From the NCBI RefSeq assembly GCF_900100755.1, contig NZ_FNCI01000011.1:1-64000 (forward strand): a DNA stretch of 64,000 nucleotides, read 5' to 3'. The stretch's first letter is position 1; each line of letters begins with the position of its first letter. The notes under the pieces were generated by a model, which had not been told where the DNA came from, made no database searches, and worked only from the letters and a program-made list of their open reading frames with translations. This document shows positions 1 through 64,000 of this stretch, in pieces. The DNA is from Onishia taeanensis (GTDB taxonomy: Bacteria; Pseudomonadota; Gammaproteobacteria; Pseudomonadales; Halomonadaceae). The position numbers and the translations under genes are program-made.

Positions 1-205
1 GGCTCAAGGTTCAAACGTCTCAAAAAATCAGCCGATATGGCTTCTTTTGACGAGTCGCTTGCCTTGAAGTATCGGTGACTGATCACCCCTTCATCGACAA
101 GCGCCCACATGAATTATCTGATCGATTGTTAAAGAGCAGCTCCGAACTCTTAAAGAGTGGAGCATCTCGCATTTGCCTGGCCGTTTGGCCGGCGCCCTGC
201 GAGGA
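1..205 (-). other. rRNA operon leader transcript (5' part; 16S gene lies outside the window)
   Basis: Read on the minus strand, this stretch runs from the proximal rrn promoter toward position 1. It carries a boxA antitermination element at 138-127, TGCTCTTTAACA, which matches the gammaproteobacterial rrn consensus. No mature 16S start (AGAGTTTGATC-like) is reached before the window edge, so only the leader is visible. The call rests on boxA together with the two strong promoters upstream. Confidence 0.8.
127..138 (-). promoter_or_regulatory. rrn boxA antitermination element
   Basis: The minus-strand sequence TGCTCTTTAACA is identical to the canonical boxA of rrn leaders. In that family boxA is bound by the NusB-NusE complex to make rRNA transcription resistant to termination. 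It lies about 70 nt downstream of the predicted start site. Confidence 0.85.
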
Positions 206-211
206 AGGCGT

Positions 212-239
212 ATTCTACTGAATCGGCGGTGAATGTCAA
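212..239 (-). promoter_or_regulatory. rrn promoter, proximal (P2-like)
   Basis: Minus strand: -35 TTGACA (239-234), a 16-bp spacer and -10 TAGAAT (217-212). This is a near-consensus sigma-70 promoter placed just upstream of the boxA leader, with a predicted start near 205. Confidence 0.8.
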
Positions 240-313
240 CCCCTGCTGTTGTCGTTCGCTCTAGATGACCGAGTGAACTAGCGGCGAGTTGAGCGCCGAT
301 CGAGTGGAGGAGC

Positions 314-341
314 ATTCTACCGTTTCCGGCGTTTTTGTCAA
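314..341 (-). promoter_or_regulatory. rrn promoter, distal (P1-like)
   Basis: Minus strand: -35 TTGACA (341-336), a 16-bp spacer and -10 TAGAAT (319-314). Both hexamers and the spacer length equal those of the promoter 102 bp downstream, giving the tandem P1/P2 arrangement typical of rrn operons. Confidence 0.8.
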
Positions 342-466
342 TGCTCATCGACTCAAGCGAACCGAAAAACCTTAACGAAAACAAGTGCTTCCAACACTCT
401 TTACCGCTTCCGACGTTTGCCCGTCGGCGGCAGCGGATGCGTACTTTACGGATTATCGGCGGGGCA

Positions 467-539
467 CACAACCCCTTTATGTGAAAAAGATGACAAAGGG
501 GTTGTGGATAGATGACGGCGACCGACCGGGTGTGGATAA
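467..539. promoter_or_regulatory. Inverted repeat and DnaA-box-like sites upstream of the rrn promoters
   Basis: A perfect 12-bp inverted repeat (467-478 and 495-506) brackets a 16-nt loop. A perfect DnaA box, TTATCCACA, lies on the minus strand at 539-531. A one-mismatch copy, CTATCCACA, lies at 511-503 and overlaps the right arm. A role as an upstream control element for the rrn promoters is inferred. No AT-rich unwinding region or dnaA gene is present, so an origin is not claimed. Confidence 0.45.
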
Positions 540-556
540 ACAGGCCCATCAGACAC

Positions 557-586
557 GATAACGCCCGCACGAGGGCGGGCGTTATC
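557..586 (-). terminator. Terminator-like hairpin after pssA
   Basis: A GC-rich stem made of GATAACGCCCGC and its complement lies just past the pssA stop. No convincing U-tract follows on either strand, so it may be a weak terminator or an mRNA-stabilising hairpin. Confidence 0.45.
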
Positions 587-624
587 GAGCAGGCAGCAGA
601 CGATCAGGCCGTGGTGCTAGAAGA

Positions 625-1455
625 TTAGCTAGCCGGCTGCTTTTTCATCTTGCGCAGCGCGGCAAGCACTGGCCCCGAGGCAACATAGGCGGCGAACAGC
701 AGCAGCAGCATGACCGAGGGTTCTACCGAGATCACCACGAAGCCCAGCACGATGGCGAGCAACACCACGAAAGGCACAGGCCCCTTGAGGTCGACATCCT
801 TGAAGCTGTAGTAGCGGATATTGCTGACCATCAGCACGCCCGATGCGGCAACCACCACCAGCATCAGCAGCTTGAAGGCGAAGGCATTGGCATCGAAGCT
901 GTGGAAGGTCCAAACGCTGGCGGCCACCAGGGCAGCGGCAGACGGACTGGGCAGCCCGATGAACCACCGCTTGTCTGTAGAGCCAATCTGCACATTGAAA
1001 CGCGCCAGGCGTAGAGCGGCACAGGCCACGTACAGGAAGGCTACCACCCAGCCGACCTTGCCGAGGTCCTGAAGAATCCAGGTGAAGGACACCAAGGCGG
1101 GCGCCATGCCGAATGAAATCATGTCGGCAAGGCTATCGTACTCGGCGCCGAAGGCACTCTGGGTATTGGTCATGCGCGCAACGCGGCCATCGAGGCCGTC
1201 GAGCACCATGGCGATGAAGATGGCGATGGCGGCAGCTGAAAAGTCGCCATTGATGCCGGCCACTACGGCGAAGAAACCCGAGAACAATGCGGAGGTGGTG
1301 AACAGGTTCGGCAGCAGATAGATGCCACGCCGCCGGATCTTCTTACCATCCTCGACCGCTTCTTCGATCACCTCCGTCTCGCGCAAGAAGGTCGCAGTGA
1401 CATCCTCGTCGTGTTCGGCGTGCTCGTGTTCGGTCTTATGCGAATCCTGGCTCAT
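625..1455 (-). CDS. pssA: CDP-diacylglycerol--serine O-phosphatidyltransferase
   Basis: The enzyme joins CDP-diacylglycerol and L-serine to make phosphatidylserine, the precursor of phosphatidylethanolamine, in the inner membrane. The 276-aa product has the complete CDP-alcohol phosphatidyltransferase signature: D89-G90-x2-A93-R94-x8-G103-x3-D107-x3-D111. Several hydrophobic segments follow between about residues 120 and 270, so this is the integral-membrane type II enzyme and not the E. coli PLD-type enzyme. The first 40 residues are a charged, His/Glu-rich cytosolic extension. A GGAAG ribosome-binding site precedes the ATG. It lies downstream of ilvC on the same strand, as in pseudomonads, but the ilvC terminator separates the two genes. 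Confidence 0.93.
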   Translation of the reverse strand: MSQDSHKTEHEHAEHDEDVTATFLRETEVIEEAVEDGKKIRRRGIYLLPNLFTTSALFSGFFAVVAGINGDFSAAAIAIFIAMVLDGLDGRVARMTNTQSAFGAEYDSLADMISFGMAPALVSFTWILQDLGKVGWVVAFLYVACAALRLARFNVQIGSTDKRWFIGLPSPSAAALVAASVWTFHSFDANAFAFKLLMLVVVAASGVLMVSNIRYYSFKDVDLKGPVPFVVLLAIVLGFVVISVEPSVMLLLLFAAYVASGPVLAALRKMKKQPAS

Positions 1456-1539
1456 AGAGGTCTTCCGTTGCTGGGATATGTGTCTGTGACACGGGGACCA
1501 TTCTACATGCTAGTTCCAACAACGATAGTAACGGTGGAA

Positions 1540-1580
1540 TGAACGAAAACAGCGAGGGCGCGGAAATCCGCGCCCTCGCT
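1540..1580 (-). terminator. Rho-independent terminator of ilvC
   Basis: A perfect 13-bp stem (1551-1563 with 1568-1580) has an AAAT loop. On the minus strand it is followed by a T-rich stretch, GTTTTCGTT. It sits 48 bp after the ilvC stop. Confidence 0.8.
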
Positions 1581-1628
1581 GCCATGACGGCTATCTCACT
1601 AGCCGACTCTATCGATCCGAGCTATCGA

Positions 1629-3703
<2,075 letters not shown>

Positions 3704-3741
3704 CGCCACACTCCACTGGACTGACACGAAGGCCAGGCACG

Positions 3742-3770
3742 AAAAAGCCGCTCCGAGGAGCGGCTTTCCT
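3742..3770. terminator. Bidirectional terminator between ilvY and ilvH
   Basis: A hairpin with the arms AAGCCGCTCC and GGAGCGGCTT is flanked by an A-run on the left and a short T-run on the right. It lies between two convergent genes and can serve both. Confidence 0.8.
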
Positions 3771-3818
3771 AGCGACTTGCCTAGGGCGTGGTCTTGGCTT
3801 GCGGCCACGTGTACGGCC

Positions 3819-4310
3819 TCAAAGGCTCAGCACCTTGTCGCCGCGGGCGATGCCCGAGACACCGGTACGCGCCACCTCGAGGATACCCACCGGGGCCATG
3901 GCCTGGAGGAAGGCATCCAGCTTGCTGGCGTCGCCAGTGATCTGCACCGTGTAGAGGTTTGGCGTCACGTCGACCACCTGGGCACGGAAGATGTCGGCGG
4001 TGCGCTTGACCTCATCACGGGCCGCGCCGAGCGCCTTGACCTTGACCAGCATCAGCTCGCGCTCGATGTGCTGCCCTTCGGTCAGGTCGACCAGCTTGAC
4101 CACGTCGATCAGCTTGTTGAGGTGCTTGGTGATCTGCTCGATCACTCGGTCGTCACCGACGGTGGTGACGGTCAGGCGCGACAGCGTCGGGTCTTCGGTC
4201 GGCGCGACGTTGAGCGACTCGATGTTGTAGTTGCGCTGTGAGAACAGCCCCACCACACGAGACAAGGCGCCGGGTTCGTTTTCCATCAGGATCGAGATGA
4301 TATGGCGCAT
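3819..4310 (-). CDS. ilvH: Acetolactate synthase small (regulatory) subunit
   Basis: This subunit activates the catalytic subunit and gives valine feedback inhibition. The 163-aa product has an N-terminal ACT domain (about residues 4-75) with the family core RHIISILMENEPGALSRV, and then the C-terminal AHAS-interacting domain. Its start codon overlaps the ilvI stop by one base (TGATG), so the two are translationally coupled. The length is that of E. coli IlvH. Confidence 0.95.
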   Translation of the reverse strand: MRHIISILMENEPGALSRVVGLFSQRNYNIESLNVAPTEDPTLSRLTVTTVGDDRVIEQITKHLNKLIDVVKLVDLTEGQHIERELMLVKVKALGAARDEVKRTADIFRAQVVDVTPNLYTVQITGDASKLDAFLQAMAPVGILEVARTGVSGIARGDKVLSL

Positions 4311-6034
4311 CAGGTCCGCTCCGTCTTCGAAAGCAGCATGTCACGCATGGAGCCCAGGGGCACCTGCATCGGATAAACGTGCTCGCGCGGGTCGACGTAG
4401 ACGTCGAGGAACACCAGCTCGTTCTTGTCAGCGAAGGCCCGCTCGAGAGCGGGTTCGAGATCCTCGTGACGTTCCACCTTGAGGGCGGTGAAGCCATACG
4501 ACTCGATCAGCATCTGGAAGTCAGGCAGCGACTCCATGTAGGACTGGGCGTGACGGGACTTGTAGTTCAAATCCTGCCACTGGCGCACCATACCCAAGGA
4601 GCCGTTGTTCAGGTTGATGATCTTCACCCCCACCCCGTACTGCTTACAGGTGGAGAGTTCCTGCATCATCATCTGGAAACTGCCCTCGCCGGTGATGCAG
4701 ACCACATCATCGTCCGGATAGCTCTTCTTGATGCCCATTGCCGCCGGGAAACCGAAGCCCATGGTGCCAAGCCCACCCGAGGTAATGAGACGATTGGGCT
4801 TGTCGAACTTGTAGTACTGGGCCGCGAACATCTGGTGCTGGCCCACGTCGGTGGTGACGTAGGCCTCGCCGCGGGTTACCCGGCAAACGGCTTCGATCAC
4901 TTCCTGAGGCTTGAGCGGCTCGCCTTCCTGCGACGGCTCGTAAAGCTTGCCGACCCGCTCTTCGCGCCAGCCATCGAGCTTCTGCCACCACTCGGCGAGT
5001 GCCTCGGGCTGACTGACTTCCTTGCCCTGAACCAGGCTGATCATTTCGTTGATGACGCTGGCCGCCGGCCCGACGATCGGCACGTCGGCGCGCACGGTCT
5101 TGGAGACCGAGCTGGGGTCGATATCGACGTGAATGATCTTGGCCGTGGGGCAGAACTTGGAGGTGTTGTTGGTCACGCGGTCATCGAAGCGCGCTCCGAT
5201 GGCGATCACCAGGTCGGCATGGTGCATGGCCATGTTCGACTCATAGGAGCCGTGCATGCCCAGCCAACCGAGACACTGCCGATCACTCTGCGGGTAGGCG
5301 CCGATGCCCATCAGCGTAGTGGTGATCGGAAAGCCCAGATGCTTGACCAGATCCGTCAGGCCTTCGCTGGCGTTACCGGTGACCACCCCGCCGCCGGTGT
5401 AGAACACCGGGCGCTTGGCCTTGAGCATCATCTCCACGGCTTTCTTGATCTGGCCGGTATGGCCGCGAGTCACCGGATTGTAGGAGCGCAGCTTGACCTT
5501 CTTCGGATAGACGTACTCGTAGCGCTCAGTGGGGGCGGTCATGTCCTTGGGAATGTCCACCACCACCGGCCCGGGGCGACCGGTCGACGCCAGGTAGTAC
5601 GCCTTCTTCAGCACCTCGGGAATCTCCGACGGGTGCCGGATCGAGAAGCTGTGCTTCACCACCGGGCGGGTCACGCCGATGATGTCGGTTTCCTGGAAGG
5701 CATCGTCACCGATCAAGTGGCTCATCACCTGCCCGCACAGCACGACGAGCGGAATCGAGTCCATGTAGGCGGTGGCGATGCCGGTCACGGCGTTGGTCGC
5801 GCCGGGACCCGAGGTGACCAGCACGGTGCCTGGTTTGCCGGAAGCCCGAGCATAGCCGTCGGCGGCATGCGTCGCGGCCTGTTCATGGCGTACCAGGATG
5901 TGTTTGACCTTGTCCTGACGAAACAGGGCGTCGTAGATATGCAACGCCGCTCCGCCGGGGTAGCCATAGATATATTCGACGCCCTCGTCCTGAAGGAAGC
6001 GGGCGATCATGTCGGCGCCGGAAAGCAGTTCCAC
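4310..6034 (-). CDS. ilvI: Acetolactate synthase large (catalytic) subunit
   Basis: A thiamine-diphosphate and FAD enzyme that condenses pyruvate with pyruvate or 2-oxobutyrate, the first committed step of branched-chain amino acid synthesis. The 574-aa protein has the three ThDP-family domains and the catalytic glutamate E51 in the RHEQAATHAADG segment. The C-terminal diphosphate-binding motif begins GEG where the textbook motif is GDG; I recall the same in Pseudomonas IlvI, so it is not read as damage. The start is GTG at 6034, supported by a GGGGAG site 8 nt upstream. An unusually long untranslated region precedes it. Confidence 0.96.
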   Translation of the reverse strand: MELLSGADMIARFLQDEGVEYIYGYPGGAALHIYDALFRQDKVKHILVRHEQAATHAADGYARASGKPGTVLVTSGPGATNAVTGIATAYMDSIPLVVLCGQVMSHLIGDDAFQETDIIGVTRPVVKHSFSIRHPSEIPEVLKKAYYLASTGRPGPVVVDIPKDMTAPTERYEYVYPKKVKLRSYNPVTRGHTGQIKKAVEMMLKAKRPVFYTGGGVVTGNASEGLTDLVKHLGFPITTTLMGIGAYPQSDRQCLGWLGMHGSYESNMAMHHADLVIAIGARFDDRVTNNTSKFCPTAKIIHVDIDPSSVSKTVRADVPIVGPAASVINEMISLVQGKEVSQPEALAEWWQKLDGWREERVGKLYEPSQEGEPLKPQEVIEAVCRVTRGEAYVTTDVGQHQMFAAQYYKFDKPNRLITSGGLGTMGFGFPAAMGIKKSYPDDDVVCITGEGSFQMMMQELSTCKQYGVGVKIINLNNGSLGMVRQWQDLNYKSRHAQSYMESLPDFQMLIESYGFTALKVERHEDLEPALERAFADKNELVFLDVYVDPREHVYPMQVPLGSMRDMLLSKTERT

Positions 6035-6329
6035 TGTATTTCTCCCCTGGAGGTCTCGAGTGCCTTGCCGTGCTCAAAGAGACACGCAAGTCGAGTGCGG
6101 CGGTATGCCGCGGCCGGTCGATGCCGGCACCTGATGCCAAACCCTGGCTTCATTCGGCCCGGATGGGGCCTGCACTCACATCACGGCGGTTCACCGTGTC
6201 GGGGCGTTGGCCGAGCGTGGCGGGTAGCCTTGCCCGGAAAATCCTTCGGCGGGTAGAGGTCTTGCGACCCACCCTTCACGCGGCGGTCGGGGATCGCCCG
6301 GTTTCGTCCGCGCCCGCAATCAGGAACCG

Positions 6330-6452
6330 TCAAGAGTCCAATAGGCCCTCGATAGTGTCAACCGTGAAACCGCGCTCCTGCGACGAGTCGACGAGAACCT
6401 GCCGCCTCAACCGGCTAATGGCGGCCCGAAATGGCCTATGGGTGCGGTGCAT
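6330..6452 (-). CDS. Possible small ORF in the ilvI leader (40 codons)
   Basis: An ATG at 6452 opens a 40-codon frame ending in TGA at 6330, about 295 bp upstream of ilvI on the same strand. Its product starts MHRTHRPFRAAISRLRRQ and ends TVDTIEGLLDS: basic at the front and acidic at the end. Nine of its 40 residues are Ile, Leu or Val, but they are not in a run. No clear ribosome-binding site is seen. It could be a leader peptide, a small protein or chance. Confidence 0.22.
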   Translation of the reverse strand: MHRTHRPFRAAISRLRRQVLVDSSQERGFTVDTIEGLLDS

Positions 6453-6666
6453 ATGGTAACGGCGCCACTTCTCTTAGACCAATGTCTAGCGCATTCCGGA
6501 TGGTAGATTTGTCGACTGGTTGCTGTAATAGTCTTCGGCTGACACGATTCAGCCAACCACACAACGCACTCATAGCCTTTCGTCGGGCTTTTCCGGCCGC
6601 TTGGATCAGCAGATAGCATCGCCCTGGCCCGAACCTTCTAGCCTTAGCGTTTGGGTCTTAGTCTTA

Positions 6667-6682
6667 GGTGAATCGATTCACC
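6667..6682. promoter_or_regulatory. LacI-family operator-like palindrome
   Basis: GGTGAATCGATTCACC is a perfect 16-bp palindrome with the central CG typical of LacI/GalR-family operators. It lies 65 bp upstream of the sugar porter start. Sugar-responsive repression of that gene is inferred; the regulator gene is not in the window. Confidence 0.6.
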
Positions 6683-6747
6683 CAAGGCTAAACACTCAGA
6701 GGCTCAAGAGAAGCAGCGACGAAAGGTGCCCAGCAAGGAGAAAGTGA

Positions 6748-8115
6748 ATGTCTCGCATCGTTCAGTGGTCGATCACGGTAGCCCTCGCCGGCTTCCTGTT
6801 CGGCTTCGATACCGCCGTCATCTCCGGCGCCGACAAGCCCATTCAGGCCCTCTGGGGACTCAGCGACCTCCAGCATGGCCTGCTGGTCATGTCGATGGCG
6901 CTGTGGGGCACGGTGATCGGCGCCATCGGCGGCAACTGGCCCACCGACAGGCTGGGGCGCCGAGCCACCCTGGTGCTGATCGGCATCCTCTACCTGAGCT
7001 CGGCGGTTGGCTCGGCGCTGTCCACCGACCCCTACTGGTTCTCGTTCTTCCGCCTGATCGGCGGCATCGGCGTGGGGATATCCTCGGTCGCCGCCCCTAC
7101 CTACATTTCCGAGATCGCGCCAGCCAAGCACCGCGGCGCCCTGGTGGGCCTGTACCAGTTCAACATCGTGTTCGGCATCCTGATGGCTTTCGTCTCCAAC
7201 TTCGTGCTGGGCTCGCTGCTGGGTGAGGGCGCATGGCGCTGGATGTTGGGCATCGAGGCCGTGCCGGCACTGCTGTATACGCTGATGATCTGCCGTGTGC
7301 CGAAGAGCCCGCGCTGGCTGATCCTCAAGCGTAACGACGTTGAGGGCGCCAGCGAGGTACTGAGAAAGATTGACCCCAACGCCGATGTGGACCACGAAAT
7401 CGCCACCATCCGCGCCGCGGAAACCAGTGAGCAGAAGGCCCATGCGCCCTTCTTCTCCGGACGCTATCGCCTGCCAATCCTGCTGGCCTTCTTGATCGCC
7501 TTCTTCAATCAGCTCTCGGGCATCAACTTCATCATCTACTACGCGCCGCGAGTGTTCGAGGCCGCCGAGCTCGGCAATAGTGCCGCCCTGCTCTCATCCG
7601 CCGGTATCGGTCTGGTCAACCTGGTCTTCACCATGGCCGGCATGGCACTGATCGACCGCCTGGGGCGTCGCACCCTGCTGTATGTTGGCTCGGTGGGCTA
7701 CTTGGTCTCGCTGGTCATGATCTCGCGGGCCTTCTTCCTCGGCGACCTGGGTGGCATCGAGGTGCCGCTGCTGCTGGGGCTGTTCATCGCCGCTCACGCG
7801 ATCAGCCAGGGGGCGATCATCTGGGTATTCATCGCCGAGGTCTTCCCCAACCATGTGCGCGCCCGCGGCCAGTCCTTCGGCAGCTCCGTGCACTGGATCT
7901 GCGCGGCCCTGATCACCCTGGTGATGCCCTGGGTGCTCGGCACCTTCAACGGTGGCCCGGTGTTCGCCTTCTTCGCGGTCATGATGGCGCTGCAGGTGCT
8001 GTTCGTGAAATTCCTGATGCCCGAAACCAAGGGAGTGTCCCTGGAAGTCCTACAGGAGCGCCTGGTGCGCGAGCCGACACCGAAGGCGCGCCCCGCCAGC
8101 GCCGGCAGCCGCTGA
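6748..8115 (+). CDS. Sugar porter, MFS superfamily (sugar:H+ symporter-like)
   Basis: A 455-aa twelve-helix transporter of the sugar porter family (TC 2.A.1.1), which takes up monosaccharides at the inner membrane. Family motifs are in order: RLGRR (68-72), PKSPRWL for the usual PESPRWL (185-191), NQLSGIN for QQxSGxN (254-260, sugar-binding helix 7), a second RLGRR near 315 and PETKG near 430. AAGGAG lies 8 nt before the ATG. It stands alone, with no sugar kinase or regulator adjacent, and ends at a terminator shared with clpB. The substrate (glucose, xylose, galactose or other) cannot be read from the sequence. Confidence 0.88.
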   Translation: MSRIVQWSITVALAGFLFGFDTAVISGADKPIQALWGLSDLQHGLLVMSMALWGTVIGAIGGNWPTDRLGRRATLVLIGILYLSSAVGSALSTDPYWFSFFRLIGGIGVGISSVAAPTYISEIAPAKHRGALVGLYQFNIVFGILMAFVSNFVLGSLLGEGAWRWMLGIEAVPALLYTLMICRVPKSPRWLILKRNDVEGASEVLRKIDPNADVDHEIATIRAAETSEQKAHAPFFSGRYRLPILLAFLIAFFNQLSGINFIIYYAPRVFEAAELGNSAALLSSAGIGLVNLVFTMAGMALIDRLGRRTLLYVGSVGYLVSLVMISRAFFLGDLGGIEVPLLLGLFIAAHAISQGAIIWVFIAEVFPNHVRARGQSFGSSVHWICAALITLVMPWVLGTFNGGPVFAFFAVMMALQVLFVKFLMPETKGVSLEVLQERLVREPTPKARPASAGSR

Positions 8116-8177
8116 TCGCGCTGCAGCCGCTGGTCTGACAGCCAGCGCTGACGGTATGCAATAATCGACATGCAACG

Positions 8178-8210
8178 AAAAGGCCCGCCTCCGAGAGAGG
8201 CGGGCCTTCT
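8178..8210. terminator. Bidirectional terminator between the sugar porter and clpB
   Basis: The stem AAGGCCCGCCTC / GAGGCGGGCCTT has a 5-nt loop, with an A-run on the left and a T-rich end on the right. It sits between convergent genes. Confidence 0.85.
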
Positions 8211-8248
8211 TAGTATCGGCCCCTGAAGGCCGGTCGGCTTAGACGAGC

Positions 8249-10852
<2,604 letters not shown>

Positions 10853-10918
10853 CACATCCTCCATTAGGGCAGCGACGAGTTCGGACGCACCGCCTGCCTG
10901 TGTCGTGTCTTGACAGTA

Positions 10919-10948
10919 TCAATGGAGGTATGTTGACCCGCTTTCAAG
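10919..10948 (-). promoter_or_regulatory. Heat-shock (sigma-32) promoter of clpB
   Basis: Minus strand: -35 CTTGAAA (10948-10942), a 14-bp spacer and -10 CTCCATT (10927-10921), close to the sigma-32 consensus CTTGAAA-N13/14-CCCCATnT. It lies correctly upstream of clpB, a classical heat-shock gene. Confidence 0.75.
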
Positions 10949-11164
10949 GCGTCGGCCGAGGAAAGAGGCGCCGACTTGATGCAGATCATAATTGGCAGGA
11001 CGCCCCCGGCACATGAAGCGCGAAGACGCGGTGAATCCCTCCCAGGACGCTCGGCTTTTTCATCTGACCGCCACGGATGGCGGAAATACCGGAATTGCAT
11101 GGATGCATTATCCGGCCCTGAAAAAGGCGCTTCGCTTTTCCATGCCCGGGGCCGAGAAAGACTC

Positions 11165-11929
11165 TTAGCGCAGCCAGATAGCGCTGGCCATGCGGCCGGT
11201 GACGCCGTCGTCACGGCGGTGGGAGTAGAAGCGCGGCTCGCAGGCGGTGCAGAAATGGCCACCGCTGATGTGGGCAACGCCAAGCCGCTCGAGACGCAGA
11301 CGCGCCAGCCGGTAGATATCGGCCATGTAATGACCGAGACGATAGGGGCTAGGTTCGAAGGCGCTTTCGGCCTCGGGTTGCACCGCCACGAAGGCATCGT
11401 GCACTTCGGGGCCCACCTCGAACTGTGCGTTGGAAATGGCCGGCCCCAACCAGGCCATCAGCTCGCTGGGCTCGGTGCCGAGTGCGGCCACCGTGGCTTC
11501 GAGTACGCCGCCGGCAAGCCCACGCCAGCCCGCATGGGCGATACCCACCCGGGTGCCCAGCCGGTCGCAGAAGAACACCGGCAGGCAGTCGGCGGTCTGC
11601 ACCACGCAGGCATGGCCGGCATCGAAGGCCACGGCGGCATCGGCTTGAGGCGCATCAGACACATAAACCTGCTGAACGTTGGCGCCATGCACCTGGTCGA
11701 GCCACAGCAACGGACGGTCACTGCCGATCTCGGCCTGCAGCAGCTCGCGGCAGCGCGCCACCGTGGAAGGATCGTCATCCACATGTTCGGCGGTATTGAA
11801 GGCCGCGAAGGGCCCTTTGCTGGGCCCGGTCTCGCGGGTAGTGACCAGGGCCCGCACCGTGCTCGGCGCCGGCCAGTCGGGCAGCACTAGCGTGGGGTGC
11901 GGGTGCAGCGTCTCAGCGGGGTCCGTCAT
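11165..11929 (-). CDS. pgeF: Peptidoglycan editing factor / laccase-domain protein (YfiH)
   Basis: A member of the YfiH/PgeF (DUF152, multicopper polyphenol oxidase-like) family. In E. coli it removes wrongly incorporated L-Ser from peptidoglycan precursors, and homologues oxidise purine nucleosides or phenols. The 254-aa product shows the metal-ligand and core motifs QVHGANV (about 79-85), TADCLPVFF and HAGWRGLAGGV (His and Cys ligands), and GPAI. The ATG at 11929 with a GAGG site was chosen over a TTG six codons upstream. It follows rluD closely on the same strand, the usual rluD-pgeF pair, and precedes clpB as in pseudomonads. Confidence 0.9.
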   Translation of the reverse strand: MTDPAETLHPHPTLVLPDWPAPSTVRALVTTRETGPSKGPFAAFNTAEHVDDDPSTVARCRELLQAEIGSDRPLLWLDQVHGANVQQVYVSDAPQADAAVAFDAGHACVVQTADCLPVFFCDRLGTRVGIAHAGWRGLAGGVLEATVAALGTEPSELMAWLGPAISNAQFEVGPEVHDAFVAVQPEAESAFEPSPYRLGHYMADIYRLARLRLERLGVAHISGGHFCTACEPRFYSHRRDDGVTGRMASAIWLR

Positions 11930-11957
11930 CACCGGATTCCTCAGCAAAGCAATGGCC

Positions 11958-12917
11958 TCATCGCATGGTTTCGTGGTCGTCGCGCAGGTAATCGAGCAAC
12001 ATCAGCATATCGTCGGGCAGCGCGGCGCGAAACTCGAGGCGCTGGCCGCTTTCCGGATGAATGAAAGCCAGCTTGCGGGCATGCAGGGCCTGACGCGGGA
12101 AGCCACGCAGCAGGTCCTTGAGATCGTCGTCCGCCCCCGGCGGCAGCTTGAGACGGCCGCCATAGAGGCTATCGCCGATCAGCGGAAAGCGCTGGTGGGC
12201 CATGTGCACACGAATCTGATGGGTCCGTCCGGTCTCGAGCTTGCAGCGCACATGGGTGTGGTTGCGAAAACGCTCGGTCACTCGGTAGTGGGTAACAGCC
12301 GGCTTGCCAGACGCCGTGACCGCCTGGCGCTTGCGATCTTTTGGATGGCGCCCGATCGGCGCCTCGATGCGCCCGCCGGAGGTCACCACCCCGGTGACAA
12401 TGGCATCGTATTCACGCGAGACGCTGCGCGCCTGGAGCTGCTCGACGAGCTGGGTCTGGGCGGCCAAGGTCTTGGCCACCACCATCAAGCCGGTAGTATC
12501 CTTGTCGAGGCGATGCACGATGCCGGCGCGAGGCACGCTAGCCAGCGCCGGGCAATGATGCAGCACGGCGTTGAGCAGGGTACCGTCAGGGTTACCGGCG
12601 GCCGGGTGCACCACCAGACCGCCGGGCTTGTTGATCACCAGCACGGCGGCGTCTTCATGGACGATGTCCAGGTCGATGGCCTGGGGCTCGAAGCGCAGCT
12701 CGTCCTCGACCACGGCGGTCAGCACGAGCTGCTCTCCGCCGTAGATCTTGTCCTTGGGCTTAGCACGGGCGCCGTCGAGGGTCAGGTCGCCGGATTTGAT
12801 CCAGCCCTTGAGGCGTTCGCGGGAAAAATCGGCGAAGATTTCCGCCGCCACCTGATCGAAGCGCTGGCCGGCCATGGCCTCGGGAATGCGGGCGTCGCGA
12901 TGTACGGTTTCTGACAT
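11958..12917 (-). CDS. rluD: 23S rRNA pseudouridine(1911/1915/1917) synthase RluD
   Basis: RluD converts three uridines in helix 69 of 23S rRNA to pseudouridine. The 319-aa product has an N-terminal S4 RNA-binding domain (about 18-75) and the RluA-type catalytic domain with the HRLDKDTTG motif, whose aspartate is the nucleophile. The ATG at 12917 (MSETVHR) aligns with the family start; a GTG nine codons upstream is an alternative. It is divergent from bamD, as is usual for this pair. Confidence 0.94.
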   Translation of the reverse strand: MSETVHRDARIPEAMAGQRFDQVAAEIFADFSRERLKGWIKSGDLTLDGARAKPKDKIYGGEQLVLTAVVEDELRFEPQAIDLDIVHEDAAVLVINKPGGLVVHPAAGNPDGTLLNAVLHHCPALASVPRAGIVHRLDKDTTGLMVVAKTLAAQTQLVEQLQARSVSREYDAIVTGVVTSGGRIEAPIGRHPKDRKRQAVTASGKPAVTHYRVTERFRNHTHVRCKLETGRTHQIRVHMAHQRFPLIGDSLYGGRLKLPPGADDDLKDLLRGFPRQALHARKLAFIHPESGQRLEFRAALPDDMLMLLDYLRDDHETMR

Positions 12918-13066
12918 GGGGGCTGTGTGCCTTTGAGGTGGCACTGACGAGACACCAAGGCTCGGCGCTTTGCGGCCTGCCCTGAGTGGTTTATCGTGAG
13001 TGCTTTATGATGAGCCGCTGCGTAATTCTACCACGGCCATTCGGGTTGTTTGAGACGAGGACCATG

Positions 13067-13873
13067 ATGCGCGTTTTCCCCCGTGGCACACGGCTGGGCG
13101 CCTATGCCCTAACAGCCGCCCTGCTCGCCGGCTGCGCCGGCAACGATACCGTTCCCGATGAACTCGCGGAAGCCGAGCTCTACCAGCAGGCGATGACGGC
13201 GCTGGAAGCGCAGAACTATACCAACGCCGTGAGCCGGCTCGAAGCCCTCGACGCCCGCTACCCCTTCGGCGAGCACGCCGAGCAGGCACAGCTGGAGCTG
13301 ATCTACGCCTACTACCAGACCGACAACTGGGAGTCGGCGCGGGCGGCTGCCAGCCGCTTCATCCGCTTGCAGCCAGATCACCCTCAGGTCGACTACGCCT
13401 ACTACATGCGCGGCCTAGCCGCCTATCAGGCGGGCCGTTTCAGCCTCGAAGGGCTCAAGCTGATCGACATTTCCAAGCGCGACCTGGGCGCCACCCGCGA
13501 CTCCTACAAGGACTTCCGGGAGCTCATCGAGCGCTTCCCGGACAGCGAGTATGCCCCGGACGCCCATCAGCGTCTGGTCTACCTGCGCAACGTGCTGGCC
13601 CGCCATGAGCTGCAGGTGGCCGACTTCTATCTGCGCAAGGGCGCCTATCTGGCGGCGGTCAAGCGCGGGCGCTGGGTGATCTCCCACTACCCGGAGGCGC
13701 CGGCCAATCAAGATGCCCTGGCGGTCATGGTCGAAGGCTATCTGGGTCTTGGCATGGACGATCGAGCCCGCGAAGTGCTCGCCACTCTGATCGAGAACGC
13801 GCCGGATAACGAGCGCCTCGACGGCAGGGCCTTCGAGCCCCGTTACGTCGACGCCGAGCCGCTGACGCTGTAA
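13067..13873 (+). CDS. bamD: Outer-membrane assembly lipoprotein BamD
   Basis: BamD is an essential lipoprotein of the BAM complex that folds beta-barrel proteins into the outer membrane. The 268-aa precursor has a signal peptide ending in the lipobox LLAGC (lipidated Cys23), followed by TPR-like helical repeats typical of BamD/ComL. The second of two tandem ATGs (13064, 13067) is preferred because GAGG at 13057-13060 is then 6 nt away. It lies divergent to rluD. Confidence 0.94.
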   Translation: MRVFPRGTRLGAYALTAALLAGCAGNDTVPDELAEAELYQQAMTALEAQNYTNAVSRLEALDARYPFGEHAEQAQLELIYAYYQTDNWESARAAASRFIRLQPDHPQVDYAYYMRGLAAYQAGRFSLEGLKLIDISKRDLGATRDSYKDFRELIERFPDSEYAPDAHQRLVYLRNVLARHELQVADFYLRKGAYLAAVKRGRWVISHYPEAPANQDALAVMVEGYLGLGMDDRAREVLATLIENAPDNERLDGRAFEPRYVDAEPLTL

Positions 13874-13888
13874 CGGGCTCCTCCGGGG

Positions 13889-14004
13889 AGCTGTAAGTCA
13901 TAAGAGGTAAGCTGGAAGAAAAATCAAACGCTAAAAACACCTGTCTTGGCAGATAGCGATTCTTCCAGCTTCCAGGCGCGCAGCGCCGCTTTTCCCTCTT
14001 ATAG
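13889..14004. repeat. Nested inverted-repeat element between bamD and nadE
   Basis: Outer arms ATAAGAGG (13900-13907) and CCTCTTAT (13995-14002) enclose inner 12-bp arms AAGCTGGAAGAA (13909-13920) and TTCTTCCAGCTT (13960-13971), all perfect. AGCTGTAAG at 13889 is a near-copy of the AGCTGGAAG core. The composition differs from the flanking genes. It resembles the intergenic repeat or MITE-like sequences of Halomonas genomes, but its copy number cannot be seen here. Confidence 0.5.
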
Positions 14005-14006
14005 TT

Positions 14007-14024
14007 CCCCGGCGAAAGCCGGGG
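14007..14024. terminator. Tetraloop hairpin directly after the nadE stop
   Basis: CCCCGGC-GAAA-GCCGGGG abuts the nadE stop codon. It has no T-tract, so it may block 3' decay or help end transcription rather than act as a standard terminator. Confidence 0.4.
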
Positions 14025-15656
14025 TCATTCCCCGGGCTGCCAACCGTTGACGATCGGGTAGCGACGGTCGCGCCCGAAGCCCCTTGGTGTCACGCGCACA
14101 CCTACTGGCGCCTGACGACGCTTGTATTCACAGCGATCCACCAGCTTGACCACCTGGTAGACATCCTCGCGAGCAAAGCCGGCCTCGATGATCGCCTCGG
14201 CGCTCATGTCTCCCTCGATGTAGCGAACCAGGATGGCATCCAGGGTGTCGTATCCGGGCAAGGAGTCGCTGTCCTGCTGATCCGGCGCCAGCTCGGCCGA
14301 CGGCGGCCGCTCGATGACCCGTTCGGGAATCGCCGGCTCCTGGTCGTTGCGCCAGCGTGCCAGGCGATAGACCCAGGTCTTGTAGACGTCTTTCAAGGCA
14401 TTGTAGCCACCGACCATGTCGCCATAGAGGGTGGCGTAACCGACCGCCATCTCGCTCTTGTTGCCGGTGGTCAACACCATCAGGCCCTTCTTGTTGGAGA
14501 TCGCCATCAGCAGCACGCCACGGCAGCGGGACTGCAGGTTCTCCTCGGTGGTGTCGCGCTCGGTGCCGGCAAAGCTCTCGGCCAGGGTGTCCATGAAGCT
14601 TTCGACCATCGGCGCGATGGGCATCACCTCATAGCCAACGCCCAGCAACTTGGCCTGTTCGGCGGCATCCGCCCGGGAGATATCGGCGGTGTAGTGATAC
14701 GGCATCATCACCGCATGCACCCGCTCCGGCCCCAGCGCGTCTACCGCAATGGCCAGCGTCAGTGCCGAGTCGATGCCACCGGAAAGGCCGATCACCACGC
14801 CCTTGAAGCCGCTCTTGTTGACGTAGTCACGCACCCCGGTAACCAGCGCGCAATAGAGGCTTTCCTCGGGCTCGGGCAGCGGCTCACACTCGCCTGACTG
14901 TGGCACCCAGCCATTCTGCTCGCGCAGGAACTGCACCGGCATCAGCCCTACCTGCCAGTGGGGCGCCTGCACCTGCAACTGGCCATTGGCATCGACGCAG
15001 GCCGAGCCGCCGTCGAACACCAGCTCGTCCTGGCCACCCACCTGATTCACATAGACCAGCGGACGCTTGGCCTCGGCGGCCCGCTCGCGCAGGAGCTCGA
15101 GACGCTCTGCGGGCTTGTCCTGATGATAGGGCGACGAATTGAGCGTGATCAGAATCTCCGCGCCCGCCTCGCAGGCCAGGCGAACCGGCTCGGTCTTCCA
15201 GACGTCCTCGCAGATCAGGATGCCGAGCTTGGCGCCCTTATGCTCGATCACCAGCGGCTCGGTGCCGGCGCTGAAGTAGCGCTGCTCGTCGAACACCTGG
15301 TAATTGGGCAGCGCCTGCTTGGCATACTCGTCGAGCCATTCGCCGTTATACAAAAGGCCCGCCAGGTTATAGGTCTGCCCTTCTCGGCGACCGGGGTAAC
15401 CAATGATCACCAGCACGTCGCGGGCGACCTTGGCGGCCATTCGCGCACGAGCCTCCCGCAGGCGCGTCTCCATGGAGGGGCGCAGCAGCAGATCCTCCGG
15501 CGGATAGCCGGTCAGAAACAGTTCGGGGAATACCACGATATCCGCGCCGTGCTCGATGCGGGCCTCGCGCACCGCTTCGATGGCACGCTCGGCGTTGCCG
15601 GGAATATCGCCGACCAGGGGGTCGAATTGGGCCATCACCAGCGTCAGGTCTTGCAT
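14025..15656 (-). CDS. nadE: Glutamine-dependent NAD+ synthetase
   Basis: The enzyme makes NAD+ from nicotinate adenine dinucleotide, ATP and ammonia drawn from glutamine. The 543-aa protein fuses an N-terminal nitrilase-type amidase with the catalytic triad E45 (FPELFLTGY), K113 and C149 (ILICEDVW) to a C-terminal synthetase with the P-loop SGGIDS (292-297). This is the two-domain form, not the ammonia-only NadE of E. coli. The start at 15656 (MQDLTLVMAQF) matches the domain start; longer in-frame starts add unmatched residues. Confidence 0.93.
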   Translation of the reverse strand: MQDLTLVMAQFDPLVGDIPGNAERAIEAVREARIEHGADIVVFPELFLTGYPPEDLLLRPSMETRLREARARMAAKVARDVLVIIGYPGRREGQTYNLAGLLYNGEWLDEYAKQALPNYQVFDEQRYFSAGTEPLVIEHKGAKLGILICEDVWKTEPVRLACEAGAEILITLNSSPYHQDKPAERLELLRERAAEAKRPLVYVNQVGGQDELVFDGGSACVDANGQLQVQAPHWQVGLMPVQFLREQNGWVPQSGECEPLPEPEESLYCALVTGVRDYVNKSGFKGVVIGLSGGIDSALTLAIAVDALGPERVHAVMMPYHYTADISRADAAEQAKLLGVGYEVMPIAPMVESFMDTLAESFAGTERDTTEENLQSRCRGVLLMAISNKKGLMVLTTGNKSEMAVGYATLYGDMVGGYNALKDVYKTWVYRLARWRNDQEPAIPERVIERPPSAELAPDQQDSDSLPGYDTLDAILVRYIEGDMSAEAIIEAGFAREDVYQVVKLVDRCEYKRRQAPVGVRVTPRGFGRDRRYPIVNGWQPGE

Positions 15657-15767
15657 GGTCGGGGAAATCTCTCGAAACTCTCGGATACTCGTATTGTCCC
15701 GCATGGCCGCCCGAGTAGCAAAACACAAGACCTTCTTAACGCGGCCCGACTAGGGAGTCACAAAAGG

Positions 15768-16031
15768 ATGAACCTGTTGATCATTCGCCTGATCATTTTC
15801 GCTGTGGTGTTCTGGGCTGGCCTCAAGCTCTACCGCATGTACCGCGACTGGAAGCTGGAACGCGACGAATGGGAGCGCAAGGAGACTCGCCAGGATGGCG
15901 GCCATATGGTGCGCTGCGTCTACTGCCAGGTGCACCTACCCGAGGATGAAGCCCTACGCGAGCAAGGCGAATGGTTCTGCGGCACTCCCCATCGCGACAA
16001 GTACCTGGCCGAACAGCGCCCATCCGACTGA
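15768..16031 (+). CDS. PP0621-like small membrane protein with a Cys/His cluster
   Basis: An 87-aa protein with one N-terminal membrane helix (about residues 2-20), a charged linker (about 24-45) and a C-terminal segment CVYCQVHL...WFCGTPH that looks like a small zinc-binding knuckle (CxxC...C...H). It matches my memory of the PP0621 family, found in pseudomonads next to pilS; its function is unknown. AAAGG lies just before the ATG. It is divergent from nadE and convergent with thiO, where pilS and pilR would be expected. Confidence 0.75.
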   Translation: MNLLIIRLIIFAVVFWAGLKLYRMYRDWKLERDEWERKETRQDGGHMVRCVYCQVHLPEDEALREQGEWFCGTPHRDKYLAEQRPSD

Positions 16032-16049
16032 GGTCGTCGTCGGCCGCCG

Positions 16050-17153
16050 CTACCCGCCACCAAGGCGACCCGCCAGCCGGTAAGGGGCCGGATCGATGAT
16101 CGGCTCACGGCCCAGCAGCTCATCGACCAGCAGTCGCGTCGAGGCCGGCGCCAGCACCAGACCGTTACGGTAGTGGCCGGCATTGACCCAGAGGTTCTCC
16201 ACGCCTGGGACCGCACCAATGAACGGAATGCCCTCTGGGGAGCCGGGGCGCAGCCCGGCCCAGTGATGCTCCACCTCGCAGTCGGCGAGCGCCGGCAGGA
16301 TCCGGGTGGCGCTCTGCCAAAGCGATTCTCGTGCATCAACGCTGAGCGCTTTGTCGAAGCCAGCTTCTTCCAGCGTCGATCCCGCCAGGACACGACCATC
16401 GCCGCGGGGAATCACATAGCGACCATCCATCAGCACCACCCGCTGGACGAGCCCCGCCGGCGCCTTGAAGAGAATCATCTGCCCCTTCACCGGCCGCACC
16501 GGCAGCGCCACCTCGACGCTCTCCAGTAACTGTGCCGCCCAGGCACCGCCGCAGACGATCACACGCCCCGCCGCGATCAAGCCCTCCTTCGTGCGGGCAC
16601 CAACCACCCCGCCGCTCGCAGCGCGCTCGAGACCGGTTACCGTTTCATGCTCACGCAGCGTGACCCGCGGCATCATTGCCAGCCGCGCCCGCAGCGCCTG
16701 GCCCAGGCGCGGGTTGCGAATGCTGCCAAGCGTCGGCATCCATAGCGCCTGCTCACAGCCCGGCGTCGCCGCGGGCTCCTTGGCATAGATCACCTCCGGG
16801 CCCACCCGCTCTAAGGGCTTGCCAACCTGGCGTGCCCAGTCGAGGGCACGCGCCTCGTCCTCGACACGCAGATACAGCAGCCCCTTCTGGCGATACTCCG
16901 GGTCGATGCCGGTTTCTTCCAGCAGTCGCAGGCTAAGTTCCGGGTAGAACCCCTCGGACCAGCGCGACAGTCGCGACACCGGCGTGCCGTAACGCCAAGG
17001 GTATAGCGGCGAAACGATGCCGCCTCCCGCCCAAGATGCCTCGCGTCCGCATTCGCCACGTTCGACCAGCGTTACCGACTGGCCCGCGTCGGCCAGCTGC
17101 AAAGCCGTCATCATGCCGATGACGCCACCGCCGATAATCAGGAAATCGCTCAC
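16050..17153 (-). CDS. thiO: Glycine oxidase ThiO
   Basis: ThiO is an FAD-dependent oxidase of the DAO family that converts glycine to iminoglycine for the thiazole ring of thiamine. The 367-aa protein has the Rossmann FAD motif GGGVIG (8-13), VERGECGREASWAGGG typical of ThiO, and the C-terminal GLRPGSPEG...NAGHYRNG flavin-contact region. The start is GTG at 17153, since the FAD motif begins four residues later and no closer ATG exists. It stands alone on its strand, with no other thi gene nearby. Confidence 0.88.
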   Translation of the reverse strand: MSDFLIIGGGVIGMMTALQLADAGQSVTLVERGECGREASWAGGGIVSPLYPWRYGTPVSRLSRWSEGFYPELSLRLLEETGIDPEYRQKGLLYLRVEDEARALDWARQVGKPLERVGPEVIYAKEPAATPGCEQALWMPTLGSIRNPRLGQALRARLAMMPRVTLREHETVTGLERAASGGVVGARTKEGLIAAGRVIVCGGAWAAQLLESVEVALPVRPVKGQMILFKAPAGLVQRVVLMDGRYVIPRGDGRVLAGSTLEEAGFDKALSVDARESLWQSATRILPALADCEVEHHWAGLRPGSPEGIPFIGAVPGVENLWVNAGHYRNGLVLAPASTRLLVDELLGREPIIDPAPYRLAGRLGGG

Positions 17154-17307
17154 AATAGAATACGCTCTGGCTTACGACAGTTTTGGCTAGAGTAATGGAA
17201 AGCTCGACAGAATAAAGGGCAAGCGACAGGACGAGCGGGGAAAAGCAACAGCGAGCGCACCGCTCAAAATGCGTCAGTAATCGGACACTCCAGGGAAGGA
17301 GAGAGCT

Positions 17308-17832
17308 ATGCGCACGGGAAAGGAACCCCATCCCCTCTATCGTAAGGCTGGCTTCACTCTGGTAGAGCTGTTGGTGACCCTAGTCGTACTGACGGTCATG
17401 CTTACCTGGGGCGTGCCCAACTTTCAGCGGCTCATAGAGCGGTTCTCGATAGATACAGGTATCAGCCGCCTTCAGCGAGCGATTGCGCTGACCAGAAATA
17501 CCGCCATAAGCCAGCAGCGGCGACTGACGCTATGCCCCAGCGCTGATAACGAACATTGCAGCACCAACTGGGACCTGCCGTTACTGATCATGGAGGGTAA
17601 TGTAAACGGGGATGCGCTCGAGGATGCTGAAATACTGAAGGTAGTCCCTGCTGGCAATCTCGAGCGCGTTAACTTCCGCAATGGCTATCGCTGGCTACGT
17701 ATCGGTTCGAGTGGCTGGCCGCGGGGGTATAACGGCACCTTTACGCTGTGCGGTCAGGACGCATCAGCGACGCTGGTGATGAGTGCTACCGGACGCCTTA
17801 GGGTCGGCCCATCAGGGGACTGCGGGAGCTAG
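17308..17832 (+). CDS. GspH/FimT-family minor pseudopilin (opposed extra copy)
   Basis: A 174-aa prepilin with a class III signal: the basic leader ends G15, then F16-T-L-V-E20, giving the prepilin peptidase site and the conserved Glu at +5. A hydrophobic helix runs to about residue 38. The C-terminal half has the paired cysteines and beta-rich character of GspH/FimT/FimU pseudopilins. GGAGAG precedes the ATG. It points toward pilE and their stop codons overlap by 4 bp, so it is outside the main minor-pilin operon. Confidence 0.8.
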   Translation: MRTGKEPHPLYRKAGFTLVELLVTLVVLTVMLTWGVPNFQRLIERFSIDTGISRLQRAIALTRNTAISQQRRLTLCPSADNEHCSTNWDLPLLIMEGNVNGDALEDAEILKVVPAGNLERVNFRNGYRWLRIGSSGWPRGYNGTFTLCGQDASATLVMSATGRLRVGPSGDCGS

Positions 17833-18251
17833 AAACACTGGGCAACCGTGCCAGACCCTGAAATGGATGCCTGCCCGGTCTGATCGAGTGACAGGGTGCC
17901 GCATTCGGCATCAGGCGCCTGAGGCCCCGTCGGGGAGGCCTCAATCTTAAACGACTGGGCCGTTGGTTCCTTATCAGCGAAAGCCAGCGTGTAGCGATTG
18001 GCATTAGCCAACTCACTGACACACTCAGCATTCGGCAATGGCTGATTATCGTTCTTGTAACTGAAGGTCTCGGTATACCGGCGCTCCATCCCTTGAGCCA
18101 ACTCATCGAGACAAGCTGAAGCCCGGGTTCGCCATGTATCGGTTACATACCGCTGGTAGGAGGGATAGGCGATACTGGCCAAAATGGCGATGATCGCAAC
18201 CGCAATCAGCAGCTCGATCAAGGTAAAACCGCGCGACAAACCACTGCGCAT
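17829..18251 (-). CDS. pilE: Type IV minor pilin PilE
   Basis: A 140-aa prepilin with cleavage G8/F9-TLIE and a 25-residue hydrophobic helix, followed by a small C-terminal domain with a pair of Cys residues (CGTL...AQCF) forming the usual D-region loop. It is the last gene of the minor-pilin operon, directly after pilY1, as in Pseudomonas aeruginosa. Minor pilins prime pilus assembly in the inner membrane. Confidence 0.85.
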   Translation of the reverse strand: MRSGLSRGFTLIELLIAVAIIAILASIAYPSYQRYVTDTWRTRASACLDELAQGMERRYTETFSYKNDNQPLPNAECVSELANANRYTLAFADKEPTAQSFKIEASPTGPQAPDAECGTLSLDQTGQASISGSGTVAQCF

Positions 18252-18260
18252 GGAAAACTC

Positions 18261-21200
18261 CTAGGGTTCAAAAATCTGACGCCATGACTGACGGCCTGTT
18301 GTGGCTCCCGAAACCCCAGTGCGTTGCGGGCCACCAGGACTGCCTATAGTACCTGCCAGAACGCCTTGGCCGGTTTCCGGGTCGCGCACCACGACCTGAG
18401 ATTCCCCGTTACCCAGCTTGATGCCCGCCACCACTTGAGCATCGCCATTTGCATCAGTGATGTTGTCAGCACTGTCGACCTTGCCATCACCGTTGGTATC
18501 GAAGAAGGCCCTGATGCCAACACCCCCGGTTTCGAGAAGTAAGCTGTAAACGTAACCGTCGACGCCGGCAGTACATTGGCCAAACAGAGGTCTCAGCGTC
18601 GAAAATAACGCCCGCTGATGATAGACACCGGCCGGCAGAGTCGGCCTGGATACCATTCTTTCTCCCTCCGGCAGGTCCATATACCAGCCCCGCTGAGCCG
18701 TTCCACCATATTTCCTGATGGTACGGAAACCACTGCCTTCATCGATAACAAGGACTTTGTGGAGTAGAACCGAATCAGGGTCGCTAGCTTGTACCGCCGT
18801 TAAGTTCTCATTACCCGAATCGAACACTCCATATAAACGCTGTTCGCTTCTATCATAGCGATCATCAACGAACTGAAAACTGCCCGTACCAAATAGTACG
18901 ACCAGGGTGCTGGAATCACCGGGCTTGAACTCAAGCTGCGCAGGCGCGGTAATCGGCTGGTCAGCTTGACCTTCCAGGAGCTTCTGCGGTGCACTCGACA
19001 GATCGGATAAATCAAAACGCCACATATTGCCCTGCTGGTCGCCCGCATAGGCATATTGACTGAAGCCATTGTAGTCTGGCCAGCGCGTTGCCGTAGGCGG
19101 TGCCAGTCCATTGGGATTGTCAGCCCCTCCGACGCCAGTATTCCAGCGCTTTAGCAACTGCCCGGTTTCTAGATCGACAACGAACAAGGCGGCTTGCTGA
19201 GTCTCGCTGTTATAGCCGTTGCCGAACAATACCACCCAGCGAGATCCTCCCTGATAGCGGATCTTGGAGATTGAAGGACGCGTCACGCCTTCTCCCAGCG
19301 CCACGTCGGAGAATTCCCATAGCACGTTCTCCGCGCTCATTTCCTCGGGCTTGGATACATCAAGCGCAAATACCGTACGTCCACCGGCCCCCATGGTGCC
19401 CACGACGACCGCATCCGGGCCATCTTCTATTTCGACGTTACGGGCGACCGGCGAGCCATCGACAAAGTATCGGTGAGTGTAATCAAGCGCCATCAGTGAT
19501 TCTAGCGGTGCTTTATTGCCTCGCTGGTCGTTGACTAATTCACTGGGAAGGTAGGCAAATAGCTCTTTCCCATTATCGGCGGAGAAACCATGCAGCATGC
19601 CATCGTTAGCACCGACGAAAACCATACCGAGGCGATCGCTGCTGCTTGGCGGTGTAAGCAAGAAAGGCGCGCTATTCACGATATCGCCAAGCAGGTTAGG
19701 TTCTTCCTGACCGTCGGGAATACGGCTACGCAAGCCTTCGACCTCTTTGCCGTACAGCCAGCGAATTTGCCCTGCACTTAGATCGCTGCTGCTGGTACTC
19801 AGGATCTGGCCATTGCCGCCGCGCGAGGTTAACAGCAGCCGGTTGTCCGGTGACTGCTCGCGCAAATTATCCTCAGCATCCCACTTTACTTTCCGCTCGC
19901 TGCCGGAAAGTAACTGATAGCCCTTGAGCTCCCCCGACCAGTCGGTGCTGCGAAACCCAGCCGAGAAGAGCTGCGTATTCGGTCCAATAGTGTCGTTACT
20001 CACCACTACCGGTACGACAGACGCCTCCTGGCGAGAGACGATCGTGCCCAACGCGGTATTCAACCCGTCGACAAACGCTTGAGGATTGGACGCATTGAAG
20101 AAACCGCCACGGCCGTTTACTGACGCATGCAGCAGATCATCCAAGCGTGCTTGGTTTGCGGTATCCGAATCACGGCTGTTGAAATCACTTACACTGGGCC
20201 AGTCAACACTCTCTCCATTTTCAACCGCCTGCCAGGCGCTATCTGGATCAATAGAACCTGATACACCAAACCCCACACCAAAGGTGGCCATGTGCTGCCA
20301 GAAAGCAGGATCCTGAGTATTGACAGGCACATCATTCGCCAAGTCATCGCGGATGTCTCTTTTCCAAAAGTGCATCGCCACATCGGCAAGCGTTGATGAC
20401 ACATCATCGGCATAGGGTGCGGTGGCGGGATATCGATAAGTTCGATCATCAGAACCTTCAATAGTAGGCCCTGCATCCCCATCGGAGTTATTAATACCTG
20501 GAGGATTATTCCCACTCCGATAGCCGTCGGTCATCATCAGCGCATAGTTAGCACGGCAGGATTGAAAACCACGGGACTGGTTCGAACTAGGATCATCACG
20601 CCAAGGCTCATCATGTTTTTCATAGTAGCTACCGCTACGCTGCAGGCCCCGGCGGAGAGGTGTTCCCTCGGCAGGAACATCGTGAGTATAGAGCTCATCG
20701 AAAAAGCCACTGCGTCCTTCTCCTTTAAAGACACGCACGCCCTTCGACACATCTCCCTGAACGACGTTACCGTTGCTATTGATAGTGTCAAAGCCGACCC
20801 GTATCGTTTCTCCCAGCTGCGAAAAAGCCTCTCCGATGCCTGCCCGAGCCGCCAGGGTTCTCGAACGATAGTAACTATACCAGTTGGCGAAGTTCTGAAT
20901 TTCTTCGCCATAGCTACAGCTCGGTGTATTGGCTGAAGCATTGGCACAATCGCTGCGATTCTCGCGCCCCTCCCCTTTAAAGGGCCCATTCCCGAAACGA
21001 ACCTCCACGCGGCGATAGTGATCAATATCATTATAGCCGCCGCCCAAATAGGTAAAATAAGTCGCTGGGTAGAAGGTCACTTCATAGCTCTCGACCTCTC
21101 TATTAAAGCAAAAGAAGAAATTACAAACACGCTCGCTACGCGTAATCGCCTCACAACCCTCGGGCCCCGCCTCTGTAATGCTATTGCAACTGCCTATCCA

Positions 21201-21683
21201 ACGACCCGCCGACTGCGTATTTTCAAACGTAAGGTTACGTCCACCGCGGTTTGGGCTGCTGGGGTTATGGTAGGCATTGATGGGGTTAGCCGCCGCCATT
21301 CTGGTACCGTCGGCGCGCGTCCAGGGTCGATAGGTCACGGCGGGGTTATAGTAAAGTGCATTAACTTGCGGTGAGCGGCTATAGGCATTGTAAGCATCGC
21401 CCTGATCGAAAGTCGGCACTATATTGGCGTATTCATCTGCTCGAAAACCAGTCTGGTAGACATTATCAGCCCGTGGATAAATAAAACGTGCTGACTCGGC
21501 AATATTTGACTCTGGCATATTTTCAAAGCGCATGGAGCCTGAATCATCGATGATGAACATCAGGTTCGGGTCGACTCTGGGGCCTACTGAAAGTGGTGCC
21601 TGTGCCAGGCCGGCTGCCTGTGCCATCTGCACAGCCCCCACAAGAAGTGGCAGTAGGGTGCCAAGAAAATATCGTATACGCAT
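18261..21683 (-). CDS. pilY1: Type IV pilus tip adhesin/biogenesis factor PilY1
   Basis: PilY1 sits at the pilus tip, controls extension and retraction, and aids attachment and surface sensing. The 1140-aa precursor has a signal peptide (about 1-24, ending AQA), an early VWA/MIDAS-like metal motif DDSGS (46-50), a variable middle, and a C-terminal quinoprotein-like beta-propeller. An EF-hand-like loop, DTNGDGKVDSAD, lies at about 1062-1073. The second ATG (21683) is preferred since AAAGG then lies 7 nt upstream. It starts 10 bp after pilX. Its codons and bases look more AT-rich than the housekeeping neighbours. Confidence 0.92.
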   Translation of the reverse strand: MRIRYFLGTLLPLLVGAVQMAQAAGLAQAPLSVGPRVDPNLMFIIDDSGSMRFENMPESNIAESARFIYPRADNVYQTGFRADEYANIVPTFDQGDAYNAYSRSPQVNALYYNPAVTYRPWTRADGTRMAAANPINAYHNPSSPNRGGRNLTFENTQSAGRWIGSCNSITEAGPEGCEAITRSERVCNFFFCFNREVESYEVTFYPATYFTYLGGGYNDIDHYRRVEVRFGNGPFKGEGRENRSDCANASANTPSCSYGEEIQNFANWYSYYRSRTLAARAGIGEAFSQLGETIRVGFDTINSNGNVVQGDVSKGVRVFKGEGRSGFFDELYTHDVPAEGTPLRRGLQRSGSYYEKHDEPWRDDPSSNQSRGFQSCRANYALMMTDGYRSGNNPPGINNSDGDAGPTIEGSDDRTYRYPATAPYADDVSSTLADVAMHFWKRDIRDDLANDVPVNTQDPAFWQHMATFGVGFGVSGSIDPDSAWQAVENGESVDWPSVSDFNSRDSDTANQARLDDLLHASVNGRGGFFNASNPQAFVDGLNTALGTIVSRQEASVVPVVVSNDTIGPNTQLFSAGFRSTDWSGELKGYQLLSGSERKVKWDAEDNLREQSPDNRLLLTSRGGNGQILSTSSSDLSAGQIRWLYGKEVEGLRSRIPDGQEEPNLLGDIVNSAPFLLTPPSSSDRLGMVFVGANDGMLHGFSADNGKELFAYLPSELVNDQRGNKAPLESLMALDYTHRYFVDGSPVARNVEIEDGPDAVVVGTMGAGGRTVFALDVSKPEEMSAENVLWEFSDVALGEGVTRPSISKIRYQGGSRWVVLFGNGYNSETQQAALFVVDLETGQLLKRWNTGVGGADNPNGLAPPTATRWPDYNGFSQYAYAGDQQGNMWRFDLSDLSSAPQKLLEGQADQPITAPAQLEFKPGDSSTLVVLFGTGSFQFVDDRYDRSEQRLYGVFDSGNENLTAVQASDPDSVLLHKVLVIDEGSGFRTIRKYGGTAQRGWYMDLPEGERMVSRPTLPAGVYHQRALFSTLRPLFGQCTAGVDGYVYSLLLETGGVGIRAFFDTNGDGKVDSADNITDANGDAQVVAGIKLGNGESQVVVRDPETGQGVLAGTIGSPGGPQRTGVSGATTGRQSWRQIFEP

Positions 21684-21693
21684 GAGCATGCCT

Positions 21694-22188
21694 TTAATCA
21701 CCTGGGATGTACCAGCTCTGCAACACCACGCGGCTATTTGGTGAACCACCATAGCCAACTGCATTAATCTGATAAATAGGATAGGGATTATTATTGTCAT
21801 CCCCCTCTCCAGCCTGCCCTGCCAAGCCACTAGGGTGCCAGATATAGTATCTCGGGCTGCTACTTAACCGTTTTGCATTCAAAGACGTTTTGGTCAAAGA
21901 ACTATCGTTCCCATTCCACTGGGTGTCCTTGATATTATTCCCCTTACTTGCCTGCTCTTCCGCAGCCTTCAAGGCGGCTTCTGCTGCTTGAAAAGCCATG
22001 GCATGATCTCGCTGGTTGGCGACCATACGCTCCTGCAGCGTGGCGTCCTGAACGGAAGATACCGCTAGCAAACTCAACAACAGCAGAAAAAACAGCGAGA
22101 CAATCAGGGCCATGCCTTGTTGCCGATAAGCGGGAGGCCGGGGCAGCGATTGAGGACACAGAGGCCCAGCGCGCAACGATGGCATCAT
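21694..22188 (-). CDS. pilX: Type IV pilus minor pilin PilX
   Basis: A 164-aa protein with a cytoplasmic leader ending RQQG (residue 25) and a long hydrophobic helix MALIVSLFFLLLLSLLAV. The family signature QERMVANQRDHAMAFQAAEAAL follows. It lacks the Glu at +5 found in most type IV pilins, a trait of PilX/GspK-like tip pseudopilins. Its start overlaps the pilW stop (ATGA). A tandem ATG at 22185 is an equally good start. Confidence 0.88.
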   Translation of the reverse strand: MMPSLRAGPLCPQSLPRPPAYRQQGMALIVSLFFLLLLSLLAVSSVQDATLQERMVANQRDHAMAFQAAEAALKAAEEQASKGNNIKDTQWNGNDSSLTKTSLNAKRLSSSPRYYIWHPSGLAGQAGEGDDNNNPYPIYQINAVGYGGSPNSRVVLQSWYIPGD

Positions 22189-23177
22189 CTCCTCCCCTCG
22201 ACCAAACGATTTCGCAAGGCAATCGTTGTCGTAAAGCCTTGATAAAGCCGAAGATCATCTTTCCCAGCCTGGAAATCGATATCGCCGACCGTCACCTTGG
22301 CGGGGCTATCTAGCACATTGGTCTCAGACGAGCGCAGCAGCAGGCTAACGCGAACAGCGGAGATATCCCGCCAGCCAGCGCTCGGTGGCGCTTGCACATA
22401 TTTGTCGCCTACTAAAAATCGTAGCTCCATATCCACCACCGGGCTCGCCAATGTTTCTGAACGACCAGAGACCACATCACGACGCCTAAGGCCAGGCTCA
22501 CTACGAGTACTGTCCCAGCCAATGTAGTAAATACTCGCCTCAGGCTTTCCAATCCAGCTGGCCCCTCCGGTAAAAGCTTGGGTAAAGGGCTTAGGAGCGC
22601 TCAGCTTTTTATCGCTGGTCGTCTCGACGATTTCGCAGTTATTTTTTTCGATAAAGGCCAGAAGGTCTCCAGTCTCCAGCGTACCCTCATTACCCAGCGT
22701 TACGTTTTGGCCGCCGGCATTGATATCCTGGACTACGCGTTGCTCGGCTGGCGTGGCCGCATGATGAATCAGCAACAGGTTGCCTTGCTGATAATCATTG
22801 GCGCCTATCCCTGAGGTATAGGCATCGTTACCTCGACTTTGCCAGCCTCCTACCGCATCGAAGCGATCATTCGGGAATATATTGTTGGCCGTACCATCTT
22901 TCAGATTCAGCACTAAGCCAACGCCTGACCCTGCATCGCCCTGGCAGGCGGGCGCATAACCGGCGTGACGAAGGTCGCGCTGCAATACATCCAGTACAAA
23001 GCGACCGTTTTCCTGTACCTCGGAGAGGGCATTCTGTAAGCGGTAGGTGCGCTGATTAGCACTGAATAACTGATAAATGCCTGCGGTGATCACCAACGCT
23101 AGCACCAGCACTATCATCAGCTCGATAAGGTTCGCACCACGCTGGCGCGACAGTCTCGAATAATGAACATCTCTCAT
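22185..23177 (-). CDS. pilW: Type IV pilus minor pilin PilW
   Basis: A 330-aa prepilin whose class III signal reads RQRG14/A15-NLIELM: the conserved Glu at +5 is present but the +1 residue is Ala instead of Phe. The rest matches PilW: ENGRFVLDVLQRDLRHAGY, then a large globular domain. The ATG at 23177 overlaps the pilV stop (ATGA). PilW works with PilV and PilX as the pilus-initiating complex. Confidence 0.88.
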   Translation of the reverse strand: MRDVHYSRLSRQRGANLIELMIVLVLALVITAGIYQLFSANQRTYRLQNALSEVQENGRFVLDVLQRDLRHAGYAPACQGDAGSGVGLVLNLKDGTANNIFPNDRFDAVGGWQSRGNDAYTSGIGANDYQQGNLLLIHHAATPAEQRVVQDINAGGQNVTLGNEGTLETGDLLAFIEKNNCEIVETTSDKKLSAPKPFTQAFTGGASWIGKPEASIYYIGWDSTRSEPGLRRRDVVSGRSETLASPVVDMELRFLVGDKYVQAPPSAGWRDISAVRVSLLLRSSETNVLDSPAKVTVGDIDFQAGKDDLRLYQGFTTTIALRNRLVEGRR

Positions 23178-23584
23178 GGCCGCACCCATGTCTCGAAGCG
23201 TTGCTTATTGCCGCCCAAGCTTGGGGATGAGGACCATTCTACGGTGATAACAGCTTCATCACCGTTAACGACCACACTGCCATCACCGCCCGGCAAAGCG
23301 GATGCGATATCGCCCAGCCAATCGGTCAGATCACGCTTGGCAAGGCTGCTGCCACTGGGTTTGCCATCCTTGATTGCAATGGCGTAGGTATTCAGTTGAT
23401 CTTCATTGGCCCGTATTCGATCTCCCAAGTCGTAGGCTAGGCTTTCGGCCTGACTGCGCAGGTAGGCTTCCCGATCCAGGGCGAGCGAGCGTGTCTGCAG
23501 GGCAACCATGCCGAGGATGCCGATCCCGAGTACGAGCAGCGCGATCAGCACCTCTATCAACGAAACACCGCTTTGACGTGTCAT
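23174..23584 (-). CDS. pilV: Type IV pilus minor pilin PilV
   Basis: A 136-aa prepilin with leader MTRQSG6 and mature N-terminus VSLIEVLIALLVLGIGILG, a PilV-type helix that keeps Glu at +5. The next segment, ALQTRSLALDREAYLRSQAESLAYDLGDRIRAN in substance, is also PilV-like. Its ATG overlaps the fimT stop (ATGA), and this rather than a longer frame was taken as the start. Confidence 0.86.
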   Translation of the reverse strand: MTRQSGVSLIEVLIALLVLGIGILGMVALQTRSLALDREAYLRSQAESLAYDLGDRIRANEDQLNTYAIAIKDGKPSGSSLAKRDLTDWLGDIASALPGGDGSVVVNGDEAVITVEWSSSPSLGGNKQRFETWVRP

Positions 23585-24051
23585 GGTGGGCAAGAGCTCC
23601 CTGCTGCTATTGAACCACTGGGGGCAACCGATAGAACCTGGCTTTTCCCACCCGCACTCAGCGTCAGACAATAGCTACTGGCGCCGGCAGGCCGGCCAAA
23701 GGAGTTGAAGGTGACGGTGGCGCTACTGGTGACGGTGACACCGTCATCTCGGGCCGCTTGTTGCTGAATCACCGTCCCGTTGGTTTTATCAGTCACCAGT
23801 TGCCAGCCAGTACTCCAGTCGTTTCCGCACTGTTTGAGGCCGCATAGCGTCAGCGTGCGGTTACGCTTGATAGCCTCGCTGCGGGCGAGCCGTAAGGTAG
23901 CGTTGAGGTTATTGGTCACGGCCGTTAGTCGGCTGTCACTCACTAACCCGGAAAAACTCGGCACGGCAACGGTCGCAATGATGACGATCAAAGCAACCGT
24001 CACCAGCAACTCGATTAGCGTAAAGCCTGACTGCCGCCCAAACCGTGTCAT
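23581..24051 (-). CDS. fimT: Type IV pilus minor pseudopilin FimT/FimU
   Basis: A 156-aa prepilin (leader MTRFGRQSG9, mature FTLIELLVTVALIVIIATVAVPSF) with the GspH/FimT domain: NNLNATLRLARSEAIKRN and two later Cys pairs. It is the first gene of the fimT-pilV-pilW-pilX-pilY1-pilE operon, in which each of the first junctions is an ATGA overlap. It lies 153 bp from ispH, as in P. aeruginosa where fimT/fimU follow lytB/ispH. Confidence 0.87.
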   Translation of the reverse strand: MTRFGRQSGFTLIELLVTVALIVIIATVAVPSFSGLVSDSRLTAVTNNLNATLRLARSEAIKRNRTLTLCGLKQCGNDWSTGWQLVTDKTNGTVIQQQAARDDGVTVTSSATVTFNSFGRPAGASSYCLTLSAGGKSQVLSVAPSGSIAAGSSCPP

Positions 24052-24136
24052 TCAGTCCACCTAAAACCTAGCTGCCTTCATTAATCCATCCCAGCCCAGT
24101 ATGTCGCAGGAAGACTAACGACGTCATACCCAAGAC

Positions 24137-24165
24137 CAAAAAAACCGGGCCTGGGCCCGGTTCCT
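24137..24165 (-). terminator. Rho-independent terminator of the ribF-ispH operon
   Basis: On the minus strand a stem ACCGGGCC / GGCCCGGT is followed by seven Ts. It lies 40 bp past the ispH stop and insulates the pilin operon. Confidence 0.9.
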
Positions 24166-24204
24166 ATTGGTAGCGGCCCGCCTGAACCTCAGGCGGTAGC
24201 CATG

Positions 24205-25158
24205 CTAACCGCTGGCGATCACCTGCTCGCGCAGTTCCTTAGGCATCGAGAAGGTGATGGTCTCCTCTCGGCCGGCGAGTTCCTCAGGCGCCTCGGCGCC
24301 CAGCGCCTGAAGACGATCTATCACACCCTTGACCAGCACCTCGGGAGCGCTGGCACCGGCGGTGATGCCGATCTGCTCGACGCCTTCGAGCCAGCCGGCC
24401 TCGATCTGCTCGGCGTCATCGACCAGGTAGGCCGGAGTGCCGACCCGCTCGGACAGCTCACGCAGGCGATTGGAGTTGGAACTGTTGGGGCTGCCCACCA
24501 CCAGCACCAGTTGACTGTCGGCGGCGAGTTCACGCACCGCATCCTGACGGTTCTGGGTCGCGTAGCAGATGTCATCCTTGCGCGGGCCCTGAATCTCAGG
24601 GAACTTGGCGCGCAGCGCATCGATCACCCGGGCGGTGTCGTCCATCGACAGCGTGGTCTGGGTGACGAAGGCCAGGCGGCTCGGGTCCTTGACCTCGAGG
24701 GCCGCCACATCGGCCTCGTCTTCGACCAGGTAAATGGCGCCGCCATAACCCGCGTCGTAGCGGCCCATGGTGCCCTCCACCTCAGGGTGGCCGTGATGAC
24801 CGATCAGGATGCACTCTTGGCCGCGCCGCGCGTAACGCAGCACTTCCATGTGCACCTTGGTCACCAACGGGCAGGTGGCATCGAAGACCCGCAGGCCGCG
24901 ACGATCGGCCTCCTCCTGCACCGCACGGGACACGCCGTGGGCGGAAAAGATCACGATCACATCGTCGGGGACCTCGTGGAGCTCCTCGACGAAGACCGCC
25001 CCGCGCTCGCGCAGAGTGTCGACCACGAAGCGATTGTGGACCACCTCATGGCGTACGTAGATAGGCGCGCCGAAGACATCGAGGGCGCGATTGACGATCT
25101 CGATGGCCCGATCGACGCCGGCACAGAAACCGCGCGGGTTGGCCAACTTGATTTGCAT
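24205..25158 (-). CDS. ispH: 4-hydroxy-3-methylbut-2-enyl diphosphate reductase
   Basis: The last enzyme of the MEP pathway, an iron-sulfur protein yielding IPP and DMAPP. The 317-aa protein has the three cluster-binding cysteines C12 (GFCAGV), C96 (ATCPLVTK) and C198 (ICYATQNRQ) in the expected spacing. The start [15 protein letters not shown] equals the E. coli start; an in-frame extension of 11 codons upstream is ignored. It is the last gene of the ribF-ileS-lspA-fkpB-ispH series, separated from fkpB by a 190-bp spacer with a palindrome. Confidence 0.96.
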
Positions 25159-25269
25159 ATGTTGCCTTGCCTTGATGCCTAGGCATCGCATCTTGGATTT
25201 TGTCAGCGGACGTGGCTGCGCTGGGGGCGGGCCATTGCGAAGGCGCTGTAAACCCTTCCCTGGGCGCTA

Positions 25270-25291
25270 CTTTTGCCATCCATGGCAAAAG
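25270..25291. repeat. 10-bp perfect palindrome between fkpB and ispH
   Basis: The arms CTTTTGCCAT and ATGGCAAAAG are separated by CC. It could be an operator or an mRNA hairpin between two genes of one operon. There is no T-run beyond it in the direction of transcription, so a standard terminator is unlikely. Confidence 0.5.
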
Positions 25292-25348
25292 ACCTTCGCC
25301 CCATTCAGCCCACAGCGCCACTCACCAGAAAGCACTCAACTAGGGGCA

Positions 25349-25795
25349 TCAGTGAGTGGTCGCCGGGGCGACCTTGATCACGTCGACCTCGAAGGTCAGG
25401 GTACGCCCGGCCAGCGGGTGGTTGAAGTCCACCGTCACCTGTTCGCCATCGATCTCTGCGATCACGCCAGGCAGTTCACCGCCAGCGGCATCGGCGAAGG
25501 ACATCACCATGCCCACCTCCGGCACCTCGCCCTCGAAGTCATCACGCTTCATCAGTTGCACGTTCTGCGGGTTGTGCTGACCGAAGGCATGCTCCGGGGT
25601 GATATCGTAGCTGCCGGTGTCGCCGTCGGTGAGCCCGGTCAGCGGCGCTTCGAAGCCCGGAGGCAGGTTACCGTCGCCGACCTGAAAGGTAGCCGGCGCC
25701 TTGTCACGGGTGGAATCCACCACCGTGCCATCCTCGAGCTTGAGGGTGAAGTGAAGGGTCACTTCCATGCCCTCGTCGATGCGGTAGTCGCTCAT
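25349..25795 (-). CDS. fkpB: FKBP-type peptidyl-prolyl isomerase, SlpA-like
   Basis: A 148-aa cytoplasmic prolyl isomerase and chaperone of the SlpA/FkpB group: an FKBP domain with LEDGTVVDST near residue 21 and an inserted IF (insert-in-flap) domain at about 70-130 containing HAFGQHNPQNVQ. It lies 13 bp downstream of lspA. The GGAG site is 8 nt before the ATG. Confidence 0.92.
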   Translation of the reverse strand: MSDYRIDEGMEVTLHFTLKLEDGTVVDSTRDKAPATFQVGDGNLPPGFEAPLTGLTDGDTGSYDITPEHAFGQHNPQNVQLMKRDDFEGEVPEVGMVMSFADAAGGELPGVIAEIDGEQVTVDFNHPLAGRTLTFEVDVIKVAPATTH

Positions 25796-25808
25796 CTGGT
25801 TGGCTCCG

Positions 25809-26351
25809 TCAGGAACTGGCTCGCCCGCGGCGGGCGTCGCGCAGGGATTCGATGATCAGGCTGATGGCGCCCAGGGTAATGGCGACATCGGCCAGGTTGA
25901 AGGCCGGGAAGTAGGCCTGGCCCCAGTGGAACGACAGGAAATCGACCACGTAGCCATGCACCAACCGGTCATAGAGATTGCCGAGCGCACCGCCGATGAT
26001 CAGCGCCAGCGCCACGGCCAGCAGCGTCTCGCCGGCGCGCAGCCGACGCATCCAGACGGTAAGGCCGATACTGGCGCCGATGGCGATGACAGCGAACAGC
26101 CAGCGCTGCCAACCGTCGTGCCCGGCAAGGAAACTGAAGGCGGCGCCGGTGTTATGCAAGAGCGTCAGGTTGAAGACCGGCAGCACCTCCACCGGACGGG
26201 CGTAGACCAACATGGCCGAGGCCAGCACCTTGCTGCCAAAGTCGGCAACGATCACGGCAAGCGATAGCCATAGCCAGCGCAGCGGCCGCGTCATCGGCGG
26301 CGCGCTGTGCTGATCGGCCTTGGCAGCGGCTGATGGTTCTTGATCAGGCAT
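25809..26351 (-). CDS. lspA: Lipoprotein signal peptidase
   Basis: LspA is the aspartic protease that cuts signal peptides from diacylated prolipoproteins in the inner membrane. The 180-aa protein has four hydrophobic segments and the catalytic aspartates D128 ([10 protein letters not shown]) and D155 (FNLADVAI). It starts inside the ileS end (8-bp overlap). Compared with the E. coli enzyme it has about 20 extra N-terminal residues; Met20 is an alternative start. Confidence 0.95.
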
Positions 26352-29178
26352 AGTGACGCGTCTCGCCGGGGCCGTCAGGCAGGTTGGTGATGCAGCGCCC
26401 GCATAGATCCGGGTGATCCGGGTGGCTGCCCACGTCGGCACGATGGTGCCAGCAGCGCTCGCACTTGGTGTGGGCGCTTTCCACAACGCTGACCTTCAGG
26501 CCCTCAAGCTCAGTGGCCTCAGCGGCACTGCCTTCCGCCAGAGGCGCAAGGCGCACGTCGCTGGTCAGCAGCACGAAGCGCAACTCATCGCCGAGCTTGG
26601 CCAGGGTCGCCTCGAGGGCGTCATCGACGTAGAGCGTTACCTCAGCGGCCAGACCGCTCTTGATCTGCTTGGCGTTGCGGGCGTCTTCGAGACACTTGTT
26701 GACCGCCTGCTTGACCTCGAGCACCCGTGACCAGAACTCGCGGCCCAGCGTCGCGTCCGCGGCGAGCGTGGAGAGCCCCTCGAAATAGGTCTCGAGCAGC
26801 ACGCTATCAGCGCGCTTGCCGGGAATGTTCTCGTAGATTTCCTCAGCGGTGAACGACAGGATCGGGGCGACCCAGCGCGCCAGCGCCTCGACCACCCGAT
26901 AGAGCGCCGTCTGGGCACTGCGCCGGGCCAGCGAGTCGCGCTGAGTGGTGTACTGGCGGTCCTTGATCACATCCAGGTAGAAGCCACCGAGCTCCAGCGA
27001 GCAGAAGGAATGCACCTGCTGGTAGACCTCGAGGAAGCGATACTCTTCATAGGCGGTTTCGATGCGCGCCTGTAGCTGGGCCGCCCGGTCGACCACCCAC
27101 TGGTCCAGCGACAACATGTCCTCAAAGGCCACGGCGTCCCGCTCGGGCTCGAAGCCATTGAGGTTGGCGAGCAGGAAGCGCGAGGTATTGCGAATCCGCC
27201 GGTAGACATCGGCGGTACGCTTGAGGATCTCATCGGAAACCGCCATCTCGCCGGAATAGTCGGTAGAGGACACCCAAAGGCGCAGGATATCGGCGCCGAG
27301 CTTGTCCATGACTTCCTGGGGCGCGACCACGTTACCCAGCGACTTGGACTGTTTGCGTCCCTTCTCGTCCACGGTAAAGCCGTGGGTCAGCAAGCCCTTG
27401 TAAGGAGGATGACCGTCGACGGCAGTGCCGGTGAGCAACGAGGAATGGAACCAGCCACGGTGCTGATCGGAGCCTTCCAGGTACAGATCGGCGATCGGCC
27501 CTTCGGTATGACCATAGGGGTGTGAGCCGCGTAGCACGTGATAGTGGGTGGTACCGGAATCGAACCACACGTCCAGGGTATCGGTGACCTTTTCAAAGTC
27601 GGCCGCCTCGTCGCCGAGCAGCTCGGCCGAATCGAGGTTGAACCAGGCATCGATGCCCTCGACCTCGACACGCTTGGCGACGTCTTCCATCAGCTCGACG
27701 GTGCGCGGGTGCAGCTCGCCGGTCTGCTTGTGCAGGAAGAACGGGATCGGCACGCCCCAGTTACGCTGGCGGGAGATGCACCAGTCCGGGCGGTTAGCGA
27801 TCATCGAGTGCAGACGCGCCTTGCCCCAGGCCGGCACGAACTGGGTCTGCTCGATGCCATCAAGGGCCGCTTCGCGCAGGGTACGACCATCACGGGCGGT
27901 AACGTCCATGCCGACGAACCACTGCGCGGTGGCGCGGTAGATGATCGGTGTCTTGTGGCGCCAGCAGTGCATATAGCTGTGAGTGATGGTCTTGTGGGCC
28001 ATCAGCGCACCGACCTCATCCAGAGCGGCGACGATCTTCGGGTTGGCCTTCCAGATCATCATGCCGCCGAACATCGGCAGGTCATCGACGTAGACGCCAT
28101 CGCCCTGTACCGGGCTGATGAAGTCATCGAATTCCAGGCCATAGGCGCGGCAGGTGTTGAAGTCGTCCACACCGTGAGTCGGCGAGGAGTGCACGATGCC
28201 GGTGCTGCCCTCATCGCAGGTGACGTAGTCGGCCAGGTGCACCGTCGAGGCGCGCTCATAGAGCGGGTGGCGGAACTCGATCAGGTCGAGGGCCTCGCCG
28301 CGAGCGGTAGCGACGACCTCGCCCTCGAGGCCGAAGCGCGCAAGACAGCTCTCGACCAGATCCTCGGCCAGCAGCAGCAGGCGATCACCCACGTCGACCA
28401 GGGCGTAGTTGAACTCCGGGTGGACGTTGAGCGCCTGGTTGGCGGGAATGGTCCAGGGCGTGGTGGTCCAGATCACCACCGCCGCGGGCTTGCTAAGCTC
28501 CGTGAGGCCGAAGGCCGCCGCCAGCTTGGCGTCATCGCCGCTGGGGAAGGCGACATCGATGGCTTCGGACTTCTTGTCGGCGTACTCCACCTCGGCTTCG
28601 GCCAGTGCCGAGCCACAGTCGAAACACCAGTTGACCGGTTTCAGCCCCTTGAAGACATAGCCTCCCTTGACCATCTCGGCCAGCGCCCGGATCTCACCGG
28701 CCTCGTTGACGAAATCCATGGTGCGATAGGGATTGTCCCAGTCGCCGATCACCCCCAGCCGTATAAAGCCCTGGCGCTGATCCTCGATCTGCTCGCCGGC
28801 ATACTCGCGGCACAACTCGCGGGCCCGCTGCGGCTCCAGACGCTTGCCATGAGTGGTCTCGACCTTGTGCTCGATGGGCAGGCCATGACAGTCCCAGCCG
28901 GGCACGTAGGGCGCGTCGTAGCCAGCAAGGCTCTTCGACTTGACGATGATGTCCTTGAGGATCTTGTTGAGCGCATGCCCTAGGTGAATACTGCCGTTAG
29001 CGTAGGGAGGGCCGTCGTGGAGCACGAAGAGTTCCTTGCCCTGGCGCTCCTGGCGCAGGCGCTGATAGAGCGCCATTTCCTGCCAGCGAGCCACCCGGGC
29101 GGGCTCTCGCTTGGGCAGCATCCCGCGCATCGGGAAGTCGGTCTCGGGCAGATTCAGTGTGTGCTTGTAATCGCTCAT
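26344..29178 (-). CDS. ileS: Isoleucyl-tRNA synthetase
   Basis: A class I synthetase that charges tRNA-Ile and edits valine. The 944-aa protein has the HIGH motif as HLGH (65-68) in [16 protein letters not shown], the KMSKS motif as KQSKS, a CP1 editing domain between them, and a C-terminal zinc finger CERCW...CGRC that binds the tRNA end. The start at 29178 ([19 protein letters not shown]) equals the E. coli N-terminus. It begins 10 bp after ribF. Confidence 0.97.
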
Positions 29179-29188
29179 AGCCTTGGGG

Positions 29189-30322
29189 TCAGCCGTCATC
29201 TTGGTCGGTAGGGGCCGGGCCCACCGAGGAGTCAGAAGTCGCGGCTTCGCGCGCCAGAGGCGCCGATGCCAAAGGAAGTCCGGTAGAACGTGAAATTGAA
29301 GAGGCAGCAGAAGATGCCGCGTCATCAGCAAAGCCGGCAGCGTCCTGCCGCGCCTCACTTTCTTGCGTTGTCGCTGCTGCCGTCACCATCAACCCATGGC
29401 GCGCAAAGTAATGCCTCGCCTGGGTCTGATCGACCTTGATCTGCTGCTTGAGAGCATCCAGCCCATCGAAGGTGATCTCGCCCCGCAGCCGGGCGCAGGG
29501 GTAGACGCGCAGCCGCTGGCCGTAGAGGTCCTCGTTGACATCGAACAGATGCACTTCGAGCACGGGGCGCTTGCTGCCCACCGTGGGCCGCCAGCCGATA
29601 TTGGCCACCCCGGGCAGGAAGCGGCCATCGCTCAGCTCAGTGATCACCGCATAGACGCCCCGCAGCGCCAGGGGCTGAAGGAGCAACGGCACATTGGCGG
29701 TGGGCACGCCGATGGTGCGACCAAGCTGCTGATCGACGATCACTCGCCCGGCTAGCCGATAGGGGCGCCCCAGCATCCGCGCCGCCTGAGCGAAGTTACC
29801 GCTCGCCAACAGGGTCCGCACTCGGGTACTCGAGACACGCTCGTCATCGAGCAGGAAGGTGCGCGTGTGCTCGACGTCGAAGCCGCACTCCTCACCCACC
29901 CTGGCCAACAGCGCGAAGTCACCGTCCCGCTCGCGGCCGAAGCGGAAGTCATCACCGACCACCAGATGGCGCACGCCCAGGCCTGCGACCAGGACGCGTT
30001 CGATGAACTGGCGCGCTGTCAGGCTGCGCAGCGCATCATTGAACGGCAGGCACAGCACCTGATCGACGCCGCATTCGGCAAGCAACCGGACCTTGTCGCG
30101 CAGCCGGGTAAGCCGCGGCGGGGCCTGGTCGCCGGCGAAAAATTCCCGCGGCTGAGGCTCGAAGACCACCACCGTGACCGGCAGCCCCAGCTTGGCGGCG
30201 CGCTCACGCAACTGATCGAGGATCGCCTGATGGCCGCGATGGACGCCATCGAAGTTGCCGATGGTGGCCACGCAGCCTTGCGATGCCTTGGGCAGATTGT
30301 GTAGTCCTCGAATCACTCGCAT
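29189..30322 (-). CDS. ribF: Bifunctional riboflavin kinase / FMN adenylyltransferase
   Basis: RibF makes FMN and then FAD from riboflavin. The protein has the N-terminal nucleotidyltransferase ([10 protein letters not shown] at 22-31, VVGDDFRFG) and the C-terminal flavokinase domain ([21 protein letters not shown]). At 377 aa it is about 65 residues longer than E. coli RibF. The excess is a C-terminal Ala/Ser-rich tail (from about 310) with no recognisable domain. It precedes ileS, the usual ribF-ileS order. Confidence 0.94.
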
Positions 30323-30419
30323 GCGTTACTCGCGCGCCAAGTAAAGGGATCGATTATAACGGCCAGGCCGGCCGGCGCCTATCCATGCCGGCGGGCGCCC
30401 CGTTGCTATCCATTCGCCA

Positions 30420-32051
30420 CTAGCCATTCAAGCGAAAGTGGCTCAGCCGAACGCCCAGTGCAGCCAGCCAGGCGAAATAGGCCAGCGCCCCGCCGGCTAC
30501 CAGAGCGGCCAGGGTTGCGACCCGCAGCCACAGCCCCCAGCCGAGCCACACCTGCCAGTTCGGTGACAGCAGGTAGAGCCCCAGCCCCATCACCGCACAG
30601 CCGCCGCCCAATTGCAGGGCAAAGCGCCCCCAGCCGGGCTGGAACACCAGCACGCCATCGCGGCGTAGCCCCCGCGCCAGCAAGCCGGCATTGAGGTAGG
30701 CCGAGAGTGCCGTGGCCAAGGCCAGGCCGGCATGCGCCAAGGGCCAGATCAGCATCAGGTTGAAGACCATATTGGCCACCATGGCGATGATGCCGATCTT
30801 GACCGGCGTCTTGGTGTCCTGGCGGGCAAAAAAGCCCGGCGCCAACACCTTGATCAGCATGAAGGCCACCAGGCCCAGCGCATAGGCCCTCAGACTCATG
30901 GCCGACATGGCGATGTCGTGATCGGTCATGGCGCCATAGTGGAACAGGGTAATCAACAGCGGCTCGGCCAATACGCCAAGCGCCAGCGCCGCGGGCAGGC
31001 CCAGCAGCAACACCGCGCGCAATGCCCAATCGAGCATCTTGGCAAAGTGCTCGGCGGACTGCTCGGCGTGGCGCTTGGAAAGCGCCGGCAGAATCACCGT
31101 ACCGATGGCGATCCCGAACACCCCAAGCGGCAGCTCGACCAGACGGTCGGAGTAATACAGCCAGGACACGCTGCCGGCGGCCAGCAGGGAGGCCAGTACC
31201 GTATCCAGCAGCAGGTTGATCTGGGAGACCGACACCCCGAACAGCGCCGGTGCCATCAGGCGCAGCACACGCCGCACGCCCTCGTGGGCGAACGACGGCC
31301 AAGGCTTGGGCAACAGCCCCAGCCGGGCAAGGAAGGGCGCTTGGAAAGCGAGCTGGGCGACACCCGCGATCAGCACCCCCCAGGCCAGCGCCATGGCCGG
31401 TTCATCCATCAGCGGCGTCAGCAACAGCGCCGCCCCGATCAGCGAAAGGTTGAGCAACACCGGCGTAAAGGCCGGCACCGCGAAGCGATTCCAGGTATTG
31501 AGCACGCTGCCGGAAAAAGCGGTCAGCGAGATCAACAACAGATACGGAAAGGTCAGCCTCAGCATGTCGGCGGTCAACGCCAACTTGGTCGGATCGCGGC
31601 CGAAACCTGGCGCAAATACCCATACCAACCAGGGCGCGGCAAGCATCGCCAGCGCCGTGATCAGCGCCAACACCACCGTCAGGCTGCCGGCCACCGCATC
31701 GAGCAGCTCGCGCACCTCCTCGCGGGTACGGCGAGTCGCGTACTCGGAGAGCACCGGCACGAAGGCCTGATTGAAGGCGCCCTCGGCGAACAGCCGGCGC
31801 AGAAAGTTGGGAATCTTGAAGGCCACGAAGAAGGCATCGGCGCCGCTGCCGGCGCCCAGCAAGGCGGCAATGACCACGTCGCGCACCAGCCCCAGCACGC
31901 GCGAGAGCATGGTCATGACGCTGACCACCATTCCCGAACGCAGCAGGCCGGCGCGGGCGACGGGCTTCGCTGTTTGCGAAGATGTCGAGTCTTGCTGAGC
32001 CACGCGCGATCGTCCCTTCAGTGTTCCCATGCCCTCGTTGCGGGCATCCAT
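30420..32051 (-). CDS. murJ: Lipid II flippase MurJ
   Basis: MurJ flips lipid II across the inner membrane for peptidoglycan synthesis. The product of up to 543 aa has 14 predicted membrane helices and the MviN family start SGMVVSVMTMLSRVLGLVRDVVIA, then the ADAFFVAFKIPNFLRRLFAEGAFNQAF region. The start is uncertain: ATG 32051, ATG 32030, or a GTG at codon 18 preceded by AAGGGA. The order rpsT-murJ-ribF is conserved in pseudomonads. Confidence 0.94.
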   Translation of the reverse strand: MDARNEGMGTLKGRSRVAQQDSTSSQTAKPVARAGLLRSGMVVSVMTMLSRVLGLVRDVVIAALLGAGSGADAFFVAFKIPNFLRRLFAEGAFNQAFVPVLSEYATRRTREEVRELLDAVAGSLTVVLALITALAMLAAPWLVWVFAPGFGRDPTKLALTADMLRLTFPYLLLISLTAFSGSVLNTWNRFAVPAFTPVLLNLSLIGAALLLTPLMDEPAMALAWGVLIAGVAQLAFQAPFLARLGLLPKPWPSFAHEGVRRVLRLMAPALFGVSVSQINLLLDTVLASLLAAGSVSWLYYSDRLVELPLGVFGIAIGTVILPALSKRHAEQSAEHFAKMLDWALRAVLLLGLPAALALGVLAEPLLITLFHYGAMTDHDIAMSAMSLRAYALGLVAFMLIKVLAPGFFARQDTKTPVKIGIIAMVANMVFNLMLIWPLAHAGLALATALSAYLNAGLLARGLRRDGVLVFQPGWGRFALQLGGGCAVMGLGLYLLSPNWQVWLGWGLWLRVATLAALVAGGALAYFAWLAALGVRLSHFRLNG

Positions 32052-32114
32052 GTCGCTCGGGCCGCCCGCAGCACGTCTGGCCTAAAAGCGCCGCGGCCCA
32101 AAAGTTTCAGCCAT

Positions 32115-32142
32115 AAAAAAACCGGCCGAAGCCGGTTTTTTC
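32115..32142 (-). terminator. Terminator of rpsT
   Basis: On the minus strand the hairpin AACCGGC-TTCG-GCCGGTT is followed by a seven-T tract. It lies 63 bp after rpsT and before murJ. Confidence 0.88.
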
Positions 32143-32204
32143 CCTGAGGACCGAATGCCAGGCGCGCGAGGCGCGCCGGCCCATGTCCCTAGGTAGCGTC
32201 CGGC

Positions 32205-32471
32205 TTACGCAGCCAGCGCCTTAATTCGCTTGTTCAGACGGCTCTTGATGCGAGCGGCCTTTTTCTTGGACAGCGCGTCCTTGTCAGCGATGCGGTCGAT
32301 GACCGGCTGAGCTGTCTTGAACTCTGCCATGGCCTGGCCGTGGTCACCGGTCTGGATCGCCTTGATGACGCGCTTGATGTAGGTACGCACCATGGAACGC
32401 TGACCGGCTTTGAGGACGCGACGAGCTTCTGACTGACGAGCGCGCTTACGCGCCTGTTTAGTGTTTGCCAC
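32205..32471 (-). CDS. rpsT: 30S ribosomal protein S20
   Basis: The 88-aa, highly basic S20 binds 16S rRNA early in 30S assembly. Its N-terminus, ANTKQARKRARQSEARR, is the family signature. The start codon is GTG (32471), with AAGGAG upstream. A non-ATG start is also found in E. coli rpsT (UUG), where it is part of translational autoregulation by S20. It has its own terminator. Confidence 0.96.
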   Translation of the reverse strand: MANTKQARKRARQSEARRVLKAGQRSMVRTYIKRVIKAIQTGDHGQAMAEFKTAQPVIDRIADKDALSKKKAARIKSRLNKRIKALAA

Positions 32472-32687
32472 CGTTATCTCCTTGGAGAATCATTACCGGT
32501 TTTGCCGGCAACTCTGTATAAGTGTTTGACCTTGCTGGGAAAACCACAAGGCTCCCAACCGGTTTGGCCGTAAAAGTAAACGGGCCGTGTCTGAGAGGAT
32601 GGCATAGTCTATCACGCGATCCTTGCCCATGCTACAGCCCCCGCCGTCTCTGGGCCGGGAGCCTCTGGGCCATCTCACTAATCGGCC

Positions 32688-33827
32688 TTATATCACCACC
32701 AGATTGTCGCGATGGATCAGCTCGGGGGCTTCCATATAACCGAGCAGGCTTTCGATCTGGTGGCTTGGCTTACCCAGAATGCGCGCGGCATCGTCGGCGC
32801 CATAGTTGATCAGCCCCTTGGCGATGCGCTGACCCTGCTCATCGACACATTCCACCATGTCGCCGCGCACGAAGCCGCCGCTGAGCGCCTTGACCCCGAC
32901 CGGCAGCAGACTCGAGCCCCGCTCACGCAGCACCGTTACGGCTCCGGCATCCAGCGTCAGGCGGCCACGCACCTGCAACTGACCGGCAAGCCAGCGCTTG
33001 CGGGCCGCAATAGGGGCCTGCTCCGGACGCAGCAGCGTACCCAAGCGCTCACCCTCCGCCAGACGCGTCAGCACATCGGGCTGGCGACCACTGGCAATGG
33101 CGGTGACTGTGCCGGAACGGGCTGCCAGGCGCGCCGCACGCACCTTGGTAGCCATGCCGCCACGCCCTAGCGCACCGCCGCCACCGGCCATCGCCGTCAG
33201 CCGCGCATCATCGGCGCGGGCCTCGGGAATCAGGCTCGCCTCAGGGTTATGGCGCGGATCGGCGTCGAAAAGCCCTTCCTGATCGGTAAGGATGATCAGC
33301 GCATCGGCTTCGAGCAGGTTGGCCACAAGAGCACCCAAGGTATCGTTATCGCCGAAGCGGATCTCGTCGGTAACCACGGTGTCGTTCTCGTTGACCACCG
33401 GCACCACCCGCAGCTCGACCAGCGTGCGCAACGCCGAGCGGGCATTGAGGTAACGCTTGCGGTTAGAGAGATCATCGTGGGTGAGCAGTATCTGTGCAGT
33501 GAGCACACCATGCCGGTCGAAGTGGCCTTCATAGCACTCGGTCAGCACGTTCTGGCCCACCGCAGCGGCGGCCTGTAGCGCATGCACGGCACTGGGCCGA
33601 GCCTGCCAGCCCAAACGCACCATGCCGGCGGCCACGGCGCCGGAAGATACCAGCACCACTTCTATGCCGCGACGGTGCAGCTCGGCAATCTGGTCGACCC
33701 AGCCGCCAATCGCCGCCTCATCGAGGCCGCGGCCGTCGTTGGTCAACAGGGCGCTACCGATCTTCACCACCACGCGCCGCGCACCGGCCAGAGCATCCCG
33801 CCCCGGCGCCTGCTCACTGGCCATCAT
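32688..33827 (-). CDS. proB: Glutamate 5-kinase
   Basis: ProB phosphorylates glutamate in the first step of proline synthesis. The 379-aa protein has an amino-acid kinase domain ([14 protein letters not shown] near 19-32; [22 protein letters not shown]) and a C-terminal PUA domain (about 285-375), as in E. coli. Tandem ATGs (33827, 33824) follow GGGAG. It lies downstream of obgE, as in pseudomonads; proA is not adjacent. Confidence 0.95.
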
Positions 33828-33881
33828 TCCCTGCTCTCCCGAAAAGACACCGCACGCGACATGACATAGCCTACTCGGCGG

Positions 33882-35072
33882 TCAGGGCGCGTATTCGACT
33901 TCGACATCGTAATCATCGTCGTCGAAATCGTCATCATCATCTTCGCCGAAGGTCTTGCGCTTGCGACCCAGCCGCGCCTCGGTGCGCGCTACCGATTCTC
34001 GCTCCATGCGCTCACGCATGTCACGCTCGTGCTCGGCGACGGCCTCGTCCTCATTTTCGAGGCGACGCTGCTCGGTCAGCCAGCGATAGACCGCCTGCAC
34101 CAGCGCATCACAGCCTTCACCGGAGATGGCCGAGATACGGAACACCGGCCCCTGCCAGCCGAGGCGCTCGACGATCTTGTCGGCCACCGCCTGCTGATCT
34201 TCTTCGGGAAGCAGGTCGAGCTTATTGAGCACCAGCCAGCGCGGCCGCTCGGACAGCGCCTGAGAGAAGGTCTCGAGCTCGTGCACGATCGCCTCGGCAG
34301 ACTCCACCGGGTCGGTCTCGTCGAAGGGCGCCACATCAACCACGTGCAGCAGCAGCCGGGTACGGGTCAGGTGCTTGAGGAAGCGCAGACCGAGGCCGGC
34401 GCCGTCGGAGGCGCCTTCGATCAGCCCCGGCACGTCCGCCATCACGAAGTGCTGATGCTGACCGAGCTTCACCACCCCAAGGTTCGGCACCAGAGTGGTG
34501 AACGGATAGTTGGCGACCTTGGGCTTGGCCGCCGAGACGGCACGAATCAGGGTCGACTTGCCGGCATTGGGCATGCCCAGCAGGCCGACATCCGCCATCA
34601 CCTTCATCTCGAAGCGCAGGTTGCGGCGCTCGCCTTCGGTGCCCGGCGTAGTACGGCGCGGCGCGCGATTGGTCGAAGACTTGAAATGGATATTGCCAAG
34701 CCCCCGGCGGCCGCCCTGGGCGACTAGCACCACCTGACCAATCTCGGTGACGTCGGCGATCACCTCGAGGGTATCCTCGTCGATCACCGTGGTCCCCACC
34801 GGCACCTTGACGTGCAGATCCTCGCCGGCGCGGCCGCTCATCTGCCGACCCTGACCGGGCCGTCCGTTCGGGGCCTTGTAAAAGCGCTGGTACTTGAAGT
34901 CGATCAGGGTATTGAGGGCGTCGTCACCGATCAGGTAGACGCAACCACCATGGCCGCCATCGCCGCCATCCGGGCCACCCTTGGGCACGTACTTCTCGCG
35001 CCGGAAGCTCAGGCAGCCGTTGCCGCCATTGCCGGCTTCAACGATGACCGAGGCTTCGTCGAGGAACTGCAT
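33882..35072 (-). CDS. obgE: GTPase ObgE/CgtA
   Basis: A 50S-associated GTPase linked to ribosome maturation and the stringent response. The 396-aa protein has the glycine-rich Obg fold (1-158), the G domain with G1 GMPNAGKST (166-174), DVPG and NKLD, and a C-terminal tail that ends in a strongly acidic Asp run. AGGAG precedes the ATG. It is in the rplU-rpmA-obgE-proB order. Confidence 0.96.
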
Positions 35073-35109
35073 CTCTCACTCTCCTGACGGGATATTACCG
35101 TCATGATAC

Positions 35110-35139
35110 GAAAAGGCCCCGCCGGGGCGGGGCCTTTTT
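35110..35139 (-). terminator. Terminator after rpmA
   Basis: A GC-rich stem AAAAGGCCCCGCC / GGGGCGGGGCCTTTTT lies between rpmA and obgE. On the minus strand the 3' side reads CCTTTT. It probably attenuates rather than blocks transcription into obgE. Confidence 0.75.
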
Positions 35140-35159
35140 CACTGCAGGTTCGCGGCGTC

Positions 35160-35417
35160 TCAGGCAGAGACGACTGTCACGAACTTGCGGCTTTTCGGAC
35201 CCTTGGTCTCGAACTTGACCACGCCTTCGTCCAGAGCGAACAGGGTGTGGTCCTTGCCGATGCCAACGCCGGTGCCGGCGTGGAACTTGGTGCCACGCTG
35301 ACGCACGATGATGTTACCCGGTGCGACGGCCTGGCCGCCGAACAGTTTCACACCAAGACGCTTGGATTCGGAATCGCGACCGTTGCGGGTAGAGCCCGCC
35401 GCCTTCTTATGTGCCAT
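35160..35417 (-). CDS. rpmA: 50S ribosomal protein L27
   Basis: The 85-aa L27, beginning [21 protein letters not shown], is near the peptidyl transferase centre. AGGAGG lies upstream, and the gene follows rplU by 33 bp. Confidence 0.97.
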
Positions 35418-35450
35418 TACGAAAACCTCCTGTAAGGGGAACCGCTGCGC

Positions 35451-35762
35451 TTAGGCAGAGATACCAGTGATCTTGACTTCGGTGAACCACTGACGGTGGC
35501 CCTGACGCTTCATGGAGTGCTTACGGCGACGGAACTTGATGATCGACACCTTATCGCCACGGCCATGAGAGACGACTTCTGCCGCCACTTTGGCACCTTC
35601 GACCAGCGGAGCGCCAACCTTGACGTCATCGCCGTCGGCGACCATCAGCACTTCGTCAAACTGCAGGCTTTCGCCGGTGGCCACTTCCAGCTTCTCGAGC
35701 TTCAGGGTCTGGCCTTCCTGAACGCGGTACTGCTTGCCACCGCTCTTGATAACTGCGTACAT
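35451..35762 (-). CDS. rplU: 50S ribosomal protein L21
   Basis: The 103-aa L21 ([14 protein letters not shown]...) binds 23S rRNA. The ATG at 35762 is the family start; the open frame continues upstream without homology. It is the first gene of rplU-rpmA and divergent from ispB, the usual arrangement. Confidence 0.97.
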
Positions 35763-36024
35763 AGCGTATCTCCAAACACTCATCGGGTTGAGCTCTTCAT
35801 CGACCTGCGGCGAGTGGCGCCCCTTTTGGCAGCCATCTGACAGGGAGCATGATGAGTCGGGTGCGGGATTATAATCGCCTCGCACCTGTCAAGCAAGTCG
35901 GCCTCTATTATAGCGAACTGCCCCAGCTTGACGCCCTAACGGGGGGCCCATAGCATAAGCGCCATCATACAGGCCCACAGTGCTCACGAAGGCCGACTCC
36001 CACCTTTATATAAGCAGCTAGCCC

Positions 36025-36999
36025 ATGCAGCCTACAGCGTCGCCTATTCATGCGGCGGTGGCCGAGGACTTCGCCGCCGTCAACCGCACCATCCTGGCCC
36101 AGCTGGCCTCCCGGGTCCCGCTCGTCGAAACCATCGGCAACTACATCATCGAAAGCGGCGGCAAACGGCTGCGCCCGATACTGGTGCTGCTGGCTGCCCG
36201 TTCGCTGGGTTACGACGGCAACCGCCATATCCACCTGGCGACGCTGATCGAGTTCATGCACACCTCGACGCTGCTTCACGACGACGTGGTCGACGAATCG
36301 CACATGCGCCGCGGCAAGACCACCGCCAACGATGCCTGGGGCAACGCACCCTCGGTGCTGGTCGGCGACTTCCTCTATTCCCGCTCCTTCCAGATGATGG
36401 TCGAAGTGGGCTCGATGCGGGTCATGGAAGTGCTATCCGGCGCGACCTGCACCATCGCCGAAGGCGAAGTACTGCAGCTGACCAATATCGGCAACCCCGA
36501 CATCGACGAAGCCGCCTACTTCGAGACCATCCAGGGCAAGACCGCCATGCTCTTCGAGGCCGCCAGCCACAGCGGCGCGATTCTCGCCGGCGCTAACGCC
36601 GAGCAGGAAGCCGCTCTGCAGCGCTTCGGCCGCTACCTGGGCCTGGCCTTCCAACTGGTCGACGATTTGCTCGACTATCAGGGCGATGCCAAGGCTATGG
36701 GCAAGAACGTCGGCGATGATCTCGCCGAAGGCAAGCCGACCCTGCCGCTGATCCAGGCCATGGCCAAGGGCAGCCCCGAGCAGGCCAAGCTGATCCGTCG
36801 CGCGATCCGCGAAGGTGGCCTTGACCACCTCGAGGAAGTGCTCACCATCGTGCGCGAGACCGGCGCGCTAGAATATACCCGCGAGCGGGCCGAAGCCATG
36901 GCCGACCAAGCCCTAGCCGAACTCGACGCCCTGCCGCCCAGTGTCTATCGCGATACCATGGCCGAACTGGCCCATTTGGCAGTCGACCGCCAGACTTGA
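36025..36999 (+). CDS. ispB: Polyprenyl (octaprenyl) diphosphate synthase
   Basis: Makes the isoprenoid side chain of ubiquinone by adding IPP units to FPP. The 324-aa protein has both aspartate-rich motifs: the first (D86-D87-V-V-D90 in LLHDDVVDES) and the second (FQLVDDLLDY, about 211-220). Product chain length (C40 or C45) cannot be read with certainty. No clear ribosome-binding site precedes the ATG. Confidence 0.93.
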   Translation: MQPTASPIHAAVAEDFAAVNRTILAQLASRVPLVETIGNYIIESGGKRLRPILVLLAARSLGYDGNRHIHLATLIEFMHTSTLLHDDVVDESHMRRGKTTANDAWGNAPSVLVGDFLYSRSFQMMVEVGSMRVMEVLSGATCTIAEGEVLQLTNIGNPDIDEAAYFETIQGKTAMLFEAASHSGAILAGANAEQEAALQRFGRYLGLAFQLVDDLLDYQGDAKAMGKNVGDDLAEGKPTLPLIQAMAKGSPEQAKLIRRAIREGGLDHLEEVLTIVRETGALEYTRERAEAMADQALAELDALPPSVYRDTMAELAHLAVDRQT

Positions 37000-37028
37000 G
37001 CCACCGACCGGCACGGGTGGCCGATAAA

Positions 37029-37058
37029 CGGAAAAAGCCCAACCAGCGTTAGGGCTTG
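37029..37058. terminator. Possible terminator between ispB and tRNA-Pro
   Basis: An imperfect hairpin AAGCCC...GGGCTT lies 30 bp after the ispB stop. Only the minus strand has a good T-run, so for ispB it is weak; its right arm touches the tRNA -35 box. Confidence 0.4.
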
Positions 37059-37083
37059 CATAACACCAGCGGATCCGTATAAT
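37056..37083 (+). promoter_or_regulatory. Promoter of tRNA-Pro
   Basis: -35 TTGCAT (37056-37061), a 16-bp spacer and a consensus -10 TATAAT (37078-37083), placed 31 bp before the mature tRNA. Confidence 0.8.
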
Positions 37084-37114
37084 GCGTCTCCGTTGGGCCG
37101 CACGGCTCACACAT

Positions 37115-37191
37115 CGGAGTATAGCTCAGCTTGGTAGAGCGCTGCCTTCGGGAGGCAGAGGTCGTAGGTTCGAATCCTGCTACTCCGACCA
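37115..37191 (+). tRNA. proK: tRNA-Pro (anticodon CGG)
   Basis: A 77-nt tRNA with a full cloverleaf: acceptor CGGAGTA/TACTCCG, D-stem GCTC/GAGC, anticodon stem CTGCC/GGCAG around the loop TTCGGGA, T-arm GTAGG-TTCGAAT-CCTGC, and an encoded ACCA end. The loop gives anticodon CGG, reading CCG, as in E. coli proK. A promoter precedes it and a terminator follows. Confidence 0.95.
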
Positions 37192-37204
37192 CAGAATTCA
37201 GTAG

Positions 37205-37242
37205 AAACGGCCACTTAGCTCATCAGAGCGGTGGCCGTTTTT
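37205..37242 (+). terminator. Terminator of tRNA-Pro
   Basis: The outer stem AAACGGCCAC / GTGGCCGTTT holds an inner stem GCTC-ATCA-GAGC and is followed by a five-T tract. Confidence 0.88.
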
Positions 37243-37322
37243 CGTTGGGCACTGCCTAGATTCCTAATAGGCCGCCTACCGCAGCACCGAGCCCAACCTC
37301 CTTCCTGCCTCTCCGGCTTTAT

Positions 37323-37333
37323 CCCCCCCCCCC
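37323..37333 (+). repeat. Homopolymer run of 11 cytosines
   Basis: Eleven consecutive Cs lie about 140 bp upstream of the MDR oxidoreductase start. Such tracts slip during replication and are also prone to sequencing error. Confidence 0.9.
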
Positions 37334-37419
37334 TCCGCAGATCAAGTCGCCGCATCAGCCACCTCCGGCATGATTCCCCCTGCGCATGGGGTTCCTCACG
37401 GCTACTCTTCGGGTGCATA

Positions 37420-37441
37420 TTGTCGGCTAGATGCTCGACAA
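37420..37441. promoter_or_regulatory. Dyad TTGTCG-N10-CGACAA upstream of the MDR oxidoreductase
   Basis: A perfect 6-bp dyad, 33 bp upstream of the GTG start. A close relative (TTGTTG-N11-CGACAA, 41227-41249) lies in the control region of the guanidinobutyrase operon. Shared regulation is inferred. Confidence 0.4.
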
Positions 37442-37474
37442 CGCTAACTATCTGACGACAAGAGGAGACCCGCT

Positions 37475-38665
37475 GTGCCTGCCGACACACCGACCGATCA
37501 GCTACCCACCACCATGGCCGCGATGTTGCTGACCGGCCATGGCGACATCGACAAGCTCGTCTACCAGGATGACGTCGCGGTGCCAAAGCCTGGCCCCAGC
37601 GAGGTACTGGTGCGCGTCACCGCAACGGCCAAGAACAATACCGACCGCAAAGCCCGCGAGGGGCTATACCCCACCAAGGACAAGGGCGACGTCACCTCCT
37701 TTGCCATGGGCGGCTCACCGACGCTGACCTTCCCGCGCATCCAGGGCGCCGATGTGGTCGGCCATGTGGTGGCGGTGGGTGACGGCGTGGCCAGCGTGCG
37801 GATCGGCGAGCGCGGCCTTCTCGACTTCAACCTCTACCCGGATGAGCGCCACGACCTGAACCTGGTGCCAGATTACTATGGCCACGGCGCCGACGGCGGC
37901 TTCGCCGAGTACATCGCCGTGCCCTCGGATCAGTTTCATGCGGTCAGCAACCCGGGGCTACATGACGCCGAACTGGCCGCCATGGGCATGTGCTCCTATC
38001 AGACCGCCTATCACATGATGACCTCCGCTCGGGTCTCGGCCGGCGAGCGGGTGCTGGTCACCGGTGCCAGCGGTGGCGTGGGTACGGCGCTGATCCAGCT
38101 GTGCCGCATCGTCGGGGCAATTCCCTACGCCCTTAGCCAGCCGGACAAGGCCGAGGCCCTGCTCGCACTGGGCGCTGAAGCCGTACTCGACCGTAGCGAC
38201 ATGGCGGACTTTACCGAGCAGGTGAAGGCCGTGACCGGCGGTGCGCCCATCGATGCGGTGATGGATCTGGTCGGCGGCGAGATGACCGACCGCTTCATCG
38301 ATACCATGATCTTCGACATGCGAAAGCGCAGCAGCTACCCGCGCCTGTCGATTGCCGGCGCCAGCGGTGGCAACCTGAGCGAGATCATGTGGACACGCAT
38401 CTACCTATATCAGGTGCAGATCTTCGGCGTCTCCCACGGCACCCGCGCGGAAGCCGAACAGCTCGTCGAGTGGATCCGCAGCGGCCAGCTCAAGCCGGTG
38501 CTGCACGCCGCCTTCAAGCTCTCGGCCTTGCACGACGCCGAACGCTACTTCGTCAATCGCGGCAGCAACTACCTGGGCAAGATCGTGATCGTGCCCGATG
38601 CCCAGTGGGCCAAGCACGGCGCCCCCTTCGCCCTTAAAGACGCCCCGCAGGAGAGCGCGCAATGA
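37475..38665 (+). CDS. Zinc-independent MDR-family oxidoreductase (quinone oxidoreductase-like)
   Basis: A 396-aa medium-chain dehydrogenase/reductase: a GroES-like N-terminal domain (about 15-150) and a Rossmann domain with the NAD(P) motif GASGGVG (about 194-200). The catalytic-zinc cysteine and structural-zinc Cys cluster of alcohol dehydrogenases are not evident, so it is closer to quinone oxidoreductases and enoyl or imine reductases. The start is GTG at 37475 with AGAGGAG upstream. Its stop overlaps the start of the racemase-like gene (ATGA), so the two proteins probably act on linked substrates. The substrate is unknown. Confidence 0.82.
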   Translation: MPADTPTDQLPTTMAAMLLTGHGDIDKLVYQDDVAVPKPGPSEVLVRVTATAKNNTDRKAREGLYPTKDKGDVTSFAMGGSPTLTFPRIQGADVVGHVVAVGDGVASVRIGERGLLDFNLYPDERHDLNLVPDYYGHGADGGFAEYIAVPSDQFHAVSNPGLHDAELAAMGMCSYQTAYHMMTSARVSAGERVLVTGASGGVGTALIQLCRIVGAIPYALSQPDKAEALLALGAEAVLDRSDMADFTEQVKAVTGGAPIDAVMDLVGGEMTDRFIDTMIFDMRKRSSYPRLSIAGASGGNLSEIMWTRIYLYQVQIFGVSHGTRAEAEQLVEWIRSGQLKPVLHAAFKLSALHDAERYFVNRGSNYLGKIVIVPDAQWAKHGAPFALKDAPQESAQ

Positions 38666-39696
38666 GCCAGCCGCTGAGCTTTCAGTTGATCGACACCCAC
38701 GCCGGCGGCGACGTCAGCCGCATCGTCATCGGCGGCATCGCACCGCTGCCCGGCGCCAGCGTGCGCGAGCAGATGCACTACCTGCGCGATGACGCCGACG
38801 GCCTGCGCCGGCTATTGCTGGAGGAGCCCTACGGCATTCCGGAGATGTCGGTAGACCTGATCGTGCCGGCCACCGACCCGGCGGCCGCGGCGGGCTACAT
38901 CATCATGGAGGTGATGGGCTATCCCATCTATTCCGGGTCGAACACCCTGTGTACCGCTACGGCGGTACTGGAAAGCGGCATCGTGCAGAAGCAGGAAGGA
39001 CACCAGCAGTTCAAGCTGGAGTCGCCGGCGGGGCTCGTTCAGATCGACGCGCGCGTCGAGAACGGGGTGGTCGAAGCCATCACCTGCGAGGGCTTGCCCA
39101 GCTATATCGACACCTACCAGGCCAGCATTCAGGTGCCCGGCATCGGCAAGGTCACCTATTCGATTGCCTACTCGGGCGGTTTCTATGCGCTGGTGGATGC
39201 CGCCGAGCTCGGCTTCTCGCTGGTGCGCGAAGAAGAGCGGGCACTGGCTGACTGTGCCCACAAGATCGTCGAGGCTATTAAAGCCGAACGCGGCTTCTCT
39301 CATTACAGCCTGGGCGACGTCGGCCCGCTGCCCTTCCTGCACTTCATGGGGCCTGTCGAGCAGATCGCCGACGATTTCTATCGTTCGCGCTCGACCACCT
39401 ATGTGCATCCCGGCGTGATCTGTCGCAGCACCACCGGTACCGGCACATCCGCGCGCCTGGCCCTGATGCATCACGAGGGCCGCATCAAGCCGGGCGACCG
39501 GCTGGAAACCGTCTCGCTGCGCGAGACCGGTTTTATCGGTGAGTTCACCGGCACCCACCAGGAAGGCAGCCAGGCGGTGGTGGAAAACACCATCACCGGC
39601 AAGAGCTATGTACTGGCCCGCTCGGAGATCGTCGTCAACTGTGACGACCCGATGGTCGAGTGCCAAGGGCTTCGCCATATCCTTAAGCAGGACTAA
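38662..39696 (+). CDS. Proline racemase-superfamily protein with Ser/Thr in place of the catalytic Cys pair
   Basis: A 344-aa member of the proline racemase / hydroxyproline epimerase / trans-3-hydroxyproline dehydratase superfamily. The fold is clear, but at the first catalytic site the family MCGHN segment reads YSGSN (S91 for Cys, S93 for His). At the second, SPCGTGTSA reads STTGTGTSA (T258 for Cys), with Cys254 where an Asp is usual. Known members with Thr at the second site are dehydratases, so racemisation is unlikely and a dehydratase or other role is inferred. It is translationally coupled to the MDR oxidoreductase and convergent with the sigma-54 activator. Confidence 0.82.
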   Translation: MSQPLSFQLIDTHAGGDVSRIVIGGIAPLPGASVREQMHYLRDDADGLRRLLLEEPYGIPEMSVDLIVPATDPAAAAGYIIMEVMGYPIYSGSNTLCTATAVLESGIVQKQEGHQQFKLESPAGLVQIDARVENGVVEAITCEGLPSYIDTYQASIQVPGIGKVTYSIAYSGGFYALVDAAELGFSLVREEERALADCAHKIVEAIKAERGFSHYSLGDVGPLPFLHFMGPVEQIADDFYRSRSTTYVHPGVICRSTTGTGTSARLALMHHEGRIKPGDRLETVSLRETGFIGEFTGTHQEGSQAVVENTITGKSYVLARSEIVVNCDDPMVECQGLRHILKQD

Positions 39697-39735
39697 AGCG
39701 ACAGGAAGGAAGAAAGAACAGGCGCCAGGCAAGCC

Positions 39736-41205
39736 CTATGACGCCGGGCTGATACGCAGCCCGTGGCGCTGCATCTTGCGCACCACGCTTGGCTGACTGA
39801 TGCCCAGCCGTTCGGCGATGGCATAGCTGCTGCCAAGCTCACCGCACAGCGAGGCCAGAATGTCGCGTTCGATACGCGCCATGGCCTCCTTGAGCCCCTC
39901 GCCCTCGGCCAGCCGGCTCGCTTGCTCACCGGCGGCAGCTGGCCTGGCACCTATGCCGGGCGCAGTCGCCAGGCCCTCACTGACAGAGGGGTCGTTGACC
40001 GCCGCCAGGGCATCGCCCTCGGGCGTTGCGATCACCCGGCCCGCGGCAGAAAGCCAGGCGCGCTCCAGCCAGTTCTCAAGCTCGCGCACGTTGCCCGGCC
40101 AGTCGCGTCCCATCAGCTCCTGCCAAACGCCGCTGTCGAGAATCTTGTCGCCGCCATAGCGACGGTTGAGCTGCTTGAGCTGGCGCTCGACCAAGCCGGG
40201 AATATCCTCGCGACGCTCCCGCAGCGGCGGCAGGGTCACGGGAATCACGTTCAGCCGGTAGTAGAGGTCGAGCCGGAAACGGCCTTCCTCCACGGCCTCG
40301 GCCAGGTTCTGGTTGGTAGCTACCACCAGCCGGAAGTCGACCCGCCGCGGCGTGGTGTCGCCCAGCCGCATCAGGCTGCCGTCCTGAATCACCTTGAGTA
40401 GCTTGGTCTGCATGGCGAGCGGCAGTTCGCCGATTTCATCGAGGAACAGCGTGCCACCGGCCGCCTGCTCGAGGAGCCCCGCCTTGCCCTTGGGGTTGCT
40501 GCCGCTGAAGGCCCCCGGCTGATAGCCGAACATCTCTGACTCGAACAGGCTCTCGGGAATGGCGCCGCAGTTGACGTCGATGAAGGGCCCCTCGCCCCGC
40601 GCGCTCCAGCGGTGCAGTTGCCGGGCGAAGGCGGTCTTGCCGACGCCGGACTCGCCCAGCATCAGCACATTGGCATCGGTGGGGGCGACACGCTTGAGCA
40701 GCAGGGCGATTTCCTGCATTACGCTGCTGCGCACCTCCAGCACGCCCGCCAGGCCCGCCAGTGCCGGGTCCTGCTCGCCGGGAACCGCGCTCTCCCCGAC
40801 GCTGCGCTTGAGGTGGTCGCTGAAGCGCTGCTGCAGCAGGGCGTACTCCTCCTGCAGCAGTTGAAGGTCGGTTAAATCCATCGAGCGGCTGACCACGCAG
40901 GCCAGCCGCCCCTCGCTGAACACCGGATGTGCCTGGGCGACCACCCGCCGGCCGGTGCCGGTATGCTGCAGCAGCTGCGCCGGCTTGCCGGTGCGAATCA
41001 CCTCGAGACTCACCGACGGCTTGAGCACGCCCTGCTCGACCAGGGTCCGCACATTGCTGCCACGCAGTGCCTCGCAGGACATGCCATAGACGGCAGCGGC
41101 CCCTGGGCTTACATCCCGCACCTGGCCGCTGGCATCGACCACGAAGAAGTGATCATGGGCGGTATCGATGATGGTGCTGAGAATGGCACTGTCCAGCTCG
41201 CTCAT
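39736..41205 (-). CDS. PAS-containing sigma-54-dependent activator
   Basis: A 489-aa bacterial enhancer-binding protein. A PAS-like sensor domain lies at about 10-112, a short coiled linker at about 113-135, and the AAA+ domain has Walker A GESGVGKT (184-191) and Walker B GTLFLDEIGE (251-260). A C-terminal Fis-type HTH ends the protein (about 455-485, YAIAERLGISQPSVVRKM). The sigma-54 contact loop reads GAFSGS (231-236) where GAFTGA is the norm. No receiver domain is present, so a small ligand rather than phosphorylation is the likely signal. The ATG at 41205 has a GGAGGG site. It is divergent from the guanidinobutyrase operon, which starts with a -24/-12 promoter. Confidence 0.88.
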   Translation of the reverse strand: MSELDSAILSTIIDTAHDHFFVVDASGQVRDVSPGAAAVYGMSCEALRGSNVRTLVEQGVLKPSVSLEVIRTGKPAQLLQHTGTGRRVVAQAHPVFSEGRLACVVSRSMDLTDLQLLQEEYALLQQRFSDHLKRSVGESAVPGEQDPALAGLAGVLEVRSSVMQEIALLLKRVAPTDANVLMLGESGVGKTAFARQLHRWSARGEGPFIDVNCGAIPESLFESEMFGYQPGAFSGSNPKGKAGLLEQAAGGTLFLDEIGELPLAMQTKLLKVIQDGSLMRLGDTTPRRVDFRLVVATNQNLAEAVEEGRFRLDLYYRLNVIPVTLPPLRERREDIPGLVERQLKQLNRRYGGDKILDSGVWQELMGRDWPGNVRELENWLERAWLSAAGRVIATPEGDALAAVNDPSVSEGLATAPGIGARPAAAGEQASRLAEGEGLKEAMARIERDILASLCGELGSSYAIAERLGISQPSVVRKMQRHGLRISPAS

Positions 41206-41225
41206 GAGACGCCCTCCGGCGATAC

Positions 41226-41287
41226 ATTGTTGAATCAACGATACGACAATGCATCAACACAGCCCGCCAGGCAATGCATAACTGCAT
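41226..41287. promoter_or_regulatory. Candidate enhancer (UAS) region between the activator and gbuA
   Basis: Several dyads cluster here: GTTGA-A-TCAAC (41229-41239), TTGTTG-N11-CGACAA (41227-41249), and ATGCA-N4-TGCAT (41274-41287); ATGCAT also recurs at 41249. They lie roughly 45-105 bp upstream of the -24 box, where sigma-54 activators bind. Confidence 0.5.
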
Positions 41288-41327
41288 CATGGGCAACTCA
41301 ACTCGTTGAAATTCAATGACATAAAAG

Positions 41328-41344
41328 TTGGCACGTTTCCTGCT
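41328..41344 (+). promoter_or_regulatory. Sigma-54 (-24/-12) promoter of the guanidinobutyrase operon
   Basis: TTGGCACGTTTCCTGCT matches the consensus TGGCACG-N4-TTGCW, with the invariant GG (41330-41331) and GC (41342-41343) exactly 10 bp apart. The predicted start is near 41355, giving a leader of about 130 nt before the gbuA GTG. Confidence 0.85.
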
Positions 41345-41486
41345 CTACTACTCCCTATAGAGAGGCGCCTGACCGTCACGACGCGCCAGGACGCTTTGCA
41401 AGGTCTTTTGAACAAGGACGGACTCGCGACCAGGACGCCTTACGCGAGAAGCCTTGACTACCGACACCAAGAACAAGGAGCAGGAC

Positions 41487-42437
41487 GTGAGCGACTTCAA
41501 TCAGCCATTGGGCGGCAATGACATGCCACGTTTCGGCGGCCCGGCCACCATGATGCGGCTGCCGACCCAGGAAACCGCCGCCGGCCTCGACGCCGCCTTC
41601 ATCGGCATTCCGCTGGATATCGGCACCTCGAACCGCCCCGGTGCCCGTCTGGGGCCGCGTCAGATTCGCGACGAGTCCCGCATGCTGCGCCCCTACAACA
41701 TGGCGACTCGCGCGGCGCCCTTCGACAGCCTGCAGGTCGCCGATATCGGCGATGTGCCGATCAACACCTTCCACCTGCCCAAGAGCATGGACATCATCAG
41801 CGACTTCTACGATGAGGTGCTCGCCCACGGCTGCGTGCCGCTCACCCTGGGCGGCGACCACACCGTGACGCTGCCGGTGCTGCGCGCCATTGCCAAAAAG
41901 CACGGCCCGGTGGGGCTGATCCATATCGACGCCCATGCCGACGTCAACGATCACATGTTCGGCGAACCCATCGCCCACGGCACGCCGATCCGCCGCGCCC
42001 AGGAAGAAGGCCTGCTCGACAGCCGCCGCGTCGTGCAGATCGGCCTGCGCGGCACCGGTTATTCCGCCGAGGATTTCGACTGGTGCCGCGACCAGGGCTT
42101 CCGCGTGGTCACCGCCGAGCAGTGCTGGCACAAGTCCCTCGAGCCGCTGATGGCTGAGGTACGCGAGCAGATGGGCGATGGCCCGGTGTACATCACCTTC
42201 GACATCGACGGCCTCGACCCGGCCTTCGCACCGGGCACCGGCACCGTGGAAGCGGGCGGCCTGACCATGCCCCAGGGCATGGAGATCGTGCGCGGCGCCC
42301 GCGGCCTCAACGTGGTCGGCGGCGACCTGATGGAAGTCGCGCCGCCCTACGACACCAGCGGCAATACCGCGCTGATGGGCGCCACCCTGCTTTACGAAAT
42401 GCTCTGCGTGCTGCCGGGCGTCATGCATCGCGACTGA
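41487..42437 (+). CDS. gbuA: Guanidinobutyrase (4-guanidinobutanoate amidinohydrolase)
   Basis: A 316-aa ureohydrolase that splits 4-guanidinobutyrate to GABA and urea. The protein closely resembles Pseudomonas aeruginosa GbuA as I recall it, including the N-terminal QPLGGNDMPRFGG and the closing LCVLPGVM. Manganese ligands of the arginase family are intact: H125 (GGDHT), D148, H150 and D152 (DAHADVND), D239 and D241 (DIDGLDP). The start is GTG 41487, preceded by AAGGAG at 6 nt; an in-frame TTG at 41454 lacks a site. First gene after the sigma-54 promoter. Agmatinase activity is an alternative, but the decarboxylase and dehydrogenase nearby favour guanidinobutyrate. Confidence 0.92.
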   Translation: MSDFNQPLGGNDMPRFGGPATMMRLPTQETAAGLDAAFIGIPLDIGTSNRPGARLGPRQIRDESRMLRPYNMATRAAPFDSLQVADIGDVPINTFHLPKSMDIISDFYDEVLAHGCVPLTLGGDHTVTLPVLRAIAKKHGPVGLIHIDAHADVNDHMFGEPIAHGTPIRRAQEEGLLDSRRVVQIGLRGTGYSAEDFDWCRDQGFRVVTAEQCWHKSLEPLMAEVREQMGDGPVYITFDIDGLDPAFAPGTGTVEAGGLTMPQGMEIVRGARGLNVVGGDLMEVAPPYDTSGNTALMGATLLYEMLCVLPGVMHRD

Positions 42438-42471
42438 CGGCTCAGGCTTCAAGGCACCCCACGACTGACCC

Positions 42472-42491
42472 GGCCAGCGACACCGCTGGCC
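42472..42491 (+). repeat. Intra-operon hairpin between gbuA and the YjiH-like gene
   Basis: GGCCAGCG-ACAC-CGCTGGCC is a perfect 8-bp stem in the 116-bp spacer. There is no T-run, so mRNA stabilisation or partial termination is more likely than full termination. Confidence 0.55.
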
Positions 42492-42553
42492 ATCGGGCCT
42501 GAATCACGCACTACACACCCTAAGCCCAATACAACTCCAATAGGGAATACCTC

Positions 42554-43939
42554 ATGTCTTCATCACTAGACGCGACCGACGAGATTGCCACCGATCCCGA
42601 ACCGATAAACCGCCGAGGGCTGCTGAAGTTTCTAATCCCCTCGCTGCTGGGGGTCGGCCTGTTCCTGGTGCCGTTTTCGGTCAACGACACCATCAATATC
42701 GGCATGGGCCTGATGGCCGACGGCCTGAAGGCGGCACTGGGCGATACTCTGCCGGCCATCGCGGTGTTCGTGCTCTGCCTGTCGGTGGTGCTCACCGCCG
42801 TGGTCAAGTTCGGCAAGCCCGCTTGGGGCCAGCAGGGCATCGGCAAGGAGCTCTTCGATGTAGCGCCGCTGTGGTTCGCCATGCGCGGCCTCGGCGCGCT
42901 GTTCGCGCTGATGACCTACTTCCAGGTCGGCCCTTCCTTTATCACCGCCGCCTACACCGGTGGGGTGATGCTCAACGACCTGGCGCCGGTCCTGCTGACG
43001 TTCTTCTTCTTCGCGGCCATTCTGCTGCCACTGCTGGTCGACTTCGGCTTCATGGAGTTCATCGGCAGCCTGGTGCGCAAGCCGTTTAGAATGATCTTCG
43101 GCCTGCCCGGTCGCAGCGCCATCGACGCTACGGCTTCCTGGATGGGGTCGGGCACCGTTGGCGTGCTGATCACCACCCAGCAGTACGAGCAGGGCTACTA
43201 CAATCGGCGCGAAGCGGCGGCCATCGCCACCAACTTCTCGATCGTGTCGATCGCCTTCGCGCTGCTGGTGACCAGCTTCATCGGCATCAACCACCTGTTC
43301 GTGCCGTTCTATCTGACCGTGGTGGTGTCGGGGCTTATCGCGGCGATCATCGTCCCGCGCCTGCCGCCGCTGTCGCGCAAGGCAAACACCTACCATGAGC
43401 CGGTCGGCTGCCAGATCGCCGAAGAAAGCACCGGCGACATGGGCCTTTTCCGCTACAGCCTGAGCATCGCCGTGGCTCGCGCCGAAACGGCACCCGGCCC
43501 CCGCGCGCTGGTGCGCGTTGCGCTCTTCAACGTCGCCGATATCTTCCTCGGCCTGCTGCCGCTGGTGATCGCGATTGGCACCGTGGCGCTGGTATTCGCC
43601 GAATTCACGCCGCTGTTCACCTGGCTCTCCTACCCGATGGTGCCGGTGCTCGAGTGGCTGCAGATTCCCGATGCCGCGGCCGCCGCACCGGCAACGCTGG
43701 TGGGCTTCGCCGATATGTTCCTGCCGGCGGTGCTGGCCAAGGACATCGACAGCGAACTGACCCGCTTCGTGATCGCCTGCCTGTCGCTGACCCAGCTGAT
43801 CTACATGTCGGAAATCGGTGCCCTGCTGCTCAAGTCGAAGATCCCGCTGAAGCTCTGGGAACTGGTGGTCATCTTCCTGCTGCGTACCGCCATCACCCTG
43901 CCGATCATTGCCTTGATCGCCCACGTCTTCGTCTTTTGA
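42554..43939 (+). CDS. YjiH-family membrane protein with nucleoside-recognition (Gate) domains
   Basis: A 461-aa inner-membrane protein with about ten hydrophobic segments. It carries the YjiH/nucleoside-recognition (Gate) type pattern twice, around residues 180-250 (PGRSAIDATASWMGSGTVG) and 375-430. No member of this group has a well-established substrate known to me. Its place between gbuA and the 2-ketoarginine decarboxylase suggests movement of arginine, a guanidino acid, GABA or urea across the membrane, but this is inference. Confidence 0.72.
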   Translation: MSSSLDATDEIATDPEPINRRGLLKFLIPSLLGVGLFLVPFSVNDTINIGMGLMADGLKAALGDTLPAIAVFVLCLSVVLTAVVKFGKPAWGQQGIGKELFDVAPLWFAMRGLGALFALMTYFQVGPSFITAAYTGGVMLNDLAPVLLTFFFFAAILLPLLVDFGFMEFIGSLVRKPFRMIFGLPGRSAIDATASWMGSGTVGVLITTQQYEQGYYNRREAAAIATNFSIVSIAFALLVTSFIGINHLFVPFYLTVVVSGLIAAIIVPRLPPLSRKANTYHEPVGCQIAEESTGDMGLFRYSLSIAVARAETAPGPRALVRVALFNVADIFLGLLPLVIAIGTVALVFAEFTPLFTWLSYPMVPVLEWLQIPDAAAAAPATLVGFADMFLPAVLAKDIDSELTRFVIACLSLTQLIYMSEIGALLLKSKIPLKLWELVVIFLLRTAITLPIIALIAHVFVF

Positions 43940-43950
43940 GGAGTGCTGAC

Positions 43951-45570
43951 ATGACCTGTGCCGAGCTGCTCATCGCCCTGCTGCGCGACCGTTACGGCGC
44001 CGATACCGTCTTCGGCATCCCCGGCGTGCATACCGTCGAGCTCTACCGGGGCCTCGCCGACAGCGGCCTGCGCCACATCACGCCGCGCCACGAACAGGGC
44101 GCCGGCTTCATGGCCGACGGCTATGCCCGCGCCACCGGCAAGCCCGGGGTCTGCTTCATCATCACCGGCCCAGGCATGACCAATATCGCCACGGCGATGG
44201 GCCAAGCACTGGCGGACTCGGTGCCGATGCTGGTGGTCTCGAGCGTCAATCGCCGCGACACCCTGGGGCGCGGCCAGGGGCGGCTGCACGAGTTGCCAAG
44301 CCAGCAGCAGCTGCTGGCCGGCGTCGCCCGTTTCAGCCATACCCTGCTCGATCCGGCGGCCCTGCCGGAGGTGCTGGCCCGGGCCTTCGCAGTCTTCAAT
44401 GGCATGCGCCCGGGGCCTGTGCATATCGAGATTCCCATCGATCTGTTCGATGCCGAGGTGTCGGCGCCCACCCAGTGGAGCGCCCCAGCCATTCATCGCC
44501 CGGCACCGGACCCCGCCGGGCTCGCCACCGCCGCTGCCTGGCTGCATGACGCCAAGCGTCCGCTGGTACTGCTGGGCGGTGGCTGCGTCGCGGCACCCGA
44601 GGCGGCCCGCGCGCTGGTCGAGCGCCTGGATGCGCCAACCGTCACCACCATCAACGCCAAGGGGCTGCTGGGGAACGGCGATGGCGCATCGCCCTCGCCA
44701 CGCCATCCGCTCGATCTGGGGGCCAATGCCGCCCTGCCCGCCGTGCGCGAGCTGGCCCATGATGCCGATGTGATTCTCGCCATCGGCACCGAACTCGGCG
44801 AGACCGACTACGATGTGGTGTTCGACGATGGTTTCCTGCTGACGGGCCGGCTGATCCGGGTCGATCTCGACCCCGAGCAGCTGGTGCGTAACCAGTCGCT
44901 CTCCCTTGGCCTGATCGCCGATGCCGGCGCCACTCTCGAAGCGCTGCTGGCCCACTTCCCGACGGCCCTGTTGCGTCAGGGACAGGTGCGCACCGCCGCG
45001 GCGCTGGAAGCCCTGGCGCTGCCCCTGGACCCGGCGTTCGCGCCCTTCGTGCCCTTGTTCGACACCCTGAACGAGGTGATGCCCGAGGCGATCCTCGTCG
45101 GCGACTCCTGCGCGCCGGTCTACGCCGCCAATCATCTGGTCACCAAGTCCGAGCCGCGGCGCTTCTTCAACGCCTCGACAGGCTACGGCACCCTGGGCTA
45201 CGGCCTGCCCGCGGCCCTCGGCGCCAAGCTGGCTCGCCCGGACCTGCCGGTGGTGGCGATGGTCGGCGATGGCGGCGTGATGTTCACGCTCTCAGAAATT
45301 GCCACCGCCGTAGAGGAGCGCCTGCCGGTGGTGATTCTGCTGTGGCACAACGGGGGCTACGAGGAGATTCGTCGCTACATGGCCGCCAACGGCGTCACCC
45401 CGATCGGCGTCAACCTGCATGCTCCCGAGTTTCAGACCCTGGCCAATGGCTTTGGCTGCCTATCCACCCGGGTCGAGGATCCTGCAAGTCTCGCCAAGGC
45501 CCTGGCGCAGCGCCCCGAACAGGGCCCCTTGCTGATCGAGATAGATGCCCATCGCTGGTCCACCGGCTGA
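43951..45570 (+). CDS. aruI: 5-guanidino-2-oxopentanoate (2-ketoarginine) decarboxylase, ThDP-dependent
   Basis: A 539-aa thiamine-diphosphate enzyme. In the P. aeruginosa arginine transaminase pathway AruI decarboxylates 2-ketoarginine to 4-guanidinobutyraldehyde. Visible features are the catalytic Glu in RHEQGAGFMADGYAR (E48), the central domain (about 190-340) and the diphosphate-binding motif GDGGVMFT (439-446) ending near N467. GAGGAG precedes the ATG, which is 11 bp after the upstream stop. The flanking guanidinobutyrase and aldehyde dehydrogenase support AruI over a general acetolactate synthase-like role, though substrate choice is not read from residues. Confidence 0.85.
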   Translation: MTCAELLIALLRDRYGADTVFGIPGVHTVELYRGLADSGLRHITPRHEQGAGFMADGYARATGKPGVCFIITGPGMTNIATAMGQALADSVPMLVVSSVNRRDTLGRGQGRLHELPSQQQLLAGVARFSHTLLDPAALPEVLARAFAVFNGMRPGPVHIEIPIDLFDAEVSAPTQWSAPAIHRPAPDPAGLATAAAWLHDAKRPLVLLGGGCVAAPEAARALVERLDAPTVTTINAKGLLGNGDGASPSPRHPLDLGANAALPAVRELAHDADVILAIGTELGETDYDVVFDDGFLLTGRLIRVDLDPEQLVRNQSLSLGLIADAGATLEALLAHFPTALLRQGQVRTAAALEALALPLDPAFAPFVPLFDTLNEVMPEAILVGDSCAPVYAANHLVTKSEPRRFFNASTGYGTLGYGLPAALGAKLARPDLPVVAMVGDGGVMFTLSEIATAVEERLPVVILLWHNGGYEEIRRYMAANGVTPIGVNLHAPEFQTLANGFGCLSTRVEDPASLAKALAQRPEQGPLLIEIDAHRWSTG

Positions 45571-45643
45571 GGGTCTCGATCTGTAAGGCTGCATGGCATC
45601 GACAGATCCCGTTTCACCCCAACTCTTGATAAGGACAACAACA

Positions 45644-46960
45644 ATGAGCCAATCCTCGTCACCCTTCGGCCAGGACACCCTGGCCGCCGATAACGTCGAA
45701 CGCAGCCTGGGCATGCCCGGCACCTTCGCCCTGTGGCTGGGTGCCAATGTGGTGGTCACCACCATCCTTACCGGCATGCTGCTGGTGCCTGACCTGAGCT
45801 TTCAGCACGCCATGCTGCTGGTGCTGATCGGCTCTGCGGTCGGCATCATCCCGCTGGTGCTAATCGGCCTGATGGGCCAGCAGACCGGCATGACCACCAT
45901 GGTGCTGGCGCGCGGCACATTCGGGCGACTGGGGGCGATGTTCCCGGCCTGGGTCAACCTGTTCGCGCTGATCGCCTGGAGCTGGATCCAGGCGCTGCTG
46001 GCCGGCATGAGCCTCGACTATGCCGTCTCGAGCCTGACCGGCTATTCCAACGTCGCGCTGTTCACGGTGCTATGCGAGGCACTGGTGGTAATGATCACCC
46101 TGCGTGGCCACCTGGGCATCGAGAAGGCGGAAAAGCTTGCCGCGGTGCTGATGCTGCTGCTGTCCGGGGTGGTGGTGTTCGCCTTGGCCCGCAACTACGA
46201 CCTTCCCTCGATCACCGACATGGAAGCGACGGGCGCCCTCGGTGCCGGTGTGGCCTTCGATATCATCATCGCCACCGCCTTTTCGTGGATTCCGCTGGCC
46301 GCCGACTACAACCGCCACTGCCGCTCGCCCAAGGCCGCGGTCATCGGCACCTGGGCCGGCTATGTCACCGCCACCCTGATCGCCATGGGCCTTGGCGCCA
46401 CGGTCTCGGCCTTGTCGGTCTCGATCGGCTTCCCGCAGACCTATGACCCGACCCAGCTGCTGAGCAGCTTCGGCTTCGGACTGCCCGCCGCCCTGGTGAT
46501 CTTCTTCTCGGTGCTGACCACCAACGTGATGTGCGTCTACAGCGCGACCCTGTCGTACATGAGCGTGCGCACCCAGAGCCCCTTCTGGAAGCCGGCCCTG
46601 ATCATCGGCGTCATCTCGGTGCTGGGCTCGCTGATTCCTGGCATCCTCGACCAGTTCCAGACCTTCCTGCTGATTATCGGCAGCGTCTTCATCCCGGCCT
46701 TCTCGCTGATGATCGTCGACTACTTCCTGGTCGACCGCGACCGCTACACGCCCAAGCACCTGATCACGGACGCCGCGACCCTGCCGGCGATCAATCCGCA
46801 GGCGCTCGGCTGCTACGTGGTCGGGGCGGTTCTCGCCTACTACTGGAACTGGGTCGCGCCGCTGAGCTTCGGCGCATCGCTGCCGGTATTCGTGCTAACT
46901 GGGACGCTCTACTTCGTCATCAGCAAGCTGTCCAGGCGCCAGCAGAAGGCCCGCGCATGA
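45644..46960 (+). CDS. NCS1-type cytosine/purine permease-family transporter
   Basis: A 438-aa twelve-helix transporter of the nucleobase:cation symporter-1 family (CodB-like). An early helix reads GANVVVTTILTGMLL and the conserved SWIPLAADYNRH stretch lies near residue 225. NCS1 members carry nucleobases, hydantoins, allantoin and other small nitrogen compounds. Here the substrate is probably a guanidino compound or another cyclic nitrogen compound fed to the neighbouring enzymes. AAGGAC lies before the ATG. Its stop overlaps the hydrolase start (ATGA). Confidence 0.82.
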   Translation: MSQSSSPFGQDTLAADNVERSLGMPGTFALWLGANVVVTTILTGMLLVPDLSFQHAMLLVLIGSAVGIIPLVLIGLMGQQTGMTTMVLARGTFGRLGAMFPAWVNLFALIAWSWIQALLAGMSLDYAVSSLTGYSNVALFTVLCEALVVMITLRGHLGIEKAEKLAAVLMLLLSGVVVFALARNYDLPSITDMEATGALGAGVAFDIIIATAFSWIPLAADYNRHCRSPKAAVIGTWAGYVTATLIAMGLGATVSALSVSIGFPQTYDPTQLLSSFGFGLPAALVIFFSVLTTNVMCVYSATLSYMSVRTQSPFWKPALIIGVISVLGSLIPGILDQFQTFLLIIGSVFIPAFSLMIVDYFLVDRDRYTPKHLITDAATLPAINPQALGCYVVGAVLAYYWNWVAPLSFGASLPVFVLTGTLYFVISKLSRRQQKARA

Positions 46961-47706
46961 GTTCAACGTCCTCGCGCCTCGAGCGCATCGCGCCGGATCA
47001 GTGGTATCGCACCCAGCGCCTGAGTGATGGCATCACCCTGATCGACGAGCCTTGGATCAAGCCGTTCTTCCGCTGCAATATCTGGCATGTCCGAGGACGC
47101 GACCGCGATCTGCTGGTGGACTTCGGCCTGGGTGCCGTGCCCCTGCGCCGGCATGTCGCGCTGCTCGCCGAGCACGACCTGGTCGGCGTGGCCAGCCACA
47201 CCCACTTCGATCATATCGGGGCGGCCAGCGAGTTCGACTGCTGCCACGTGCATGCCGCCGAAGCCGATATCCTCGCCGCGCCGGATAACGCTCGCACCCT
47301 GGCCGATGCCTTTCTCAACGATGAGATGTTCGACGCCCTGCCTCCGGCGCCCTATGCCCACAGCGGCTATCGCATCCCAGTACCACCCAAGATCGCCCAC
47401 CTCGAAGATGGCGACGTCATCGACCTGGGCGACCGACGCTTCGAGGTCATTCACACGCCGGGCCATTCGCCCGGCGGCATCGCCCTTTGGGAAGCCGCCA
47501 CCGCTACCCTGATCTCCGGTGACCTGGTCTATGACGGCCCGCTGATCGAGGACGCCTGGCACAGCAATCTCGCTGACTATGCCGCCAGCATGCGGCGCCT
47601 GCGCGCCCTGCCGGCCCGCACCGTTCACGGCGGCCACTTCCCGAGCTTTTCTGGCGAGCGGCTGAACGCCATGATCGACGACTGGCTTGCCCATCACGAT
47701 CAATGA
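46957..47706 (+). CDS. Metallo-beta-lactamase-fold hydrolase
   Basis: A 249-aa protein with the full MBL motif set: H81-T-H83-F-D85-H86, a later His in HTPGHSPGG, Asp in ISGDLVYDG and His in HGGHFPSF, enough for a two-metal site. MBL hydrolases open esters, lactones, lactams and thioesters. Coupled by ATGA overlap to the permease and followed by the aldehyde dehydrogenase, it may hydrolyse a cyclic or acylated intermediate; the substrate is unknown. No signal peptide is seen, so it is cytoplasmic. Confidence 0.83.
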   Translation: MSSTSSRLERIAPDQWYRTQRLSDGITLIDEPWIKPFFRCNIWHVRGRDRDLLVDFGLGAVPLRRHVALLAEHDLVGVASHTHFDHIGAASEFDCCHVHAAEADILAAPDNARTLADAFLNDEMFDALPPAPYAHSGYRIPVPPKIAHLEDGDVIDLGDRRFEVIHTPGHSPGGIALWEAATATLISGDLVYDGPLIEDAWHSNLADYAASMRRLRALPARTVHGGHFPSFSGERLNAMIDDWLAHHDQ

Positions 47707-47758
47707 CCTCTCGCCCCACCTCTCTAGACCCATCTCTCGACTTATGACGGAGCGCGTC

Positions 47759-49204
47759 ATGCAAAAGATTGACCAGCAGTTCATCAACAATCACTGGGTG
47801 GCCAGCCAGAGTCAGCGCCGGCTGGCCGTCATGGACCCGTTTCGGGAAACGGTGATCGCCGAAGTCACCGCCGGCGACCCGGCCGATGTCGGGGCCGCCG
47901 TTACCGCGGCCCGTCAGGCGCAGCCCGCCTGGGAAGCCCTTGGCGGCAATGCCCGTGGCGACTATCTGGACGCCTTCGCCGAGGCCCTGAGCGCACGCCG
48001 CGAGACGCTGACCCGGCTCTCGTCCACCAATAACGGCAAGGCGCTGATGGAAGCCGGCATCGACCTGGACGATGCCATCGCCTGCTACCGCTACTATGCC
48101 GGTCAGGCCCGCGCTCTGGAGGCCCGGCAGGGGCGCCTGGTGGAACATGCCATGGACGGCGTCGAAGCCCGCTGCTATGAAGATCCCGCCGGCGTGGTCG
48201 GCCTGATCGCGCCCTGGAATTTCCCGCTGGTGACCAGCGCCTGGAAGCTCGCCCCGGCACTGGCCGCCGGCTGTACCGCAGTCTTCAAATCGTCGGAAGT
48301 CACACCGCTGCCCGAGCTGGCGCTGGCCGATATCGCCCTCGAGATCGGTCTGCCCGCCGGTGTGCTCAACCTGCTCAACGGTGACGGCGACGGCATCGGC
48401 GCGCCCCTGAGCCAGCATCCCGGCATCGACAAACTCTCCTTCACCGGCAGCAATGTGGTCGGCGAGAAGATCATGCAGGCCGCCGCCCGTGGCGTGCGCG
48501 GCGTGTCGCTGGAGCTCGGCGGCAAGTCGCCGATCCTGGTGCTCGACGATGCCGACGTCGAGCAGGCCGCCGATTGGGTGATGGCCGGCATCTTCTTCAA
48601 CAGCGGCCAGATCTGCTCGGCCACCTCGCGCCTGATCGTCCACGAGGCGATCAGCGAGCCGCTGTATGCCGCCCTCGGCGAACGTATCGACGCGCTGACG
48701 CTGGGCGACCCGCTGGATGAGGGCACCGACATGGGCCCGATGACCAGCGAACGCCAGCGCGATGCCGTGCTGTCCTACCTGGCGCAGGCCGAACGCGAAG
48801 GGCTCGAGGCCGTCCGCGACGCCCGCCATCGCACCCTGCCGGATCAGGGCTTCTTCGTCGCCCCGGCGCTGTATCGCGACGTGCCGACCGACAGCCGCCT
48901 GTGGCGCGAGGAAATCTTCGGCCCGGTGCTGTGCGCCAGAAGCGTGGCAAGTGAAAAAGAAGCGATTGCGCTGGCCAACGACTCGGCGTTTGGCCTTGCC
49001 GCCACCGTGATCAGCGGCGACGCCGAGCGCGCCAAGCGCGTCGGCCGCGCCCTCAGGGCGGGCAGTATCTGGTTCAATACCGAGCAGTTGGTGCTGCCCG
49101 AAACGGGCTGGGGCGGCTTCGGCATCAGCGGCATTGGCCGCGAGCTGGGCCCCTGGGGGCTGGCCGGCTATCTCGAGGTCAAGCATATCGTGGGGCCGGC
49201 CTGA
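47759..49204 (+). CDS. Aldehyde dehydrogenase (4-guanidinobutyraldehyde / betaine-aldehyde type)
   Basis: A 481-aa NAD(P)-dependent aldehyde dehydrogenase with the general-base Glu E252 (SLELGGKSP) and the nucleophile C286 (NSGQICSATS). The NPW-type proton relay reads APWNFPL (151-157). By context it oxidises the decarboxylase product 4-guanidinobutyraldehyde to 4-guanidinobutyrate; betaine aldehyde dehydrogenases are close relatives. The ATG at 47759 has GGAG 7 nt upstream. It is the last gene of the operon, closed by a strong terminator. Confidence 0.88.
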   Translation: MQKIDQQFINNHWVASQSQRRLAVMDPFRETVIAEVTAGDPADVGAAVTAARQAQPAWEALGGNARGDYLDAFAEALSARRETLTRLSSTNNGKALMEAGIDLDDAIACYRYYAGQARALEARQGRLVEHAMDGVEARCYEDPAGVVGLIAPWNFPLVTSAWKLAPALAAGCTAVFKSSEVTPLPELALADIALEIGLPAGVLNLLNGDGDGIGAPLSQHPGIDKLSFTGSNVVGEKIMQAAARGVRGVSLELGGKSPILVLDDADVEQAADWVMAGIFFNSGQICSATSRLIVHEAISEPLYAALGERIDALTLGDPLDEGTDMGPMTSERQRDAVLSYLAQAEREGLEAVRDARHRTLPDQGFFVAPALYRDVPTDSRLWREEIFGPVLCARSVASEKEAIALANDSAFGLAATVISGDAERAKRVGRALRAGSIWFNTEQLVLPETGWGGFGISGIGRELGPWGLAGYLEVKHIVGPA

Positions 49205-49250
49205 ACCTCGTCAAGGTCACCCCAACGACGCGCCGTCACCCCTGCGTCCG

Positions 49251-49288
49251 CAAAAAAGAGACCGCCGAGGCGGTCTCTTTTTTCGTTC
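49251..49288. terminator. Strong terminator after the aldehyde dehydrogenase gene
   Basis: The perfect stem AAAAAAGAGACCGCC / GGCGGTCTCTTTTTT ends with a T6 tract; the mirrored A6 makes it work for the convergent gene as well. Confidence 0.93.
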
Positions 49289-49335
49289 GCTTGGTTAGGT
49301 TCGATGCGACGGCCCGTCGTCGAAGGCGCGGGCCA

Positions 49336-49674
49336 TCAGGCGGCGCCTGGCACCGGGGAAAAATGGGTGCGGGCGTGGTGATAGAGGACGCTGGCATAGC
49401 CGTTGCGATGAAGCAGCTTGTGAATCTTGGCCGGGTCTTGATCCTCGAGCGCGCGGCGCAGCTTTTGTTGCTGCTCGGCATCGATCGCTTCGTGCCAGTG
49501 GAAAGGCGCTCCCTTTGCCAGGGCCTGCTCGGCCTGCTGCATGAGGTCGATTTCCACTCGCCCACCCTGCTGATAGAGCAGGTCGAAGCCTTCCTGGCGC
49601 TCAGCGGCGGGGACGTCGCAGGGCTTCTCCATCGCTTCCAGTACATTGACGTAGTAATAGCTAAGCGGCTGCAT
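49336..49674 (-). CDS. Conserved-looking hypothetical protein, 112 aa
   Basis: The ATG at 49674 is preceded by AAGGAG, which supports this start over the longer open frame. The product begins MQPLSYYYVNVLEAMEKP, is charged, and has helical stretches rich in Glu and Gln (about 45-85). No membrane segment or signal is seen. I do not recognise the family. It stands alone, convergent with the aldehyde dehydrogenase operon. Confidence 0.6.
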   Translation of the reverse strand: MQPLSYYYVNVLEAMEKPCDVPAAERQEGFDLLYQQGGRVEIDLMQQAEQALAKGAPFHWHEAIDAEQQQKLRRALEDQDPAKIHKLLHRNGYASVLYHHARTHFSPVPGAA

Positions 49675-49897
49675 CTCGGCTCCTTTCAAGGGAATTGTTG
49701 TCTTGCCAACGTGCGTTCTGCCGGTCTTGCCGACCACCCCGCAACGGGGTACTACAGGTTGAGTGTATCTTACCCATGGCATTCCGACAGCCACCCTCGC
49801 TCTTGTGCTGGAGGGCCCATGACGGCGCCGGCGTTGCCAGCTCAATAAGAACCCTGTAGGGATAAACTTACTGAATTCGCTATTGGCTAGGTGATGC

Positions 49898-50386
49898 ATG
49901 GCGCTACACCCTTTCACGCTCTCGATGAGCAATGCTTCCTCGACAACCAATGCTTCCTCGACCGCCACGGCGTCCTCGGCAGCGACGGCGCCAGGCCGCC
50001 CACCTCAGCCGGCCTGGCTCAGGGAGTGCCTGATCTCACTGGCGATCGCGGTACTGATCGGCGTGCTGGCGGTGGGCGCCGGCGTCATCTGGCAAGCACA
50101 GGGCCTTGGCTGGCTGGCAGCCGGGCCGCTGGTGGTCGCCATTGGCTGGTGTCTGGCCTGGGGGTTCTTGCTGATACGCCATCTCCACCAGTCGCTGATC
50201 GGCGCCCTTGGCTTCTGGCTGGTGCAGGGAACCCTGTGGCACGGCAGCTACCGGGATGGGCCGCTCGGCAAACTCGAGACGCCACTGCTGGTCATCTGGG
50301 CCCTGATGCTTGCCGCTCTGGCCTTGACCCTGCTGGCACTCTGGCTTGCCAAGGCTTACCGAAGCCGCCTCGGTATCGGCCGTTAA
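49898..50386 (+). CDS. Hypothetical membrane protein, 162 aa
   Basis: The N-terminal 35 residues are Ser/Ala/Thr-rich, and then four hydrophobic segments follow (about 43-68, 70-95, 98-120 and 128-152). The C-terminus is basic, which suggests it is cytoplasmic. ATG 49898 has no good ribosome-binding site; ATG 49925 is an alternative. Family not recognised. Confidence 0.5.
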   Translation: MALHPFTLSMSNASSTTNASSTATASSAATAPGRPPQPAWLRECLISLAIAVLIGVLAVGAGVIWQAQGLGWLAAGPLVVAIGWCLAWGFLLIRHLHQSLIGALGFWLVQGTLWHGSYRDGPLGKLETPLLVIWALMLAALALTLLALWLAKAYRSRLGIGR

Positions 50387-50451
50387 AACAGGCTCGCCTT
50401 CCCAAGCGCCTCGCGTGCGGGCCCGCTATTCAAGAAGAGTTCCCGCCCCTC

Positions 50452-50470
50452 ATATGCGCATACTGCATAT
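50452..50470. promoter_or_regulatory. Palindromic sites upstream of the DJ-1/PfpI gene
   Basis: ATATGC-N7-GCATAT (50452-50470) overlaps a perfect 10-bp palindrome TATGCGCATA (50453-50462). It may be an operator. Downstream are a weak GTGACA-N17-TATTAA promoter candidate (50503-50531) and a 5'-UTR hairpin (50534-50550). Confidence 0.35.
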
Positions 50471-50533
50471 CTCGTATCAGTATTCATCAGTTCTCGAATA
50501 CGGTGACAGCCTCTAGAGTGGCTATTATTAATT

Positions 50534-50550
50534 CGCCGCCGCGGGCGGCG
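50534..50550 (+). other. 5'-UTR hairpin before the DJ-1/PfpI gene
   Basis: CGCCGCC-GCG-GGCGGCG forms a 7-bp GC stem about 45 bp before the ATG. It has no T-run. It could affect translation or mRNA stability. Confidence 0.4.
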
Positions 50551-50595
50551 AGGTAACAGTCGTCACCTTTTTCCAAACCATCACCAGGAGCTTTC

Positions 50596-51282
50596 ATGAG
50601 CAAACGCATTCTGATGGTACTGACCTCTCACGACCGTCTTGGCGACACCGGCAAGAAGACCGGTTTCTGGCTCGAAGAGCTGGCAGCCCCCTACTACGCC
50701 TGCCTGGATGCCGGCGCCGAGGTAACTTTGGCCTCCCCCCAGGGCGGTCAGCCACCGCTGGACCCCGCGAGTGACGCCGAAGACAGCCAGACCGATGCCA
50801 CCCGTCGCTTCAAGCAGGACGATGCTGCCAAGGCCGAGCTGGCCAACACCCATCGCCTGTCCGAGATGAAGGCCGACGACTTCGACGCCATCTTCTACCC
50901 GGGCGGTCACGGCCCGCTGTGGGACCTGGTCGACGATGCCGATTCGATCCGCCTGATCGAGACCTTCTGGGCTCAGCAGAAGCCGGTGGCAGCGGTCTGC
51001 CATGCGCCCATCGTGCTGCTCAATGCACGCGATGAGTCAGGCGAGCCGCTGGTCAAGGGCCGCGAGGTCACCGGGTTCACCAACGGCGAGGAAGACGCCG
51101 TGGGCCTGACCGAGATCGTGCCCCAACTGGTCGAGGATGCGCTGATCGGCTGCGGCGGCGTGTACTCCAAGGCCGACGATTTCACGCCCTACACTCGCCA
51201 GGATGGCCGCCTCATCACCGGTCAGAACCCGCCCTCTTCCGAGCCGGTGGCCAAGGTACTGCTCGAGGCGCTCGGCCTCTGA
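50596..51282 (+). CDS. DJ-1/PfpI-family protein (Hsp31/glyoxalase III-like)
   Basis: A 228-aa class I glutamine-amidotransferase-like protein. The nucleophile elbow reads AVCHAP (C135, H136), and the catalytic-Glu region is FWLEE (about 24-28). The layout matches the HchA/YraA-like group, which removes methylglyoxal or acts as a chaperone under stress. CAGGAG lies upstream. It is followed by an aldo/keto reductase gene, so both may handle reactive carbonyls. Confidence 0.82.
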   Translation: MSKRILMVLTSHDRLGDTGKKTGFWLEELAAPYYACLDAGAEVTLASPQGGQPPLDPASDAEDSQTDATRRFKQDDAAKAELANTHRLSEMKADDFDAIFYPGGHGPLWDLVDDADSIRLIETFWAQQKPVAAVCHAPIVLLNARDESGEPLVKGREVTGFTNGEEDAVGLTEIVPQLVEDALIGCGGVYSKADDFTPYTRQDGRLITGQNPPSSEPVAKVLLEALGL

Positions 51283-51411
51283 GGTCGTCATCGACGCCTC
51301 TCATCCCGCCCTTGAATCCGGCGGGATGATCCCAAGGTTTATTAGTCAGCTATCGAGCATGGTGAGAGCGACTCGCCAGGCTCGAATCTTGATCACTGTT
51401 ACGGAGGTTGC

Positions 51412-52224
51412 ATGACTCAGCACAGCGTTATTCCCAATCCCGGGCTCGGCACCTTCCGTCTTAAGGGCGATACCCTCAAGAGCGCCGTCAGCAACGCCCT
51501 GGAGCAGGGCTATCGTCATATCGATACGGCCCAGATGTATGGCAACGAGGCCGAGGTCGGCCAGGCGATCGCCGAGAGTTCGGTGCCGCGTAACGAGATT
51601 TTCCTGACCACCAAGGTCTGGCACGACACCCTCAAGCCCGATGATCTCAAGAAGAGCGTCGACGAGAGCCTGGAAAAGCTCGGTACCGATTACGTCGACT
51701 TGCTGCTGATCCACTGGCCGTCGCCGAACGATGAGGTGCCGATGCGCGATTACCTCACCGCTCTGCGTGAGGTACAGAAGGCTGGTAAGACTCGTCATAT
51801 CGGCGTATCCAACTTCACCATGGCGCAAATCGACCAGGCCGTGGATATCCTCGGCGAAGGCGTACTGCTGACCAACCAGATCGAGGTCCATCCCTTCCTG
51901 CAGAACCGCGCACTGGTGGAGCACTGCAAGCGCCACGACATCGCGGTCACAGCCTTCATGCCGCTGGCCGTGGGCAAGGTGATGGAAGACGACACCCTCA
52001 AGCGCATCGCCGCCAACCACGATGCCACCCCGGCACAGGTCACCCTGGCCTGGCTTCAGGCGCTGGATATCGTGACTTTCCCGTCGTCCACCAAGGCCGA
52101 TCACCTCAAGAGCAACATCGAGGCGCTGAAGATTACCCTTAGCGACGACGAGCTTGAAGAAATCGCCACGCTCGACCGGGGCGAGCGCATCGCCAACCCC
52201 GACTTCGCCCCCGACTGGGACTGA
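51412..52224 (+). CDS. dkgB: Aldo/keto reductase, 2,5-diketo-D-gluconate reductase B-like
   Basis: A 270-aa NADPH-dependent reductase that closely follows E. coli DkgB (GLGTFRLK, LIHWPSPNDEV). Catalytic tetrad: the Asp and Tyr in DTAQMYGN, Lys in TTKVWH and His in LIHWPSP. DkgB reduces 2,5-diketogluconate and methylglyoxal. GGAGG is 4 nt before the ATG, and the gene ends at a strong terminator. Confidence 0.9.
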   Translation: MTQHSVIPNPGLGTFRLKGDTLKSAVSNALEQGYRHIDTAQMYGNEAEVGQAIAESSVPRNEIFLTTKVWHDTLKPDDLKKSVDESLEKLGTDYVDLLLIHWPSPNDEVPMRDYLTALREVQKAGKTRHIGVSNFTMAQIDQAVDILGEGVLLTNQIEVHPFLQNRALVEHCKRHDIAVTAFMPLAVGKVMEDDTLKRIAANHDATPAQVTLAWLQALDIVTFPSSTKADHLKSNIEALKITLSDDELEEIATLDRGERIANPDFAPDWD

Positions 52225-52293
52225 TCGCGAAGCACGGTAGCCGCATCGTTCGTATCTGATCTAGCGACGAGATACGAGCGTATAAGGCGATAT

Positions 52294-52333
52294 AAAAAGG
52301 GGCGGCGGCCATCAGCCACCGCCCCTTTTTTGC
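52294..52333 (+). terminator. Terminator of dkgB
   Basis: The stem AAAAGGGGCGG / CCGCCCCTTTT with an inner GGC/GCC pair is followed by a T6 run. Confidence 0.92.
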
Positions 52334-52448
52334 ATCTGCCCTTCGGCTCGATAGACCCAGCCACTCACACACATAGCGACAATTCAGCGGCACTGCACCT
52401 CGCCGTGGGCAACACTCACGGCATAGACACGGCAATCAGGTGGCCACG

Positions 52449-52862
52449 ATGCAGCGCCTTTCTCTGGACAAGGCAACCCTCAGGGTTCGTGATCTCGATG
52501 CGCTGACCCAGGTCTTCGGCGAGCTGCTGCCGCTGTTGATCGCTACCCCCACCGGGGCGGTTTTCGAGCTGGGCAGCGATGCCCGAGGGCATACCCAGGT
52601 ACTGATGCTGGTGAAGAGCGAAACGCCCTCACTGCCACGCCGCATGACCCTCGAAATCCCCGACGCCGACTTTCCCGCGCTATGTGAGCGCATGACCGCC
52701 CGCGGCGCCCGCCTCTATCAGAGCCAGGGCAGCAGTTCCCCCGGCTGCGCCTGGCGGGTGCTGAGCTGCCCTCTGCCCGAGGGGCATCATCTGCAGGTGG
52801 TCACCATCGACCCTAGGCGCTGTGCGCCGGTCAACATCCGGCCCGCCGCCACGGGCGCCTGA
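52449..52862 (+). CDS. Hypothetical protein, possible VOC/glyoxalase-like fold
   Basis: A 137-aa product from ATG 52449 (a GTG three codons upstream is possible). It begins MQRLSLDKATLRVRDLDALTQVF, resembling a first VOC beta-alpha unit, and later has LPEGHHLQVV, but the full set of metal ligands cannot be assigned. No membrane segment. Function unknown. Confidence 0.5.
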   Translation: MQRLSLDKATLRVRDLDALTQVFGELLPLLIATPTGAVFELGSDARGHTQVLMLVKSETPSLPRRMTLEIPDADFPALCERMTARGARLYQSQGSSSPGCAWRVLSCPLPEGHHLQVVTIDPRRCAPVNIRPAATGA

Positions 52863-52881
52863 GCGCCCGGTGAGCGCGCCC

Positions 52882-53097
52882 TCAGCCGCGATCTGACTGC
52901 TTGCGCTGGCGATTTCGCCGGTAGGTTCGCGCCACCGCCAGCACCAGTGCTGCGGCGATCATCAGCCCGAGCGTCAGCCCCTGCCAGGGCCGAGCGGCGT
53001 CGCCCATCACGGTTTCAAGCGTAATGACGGCGATCAGGCCAACGGCCTGACTGGCAATTGCCAGCGCGCGCAGGATGTCGAAGGCAGGCTTGGCCAT
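52882..53097 (-). CDS. Small two-helix membrane protein, 71 aa
   Basis: Two hydrophobic segments (about 8-30 and 39-56) are followed by a basic tail, RTYRRNRQRKQS. GGGAG precedes the ATG at a good distance, which supports it as a real gene. Function unknown. Confidence 0.55.
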   Translation of the reverse strand: MAKPAFDILRALAIASQAVGLIAVITLETVMGDAARPWQGLTLGLMIAAALVLAVARTYRRNRQRKQSDRG

Positions 53098-53151
53098 GAG
53101 AGCTCCCGGTGTGAATCATCTGAGTGTGGATCGTTTGAGCAGGCGAGGGGG

Positions 53152-53191
53152 TGTGGATAAAAAATCTCGGATAAAACAGTCTCGGATAAAA
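53152..53191. repeat. DnaA box and 12-bp direct repeats
   Basis: TCTCGGATAAAA occurs at 53165-53176 and 53180-53191 (period 15). Immediately left, a perfect DnaA box (TTATCCACA, minus strand, 53160-53152) carries a related GGATAAAA core. The stretch is in the spacer before the small membrane protein gene. Confidence 0.5.
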
Positions 53192-53258
53192 AAAGTGTCA
53201 GACTGAGACGCCACCCTCGCCAAGCCTCATGATACCCAATGCAAAGGGGCCGGGTCGT

Positions 53259-53819
53259 CTAGAGCCCCGGCTTCAGCACCAGCCTGCCGGGCTCGATATC
53301 CAGGGTCACGGCTCGCGAAGCCAGGCGCTCCTTCCACCCCCAGCCCATGGCGTCCGGGTCCAGGCGATACACCGGCACGCTCTCCAGGGTCTGGGCGACC
53401 AGGCGCACCACCATGTCGGTGACCGGCGCGATATCCACCGGCAGCCAGGGCGCATCGATGCGGCTGTCGAGCAGCGTCAGGCGACGCAGATAGATCGCCC
53501 TCTCGTCGTTATCGTAATAAGGCATGCCCTCGAGGCTCAGCGACACATCGGCGGGCAAGTTGGACGCGAAGGCGTTGACGGCGACACGACCGGCCACCGC
53601 GATACGCACCACGTCGCGACCGTCCGGGCCAACGGCGAGATCGGTGGACTCGAGGCGCAGCGACAGCGGTGAGCCGGCCTTGAGCTGGGTCCGGTCGAAA
53701 TCTTTCACGGCCGCCGTCAGTTCCTGCTGCAGCGCCTCCTCGCTGACCGAATAGGACAGCGAGGAGCAGCCGCTCAGGCCAAGCAGGCAAATCAAGATCA
53801 GGGGAACGAGATGGCGCAT
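53259..53819 (-). CDS. yceB: DUF1439 lipoprotein (YceB-like)
   Basis: A 186-aa precursor with the lipobox LGLSGC (Cys18), followed by a DUF1439 domain as in E. coli YceB, which has the same length. The periplasmic-facing function is unknown; the fold resembles lipid-binding tubular proteins. It is convergent with nothing and divergent from the TlpA-like gene. Confidence 0.83.
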   Translation of the reverse strand: MRHLVPLILICLLGLSGCSSLSYSVSEEALQQELTAAVKDFDRTQLKAGSPLSLRLESTDLAVGPDGRDVVRIAVAGRVAVNAFASNLPADVSLSLEGMPYYDNDERAIYLRRLTLLDSRIDAPWLPVDIAPVTDMVVRLVAQTLESVPVYRLDPDAMGWGWKERLASRAVTLDIEPGRLVLKPGL

Positions 53820-54062
53820 GGGACAGACTCCGGCAGAGGGATGCGGCCATCCTGTCCCATTCTTGCCCTGTCGCCAAGCGCCAGCGCGCCTTTGCGCTAT
53901 AGGCCGCTCTCTTTATGGACGGCATTAGTGACAGGCATTCGTGACAGCCATCGGGCGAGGCAGTAGGCTAAGCGCGACTCTTTGCCACGCGGCGCCGGCG
54001 TGCCTGCCGCTCGCTCGTCCTTTTTCGCCGCTGATATTCGCTACTTATCGGAGCCCGACGAC

Positions 54063-54860
54063 ATGGATGCCCTGGCCATCGGTCCGCTGCTGATCTCGCT
54101 ACCGCGCCTCTATGCCCTGGCGGCAGCGCTCGTCCTGCTGGTCCTCAGCCTGGTGCTGCTTGGCCTGCCAAGGCGCGCCCATGCCCGTTGGTTCAATGGC
54201 CTGCTGCTGAGTTGGCTGGTGGCGGCGCGCCTGGGGTATGTGCTCACCCACCTCGACAGCTTCGCCGCCGCGCCGCTGGATGCCCTCAAGTTCTGGCAGC
54301 CCGGCTATATGGGCCTGGCGGGGCTCGCCGCCGCCAGCGCCTGGACGGGCTGGACGCTGCGGGCCCATATGGGGCGCATGCTGGGCGGCCTGGCGCTGCT
54401 GCTGGGCTGCTCGGTGCTGTGGCTGGCGCTGGTCGGCTGGAACCCACTGGGATCGAGCGCCAGCCTGCAAACCCTGCCCGAGCTGACGCTCGAGAACCTC
54501 GACGGCGAGCCCATCGAGCTTGCATCGCTCGAGGGCCAGCCGGTGTTGATCAACCTCTGGGCCACCTGGTGCCCGCCCTGCCTGCGCGAAATGCCGCTGC
54601 TCGCCGACGTCGCCCGTCGCGATGACATCACCGTGGTCGCCGCCAACCAGGGGGAAGAGCTGCTGCAGGTGGTGCGCTACCTGGACGATAACGACTTAGG
54701 CTTCGACCAGACACTGCTCGACCCGCAGCAGCGCCTGGGCGTGATCGTCGAGTCACCGGGGCTGCCCACCAGCCTCTACTTCGATGCCGACGGCCGGCTG
54801 GTCGAGCGCCATGTCGGCGAGCTCAGCCGGGCCCAGCTCGAGGCCTGGACGACGCGCTGA
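54063..54860 (+). CDS. LGT-like membrane domain fused to a TlpA-type thioredoxin
   Basis: A 265-aa protein. Residues 1-125 form four membrane helices that resemble the N-terminal part of prolipoprotein diacylglyceryl transferase (SLPRLYALAAALV). Residues 135-265 are a periplasmic TlpA/ResA-like thioredoxin with the active site WATWC170-P-P-C173 and the cis-Pro stretch SPGLPTSLYF. The likely role is reduction of periplasmic disulfides. The LGT catalytic His/Arg/Tyr set is not seen, so the membrane part may be an anchor or electron conduit. Confidence 0.8.
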   Translation: MDALAIGPLLISLPRLYALAAALVLLVLSLVLLGLPRRAHARWFNGLLLSWLVAARLGYVLTHLDSFAAAPLDALKFWQPGYMGLAGLAAASAWTGWTLRAHMGRMLGGLALLLGCSVLWLALVGWNPLGSSASLQTLPELTLENLDGEPIELASLEGQPVLINLWATWCPPCLREMPLLADVARRDDITVVAANQGEELLQVVRYLDDNDLGFDQTLLDPQQRLGVIVESPGLPTSLYFDADGRLVERHVGELSRAQLEAWTTR

Positions 54861-55047
54861 ACGGGATTCTGCCCACTCGTTCTGCCTAAGGCCGCATGAC
54901 CTCATCGGCATGCGGCCCTCGCTTTTCCGGCAGGCGCCTTGCCCACTTAAGCCGCGCCCCGCTTTGCTGTAAGATACCGCGCCCTGTCGTCGTCGGCCGC
55001 TTTGTGCCGGCTACGTGCGCATCGACCCTTTCAGTATCCGAGGCAGC

Positions 55048-57990
55048 ATGAGCGAATTTTCTCCCGGCCAGCGCTGGATCAGCGACGGCGAAGCCGAGCT
55101 GGGTCTGGGCACCGTCCTGAACTGCGATTTCCGTACCGTCACCGTGCTGTTTGCCGCCAGCGAGGAAACACGCACCTACAGCGTGCGCCAGGCCCCCCTG
55201 ACCCGGGTGGCCTTCGGTAGCGGCGACCGCATCCAGTCCGCCGAGGGCTGGCAGATGCTGGTCGACGACAGCAAGGAAGAACGCGGTCTGATCGTCTATA
55301 TCGGCGAGGACGACCAAGGCCAACTGCGCGAGCTTCCCGAAGCCCAACTGGCCGACACCATGCAGTTCGACCAGGCCCGCGACCGTCTGCTGACCGGCCA
55401 GGTCGACCGCAACGACTGGTTCAACCTGCGCTTTCGCACCCTGCACCACCACAACCGCATCGAGCAGAACCCGGCGCTGGGTCTCGCCGGCCCCAAGGTC
55501 GACCTGATCGACCACCAGCTCTATATCGCCGACGAAATCACCGGCCGCCATGCGCCCCGCGTGCTGCTGGCCGACGAAGTGGGCCTTGGCAAGACCATCG
55601 AAGCCGGCCTGATCCTGCATCGGCTGCTGCTCACCGGCCGCGCCGAGCGGGCGCTGATCCTGGTGCCGGACAGCCTCACTCACCAGTGGCTGGTCGAACT
55701 GCTGCGTCGCTTCGCTCTCAAGGTCACCCTGCTCGACGAGCACCAGAGCCAGGCCCATAGCGACGGCAACCCCTTCGAGACCGGCCAGCTGGTGCTGGCG
55801 AGCCAGCAGTGGCTGTTCAACAACCCGCACCGCCAGGCCCAGGCCGAGGCCTGCGACTGGGACATGCTGATCGTCGACGAGGCCCATCACCTGGACTGGA
55901 CCCCGGACGAGCAGGGCCCCGGCTATAGCTGCGTCGAGCGCCTGTCGACCGCCATCGACGGCGTGCTGCTGCTCACCGCCACCCCCGAGCAGATGGGCCT
56001 CGAGAGCCACTTCGCGCGGCTGCGCCTGCTCGACCCGGACCGCTATCAGGACCTCGAACGCTTCAAGGCCGAGGAGGCCGGCTACGTGCAGGTGGCCGAG
56101 GCCATTGATGCCCTGGATGCCCTTCCCGCCGCCACCGCGGCCGAGAGCGCCGCCGCCCGGGCGCGGATCGATGCGGTGATCGACGACGCCGACAGCCAGG
56201 CCCTCCTCGATACCCTGGCCGAGCCGGAAAGCGATGACGCCCAGCGCGAGGCGGCCCGGCGCCAGCTCACCGAGCAGCTGCTCGACCGTCACGGCACCGG
56301 CCGGGTGATGTTCCGCAACAGCCGCCGTCATGTCGGCGGCTTCCCCTCCCGGGAGCTGCACGTCAGCGAACTCGCCCTGCCCTCGGCCTATCGCCGCGTG
56401 CTGCGCCGGATCGAGCGCGACGAGGACTACCTCGACGAGCTGCTGATCGAGACCGGGTTGGATCATCCGGACGTGCTGATCTATCCGGACGCCATGTACC
56501 GGGCGCTCGGCGAGGACCCGCTCAACGCCGAACCCTGGTGGCAGTTCGACCCCCGTGTGACCTGGCTGCTCGAGCAACTCACCGAGGTCGGCGACGACAA
56601 GATGCTGGTCATCGCCCACGACCGCGACACCGCCCTCGAGCTCGCCGAGGGCCTGCGGGTGCTGGGCGGCGTGCATGCGCCGGTGTTCCACGAGGGCCTG
56701 ACGCTGGTCGAGCGCGACCGCGCCGCCGCCGCCTTCGCCGATGACGAAGACGGCTGCCAGGTGCTGGTGTGCTCGGAGATCGGCTCCGAGGGCCGCAACT
56801 TCCAGTTCTGCCGCCACCTGGTGATGTTCGACCTGCCCCAGCACCCGGACCAGCTCGAGCAGCGCATCGGTCGCCTGGACCGCATCGGCCAGCAGCACGC
56901 CATCCAACTGCATGTGCCGGTGTTCGAACAGAGCCCCGGCGCCCGCCTGTTGCGCTGGTATCGGGAAGGGATGGACGCCTTCAGCGCGCCCCATGGGGTC
57001 GGCAGCGAGCTGTTCGATGCCTTCGGCGACGAGCTGGCCGAGGCGCTGCTCGACGAGGAAAGCCTCGAGGAACTGATCACCGAGACCCGCGCCCTCTTCG
57101 ACACCAAGCTCAAGGAGCGCGAGGCCGGCCGCAATCGCCTTCTCGAGCACAATGCCTGCCGCCCCGCCCGCGCTGCCAAGGTGATCGAGGCGATCCGCGA
57201 ACTCGACGACGACAAGGCGCTGCCGCGCTACCTGGAGCAGGCGCTGGATATTTTCGGCGTCGACAGCCAGGACCTCGGCGGCAATATCATGCATCTGCAG
57301 CCGAGCCCGCAGATGCTCGACGGCCTACCGGGCCTGGTGAAAGGCGAGGATGGCTTCTCGGCCACCCTGTCGCGCGCCCAGGCCCTGGCGCGGGACGACG
57401 TGCAGCACCTATCCTGGGAACACCCGCTGGTGCGCGAGATGATGGCCCGCCAGCTCGACGGCAACATGGGCAACACGGCGCTTGCCCTGCTCAAGCATCC
57501 GGCGATTCCCGGCGGCCGCCTGATGACCGAGCTGGTCTTCCGCACCCACTGCCCGGCACCCAAGAAGCTGCACGTCAACCGCTTCCTGCCGGCCACCGCG
57601 GTGCGCGTGCTGCTCGACGAAGCCGGCAGCAACCTGTCCTCCAAGGTCTCCTTCGGCGGGCTCGCCAAGAACCTCACCAAGGTCAAGAAGGCGGTGGCCC
57701 GCGACCTGATCAAGGACCGCCACGATCAGCTGCGCGAGCTTTTGACCCAGGGCGAGCAAGAAGCCGAGCGCGAGCTGCCGAGCATCGTCGAGGCCGCCCA
57801 GACCCGCATGCGCGAGACTCTGGACGGCGAGCTTTCTCGTCTCAAGGCGCTCTCCCGGCACAACCCAGCGGTGCGCGAGGATGAGCTGAAGGCCCTCGCC
57901 GACACCCGGGCCGCGCTGGACAGCGCCATCGAAGGCACCCGGCTGCGCCTGGATGCGGTGCGCGTAATCGTCACCATCGACACCGACTAG
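55048..57990 (+). CDS. rapA: RNA polymerase-associated ATPase RapA
   Basis: A Swi2/Snf2-type translocase that binds RNA polymerase and aids its recycling from non-productive complexes. The 980-aa protein has two N-terminal Tudor-like domains (about 1-105; FSPGQRWISDGEAELGLG), Walker A DEVGLGKT (176-183), the DEAH box in VVDEAHH-like form (VDEAHH) near 280, and helicase motif VI GRLDRIGQ. The length and N-terminus match E. coli RapA (968 aa). The ATG at 55048 is used; an upstream GTG/ATG extension of 11 codons is not conserved. Confidence 0.95.
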   Translation: MSEFSPGQRWISDGEAELGLGTVLNCDFRTVTVLFAASEETRTYSVRQAPLTRVAFGSGDRIQSAEGWQMLVDDSKEERGLIVYIGEDDQGQLRELPEAQLADTMQFDQARDRLLTGQVDRNDWFNLRFRTLHHHNRIEQNPALGLAGPKVDLIDHQLYIADEITGRHAPRVLLADEVGLGKTIEAGLILHRLLLTGRAERALILVPDSLTHQWLVELLRRFALKVTLLDEHQSQAHSDGNPFETGQLVLASQQWLFNNPHRQAQAEACDWDMLIVDEAHHLDWTPDEQGPGYSCVERLSTAIDGVLLLTATPEQMGLESHFARLRLLDPDRYQDLERFKAEEAGYVQVAEAIDALDALPAATAAESAAARARIDAVIDDADSQALLDTLAEPESDDAQREAARRQLTEQLLDRHGTGRVMFRNSRRHVGGFPSRELHVSELALPSAYRRVLRRIERDEDYLDELLIETGLDHPDVLIYPDAMYRALGEDPLNAEPWWQFDPRVTWLLEQLTEVGDDKMLVIAHDRDTALELAEGLRVLGGVHAPVFHEGLTLVERDRAAAAFADDEDGCQVLVCSEIGSEGRNFQFCRHLVMFDLPQHPDQLEQRIGRLDRIGQQHAIQLHVPVFEQSPGARLLRWYREGMDAFSAPHGVGSELFDAFGDELAEALLDEESLEELITETRALFDTKLKEREAGRNRLLEHNACRPARAAKVIEAIRELDDDKALPRYLEQALDIFGVDSQDLGGNIMHLQPSPQMLDGLPGLVKGEDGFSATLSRAQALARDDVQHLSWEHPLVREMMARQLDGNMGNTALALLKHPAIPGGRLMTELVFRTHCPAPKKLHVNRFLPATAVRVLLDEAGSNLSSKVSFGGLAKNLTKVKKAVARDLIKDRHDQLRELLTQGEQEAERELPSIVEAAQTRMRETLDGELSRLKALSRHNPAVREDELKALADTRAALDSAIEGTRLRLDAVRVIVTIDTD

Positions 57991-58028
57991 CCTCGGCGCC
58001 GGTCCCGGCGCCCTATCGAACGCCTGAA

Positions 58029-58070
58029 ACCCAGCGCGCCCGGCCACTTTGGCCGGGCGCGCTGGGTTTT
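58029..58070 (+). terminator. Terminator of rapA
   Basis: A very strong stem, AACCCAGCGCGCCCGGCC with its complement, closes a 5-nt loop and ends in TTTT. Confidence 0.9.
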
Positions 58071-58169
58071 ACGGCAATACCGCGACTCACGAACCTTCCG
58101 TTGCCAAGGGAGATCTTGGTGATAAGGGGGAACGTAGGCGCCGAGAGTTCTGAACCGACTCGAACAGCG

Positions 58170-59075
58170 CTAGCGCCCAAGGATCGCCGTCAGCGCCTGA
58201 TCGAGTGTTGGGTACTGGAAGCGAAAGCCGGCCTCCTCGAGGCGCGCCGGGCGCATGTCGGCGCCGGTCAGCAGCAGGTTGGCCATTTCGCCGAGACCGA
58301 CCTTGAGCACGCAGGCCGGCACCGCCATGAAGGCCGGCCGCTTGAGATGGCGAGCCAGCGTGGCGGTGAAGGCGGCGTTGGTTTCGGGCTTGGGGGCCGA
58401 GGCATTGAAGGGGCCGCTAAGGTCCTCGCGCTCGAGCAGGAATTCGAGCAGCGCCAGCATGTCCTCGCGGTGAATCCAGGGCATGAACTGACGCCCACTG
58501 CCGAAGGGGCCGCCGAGCCCCAGCTTGAAGGGCGTCAGCATCTTCGCCAGGGTTCCGCCGTCCTTCTCGAGCACCAGCCCCGTGCGCACCAGCACGACCC
58601 GCACGCCATGAGCCTCGGCGGCCTTGGCCTCCTGCTCCCAGCGCTCACACAGGCGGTGGGCGAATTCGTCGTGGGGCGGCGTCTCCTCGGTGACCCGGTT
58701 ATCGCCCTGATCACCGTAGTAGCCCATCGCCGAGCCGGAAAGCATCACCTGCGGCGCGGCGTCGCTCTCGGCGAGTCGACCGCAGAGTTTCACCAGCTCC
58801 CGGGTGATATCGACGCGAGAGTCCACCAGCCGATGCTTTTGCGCCTCGCTCCAGCGCTTGCCGGCGATCGACTCGCCGGCCAGGTTGATGATTGCCTCCG
58901 GCCGCGCCTCGGCGAACGCCATGACCGTGTCCGCGACCCTCGCACCCGCCGGCAGCAGGTCCCGCGCGCTAGCCGGGTCCCGGGACACCACCAGCAGGTC
59001 GTGTCCTGCCTCGGCCAGGCGTTGGCACAGGGGCCTACCGACGAAGCCGGTTCCACCAGTGACCAGAATACGCAT
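58170..59075 (-). CDS. yfcH: NAD-dependent epimerase/SDR-like protein YfcH
   Basis: A 301-aa member of the TIGR01777 (SULA/YfcH) family. The Rossmann motif GGTGFVG is at 7-13, INLAGESIAGKRW near 63-75, SGSAMGYYGD near 114-123, and a C-terminal DUF1731 region (about 245-300). Conserved in gammaproteobacteria with no firmly established reaction. Confidence 0.88.
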   Translation of the reverse strand: MRILVTGGTGFVGRPLCQRLAEAGHDLLVVSRDPASARDLLPAGARVADTVMAFAEARPEAIINLAGESIAGKRWSEAQKHRLVDSRVDITRELVKLCGRLAESDAAPQVMLSGSAMGYYGDQGDNRVTEETPPHDEFAHRLCERWEQEAKAAEAHGVRVVLVRTGLVLEKDGGTLAKMLTPFKLGLGGPFGSGRQFMPWIHREDMLALLEFLLEREDLSGPFNASAPKPETNAAFTATLARHLKRPAFMAVPACVLKVGLGEMANLLLTGADMRPARLEEAGFRFQYPTLDQALTAILGR

Positions 59076-59408
59076 GCTGCCTCCTTAGAATACCGAACCC
59101 TATGTGATGCCCAACGGCGACGAGCGGTCTTGCCTTGGCAAGCTCTCCCGAATCAGTCGCTGCCGCGGTGCCTGGAAACCAGCACCCGCTGACGTAAAAC
59201 CGAGCACTAGAAGCTGAGAAAAGAGCCTGATGACAAGCGTGGCTCATGACGATCCTGCCACGCCAGGACCCACTGCCTGCGTCGAGCTCCGGGGCGCTGA
59301 TGGACCATCACAACCTAGACTAGGGGTTATACAGCGTTTGTACGAGTCTGTTAACCTAGTAAGCATTGATGACTGTAGCGCCAGCCACGACAGTCACCCG
59401 GAGGATTC
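59076..59408. other. 333-bp divergent spacer between yfcH and the FAD oxidoreductase
   Basis: It contains TTATACA (59327-59333) and TTGTACGA (59338-59345), AACCTAG twice (59312-59318 and 59353-59359), and the palindrome CCTAG-A-CTAGG (59314-59324). No small gene is supported. It probably holds both divergent promoters. Confidence 0.5.
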
Positions 59409-60428
59409 ATGACTGCCATTCCATCCATCGCCATTATCGGTGCCGGGCTGTCGGGCCTCGCCTGCGCTCAGGCACTCGCCGATCACGATATCTCAAGCGA
59501 GGTCTTCGACAAGGGCCGGGGGCCGGGTGGCCGCATGACCAGTCGCCGGCTCCCCGGGGCCGTCGTCGACTTGGGGGCTCAGTATTTTACCGCCCGCGAA
59601 TCACGCTTCTCCGAGCAGGTCGCCGTCTGGCGCAAGGCCGGCTTGGTGGCTCCCTGGCCGCAGCGGCTGTGGCGCGTCGAGGCCGACGGCTGGCAGCCCC
59701 ATCATGATGATCAAACGCGCTATAGCGCTGCGCCGCGCATGAGCGCCCTGACACGCTCGCTGGCCGAGGGCGTCGACCTGCATGCCCAGACGCGCATCAC
59801 CGGCCTGCAACAGAGAGCCGACGGCTGGTGGCTGGCCGACGATGCGGGTCGCGATCATGGCCCCTATGCCAGGGTCGTGGTCACGGTACCCACCCCCCAG
59901 GCCGAGCCGCTGGTCGCGCCCCATGACCCGGCGCTGGCCGCCGACTGCCTCGCCATCGTGCAACAGCCCTGCTGGGCTGGCTACGCGGTATTCGATGAGC
60001 CCTTGCCGGAACTGCCCGGCGTCGATGCCGACTGGCAAGCCGCCTTCGTCAATGTCGGCCCGCTGAGCATGGTCAGCCGCAACGACACCAAACCTGGCCG
60101 CCAAGCGCAGGACGAGAGCCTGACCCTGCTCGCCAGCCACGAGGCCAGTGCGGCATGGCTGGAAGACGATGCCGATGCGGTTGCCGAGCGGCTTTTCTCG
60201 GCCTTCGAGTCGCTCTATCCACGGCCACTGCCCAAGCCGCGTCTGATCGGCGCCCATCGCTGGCGCTATGCCAAACCCTGCGGACCGGCCACCGGCGGCC
60301 CTGGTTACCGGCTCAGTGCCCGCGGCATTGCACTTTGTGGCGATGCCTTGCGTTCATCTCGCATCGAGGGAGCCTGGCTTTCCGGGCATGACCTGGGCCA
60401 AACCCTGGCCGCCGAAATCGGTTCCTGA
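59409..60428 (+). CDS. FAD/NAD(P)-dependent oxidoreductase, renalase/amine oxidase-like
   Basis: A 339-aa flavoprotein with the dinucleotide motif GAGLSG (11-16) and the FAD-contact stretch GRGPGGRMTSRR (36-47). A C-terminal GD motif lies in ALCGDALRSSRIEGAWLSG. The family groups with renalase and amine oxidases; in pseudomonads such genes accompany photolyase clusters. CGGAGG lies just before the ATG. The substrate is unknown. Confidence 0.83.
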   Translation: MTAIPSIAIIGAGLSGLACAQALADHDISSEVFDKGRGPGGRMTSRRLPGAVVDLGAQYFTARESRFSEQVAVWRKAGLVAPWPQRLWRVEADGWQPHHDDQTRYSAAPRMSALTRSLAEGVDLHAQTRITGLQQRADGWWLADDAGRDHGPYARVVVTVPTPQAEPLVAPHDPALAADCLAIVQQPCWAGYAVFDEPLPELPGVDADWQAAFVNVGPLSMVSRNDTKPGRQAQDESLTLLASHEASAAWLEDDADAVAERLFSAFESLYPRPLPKPRLIGAHRWRYAKPCGPATGGPGYRLSARGIALCGDALRSSRIEGAWLSGHDLGQTLAAEIGS

Positions 60429-60523
60429 ACAAAGTGTAAGACGTTGATAGCTGAAAGACTGACGCCCGACGTCAGCGCTGCCACCGATACCACCGCTCAT
60501 TTCTTGTACGCCACGAGGTTTAC

Positions 60524-60892
60524 ATGTCACACGCTCTGATCCTGCTCGCCCACGGTTCTCGTGACCCGCGCTGGAAGGCCCCCTTCGAATCCTTGGCCGA
60601 GACCTTGGCGGCACGCCTCTCGACTCCGCTGCGCATGGCGTATATGGAGCTCTGCGAACCGTCGCTCGAAGCCACTGTGGCCGAGCTTCGCGACAGCGGC
60701 ATCGAGCGCGCCGACATCCTGCCGCTATTCTTCGCCGCCGGTCGGCACCTCCGCGAAGACGTGCCGGGCCAGATCACTGCCCTGGGCGCTGCCCACCCCG
60801 ATATCGCACTGACGCTACTGCCACCGGTAGGCGAACATCCGGCCTTCGTCGATGCCCTGGCCGGCATTATCGACGAGCGGGCCAACGGCTGA
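60524..60892 (+). CDS. cbiX: CbiX/SirB-type sirohydrochlorin chelatase-like protein
   Basis: A 122-aa short CbiX protein: metal-ligand HGS motif at the N-terminus (LLAHGSRD, His10) and a second region, FFAAGRH, near 68-75 in which His74 is the other expected ligand. Such single-domain chelatases insert Co, Ni or Fe into sirohydrochlorin. It lies between the FAD oxidoreductase and the MerR gene; a link of chelatase to a B12-type light regulator is possible but unproven. Confidence 0.82.
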   Translation: MSHALILLAHGSRDPRWKAPFESLAETLAARLSTPLRMAYMELCEPSLEATVAELRDSGIERADILPLFFAAGRHLREDVPGQITALGAAHPDIALTLLPPVGEHPAFVDALAGIIDERANG

Positions 60893-60928
60893 TCGGCGGT
60901 GATGATGGGATGCCGCTCAACCCATGCT

Positions 60929-60955
60929 TTGTACAACATCATTGCCTTGTATAAT
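60929..60955 (+). promoter_or_regulatory. TTGTAnAA repeats and -10 box upstream of the MerR/LitR-like gene
   Basis: TTGTACAA (60929-60936) and TTGTATAA (60947-60954) lie 18 bp apart and overlap a perfect -10 TATAAT (60950-60955). Related motifs precede the FAD oxidoreductase (59327-59345). An autoregulatory MerR-type site is inferred. Confidence 0.5.
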
Positions 60956-61044
60956 ATTTTGCACCATTCTTAGCCCCATCGGCGACGTAGCGTAGTGTTA
61001 ACGCGTCGCTGCTTCGACCGACCCAGCAAGAGGCTCCCAAGCGC

Positions 61045-61956
61045 ATGACTACCAAGGCGACCCATCCGGCCGATACGCCGCTCTACCCTATTCGTGAGGT
61101 CTCACGATTGACGGGGGTCAACTCGGTGACCTTGCGGGCCTGGGAGCGACGCTACGGCCTGATTCGCCCGCAGCGCACGGCCAAAGGCCATCGCCTCTAT
61201 GCCTATGAAGACGTGGAGCGCGTCGAGAATATCCTGCAATGGCTCAATCGCGGCGTGCCGGTCAGCCAGGTGCGCGAGCTGCTCGACCAGCCGGCGCCAG
61301 CCGAGCCCATGGCGCCGGCCATCGGCGATTGGGAAGGGCAGCGCCAGCAGTGGCAGGCCGCCATCGAAGCCTTGGATATCGAGCGCCTGGATGCGCTCTA
61401 CCACCAGGCCATGACGCTCTACCCGGTGACCACCTGCGTCGGCGAACTGCTCAAGCCATTGGTCGTGTCGTTCGAGGAAAGCTGGGGCGACCAGCTCGGC
61501 GCGGCACTGCAGCGCACCACCTTGGAATCCTTCCTGCGCAGCCGCGTGGGCACCCGCCTGTATCACGGCAACAAGGTGGCGACCAACGGCATGGTGCTGA
61601 TCAGCCGGCTGCCTGACGCCCACGGCATGCTCTGGGAACTGCTGACCGCCCTCACGGCAAGCGACGCCGGCTATCGCGTTCAGCTGTTCGACGACGCCCT
61701 GCCCCTTAGCGAGATGCCGCTGGCCGTGCAGCGCCTGAATGCCGTCGCCATGCTGGTGAGCAGCGGCCAGGCCGAGCGCACCGAGCTCTTCCGGCGCCAG
61801 CTACCCAAGCTCGCCGAACAGCTCAGCGTGCCGCTGGGGCTCTGCGGGCCGGTGGCGCGCATCCGCGAGCAGGAGCTTAGCGATACTCAGGTCGCGGTAC
61901 TCGGCGATGACCCGCTCCAGGCCATCTCCCGGCTCAAACCGCTGACCCGGGGCTGA
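61045..61956 (+). CDS. MerR-family regulator, LitR/CarH-like
   Basis: A 303-aa protein with an N-terminal MerR winged HTH (about 12-80: YPIREVSRLTGVNSVTLRAWERRYGL) and a C-terminal two-part domain of the cobalamin-binding type seen in CarH/LitR (helical bundle about 105-180, Rossmann-like about 185-300). The site where B12-binding members have ExxHxxG reads PDAHGMLW, so a His is present but the following Gly spacing is not. Light or redox control of the photolyase cluster is inferred. Confidence 0.83.
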   Translation: MTTKATHPADTPLYPIREVSRLTGVNSVTLRAWERRYGLIRPQRTAKGHRLYAYEDVERVENILQWLNRGVPVSQVRELLDQPAPAEPMAPAIGDWEGQRQQWQAAIEALDIERLDALYHQAMTLYPVTTCVGELLKPLVVSFEESWGDQLGAALQRTTLESFLRSRVGTRLYHGNKVATNGMVLISRLPDAHGMLWELLTALTASDAGYRVQLFDDALPLSEMPLAVQRLNAVAMLVSSGQAERTELFRRQLPKLAEQLSVPLGLCGPVARIREQELSDTQVAVLGDDPLQAISRLKPLTRG

Positions 61957-62028
61957 GCGCGGTCACTCCCGATAGCCCTGATACCGCCTTCTCGGACACG
62001 GCCCCCTTCCACAATCACAGGAGCGATC

Positions 62029-63477
62029 ATGCAAGGTGAGACTCCGGCCGGCGCGGCCCCTCGACTGGTCTGGCTGCGCAGCGATCTGCGGCTGCACGAC
62101 AACACCGCCCTGAGTGAGGCGGCCCGACAGGGACCGGTAGTCGCCGTCTTTCTGCGCTGTCTGCCCCAATGGCAGGCTCATGGCCACGGGGCCAACAAGC
62201 TCGATTTCCTCAACCGCGGCGTCACCGCCCTGGCCGAGGATCTTGCCGGTTACAACATCCCGCTGCTGCATCGGGAGATCGACCACTTCGATGCCGCCCC
62301 GGCTACCCTGCTCGCCCTGGCGGAAGAGGTCGGCGCCTGTGCCCTGCACTTCAACCGCGAATATCCGCTTGACGAGTGGCGCCGCGACGAAGCGGTCATC
62401 GCCGCCTTCGACCGCCAGGGTCTGACGGTCAAGGCGCATACCGATGCCATCGCCTTCGCCCCCGGCGAGTTGCTCACCGGTCAAGGCGACTACTACAGCG
62501 TATTCACGCCCTTCGCCAAGGCCTGGCACCGGGCACTCACGTCCGAGCGGCTGGCCCTACGCGACACTCCTGCCGTCCAGGCGCCGCTTGAAATTTCAAG
62601 CGAGCCGGTACCCGAGCTGCCCGCCCTTGAGGATACCCCCGCCGCACCGGAGCGTTGGCCCGCCGGCGAACAGGCCGCCGCCGACCGGCTGGAACGTTTC
62701 CTGCGCTTCCGCGGCCGCCACTACAAGGAACAGCGCGACCTGCCGGCGGTCGCCGGCACCAGCGAGCTGTCTCCCTACCTGGCACTGGGCATGCTGTCCT
62801 TTCGTCAGTGCTGTCAGGCGGTGCTGGCCGAAAACGACGGCCACCTCAACGAGGGTGACGCAGGCCTTACCGCCTGGGTCAACGAACTGGTCTGGCGGGA
62901 GTTCTATCAGCACATCGTCATCGGTTTTCCCCGCGTGTGCCGCCATCGAGCCTTCCAGCAGCACACCGAGGCGCTGGCCTGGCGCGACGACGAGGCCGCC
63001 TTCACGGCCTGGTGTGAAGGACGCACCGGCTACCCGATCGTCGATGCCGCCATGCGCCAGCTGGTCGAAACTGGCTGGATGCACAACCGGTTGCGCATGG
63101 TGACCGCGATGTTCCTGACCAAGCACCTGCTGATCGACTGGCGCCGTGGCGAGGCCTTCTTCCTGCGCCACCTGATCGATGGCGAATTCGCCGCCAACAA
63201 TGGCGGCTGGCAGTGGGCCGCGTCCACCGGCACCGATGCCGCGCCCTATTTCCGCATTTTCAATCCCACCACCCAGTCTCAGCGCTTCGACCCGGAAGGC
63301 ACCTTCATCAAGACCTACCTGCCCTCTCTGGCGACGCTATCTGCCAAACAGCGCCATGCGCCACCGGCAGGCGATCTGCTCGATCAAGCCGATTACCCTG
63401 CGCCGATCGTCGACCACAAGGCTGCCCGCGCGCGGGCGCTGGACGCCTTCAAGGCCCTCAAGAGTGACGCGTCCTGA
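62029..63477 (+). CDS. phrB: Deoxyribodipyrimidine photolyase
   Basis: A 482-aa class I CPD photolyase that uses FAD and blue light to split thymine dimers. It has the N-terminal antenna domain (LVWLRSDLRLHDNTAL) and the FAD-binding domain, with WVNELVWREFYQHI and the signature NNGGWQWAASTGTDAAPYF. The Trp electron-transfer residues appear present. CAGGAG precedes the ATG. It follows the MerR gene by 72 bp, probably as one operon. Confidence 0.95.
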   Translation: MQGETPAGAAPRLVWLRSDLRLHDNTALSEAARQGPVVAVFLRCLPQWQAHGHGANKLDFLNRGVTALAEDLAGYNIPLLHREIDHFDAAPATLLALAEEVGACALHFNREYPLDEWRRDEAVIAAFDRQGLTVKAHTDAIAFAPGELLTGQGDYYSVFTPFAKAWHRALTSERLALRDTPAVQAPLEISSEPVPELPALEDTPAAPERWPAGEQAAADRLERFLRFRGRHYKEQRDLPAVAGTSELSPYLALGMLSFRQCCQAVLAENDGHLNEGDAGLTAWVNELVWREFYQHIVIGFPRVCRHRAFQQHTEALAWRDDEAAFTAWCEGRTGYPIVDAAMRQLVETGWMHNRLRMVTAMFLTKHLLIDWRRGEAFFLRHLIDGEFAANNGGWQWAASTGTDAAPYFRIFNPTTQSQRFDPEGTFIKTYLPSLATLSAKQRHAPPAGDLLDQADYPAPIVDHKAARARALDAFKALKSDAS

Positions 63478-63504
63478 CAGGGCGCGCCCTGAACAGGAGT
63501 CATC

Positions 63505-63963
63505 ATGTCCCGTGACCCGGCACTGGAAGCTTTCTGCGCCTTCTTCAATAAGCTAGACAAGACCTATACAGATCAATTGGGAAGCGTATACACTGATGAC
63601 ATCGTCTTTCAGGATCCACTGCACCGTATCGAGGGCCTGAGCGAACTCGAACGCTACTTCGCGGCCTTGTACACGCATGTAGAGGAATGCCAGTTCGCCT
63701 TCCACCAACGGCAGCGCCAGGGCGACACCGCCTTCGTCACCTGGACCATGACGCTGCGCCACCCCCGTCTGTCAGGGGGCAAGGCCTATGAGGTGGAAGG
63801 CTGCTCACGGCTGACGTTCGCCCCATTCTCGGCCGGCAGTGACGAAGGAATACAAAAGGTGCAGCACCACCGCGACTACTTCGATGCCGGGGAATTGCTC
63901 TACGAGCGGCTCCCCGGGCTCGGCTGGGTGATTCGTCAACTCAAGCGACGCGCCGGGGCCTGA
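63505..63963 (+). CDS. NTF2/SnoaL-like protein of the photolyase cluster
   Basis: A 152-aa small alpha+beta protein with an NTF2-like pattern (FFNKLDKTYTDQLGSVYTDDIVFQDP; later VQHHRDYFDAGELLYERLP). Such proteins regularly follow phr in pseudomonads; the reaction is unknown. CAGGAG lies before the ATG, 27 bp after phrB, so it belongs to the same operon, which likely continues past the window. Confidence 0.8.
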   Translation: MSRDPALEAFCAFFNKLDKTYTDQLGSVYTDDIVFQDPLHRIEGLSELERYFAALYTHVEECQFAFHQRQRQGDTAFVTWTMTLRHPRLSGGKAYEVEGCSRLTFAPFSAGSDEGIQKVQHHRDYFDAGELLYERLPGLGWVIRQLKRRAGA

Positions 63964-64000
63964 AACCCATTGGCCGCTGCCATCGTAGCTAATAGCAATG

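Follow-up and report, generated by a model that had tools for sequence, protein, structure and literature searches.

What reaction would a protein of the proline-racemase superfamily catalyse when both of its catalytic cysteines have been replaced, and what pathway would it serve? The question is raised by a gene of Onishia taeanensis in a 64,000-nucleotide stretch of contig NZ_FNCI01000011.1 (the window). We refer to the encoded enzyme as PRS, and to a genome carrying a gene of the same subfamily as PRS+. We computed its fold, catalytic residues, subfamily, operon pairing, and the linkage of PRS and its partner to ectoine genes (features in Table 1).

Table 1. Features of the reductase–PRS locus, with positions in the window.
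Feature	Position	Strand	Basis
Zinc-less medium-chain dehydrogenase/reductase (quinone-reductase-like), proposed NAD(P)H-dependent dehydroectoine reductase	37475..38665	+	Adjacency, overlap, similarity to 4j6f, homologues inside ectoine operons
PRS enzyme of the Ser/Thr/Cys254 subfamily, proposed 5-hydroxyectoine dehydratase	38662..39696	+	Open reading frame, Pfam match, clade with 100% SH-aLRT support, model closest to the trans-3-hydroxyproline dehydratase (t3HypD) 4K7G
S91 codon; the residue is proposed to take the alpha proton and forms the SGSN motif together with S93 and N94	38932..38934	+	Invariant in the intact subfamily; aligns with catalytic Ser90 of 4K7G
Codon of C254, which stands where relatives have an Asp coordinating the prolyl nitrogen	39421..39423	+	Cys in 109/109 subfamily sequences, Asp in 26/26 Ser-type relatives
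Codon of T258, second-position Thr as in t3HypDs, on the opposite face	39433..39435	+	Alignments

A Ser/Thr enzyme with cysteine at position 254

The PRS open reading frame is complete and encodes 344 residues. It matched the Pfam Pro_racemase family (PF05544) over its full length (residues 10–331) with 281.8 bits against a cut-off of 27, which places it in the superfamily. The first-pass annotation had taken S91 and T258 as the catalytic pair, with the His after the first site and the Asp before the second also changed, and our alignments and an AlphaFold2 model confirmed both points. S91 occupies the first catalytic position (SGSN, 91–94) and T258 the second (CRSTTGTG, from 254); S93 takes the place of the first-motif His and C254 that of the second-motif Asp, a change that proved important. 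Intact cysteines hidden by a shifted register, for which a structure-based alignment had been suggested as a check, are ruled out by gapless alignments to 4K8L, 4K7G and 1TM0 through both motifs and by the model. This model (pLDDT 91.6) superposed best on 4K7G (TM 0.91, rmsd 1.5 Å), and in it S91 starts helix 92–104 and T258 starts helix 259–271, the two-helix N-terminus arrangement of PF05544. The residue changes are not due to chance, because S91, S93, N94, C254 and T258 were identical in every intact subfamily member aligned.

The pair had appeared novel against known activities listed as Cys/Cys or Cys/Thr, a list that is outdated, as Ser/Thr with a His-to-Ser change is known in t3HypD/4HypE-type enzymes (cluster 3). 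The Ser90/Thr256 enzyme B9K4G4 (4K7G) of this cluster is a trans-3-hydroxyproline dehydratase by structure and assay, and its study remarks on the Ser that replaces His and on an Asn by which the catalytic Ser is held in position (Zhao et al. 2014, PMC4113996). Such Ser/Thr enzymes were later named type II (Watanabe et al. 2015, PMC4364671). This assayed and solved dehydratase is one of the Ser/Thr members that share the SGSN motif, and it also fits our model best; by analogy, PRS likely dehydrates a beta-hydroxy amino acid. To this extent the earlier suggestion stands.

Judged by the relatives examined, in no other of which it occurs, the unusual residue is C254, the Ser/Thr pair being already known. 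The constancy of this cysteine (Table 1) extends to one sequence from the actinobacterium Tsukamurella. About 35 positions are fixed within the Cys254 subfamily and rare outside it. Identity to the window protein is 50% or more for its members, compared to at most 39% for the other superfamily members seen, and a fully supported branch (100% SH-aLRT) separates the subfamily, with its two sub-clades A and B, from the rest. By sequence, the Ser/Thr/Cys254 proteins are a distinct subfamily.

The subfamily was found in 26 of the 294 genomes of the window's order (25 intact, one broken). A scan of the genome collection gave 359 relatives, the best 80 of which came mainly from Halomonadaceae and also from Marinobacter, Halopseudomonas and Alloalcanivorax. 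At least one superfamily member was present in 54 of 61 Marinobacter genomes, nearly always as a single copy, and it is therefore plausible that A1U2K1, which with Q1QV19 is among the proteins that PMC4113996 describes as tested, belongs to the Cys254 subfamily. The Marinobacter members that were read had Cys254, except for second or third copies in two genomes (G673 and G714). A 398-genome sample of the phylum contained no further subfamily member outside the window's order, and its best other match (E 3e-83) had Asp. A plasmid of Tsukamurella tyrosinosolvens (Actinomycetota; L193:8010-10128) carries an overlapping reductase–dehydratase pair with the Cys254 motif, likely acquired by horizontal transfer. 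At one locus (L124, genome G074) internal stops break the dehydratase gene and the upstream reductase is retained. On a Sinorhizobium americanum plasmid, a proline-racemase-family gene that is 39% identical (L235:7956-9023) follows the genes of a glycine betaine/proline ABC transporter.

The coupled reductase and the neighbouring genes

The conserved, overlapping gene upstream of PRS, which the first-pass annotation had missed, points to ectoine. Its product has GADVVG where zinc enzymes have GHE, together with the Rossmann motif GASGGVG, as shown by its translation and by alignment to 4j6f (S. meliloti family), its best PDB relative; it is thus a zinc-less enzyme. In the window its stop and the PRS start overlap by 4 bp (ATGA) and the reductase is translationally coupled to the PRS gene. 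The GTG listed as the reductase start codon may be too far upstream by a few codons. The reductase adjoins the PRS gene at 93 of 94 subfamily loci. The 4-bp overlap recurred in 70 of these 93, and an overlap or a gap of no more than 51 bp in 92, the sole exception being a broken copy. One genome (G019; loci L119 and L234) has a sub-clade B dehydratase and a sub-clade A reductase on separate contigs.

Further downstream (41454-49204) the window encodes an agmatinase-family hydrolase, a Gate-domain permease, a 5-guanidino-2-oxopentanoate decarboxylase (PRK07524, 768 bits), an NCS1 permease, a metallo-beta-lactamase-fold protein and an aldehyde dehydrogenase, a cluster that is probably a guanidino-compound catabolic island. 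PRS had been suggested to feed the decarboxylase. This part of the suggestion fell on comparison of neighbourhoods: gbuA and the Gate permease, TPP decarboxylase, NCS1, MBL and ALDH genes accompany PRS at only two of 94 loci, both in Onishia, and the guanidino/arginine genes are absent within 10 kb of the PRS gene in another O. taeanensis genome (L032). Since the link is local to Onishia, arginine or 3-hydroxyarginine as a substrate is without support. The phylogeny proposed as a check did recover the Ser/Thr/Cys254 proteins as a clade, but one without clade-wide gbuA linkage.

The minus strand at 39736-41238 encodes a sigma-54 activator with a PAS domain, convergent to the dehydratase gene and divergent from gbuA. 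Its best curated match was PrdR, the proline reductase regulator, below cut-off, and similar regulators adjoin the pair at some Marinobacter loci. As a functional partner it was rejected, being weakly conserved (nine of 98 loci at ≥35% identity, several of them distant). A branched-chain amino-acid degradation context (mmsB, enoyl-CoA hydratase and acyl-CoA dehydrogenase genes; L095, L099, L118 and L119) was also rejected, as it was confined to Marinobacteraceae.

Ectoine genes around both partners

Four PRS+ genomes of one genus (g53) share the gene order teaA-teaB-teaC-usp-reductase-PRS, where teaABC-usp is an ectoine/hydroxyectoine importer. Its binding protein resembles Halomonas TeaA (3gyy, E 1.2e-174; 2vpn, 9.5e-171), compared to E 4e-118 for UehA (3fxb). 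The pair in this position belongs to sub-clade B in three of the genomes (L121-L123) and to sub-clade A in the fourth (L113), so it is possible that it was replaced in place as a unit, or that it joined the transporter twice.

The reductase has its own links to ectoine. The Paracoccus yeei cluster ehuD-eutA-eutB-eutC-doeA-doeB-ssd-atf-reductase ends in a gene 66% identical to the window reductase, and the ehu/eut clusters of Sinorhizobium (S. meliloti) and Rhizobium have genes beside atf and ssd that are 45–48% identical. In further Rhizobiaceae-type genomes of the phylum sample the homologue was inside ectoine operons in 10 of 10, while five more distant homologues (38–40%) and one from Nitratireductor were outside them. 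A reductase tree placed ectoine-linked and PRS-linked genes in both clades, the Rhizobiaceae genes with sub-clade B and that of Paracoccus with sub-clade A, with some long branches that leave its details unsure. Genetic linkage to ectoine genes was thus found for the pair behind teaABC-usp, and for the partner in ehu/eut/doe operons.

Gene content across the order, compared here with kinship ignored, pointed the same way. Ectoine synthase (ectC) was present in all 26 PRS+ genomes compared to 122 of 268 PRS-negative ones (p 9e-9), ectD in 20 compared to 34, doeA in 13 compared to 8, and either ectD or doeA in 24 compared to 38. Within Marinobacter the association with ectD is only suggestive (36/54 PRS+ and 2/7 PRS-negative genomes, p 0.09). 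A close EutB match was missing in nine of 12 genomes that were both PRS+ and doeA+. Taken overall, the reductase–PRS pair is very probably connected to ectoine. This link is apparently unreported, since none of the open-access papers searched contains both 'proline racemase' and 'ectoine'; nor does any of them contain both 'proline racemase' and 'Halomonas'.

A proposed route from 5-hydroxyectoine to ectoine

What would the pair do to an ectoine? We favour, with moderate confidence, the reading that PRS dehydrates (4S,5S)-5-hydroxyectoine and that the reductase then turns the product into ectoine. It would follow, and we hold this about as firmly, that halophiles possess an undescribed two-enzyme route for undoing EctD hydroxylation, and that this reductase is also what alphaproteobacterial ectoine operons encode as 'adh'. 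The reading draws on the coupling of the two genes in 92 of 93 loci, and again on the actinobacterial plasmid with Cys254; on the teaABC-usp-reductase-PRS order, kept in one genus with both sub-clades of the pair; on the reductase homologues in ectoine operons; on the presence of ectC, and of ectD or doeA, in the PRS+ genomes of the order; and on the PRS+ doeA+ genomes that have no close EutB match. It is also consistent with a deletion experiment. About half of the added hydroxyectoine was still lost from H. salifodinae IM328 lacking doeA (PMC11142988), which fits the reading, and the genome of Halomonas sp. 328 (locus L044), which has the accession prefix JADOTW in common with IM328, carries the pair. 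However, ectoine was partly lost in the same mutant too (PMC11142988), which the pair would not explain.

We infer the substrate, the reaction steps, their direction and the role of C254 from these comparisons, as follows. The substrate carboxylate would be held between the N-termini of the two helices, where S91, itself held by N94, would take the C4 (alpha) proton, and the C5 (beta) hydroxyl would be lost as water in a syn-elimination. T258 would replace the second acid/base because re-protonation from the far face is unwanted. The product, 2-methyl-1,6-dihydropyrimidine-4-carboxylate (dehydroectoine), would be reduced by the upstream enzyme with NAD(P)H to ectoine, which could serve as a compatible solute or enter the doe pathway; reducing the C=C bond of dehydroectoine would be a natural task for a zinc-less medium-chain reductase. 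Cysteine in place of Asp may make room for the amidine and the 2-methyl group beside the ring nitrogen.

5-Hydroxyectoine can be viewed as the six-membered counterpart of trans-3-hydroxy-L-proline. The former is (4S,5S) and the latter (2S,3S). By our own reasoning from the CIP rules, the two share the same alpha/beta geometry because the substituents rank alike in both, at the carbon bearing the carboxyl group as well as at the adjacent hydroxylated one. The same syn-elimination would therefore apply, without the inversion step of the EutABC proposal. Native 5-hydroxyectoine is 5S (PMC5924519).

Several observations count against this reading. Among the Gammaproteobacteria, the pair adjoins ectoine genes in a single genus (four genomes) and stands alone elsewhere. 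As ectD is missing in 18 of 54 PRS+ Marinobacter genomes, these would have to import hydroxyectoine, and in the Marinobacteraceae members, which lack a close doeA, the role would be salvage rather than catabolism. The pair may be redundant in the window's own genome, where an EutB-like gene is located at 13 kb from doeA. Asp could be expected to be retained for an amidinium substrate, and the exact substrate of the reductase could differ, since it coexists with EutC in ehu/eut operons.

C254 would also fit if the pair acted after ring opening by DoeA or EutD, on N-alpha-acetyl-3-hydroxy-2,4-diaminobutyrate (hydroxy-alpha-ADABA), dehydrating it and reducing it to alpha-ADABA, as a neutral amide nitrogen would have no need of Asp. 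5-Hydroxyectoine is hydrolysed by EutD, and hydroxy-alpha-ADABA has been put forward as the compound on which EutABC act (PMC13188858). We nevertheless consider this unlikely: a close DoeA is missing from all 10 PRS+ Marinobacteraceae genomes (f20), so that no ring-opened compound would be formed there, and the known substrates of the proline-racemase fold are cyclic.

A plain trans-3-hydroxyproline dehydratase, with the medium-chain enzyme as an unusual pyrroline-2-carboxylate reductase, would agree with the closest characterised relatives of PRS in sequence and fold, which are Ser/Thr t3HypDs. Yet PRS fell far below the NCBIfam equivalog cut-off for this activity (260.2 bits against 550; also 136.8 against 540), it has lost the Asp ligand of the prolyl nitrogen and differs at the roughly 35 conserved positions, and no OCD- or MLD2-type Pyr2C reductase was recognised beside its gene. 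Homologues of this type reportedly lacked ProR, 4HypE and t3HypD activity in a 2014 screen, according to UniProt entries. With both partners linked to ectoine genes, this alternative seems improbable.

It is doubtful, too, that PRS is an epimerase for amino acids of the ectoine type, acting for instance on C4 of ectoine or of hydroxyectoine. Inversion (EutA) is part of the proposed ectoine pathways, and some Ser/Thr-cluster members epimerise 3- or 4-hydroxyproline (PMC4113996), but Thr is a poor second acid/base and the constant reductase partner fits a dehydration product, not an epimer. The Thr at 258 departs from the Cys/Cys or Ser/Cys of proline racemases and 4-hydroxyproline epimerases, for which PRS scored 194.6 bits against 556 and 160.1 against 376. 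Finally, dehydration of a hydroxyarginine-like compound for the 2-ketoarginine decarboxylase and guanidinobutyrase encoded some 1.8–10 kb downstream in the window is highly improbable, as those genes are absent at 92 of 94 loci, L032 included, and are separated from the reductase–PRS operon by the convergent regulator gene.

Removal of the hydroxyl from 5-hydroxyectoine has been proposed and is stated to be biochemically unproven (PMC5924519), and the eut genes are unevenly distributed, with eutA missing in Halomonadaceae and eutBC in all Vreelandella and a third of Halomonas (PMC13188858). The conserved candidate pair makes this step directly testable. If 5-hydroxyectoine is indeed the substrate, a six-membered amidine would be added to those of the proline-racemase fold, and an unassigned gene of rhizobial ectoine operons would gain a role. 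We suggest the pair as a deletion target in hydroxyectoine production strains.

How does the proposed pair compare with known systems? PRS resembles the t3HypD 4K7G (cluster 3, PMC4113996) in fold (TM 0.91), in its SGSN Ser motif with Asn, in its second-site Thr and in a likely syn-dehydration. It differs in being only 34% identical, in the Cys for Asp at 254, Tyr for Met at 90 and, in most subfamily members, Thr for Pro at 257, and in its operon partner and context. In the 5-hydroxyectoine route proposed for EutA, EutB and EutC, EutA inverts the hydroxyl and EutB yields 2-methyl-1,6-dihydropyrimidine-4-carboxylate, which is then reduced (Schulz et al., as cited in PMC5924519). The overall reaction proposed for our pair, dehydration to this compound and its reduction, would be the same. 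However, EutB and EutC have unrelated folds (threonine-dehydratase-like and ornithine-cyclodeaminase-like), and the reductase–PRS pair would need neither PLP nor hydroxyl inversion. The 'alcohol dehydrogenase' encoded in ectoine operons of alphaproteobacteria (S. meliloti family, PDB 4j6f), an 'adh' whose undefined role in ectoine clusters has been remarked on (PMC5924519), belongs to the family of the upstream reductase (45–66% identity), but accompanies eutABC-doeAB without a PRS dehydratase.
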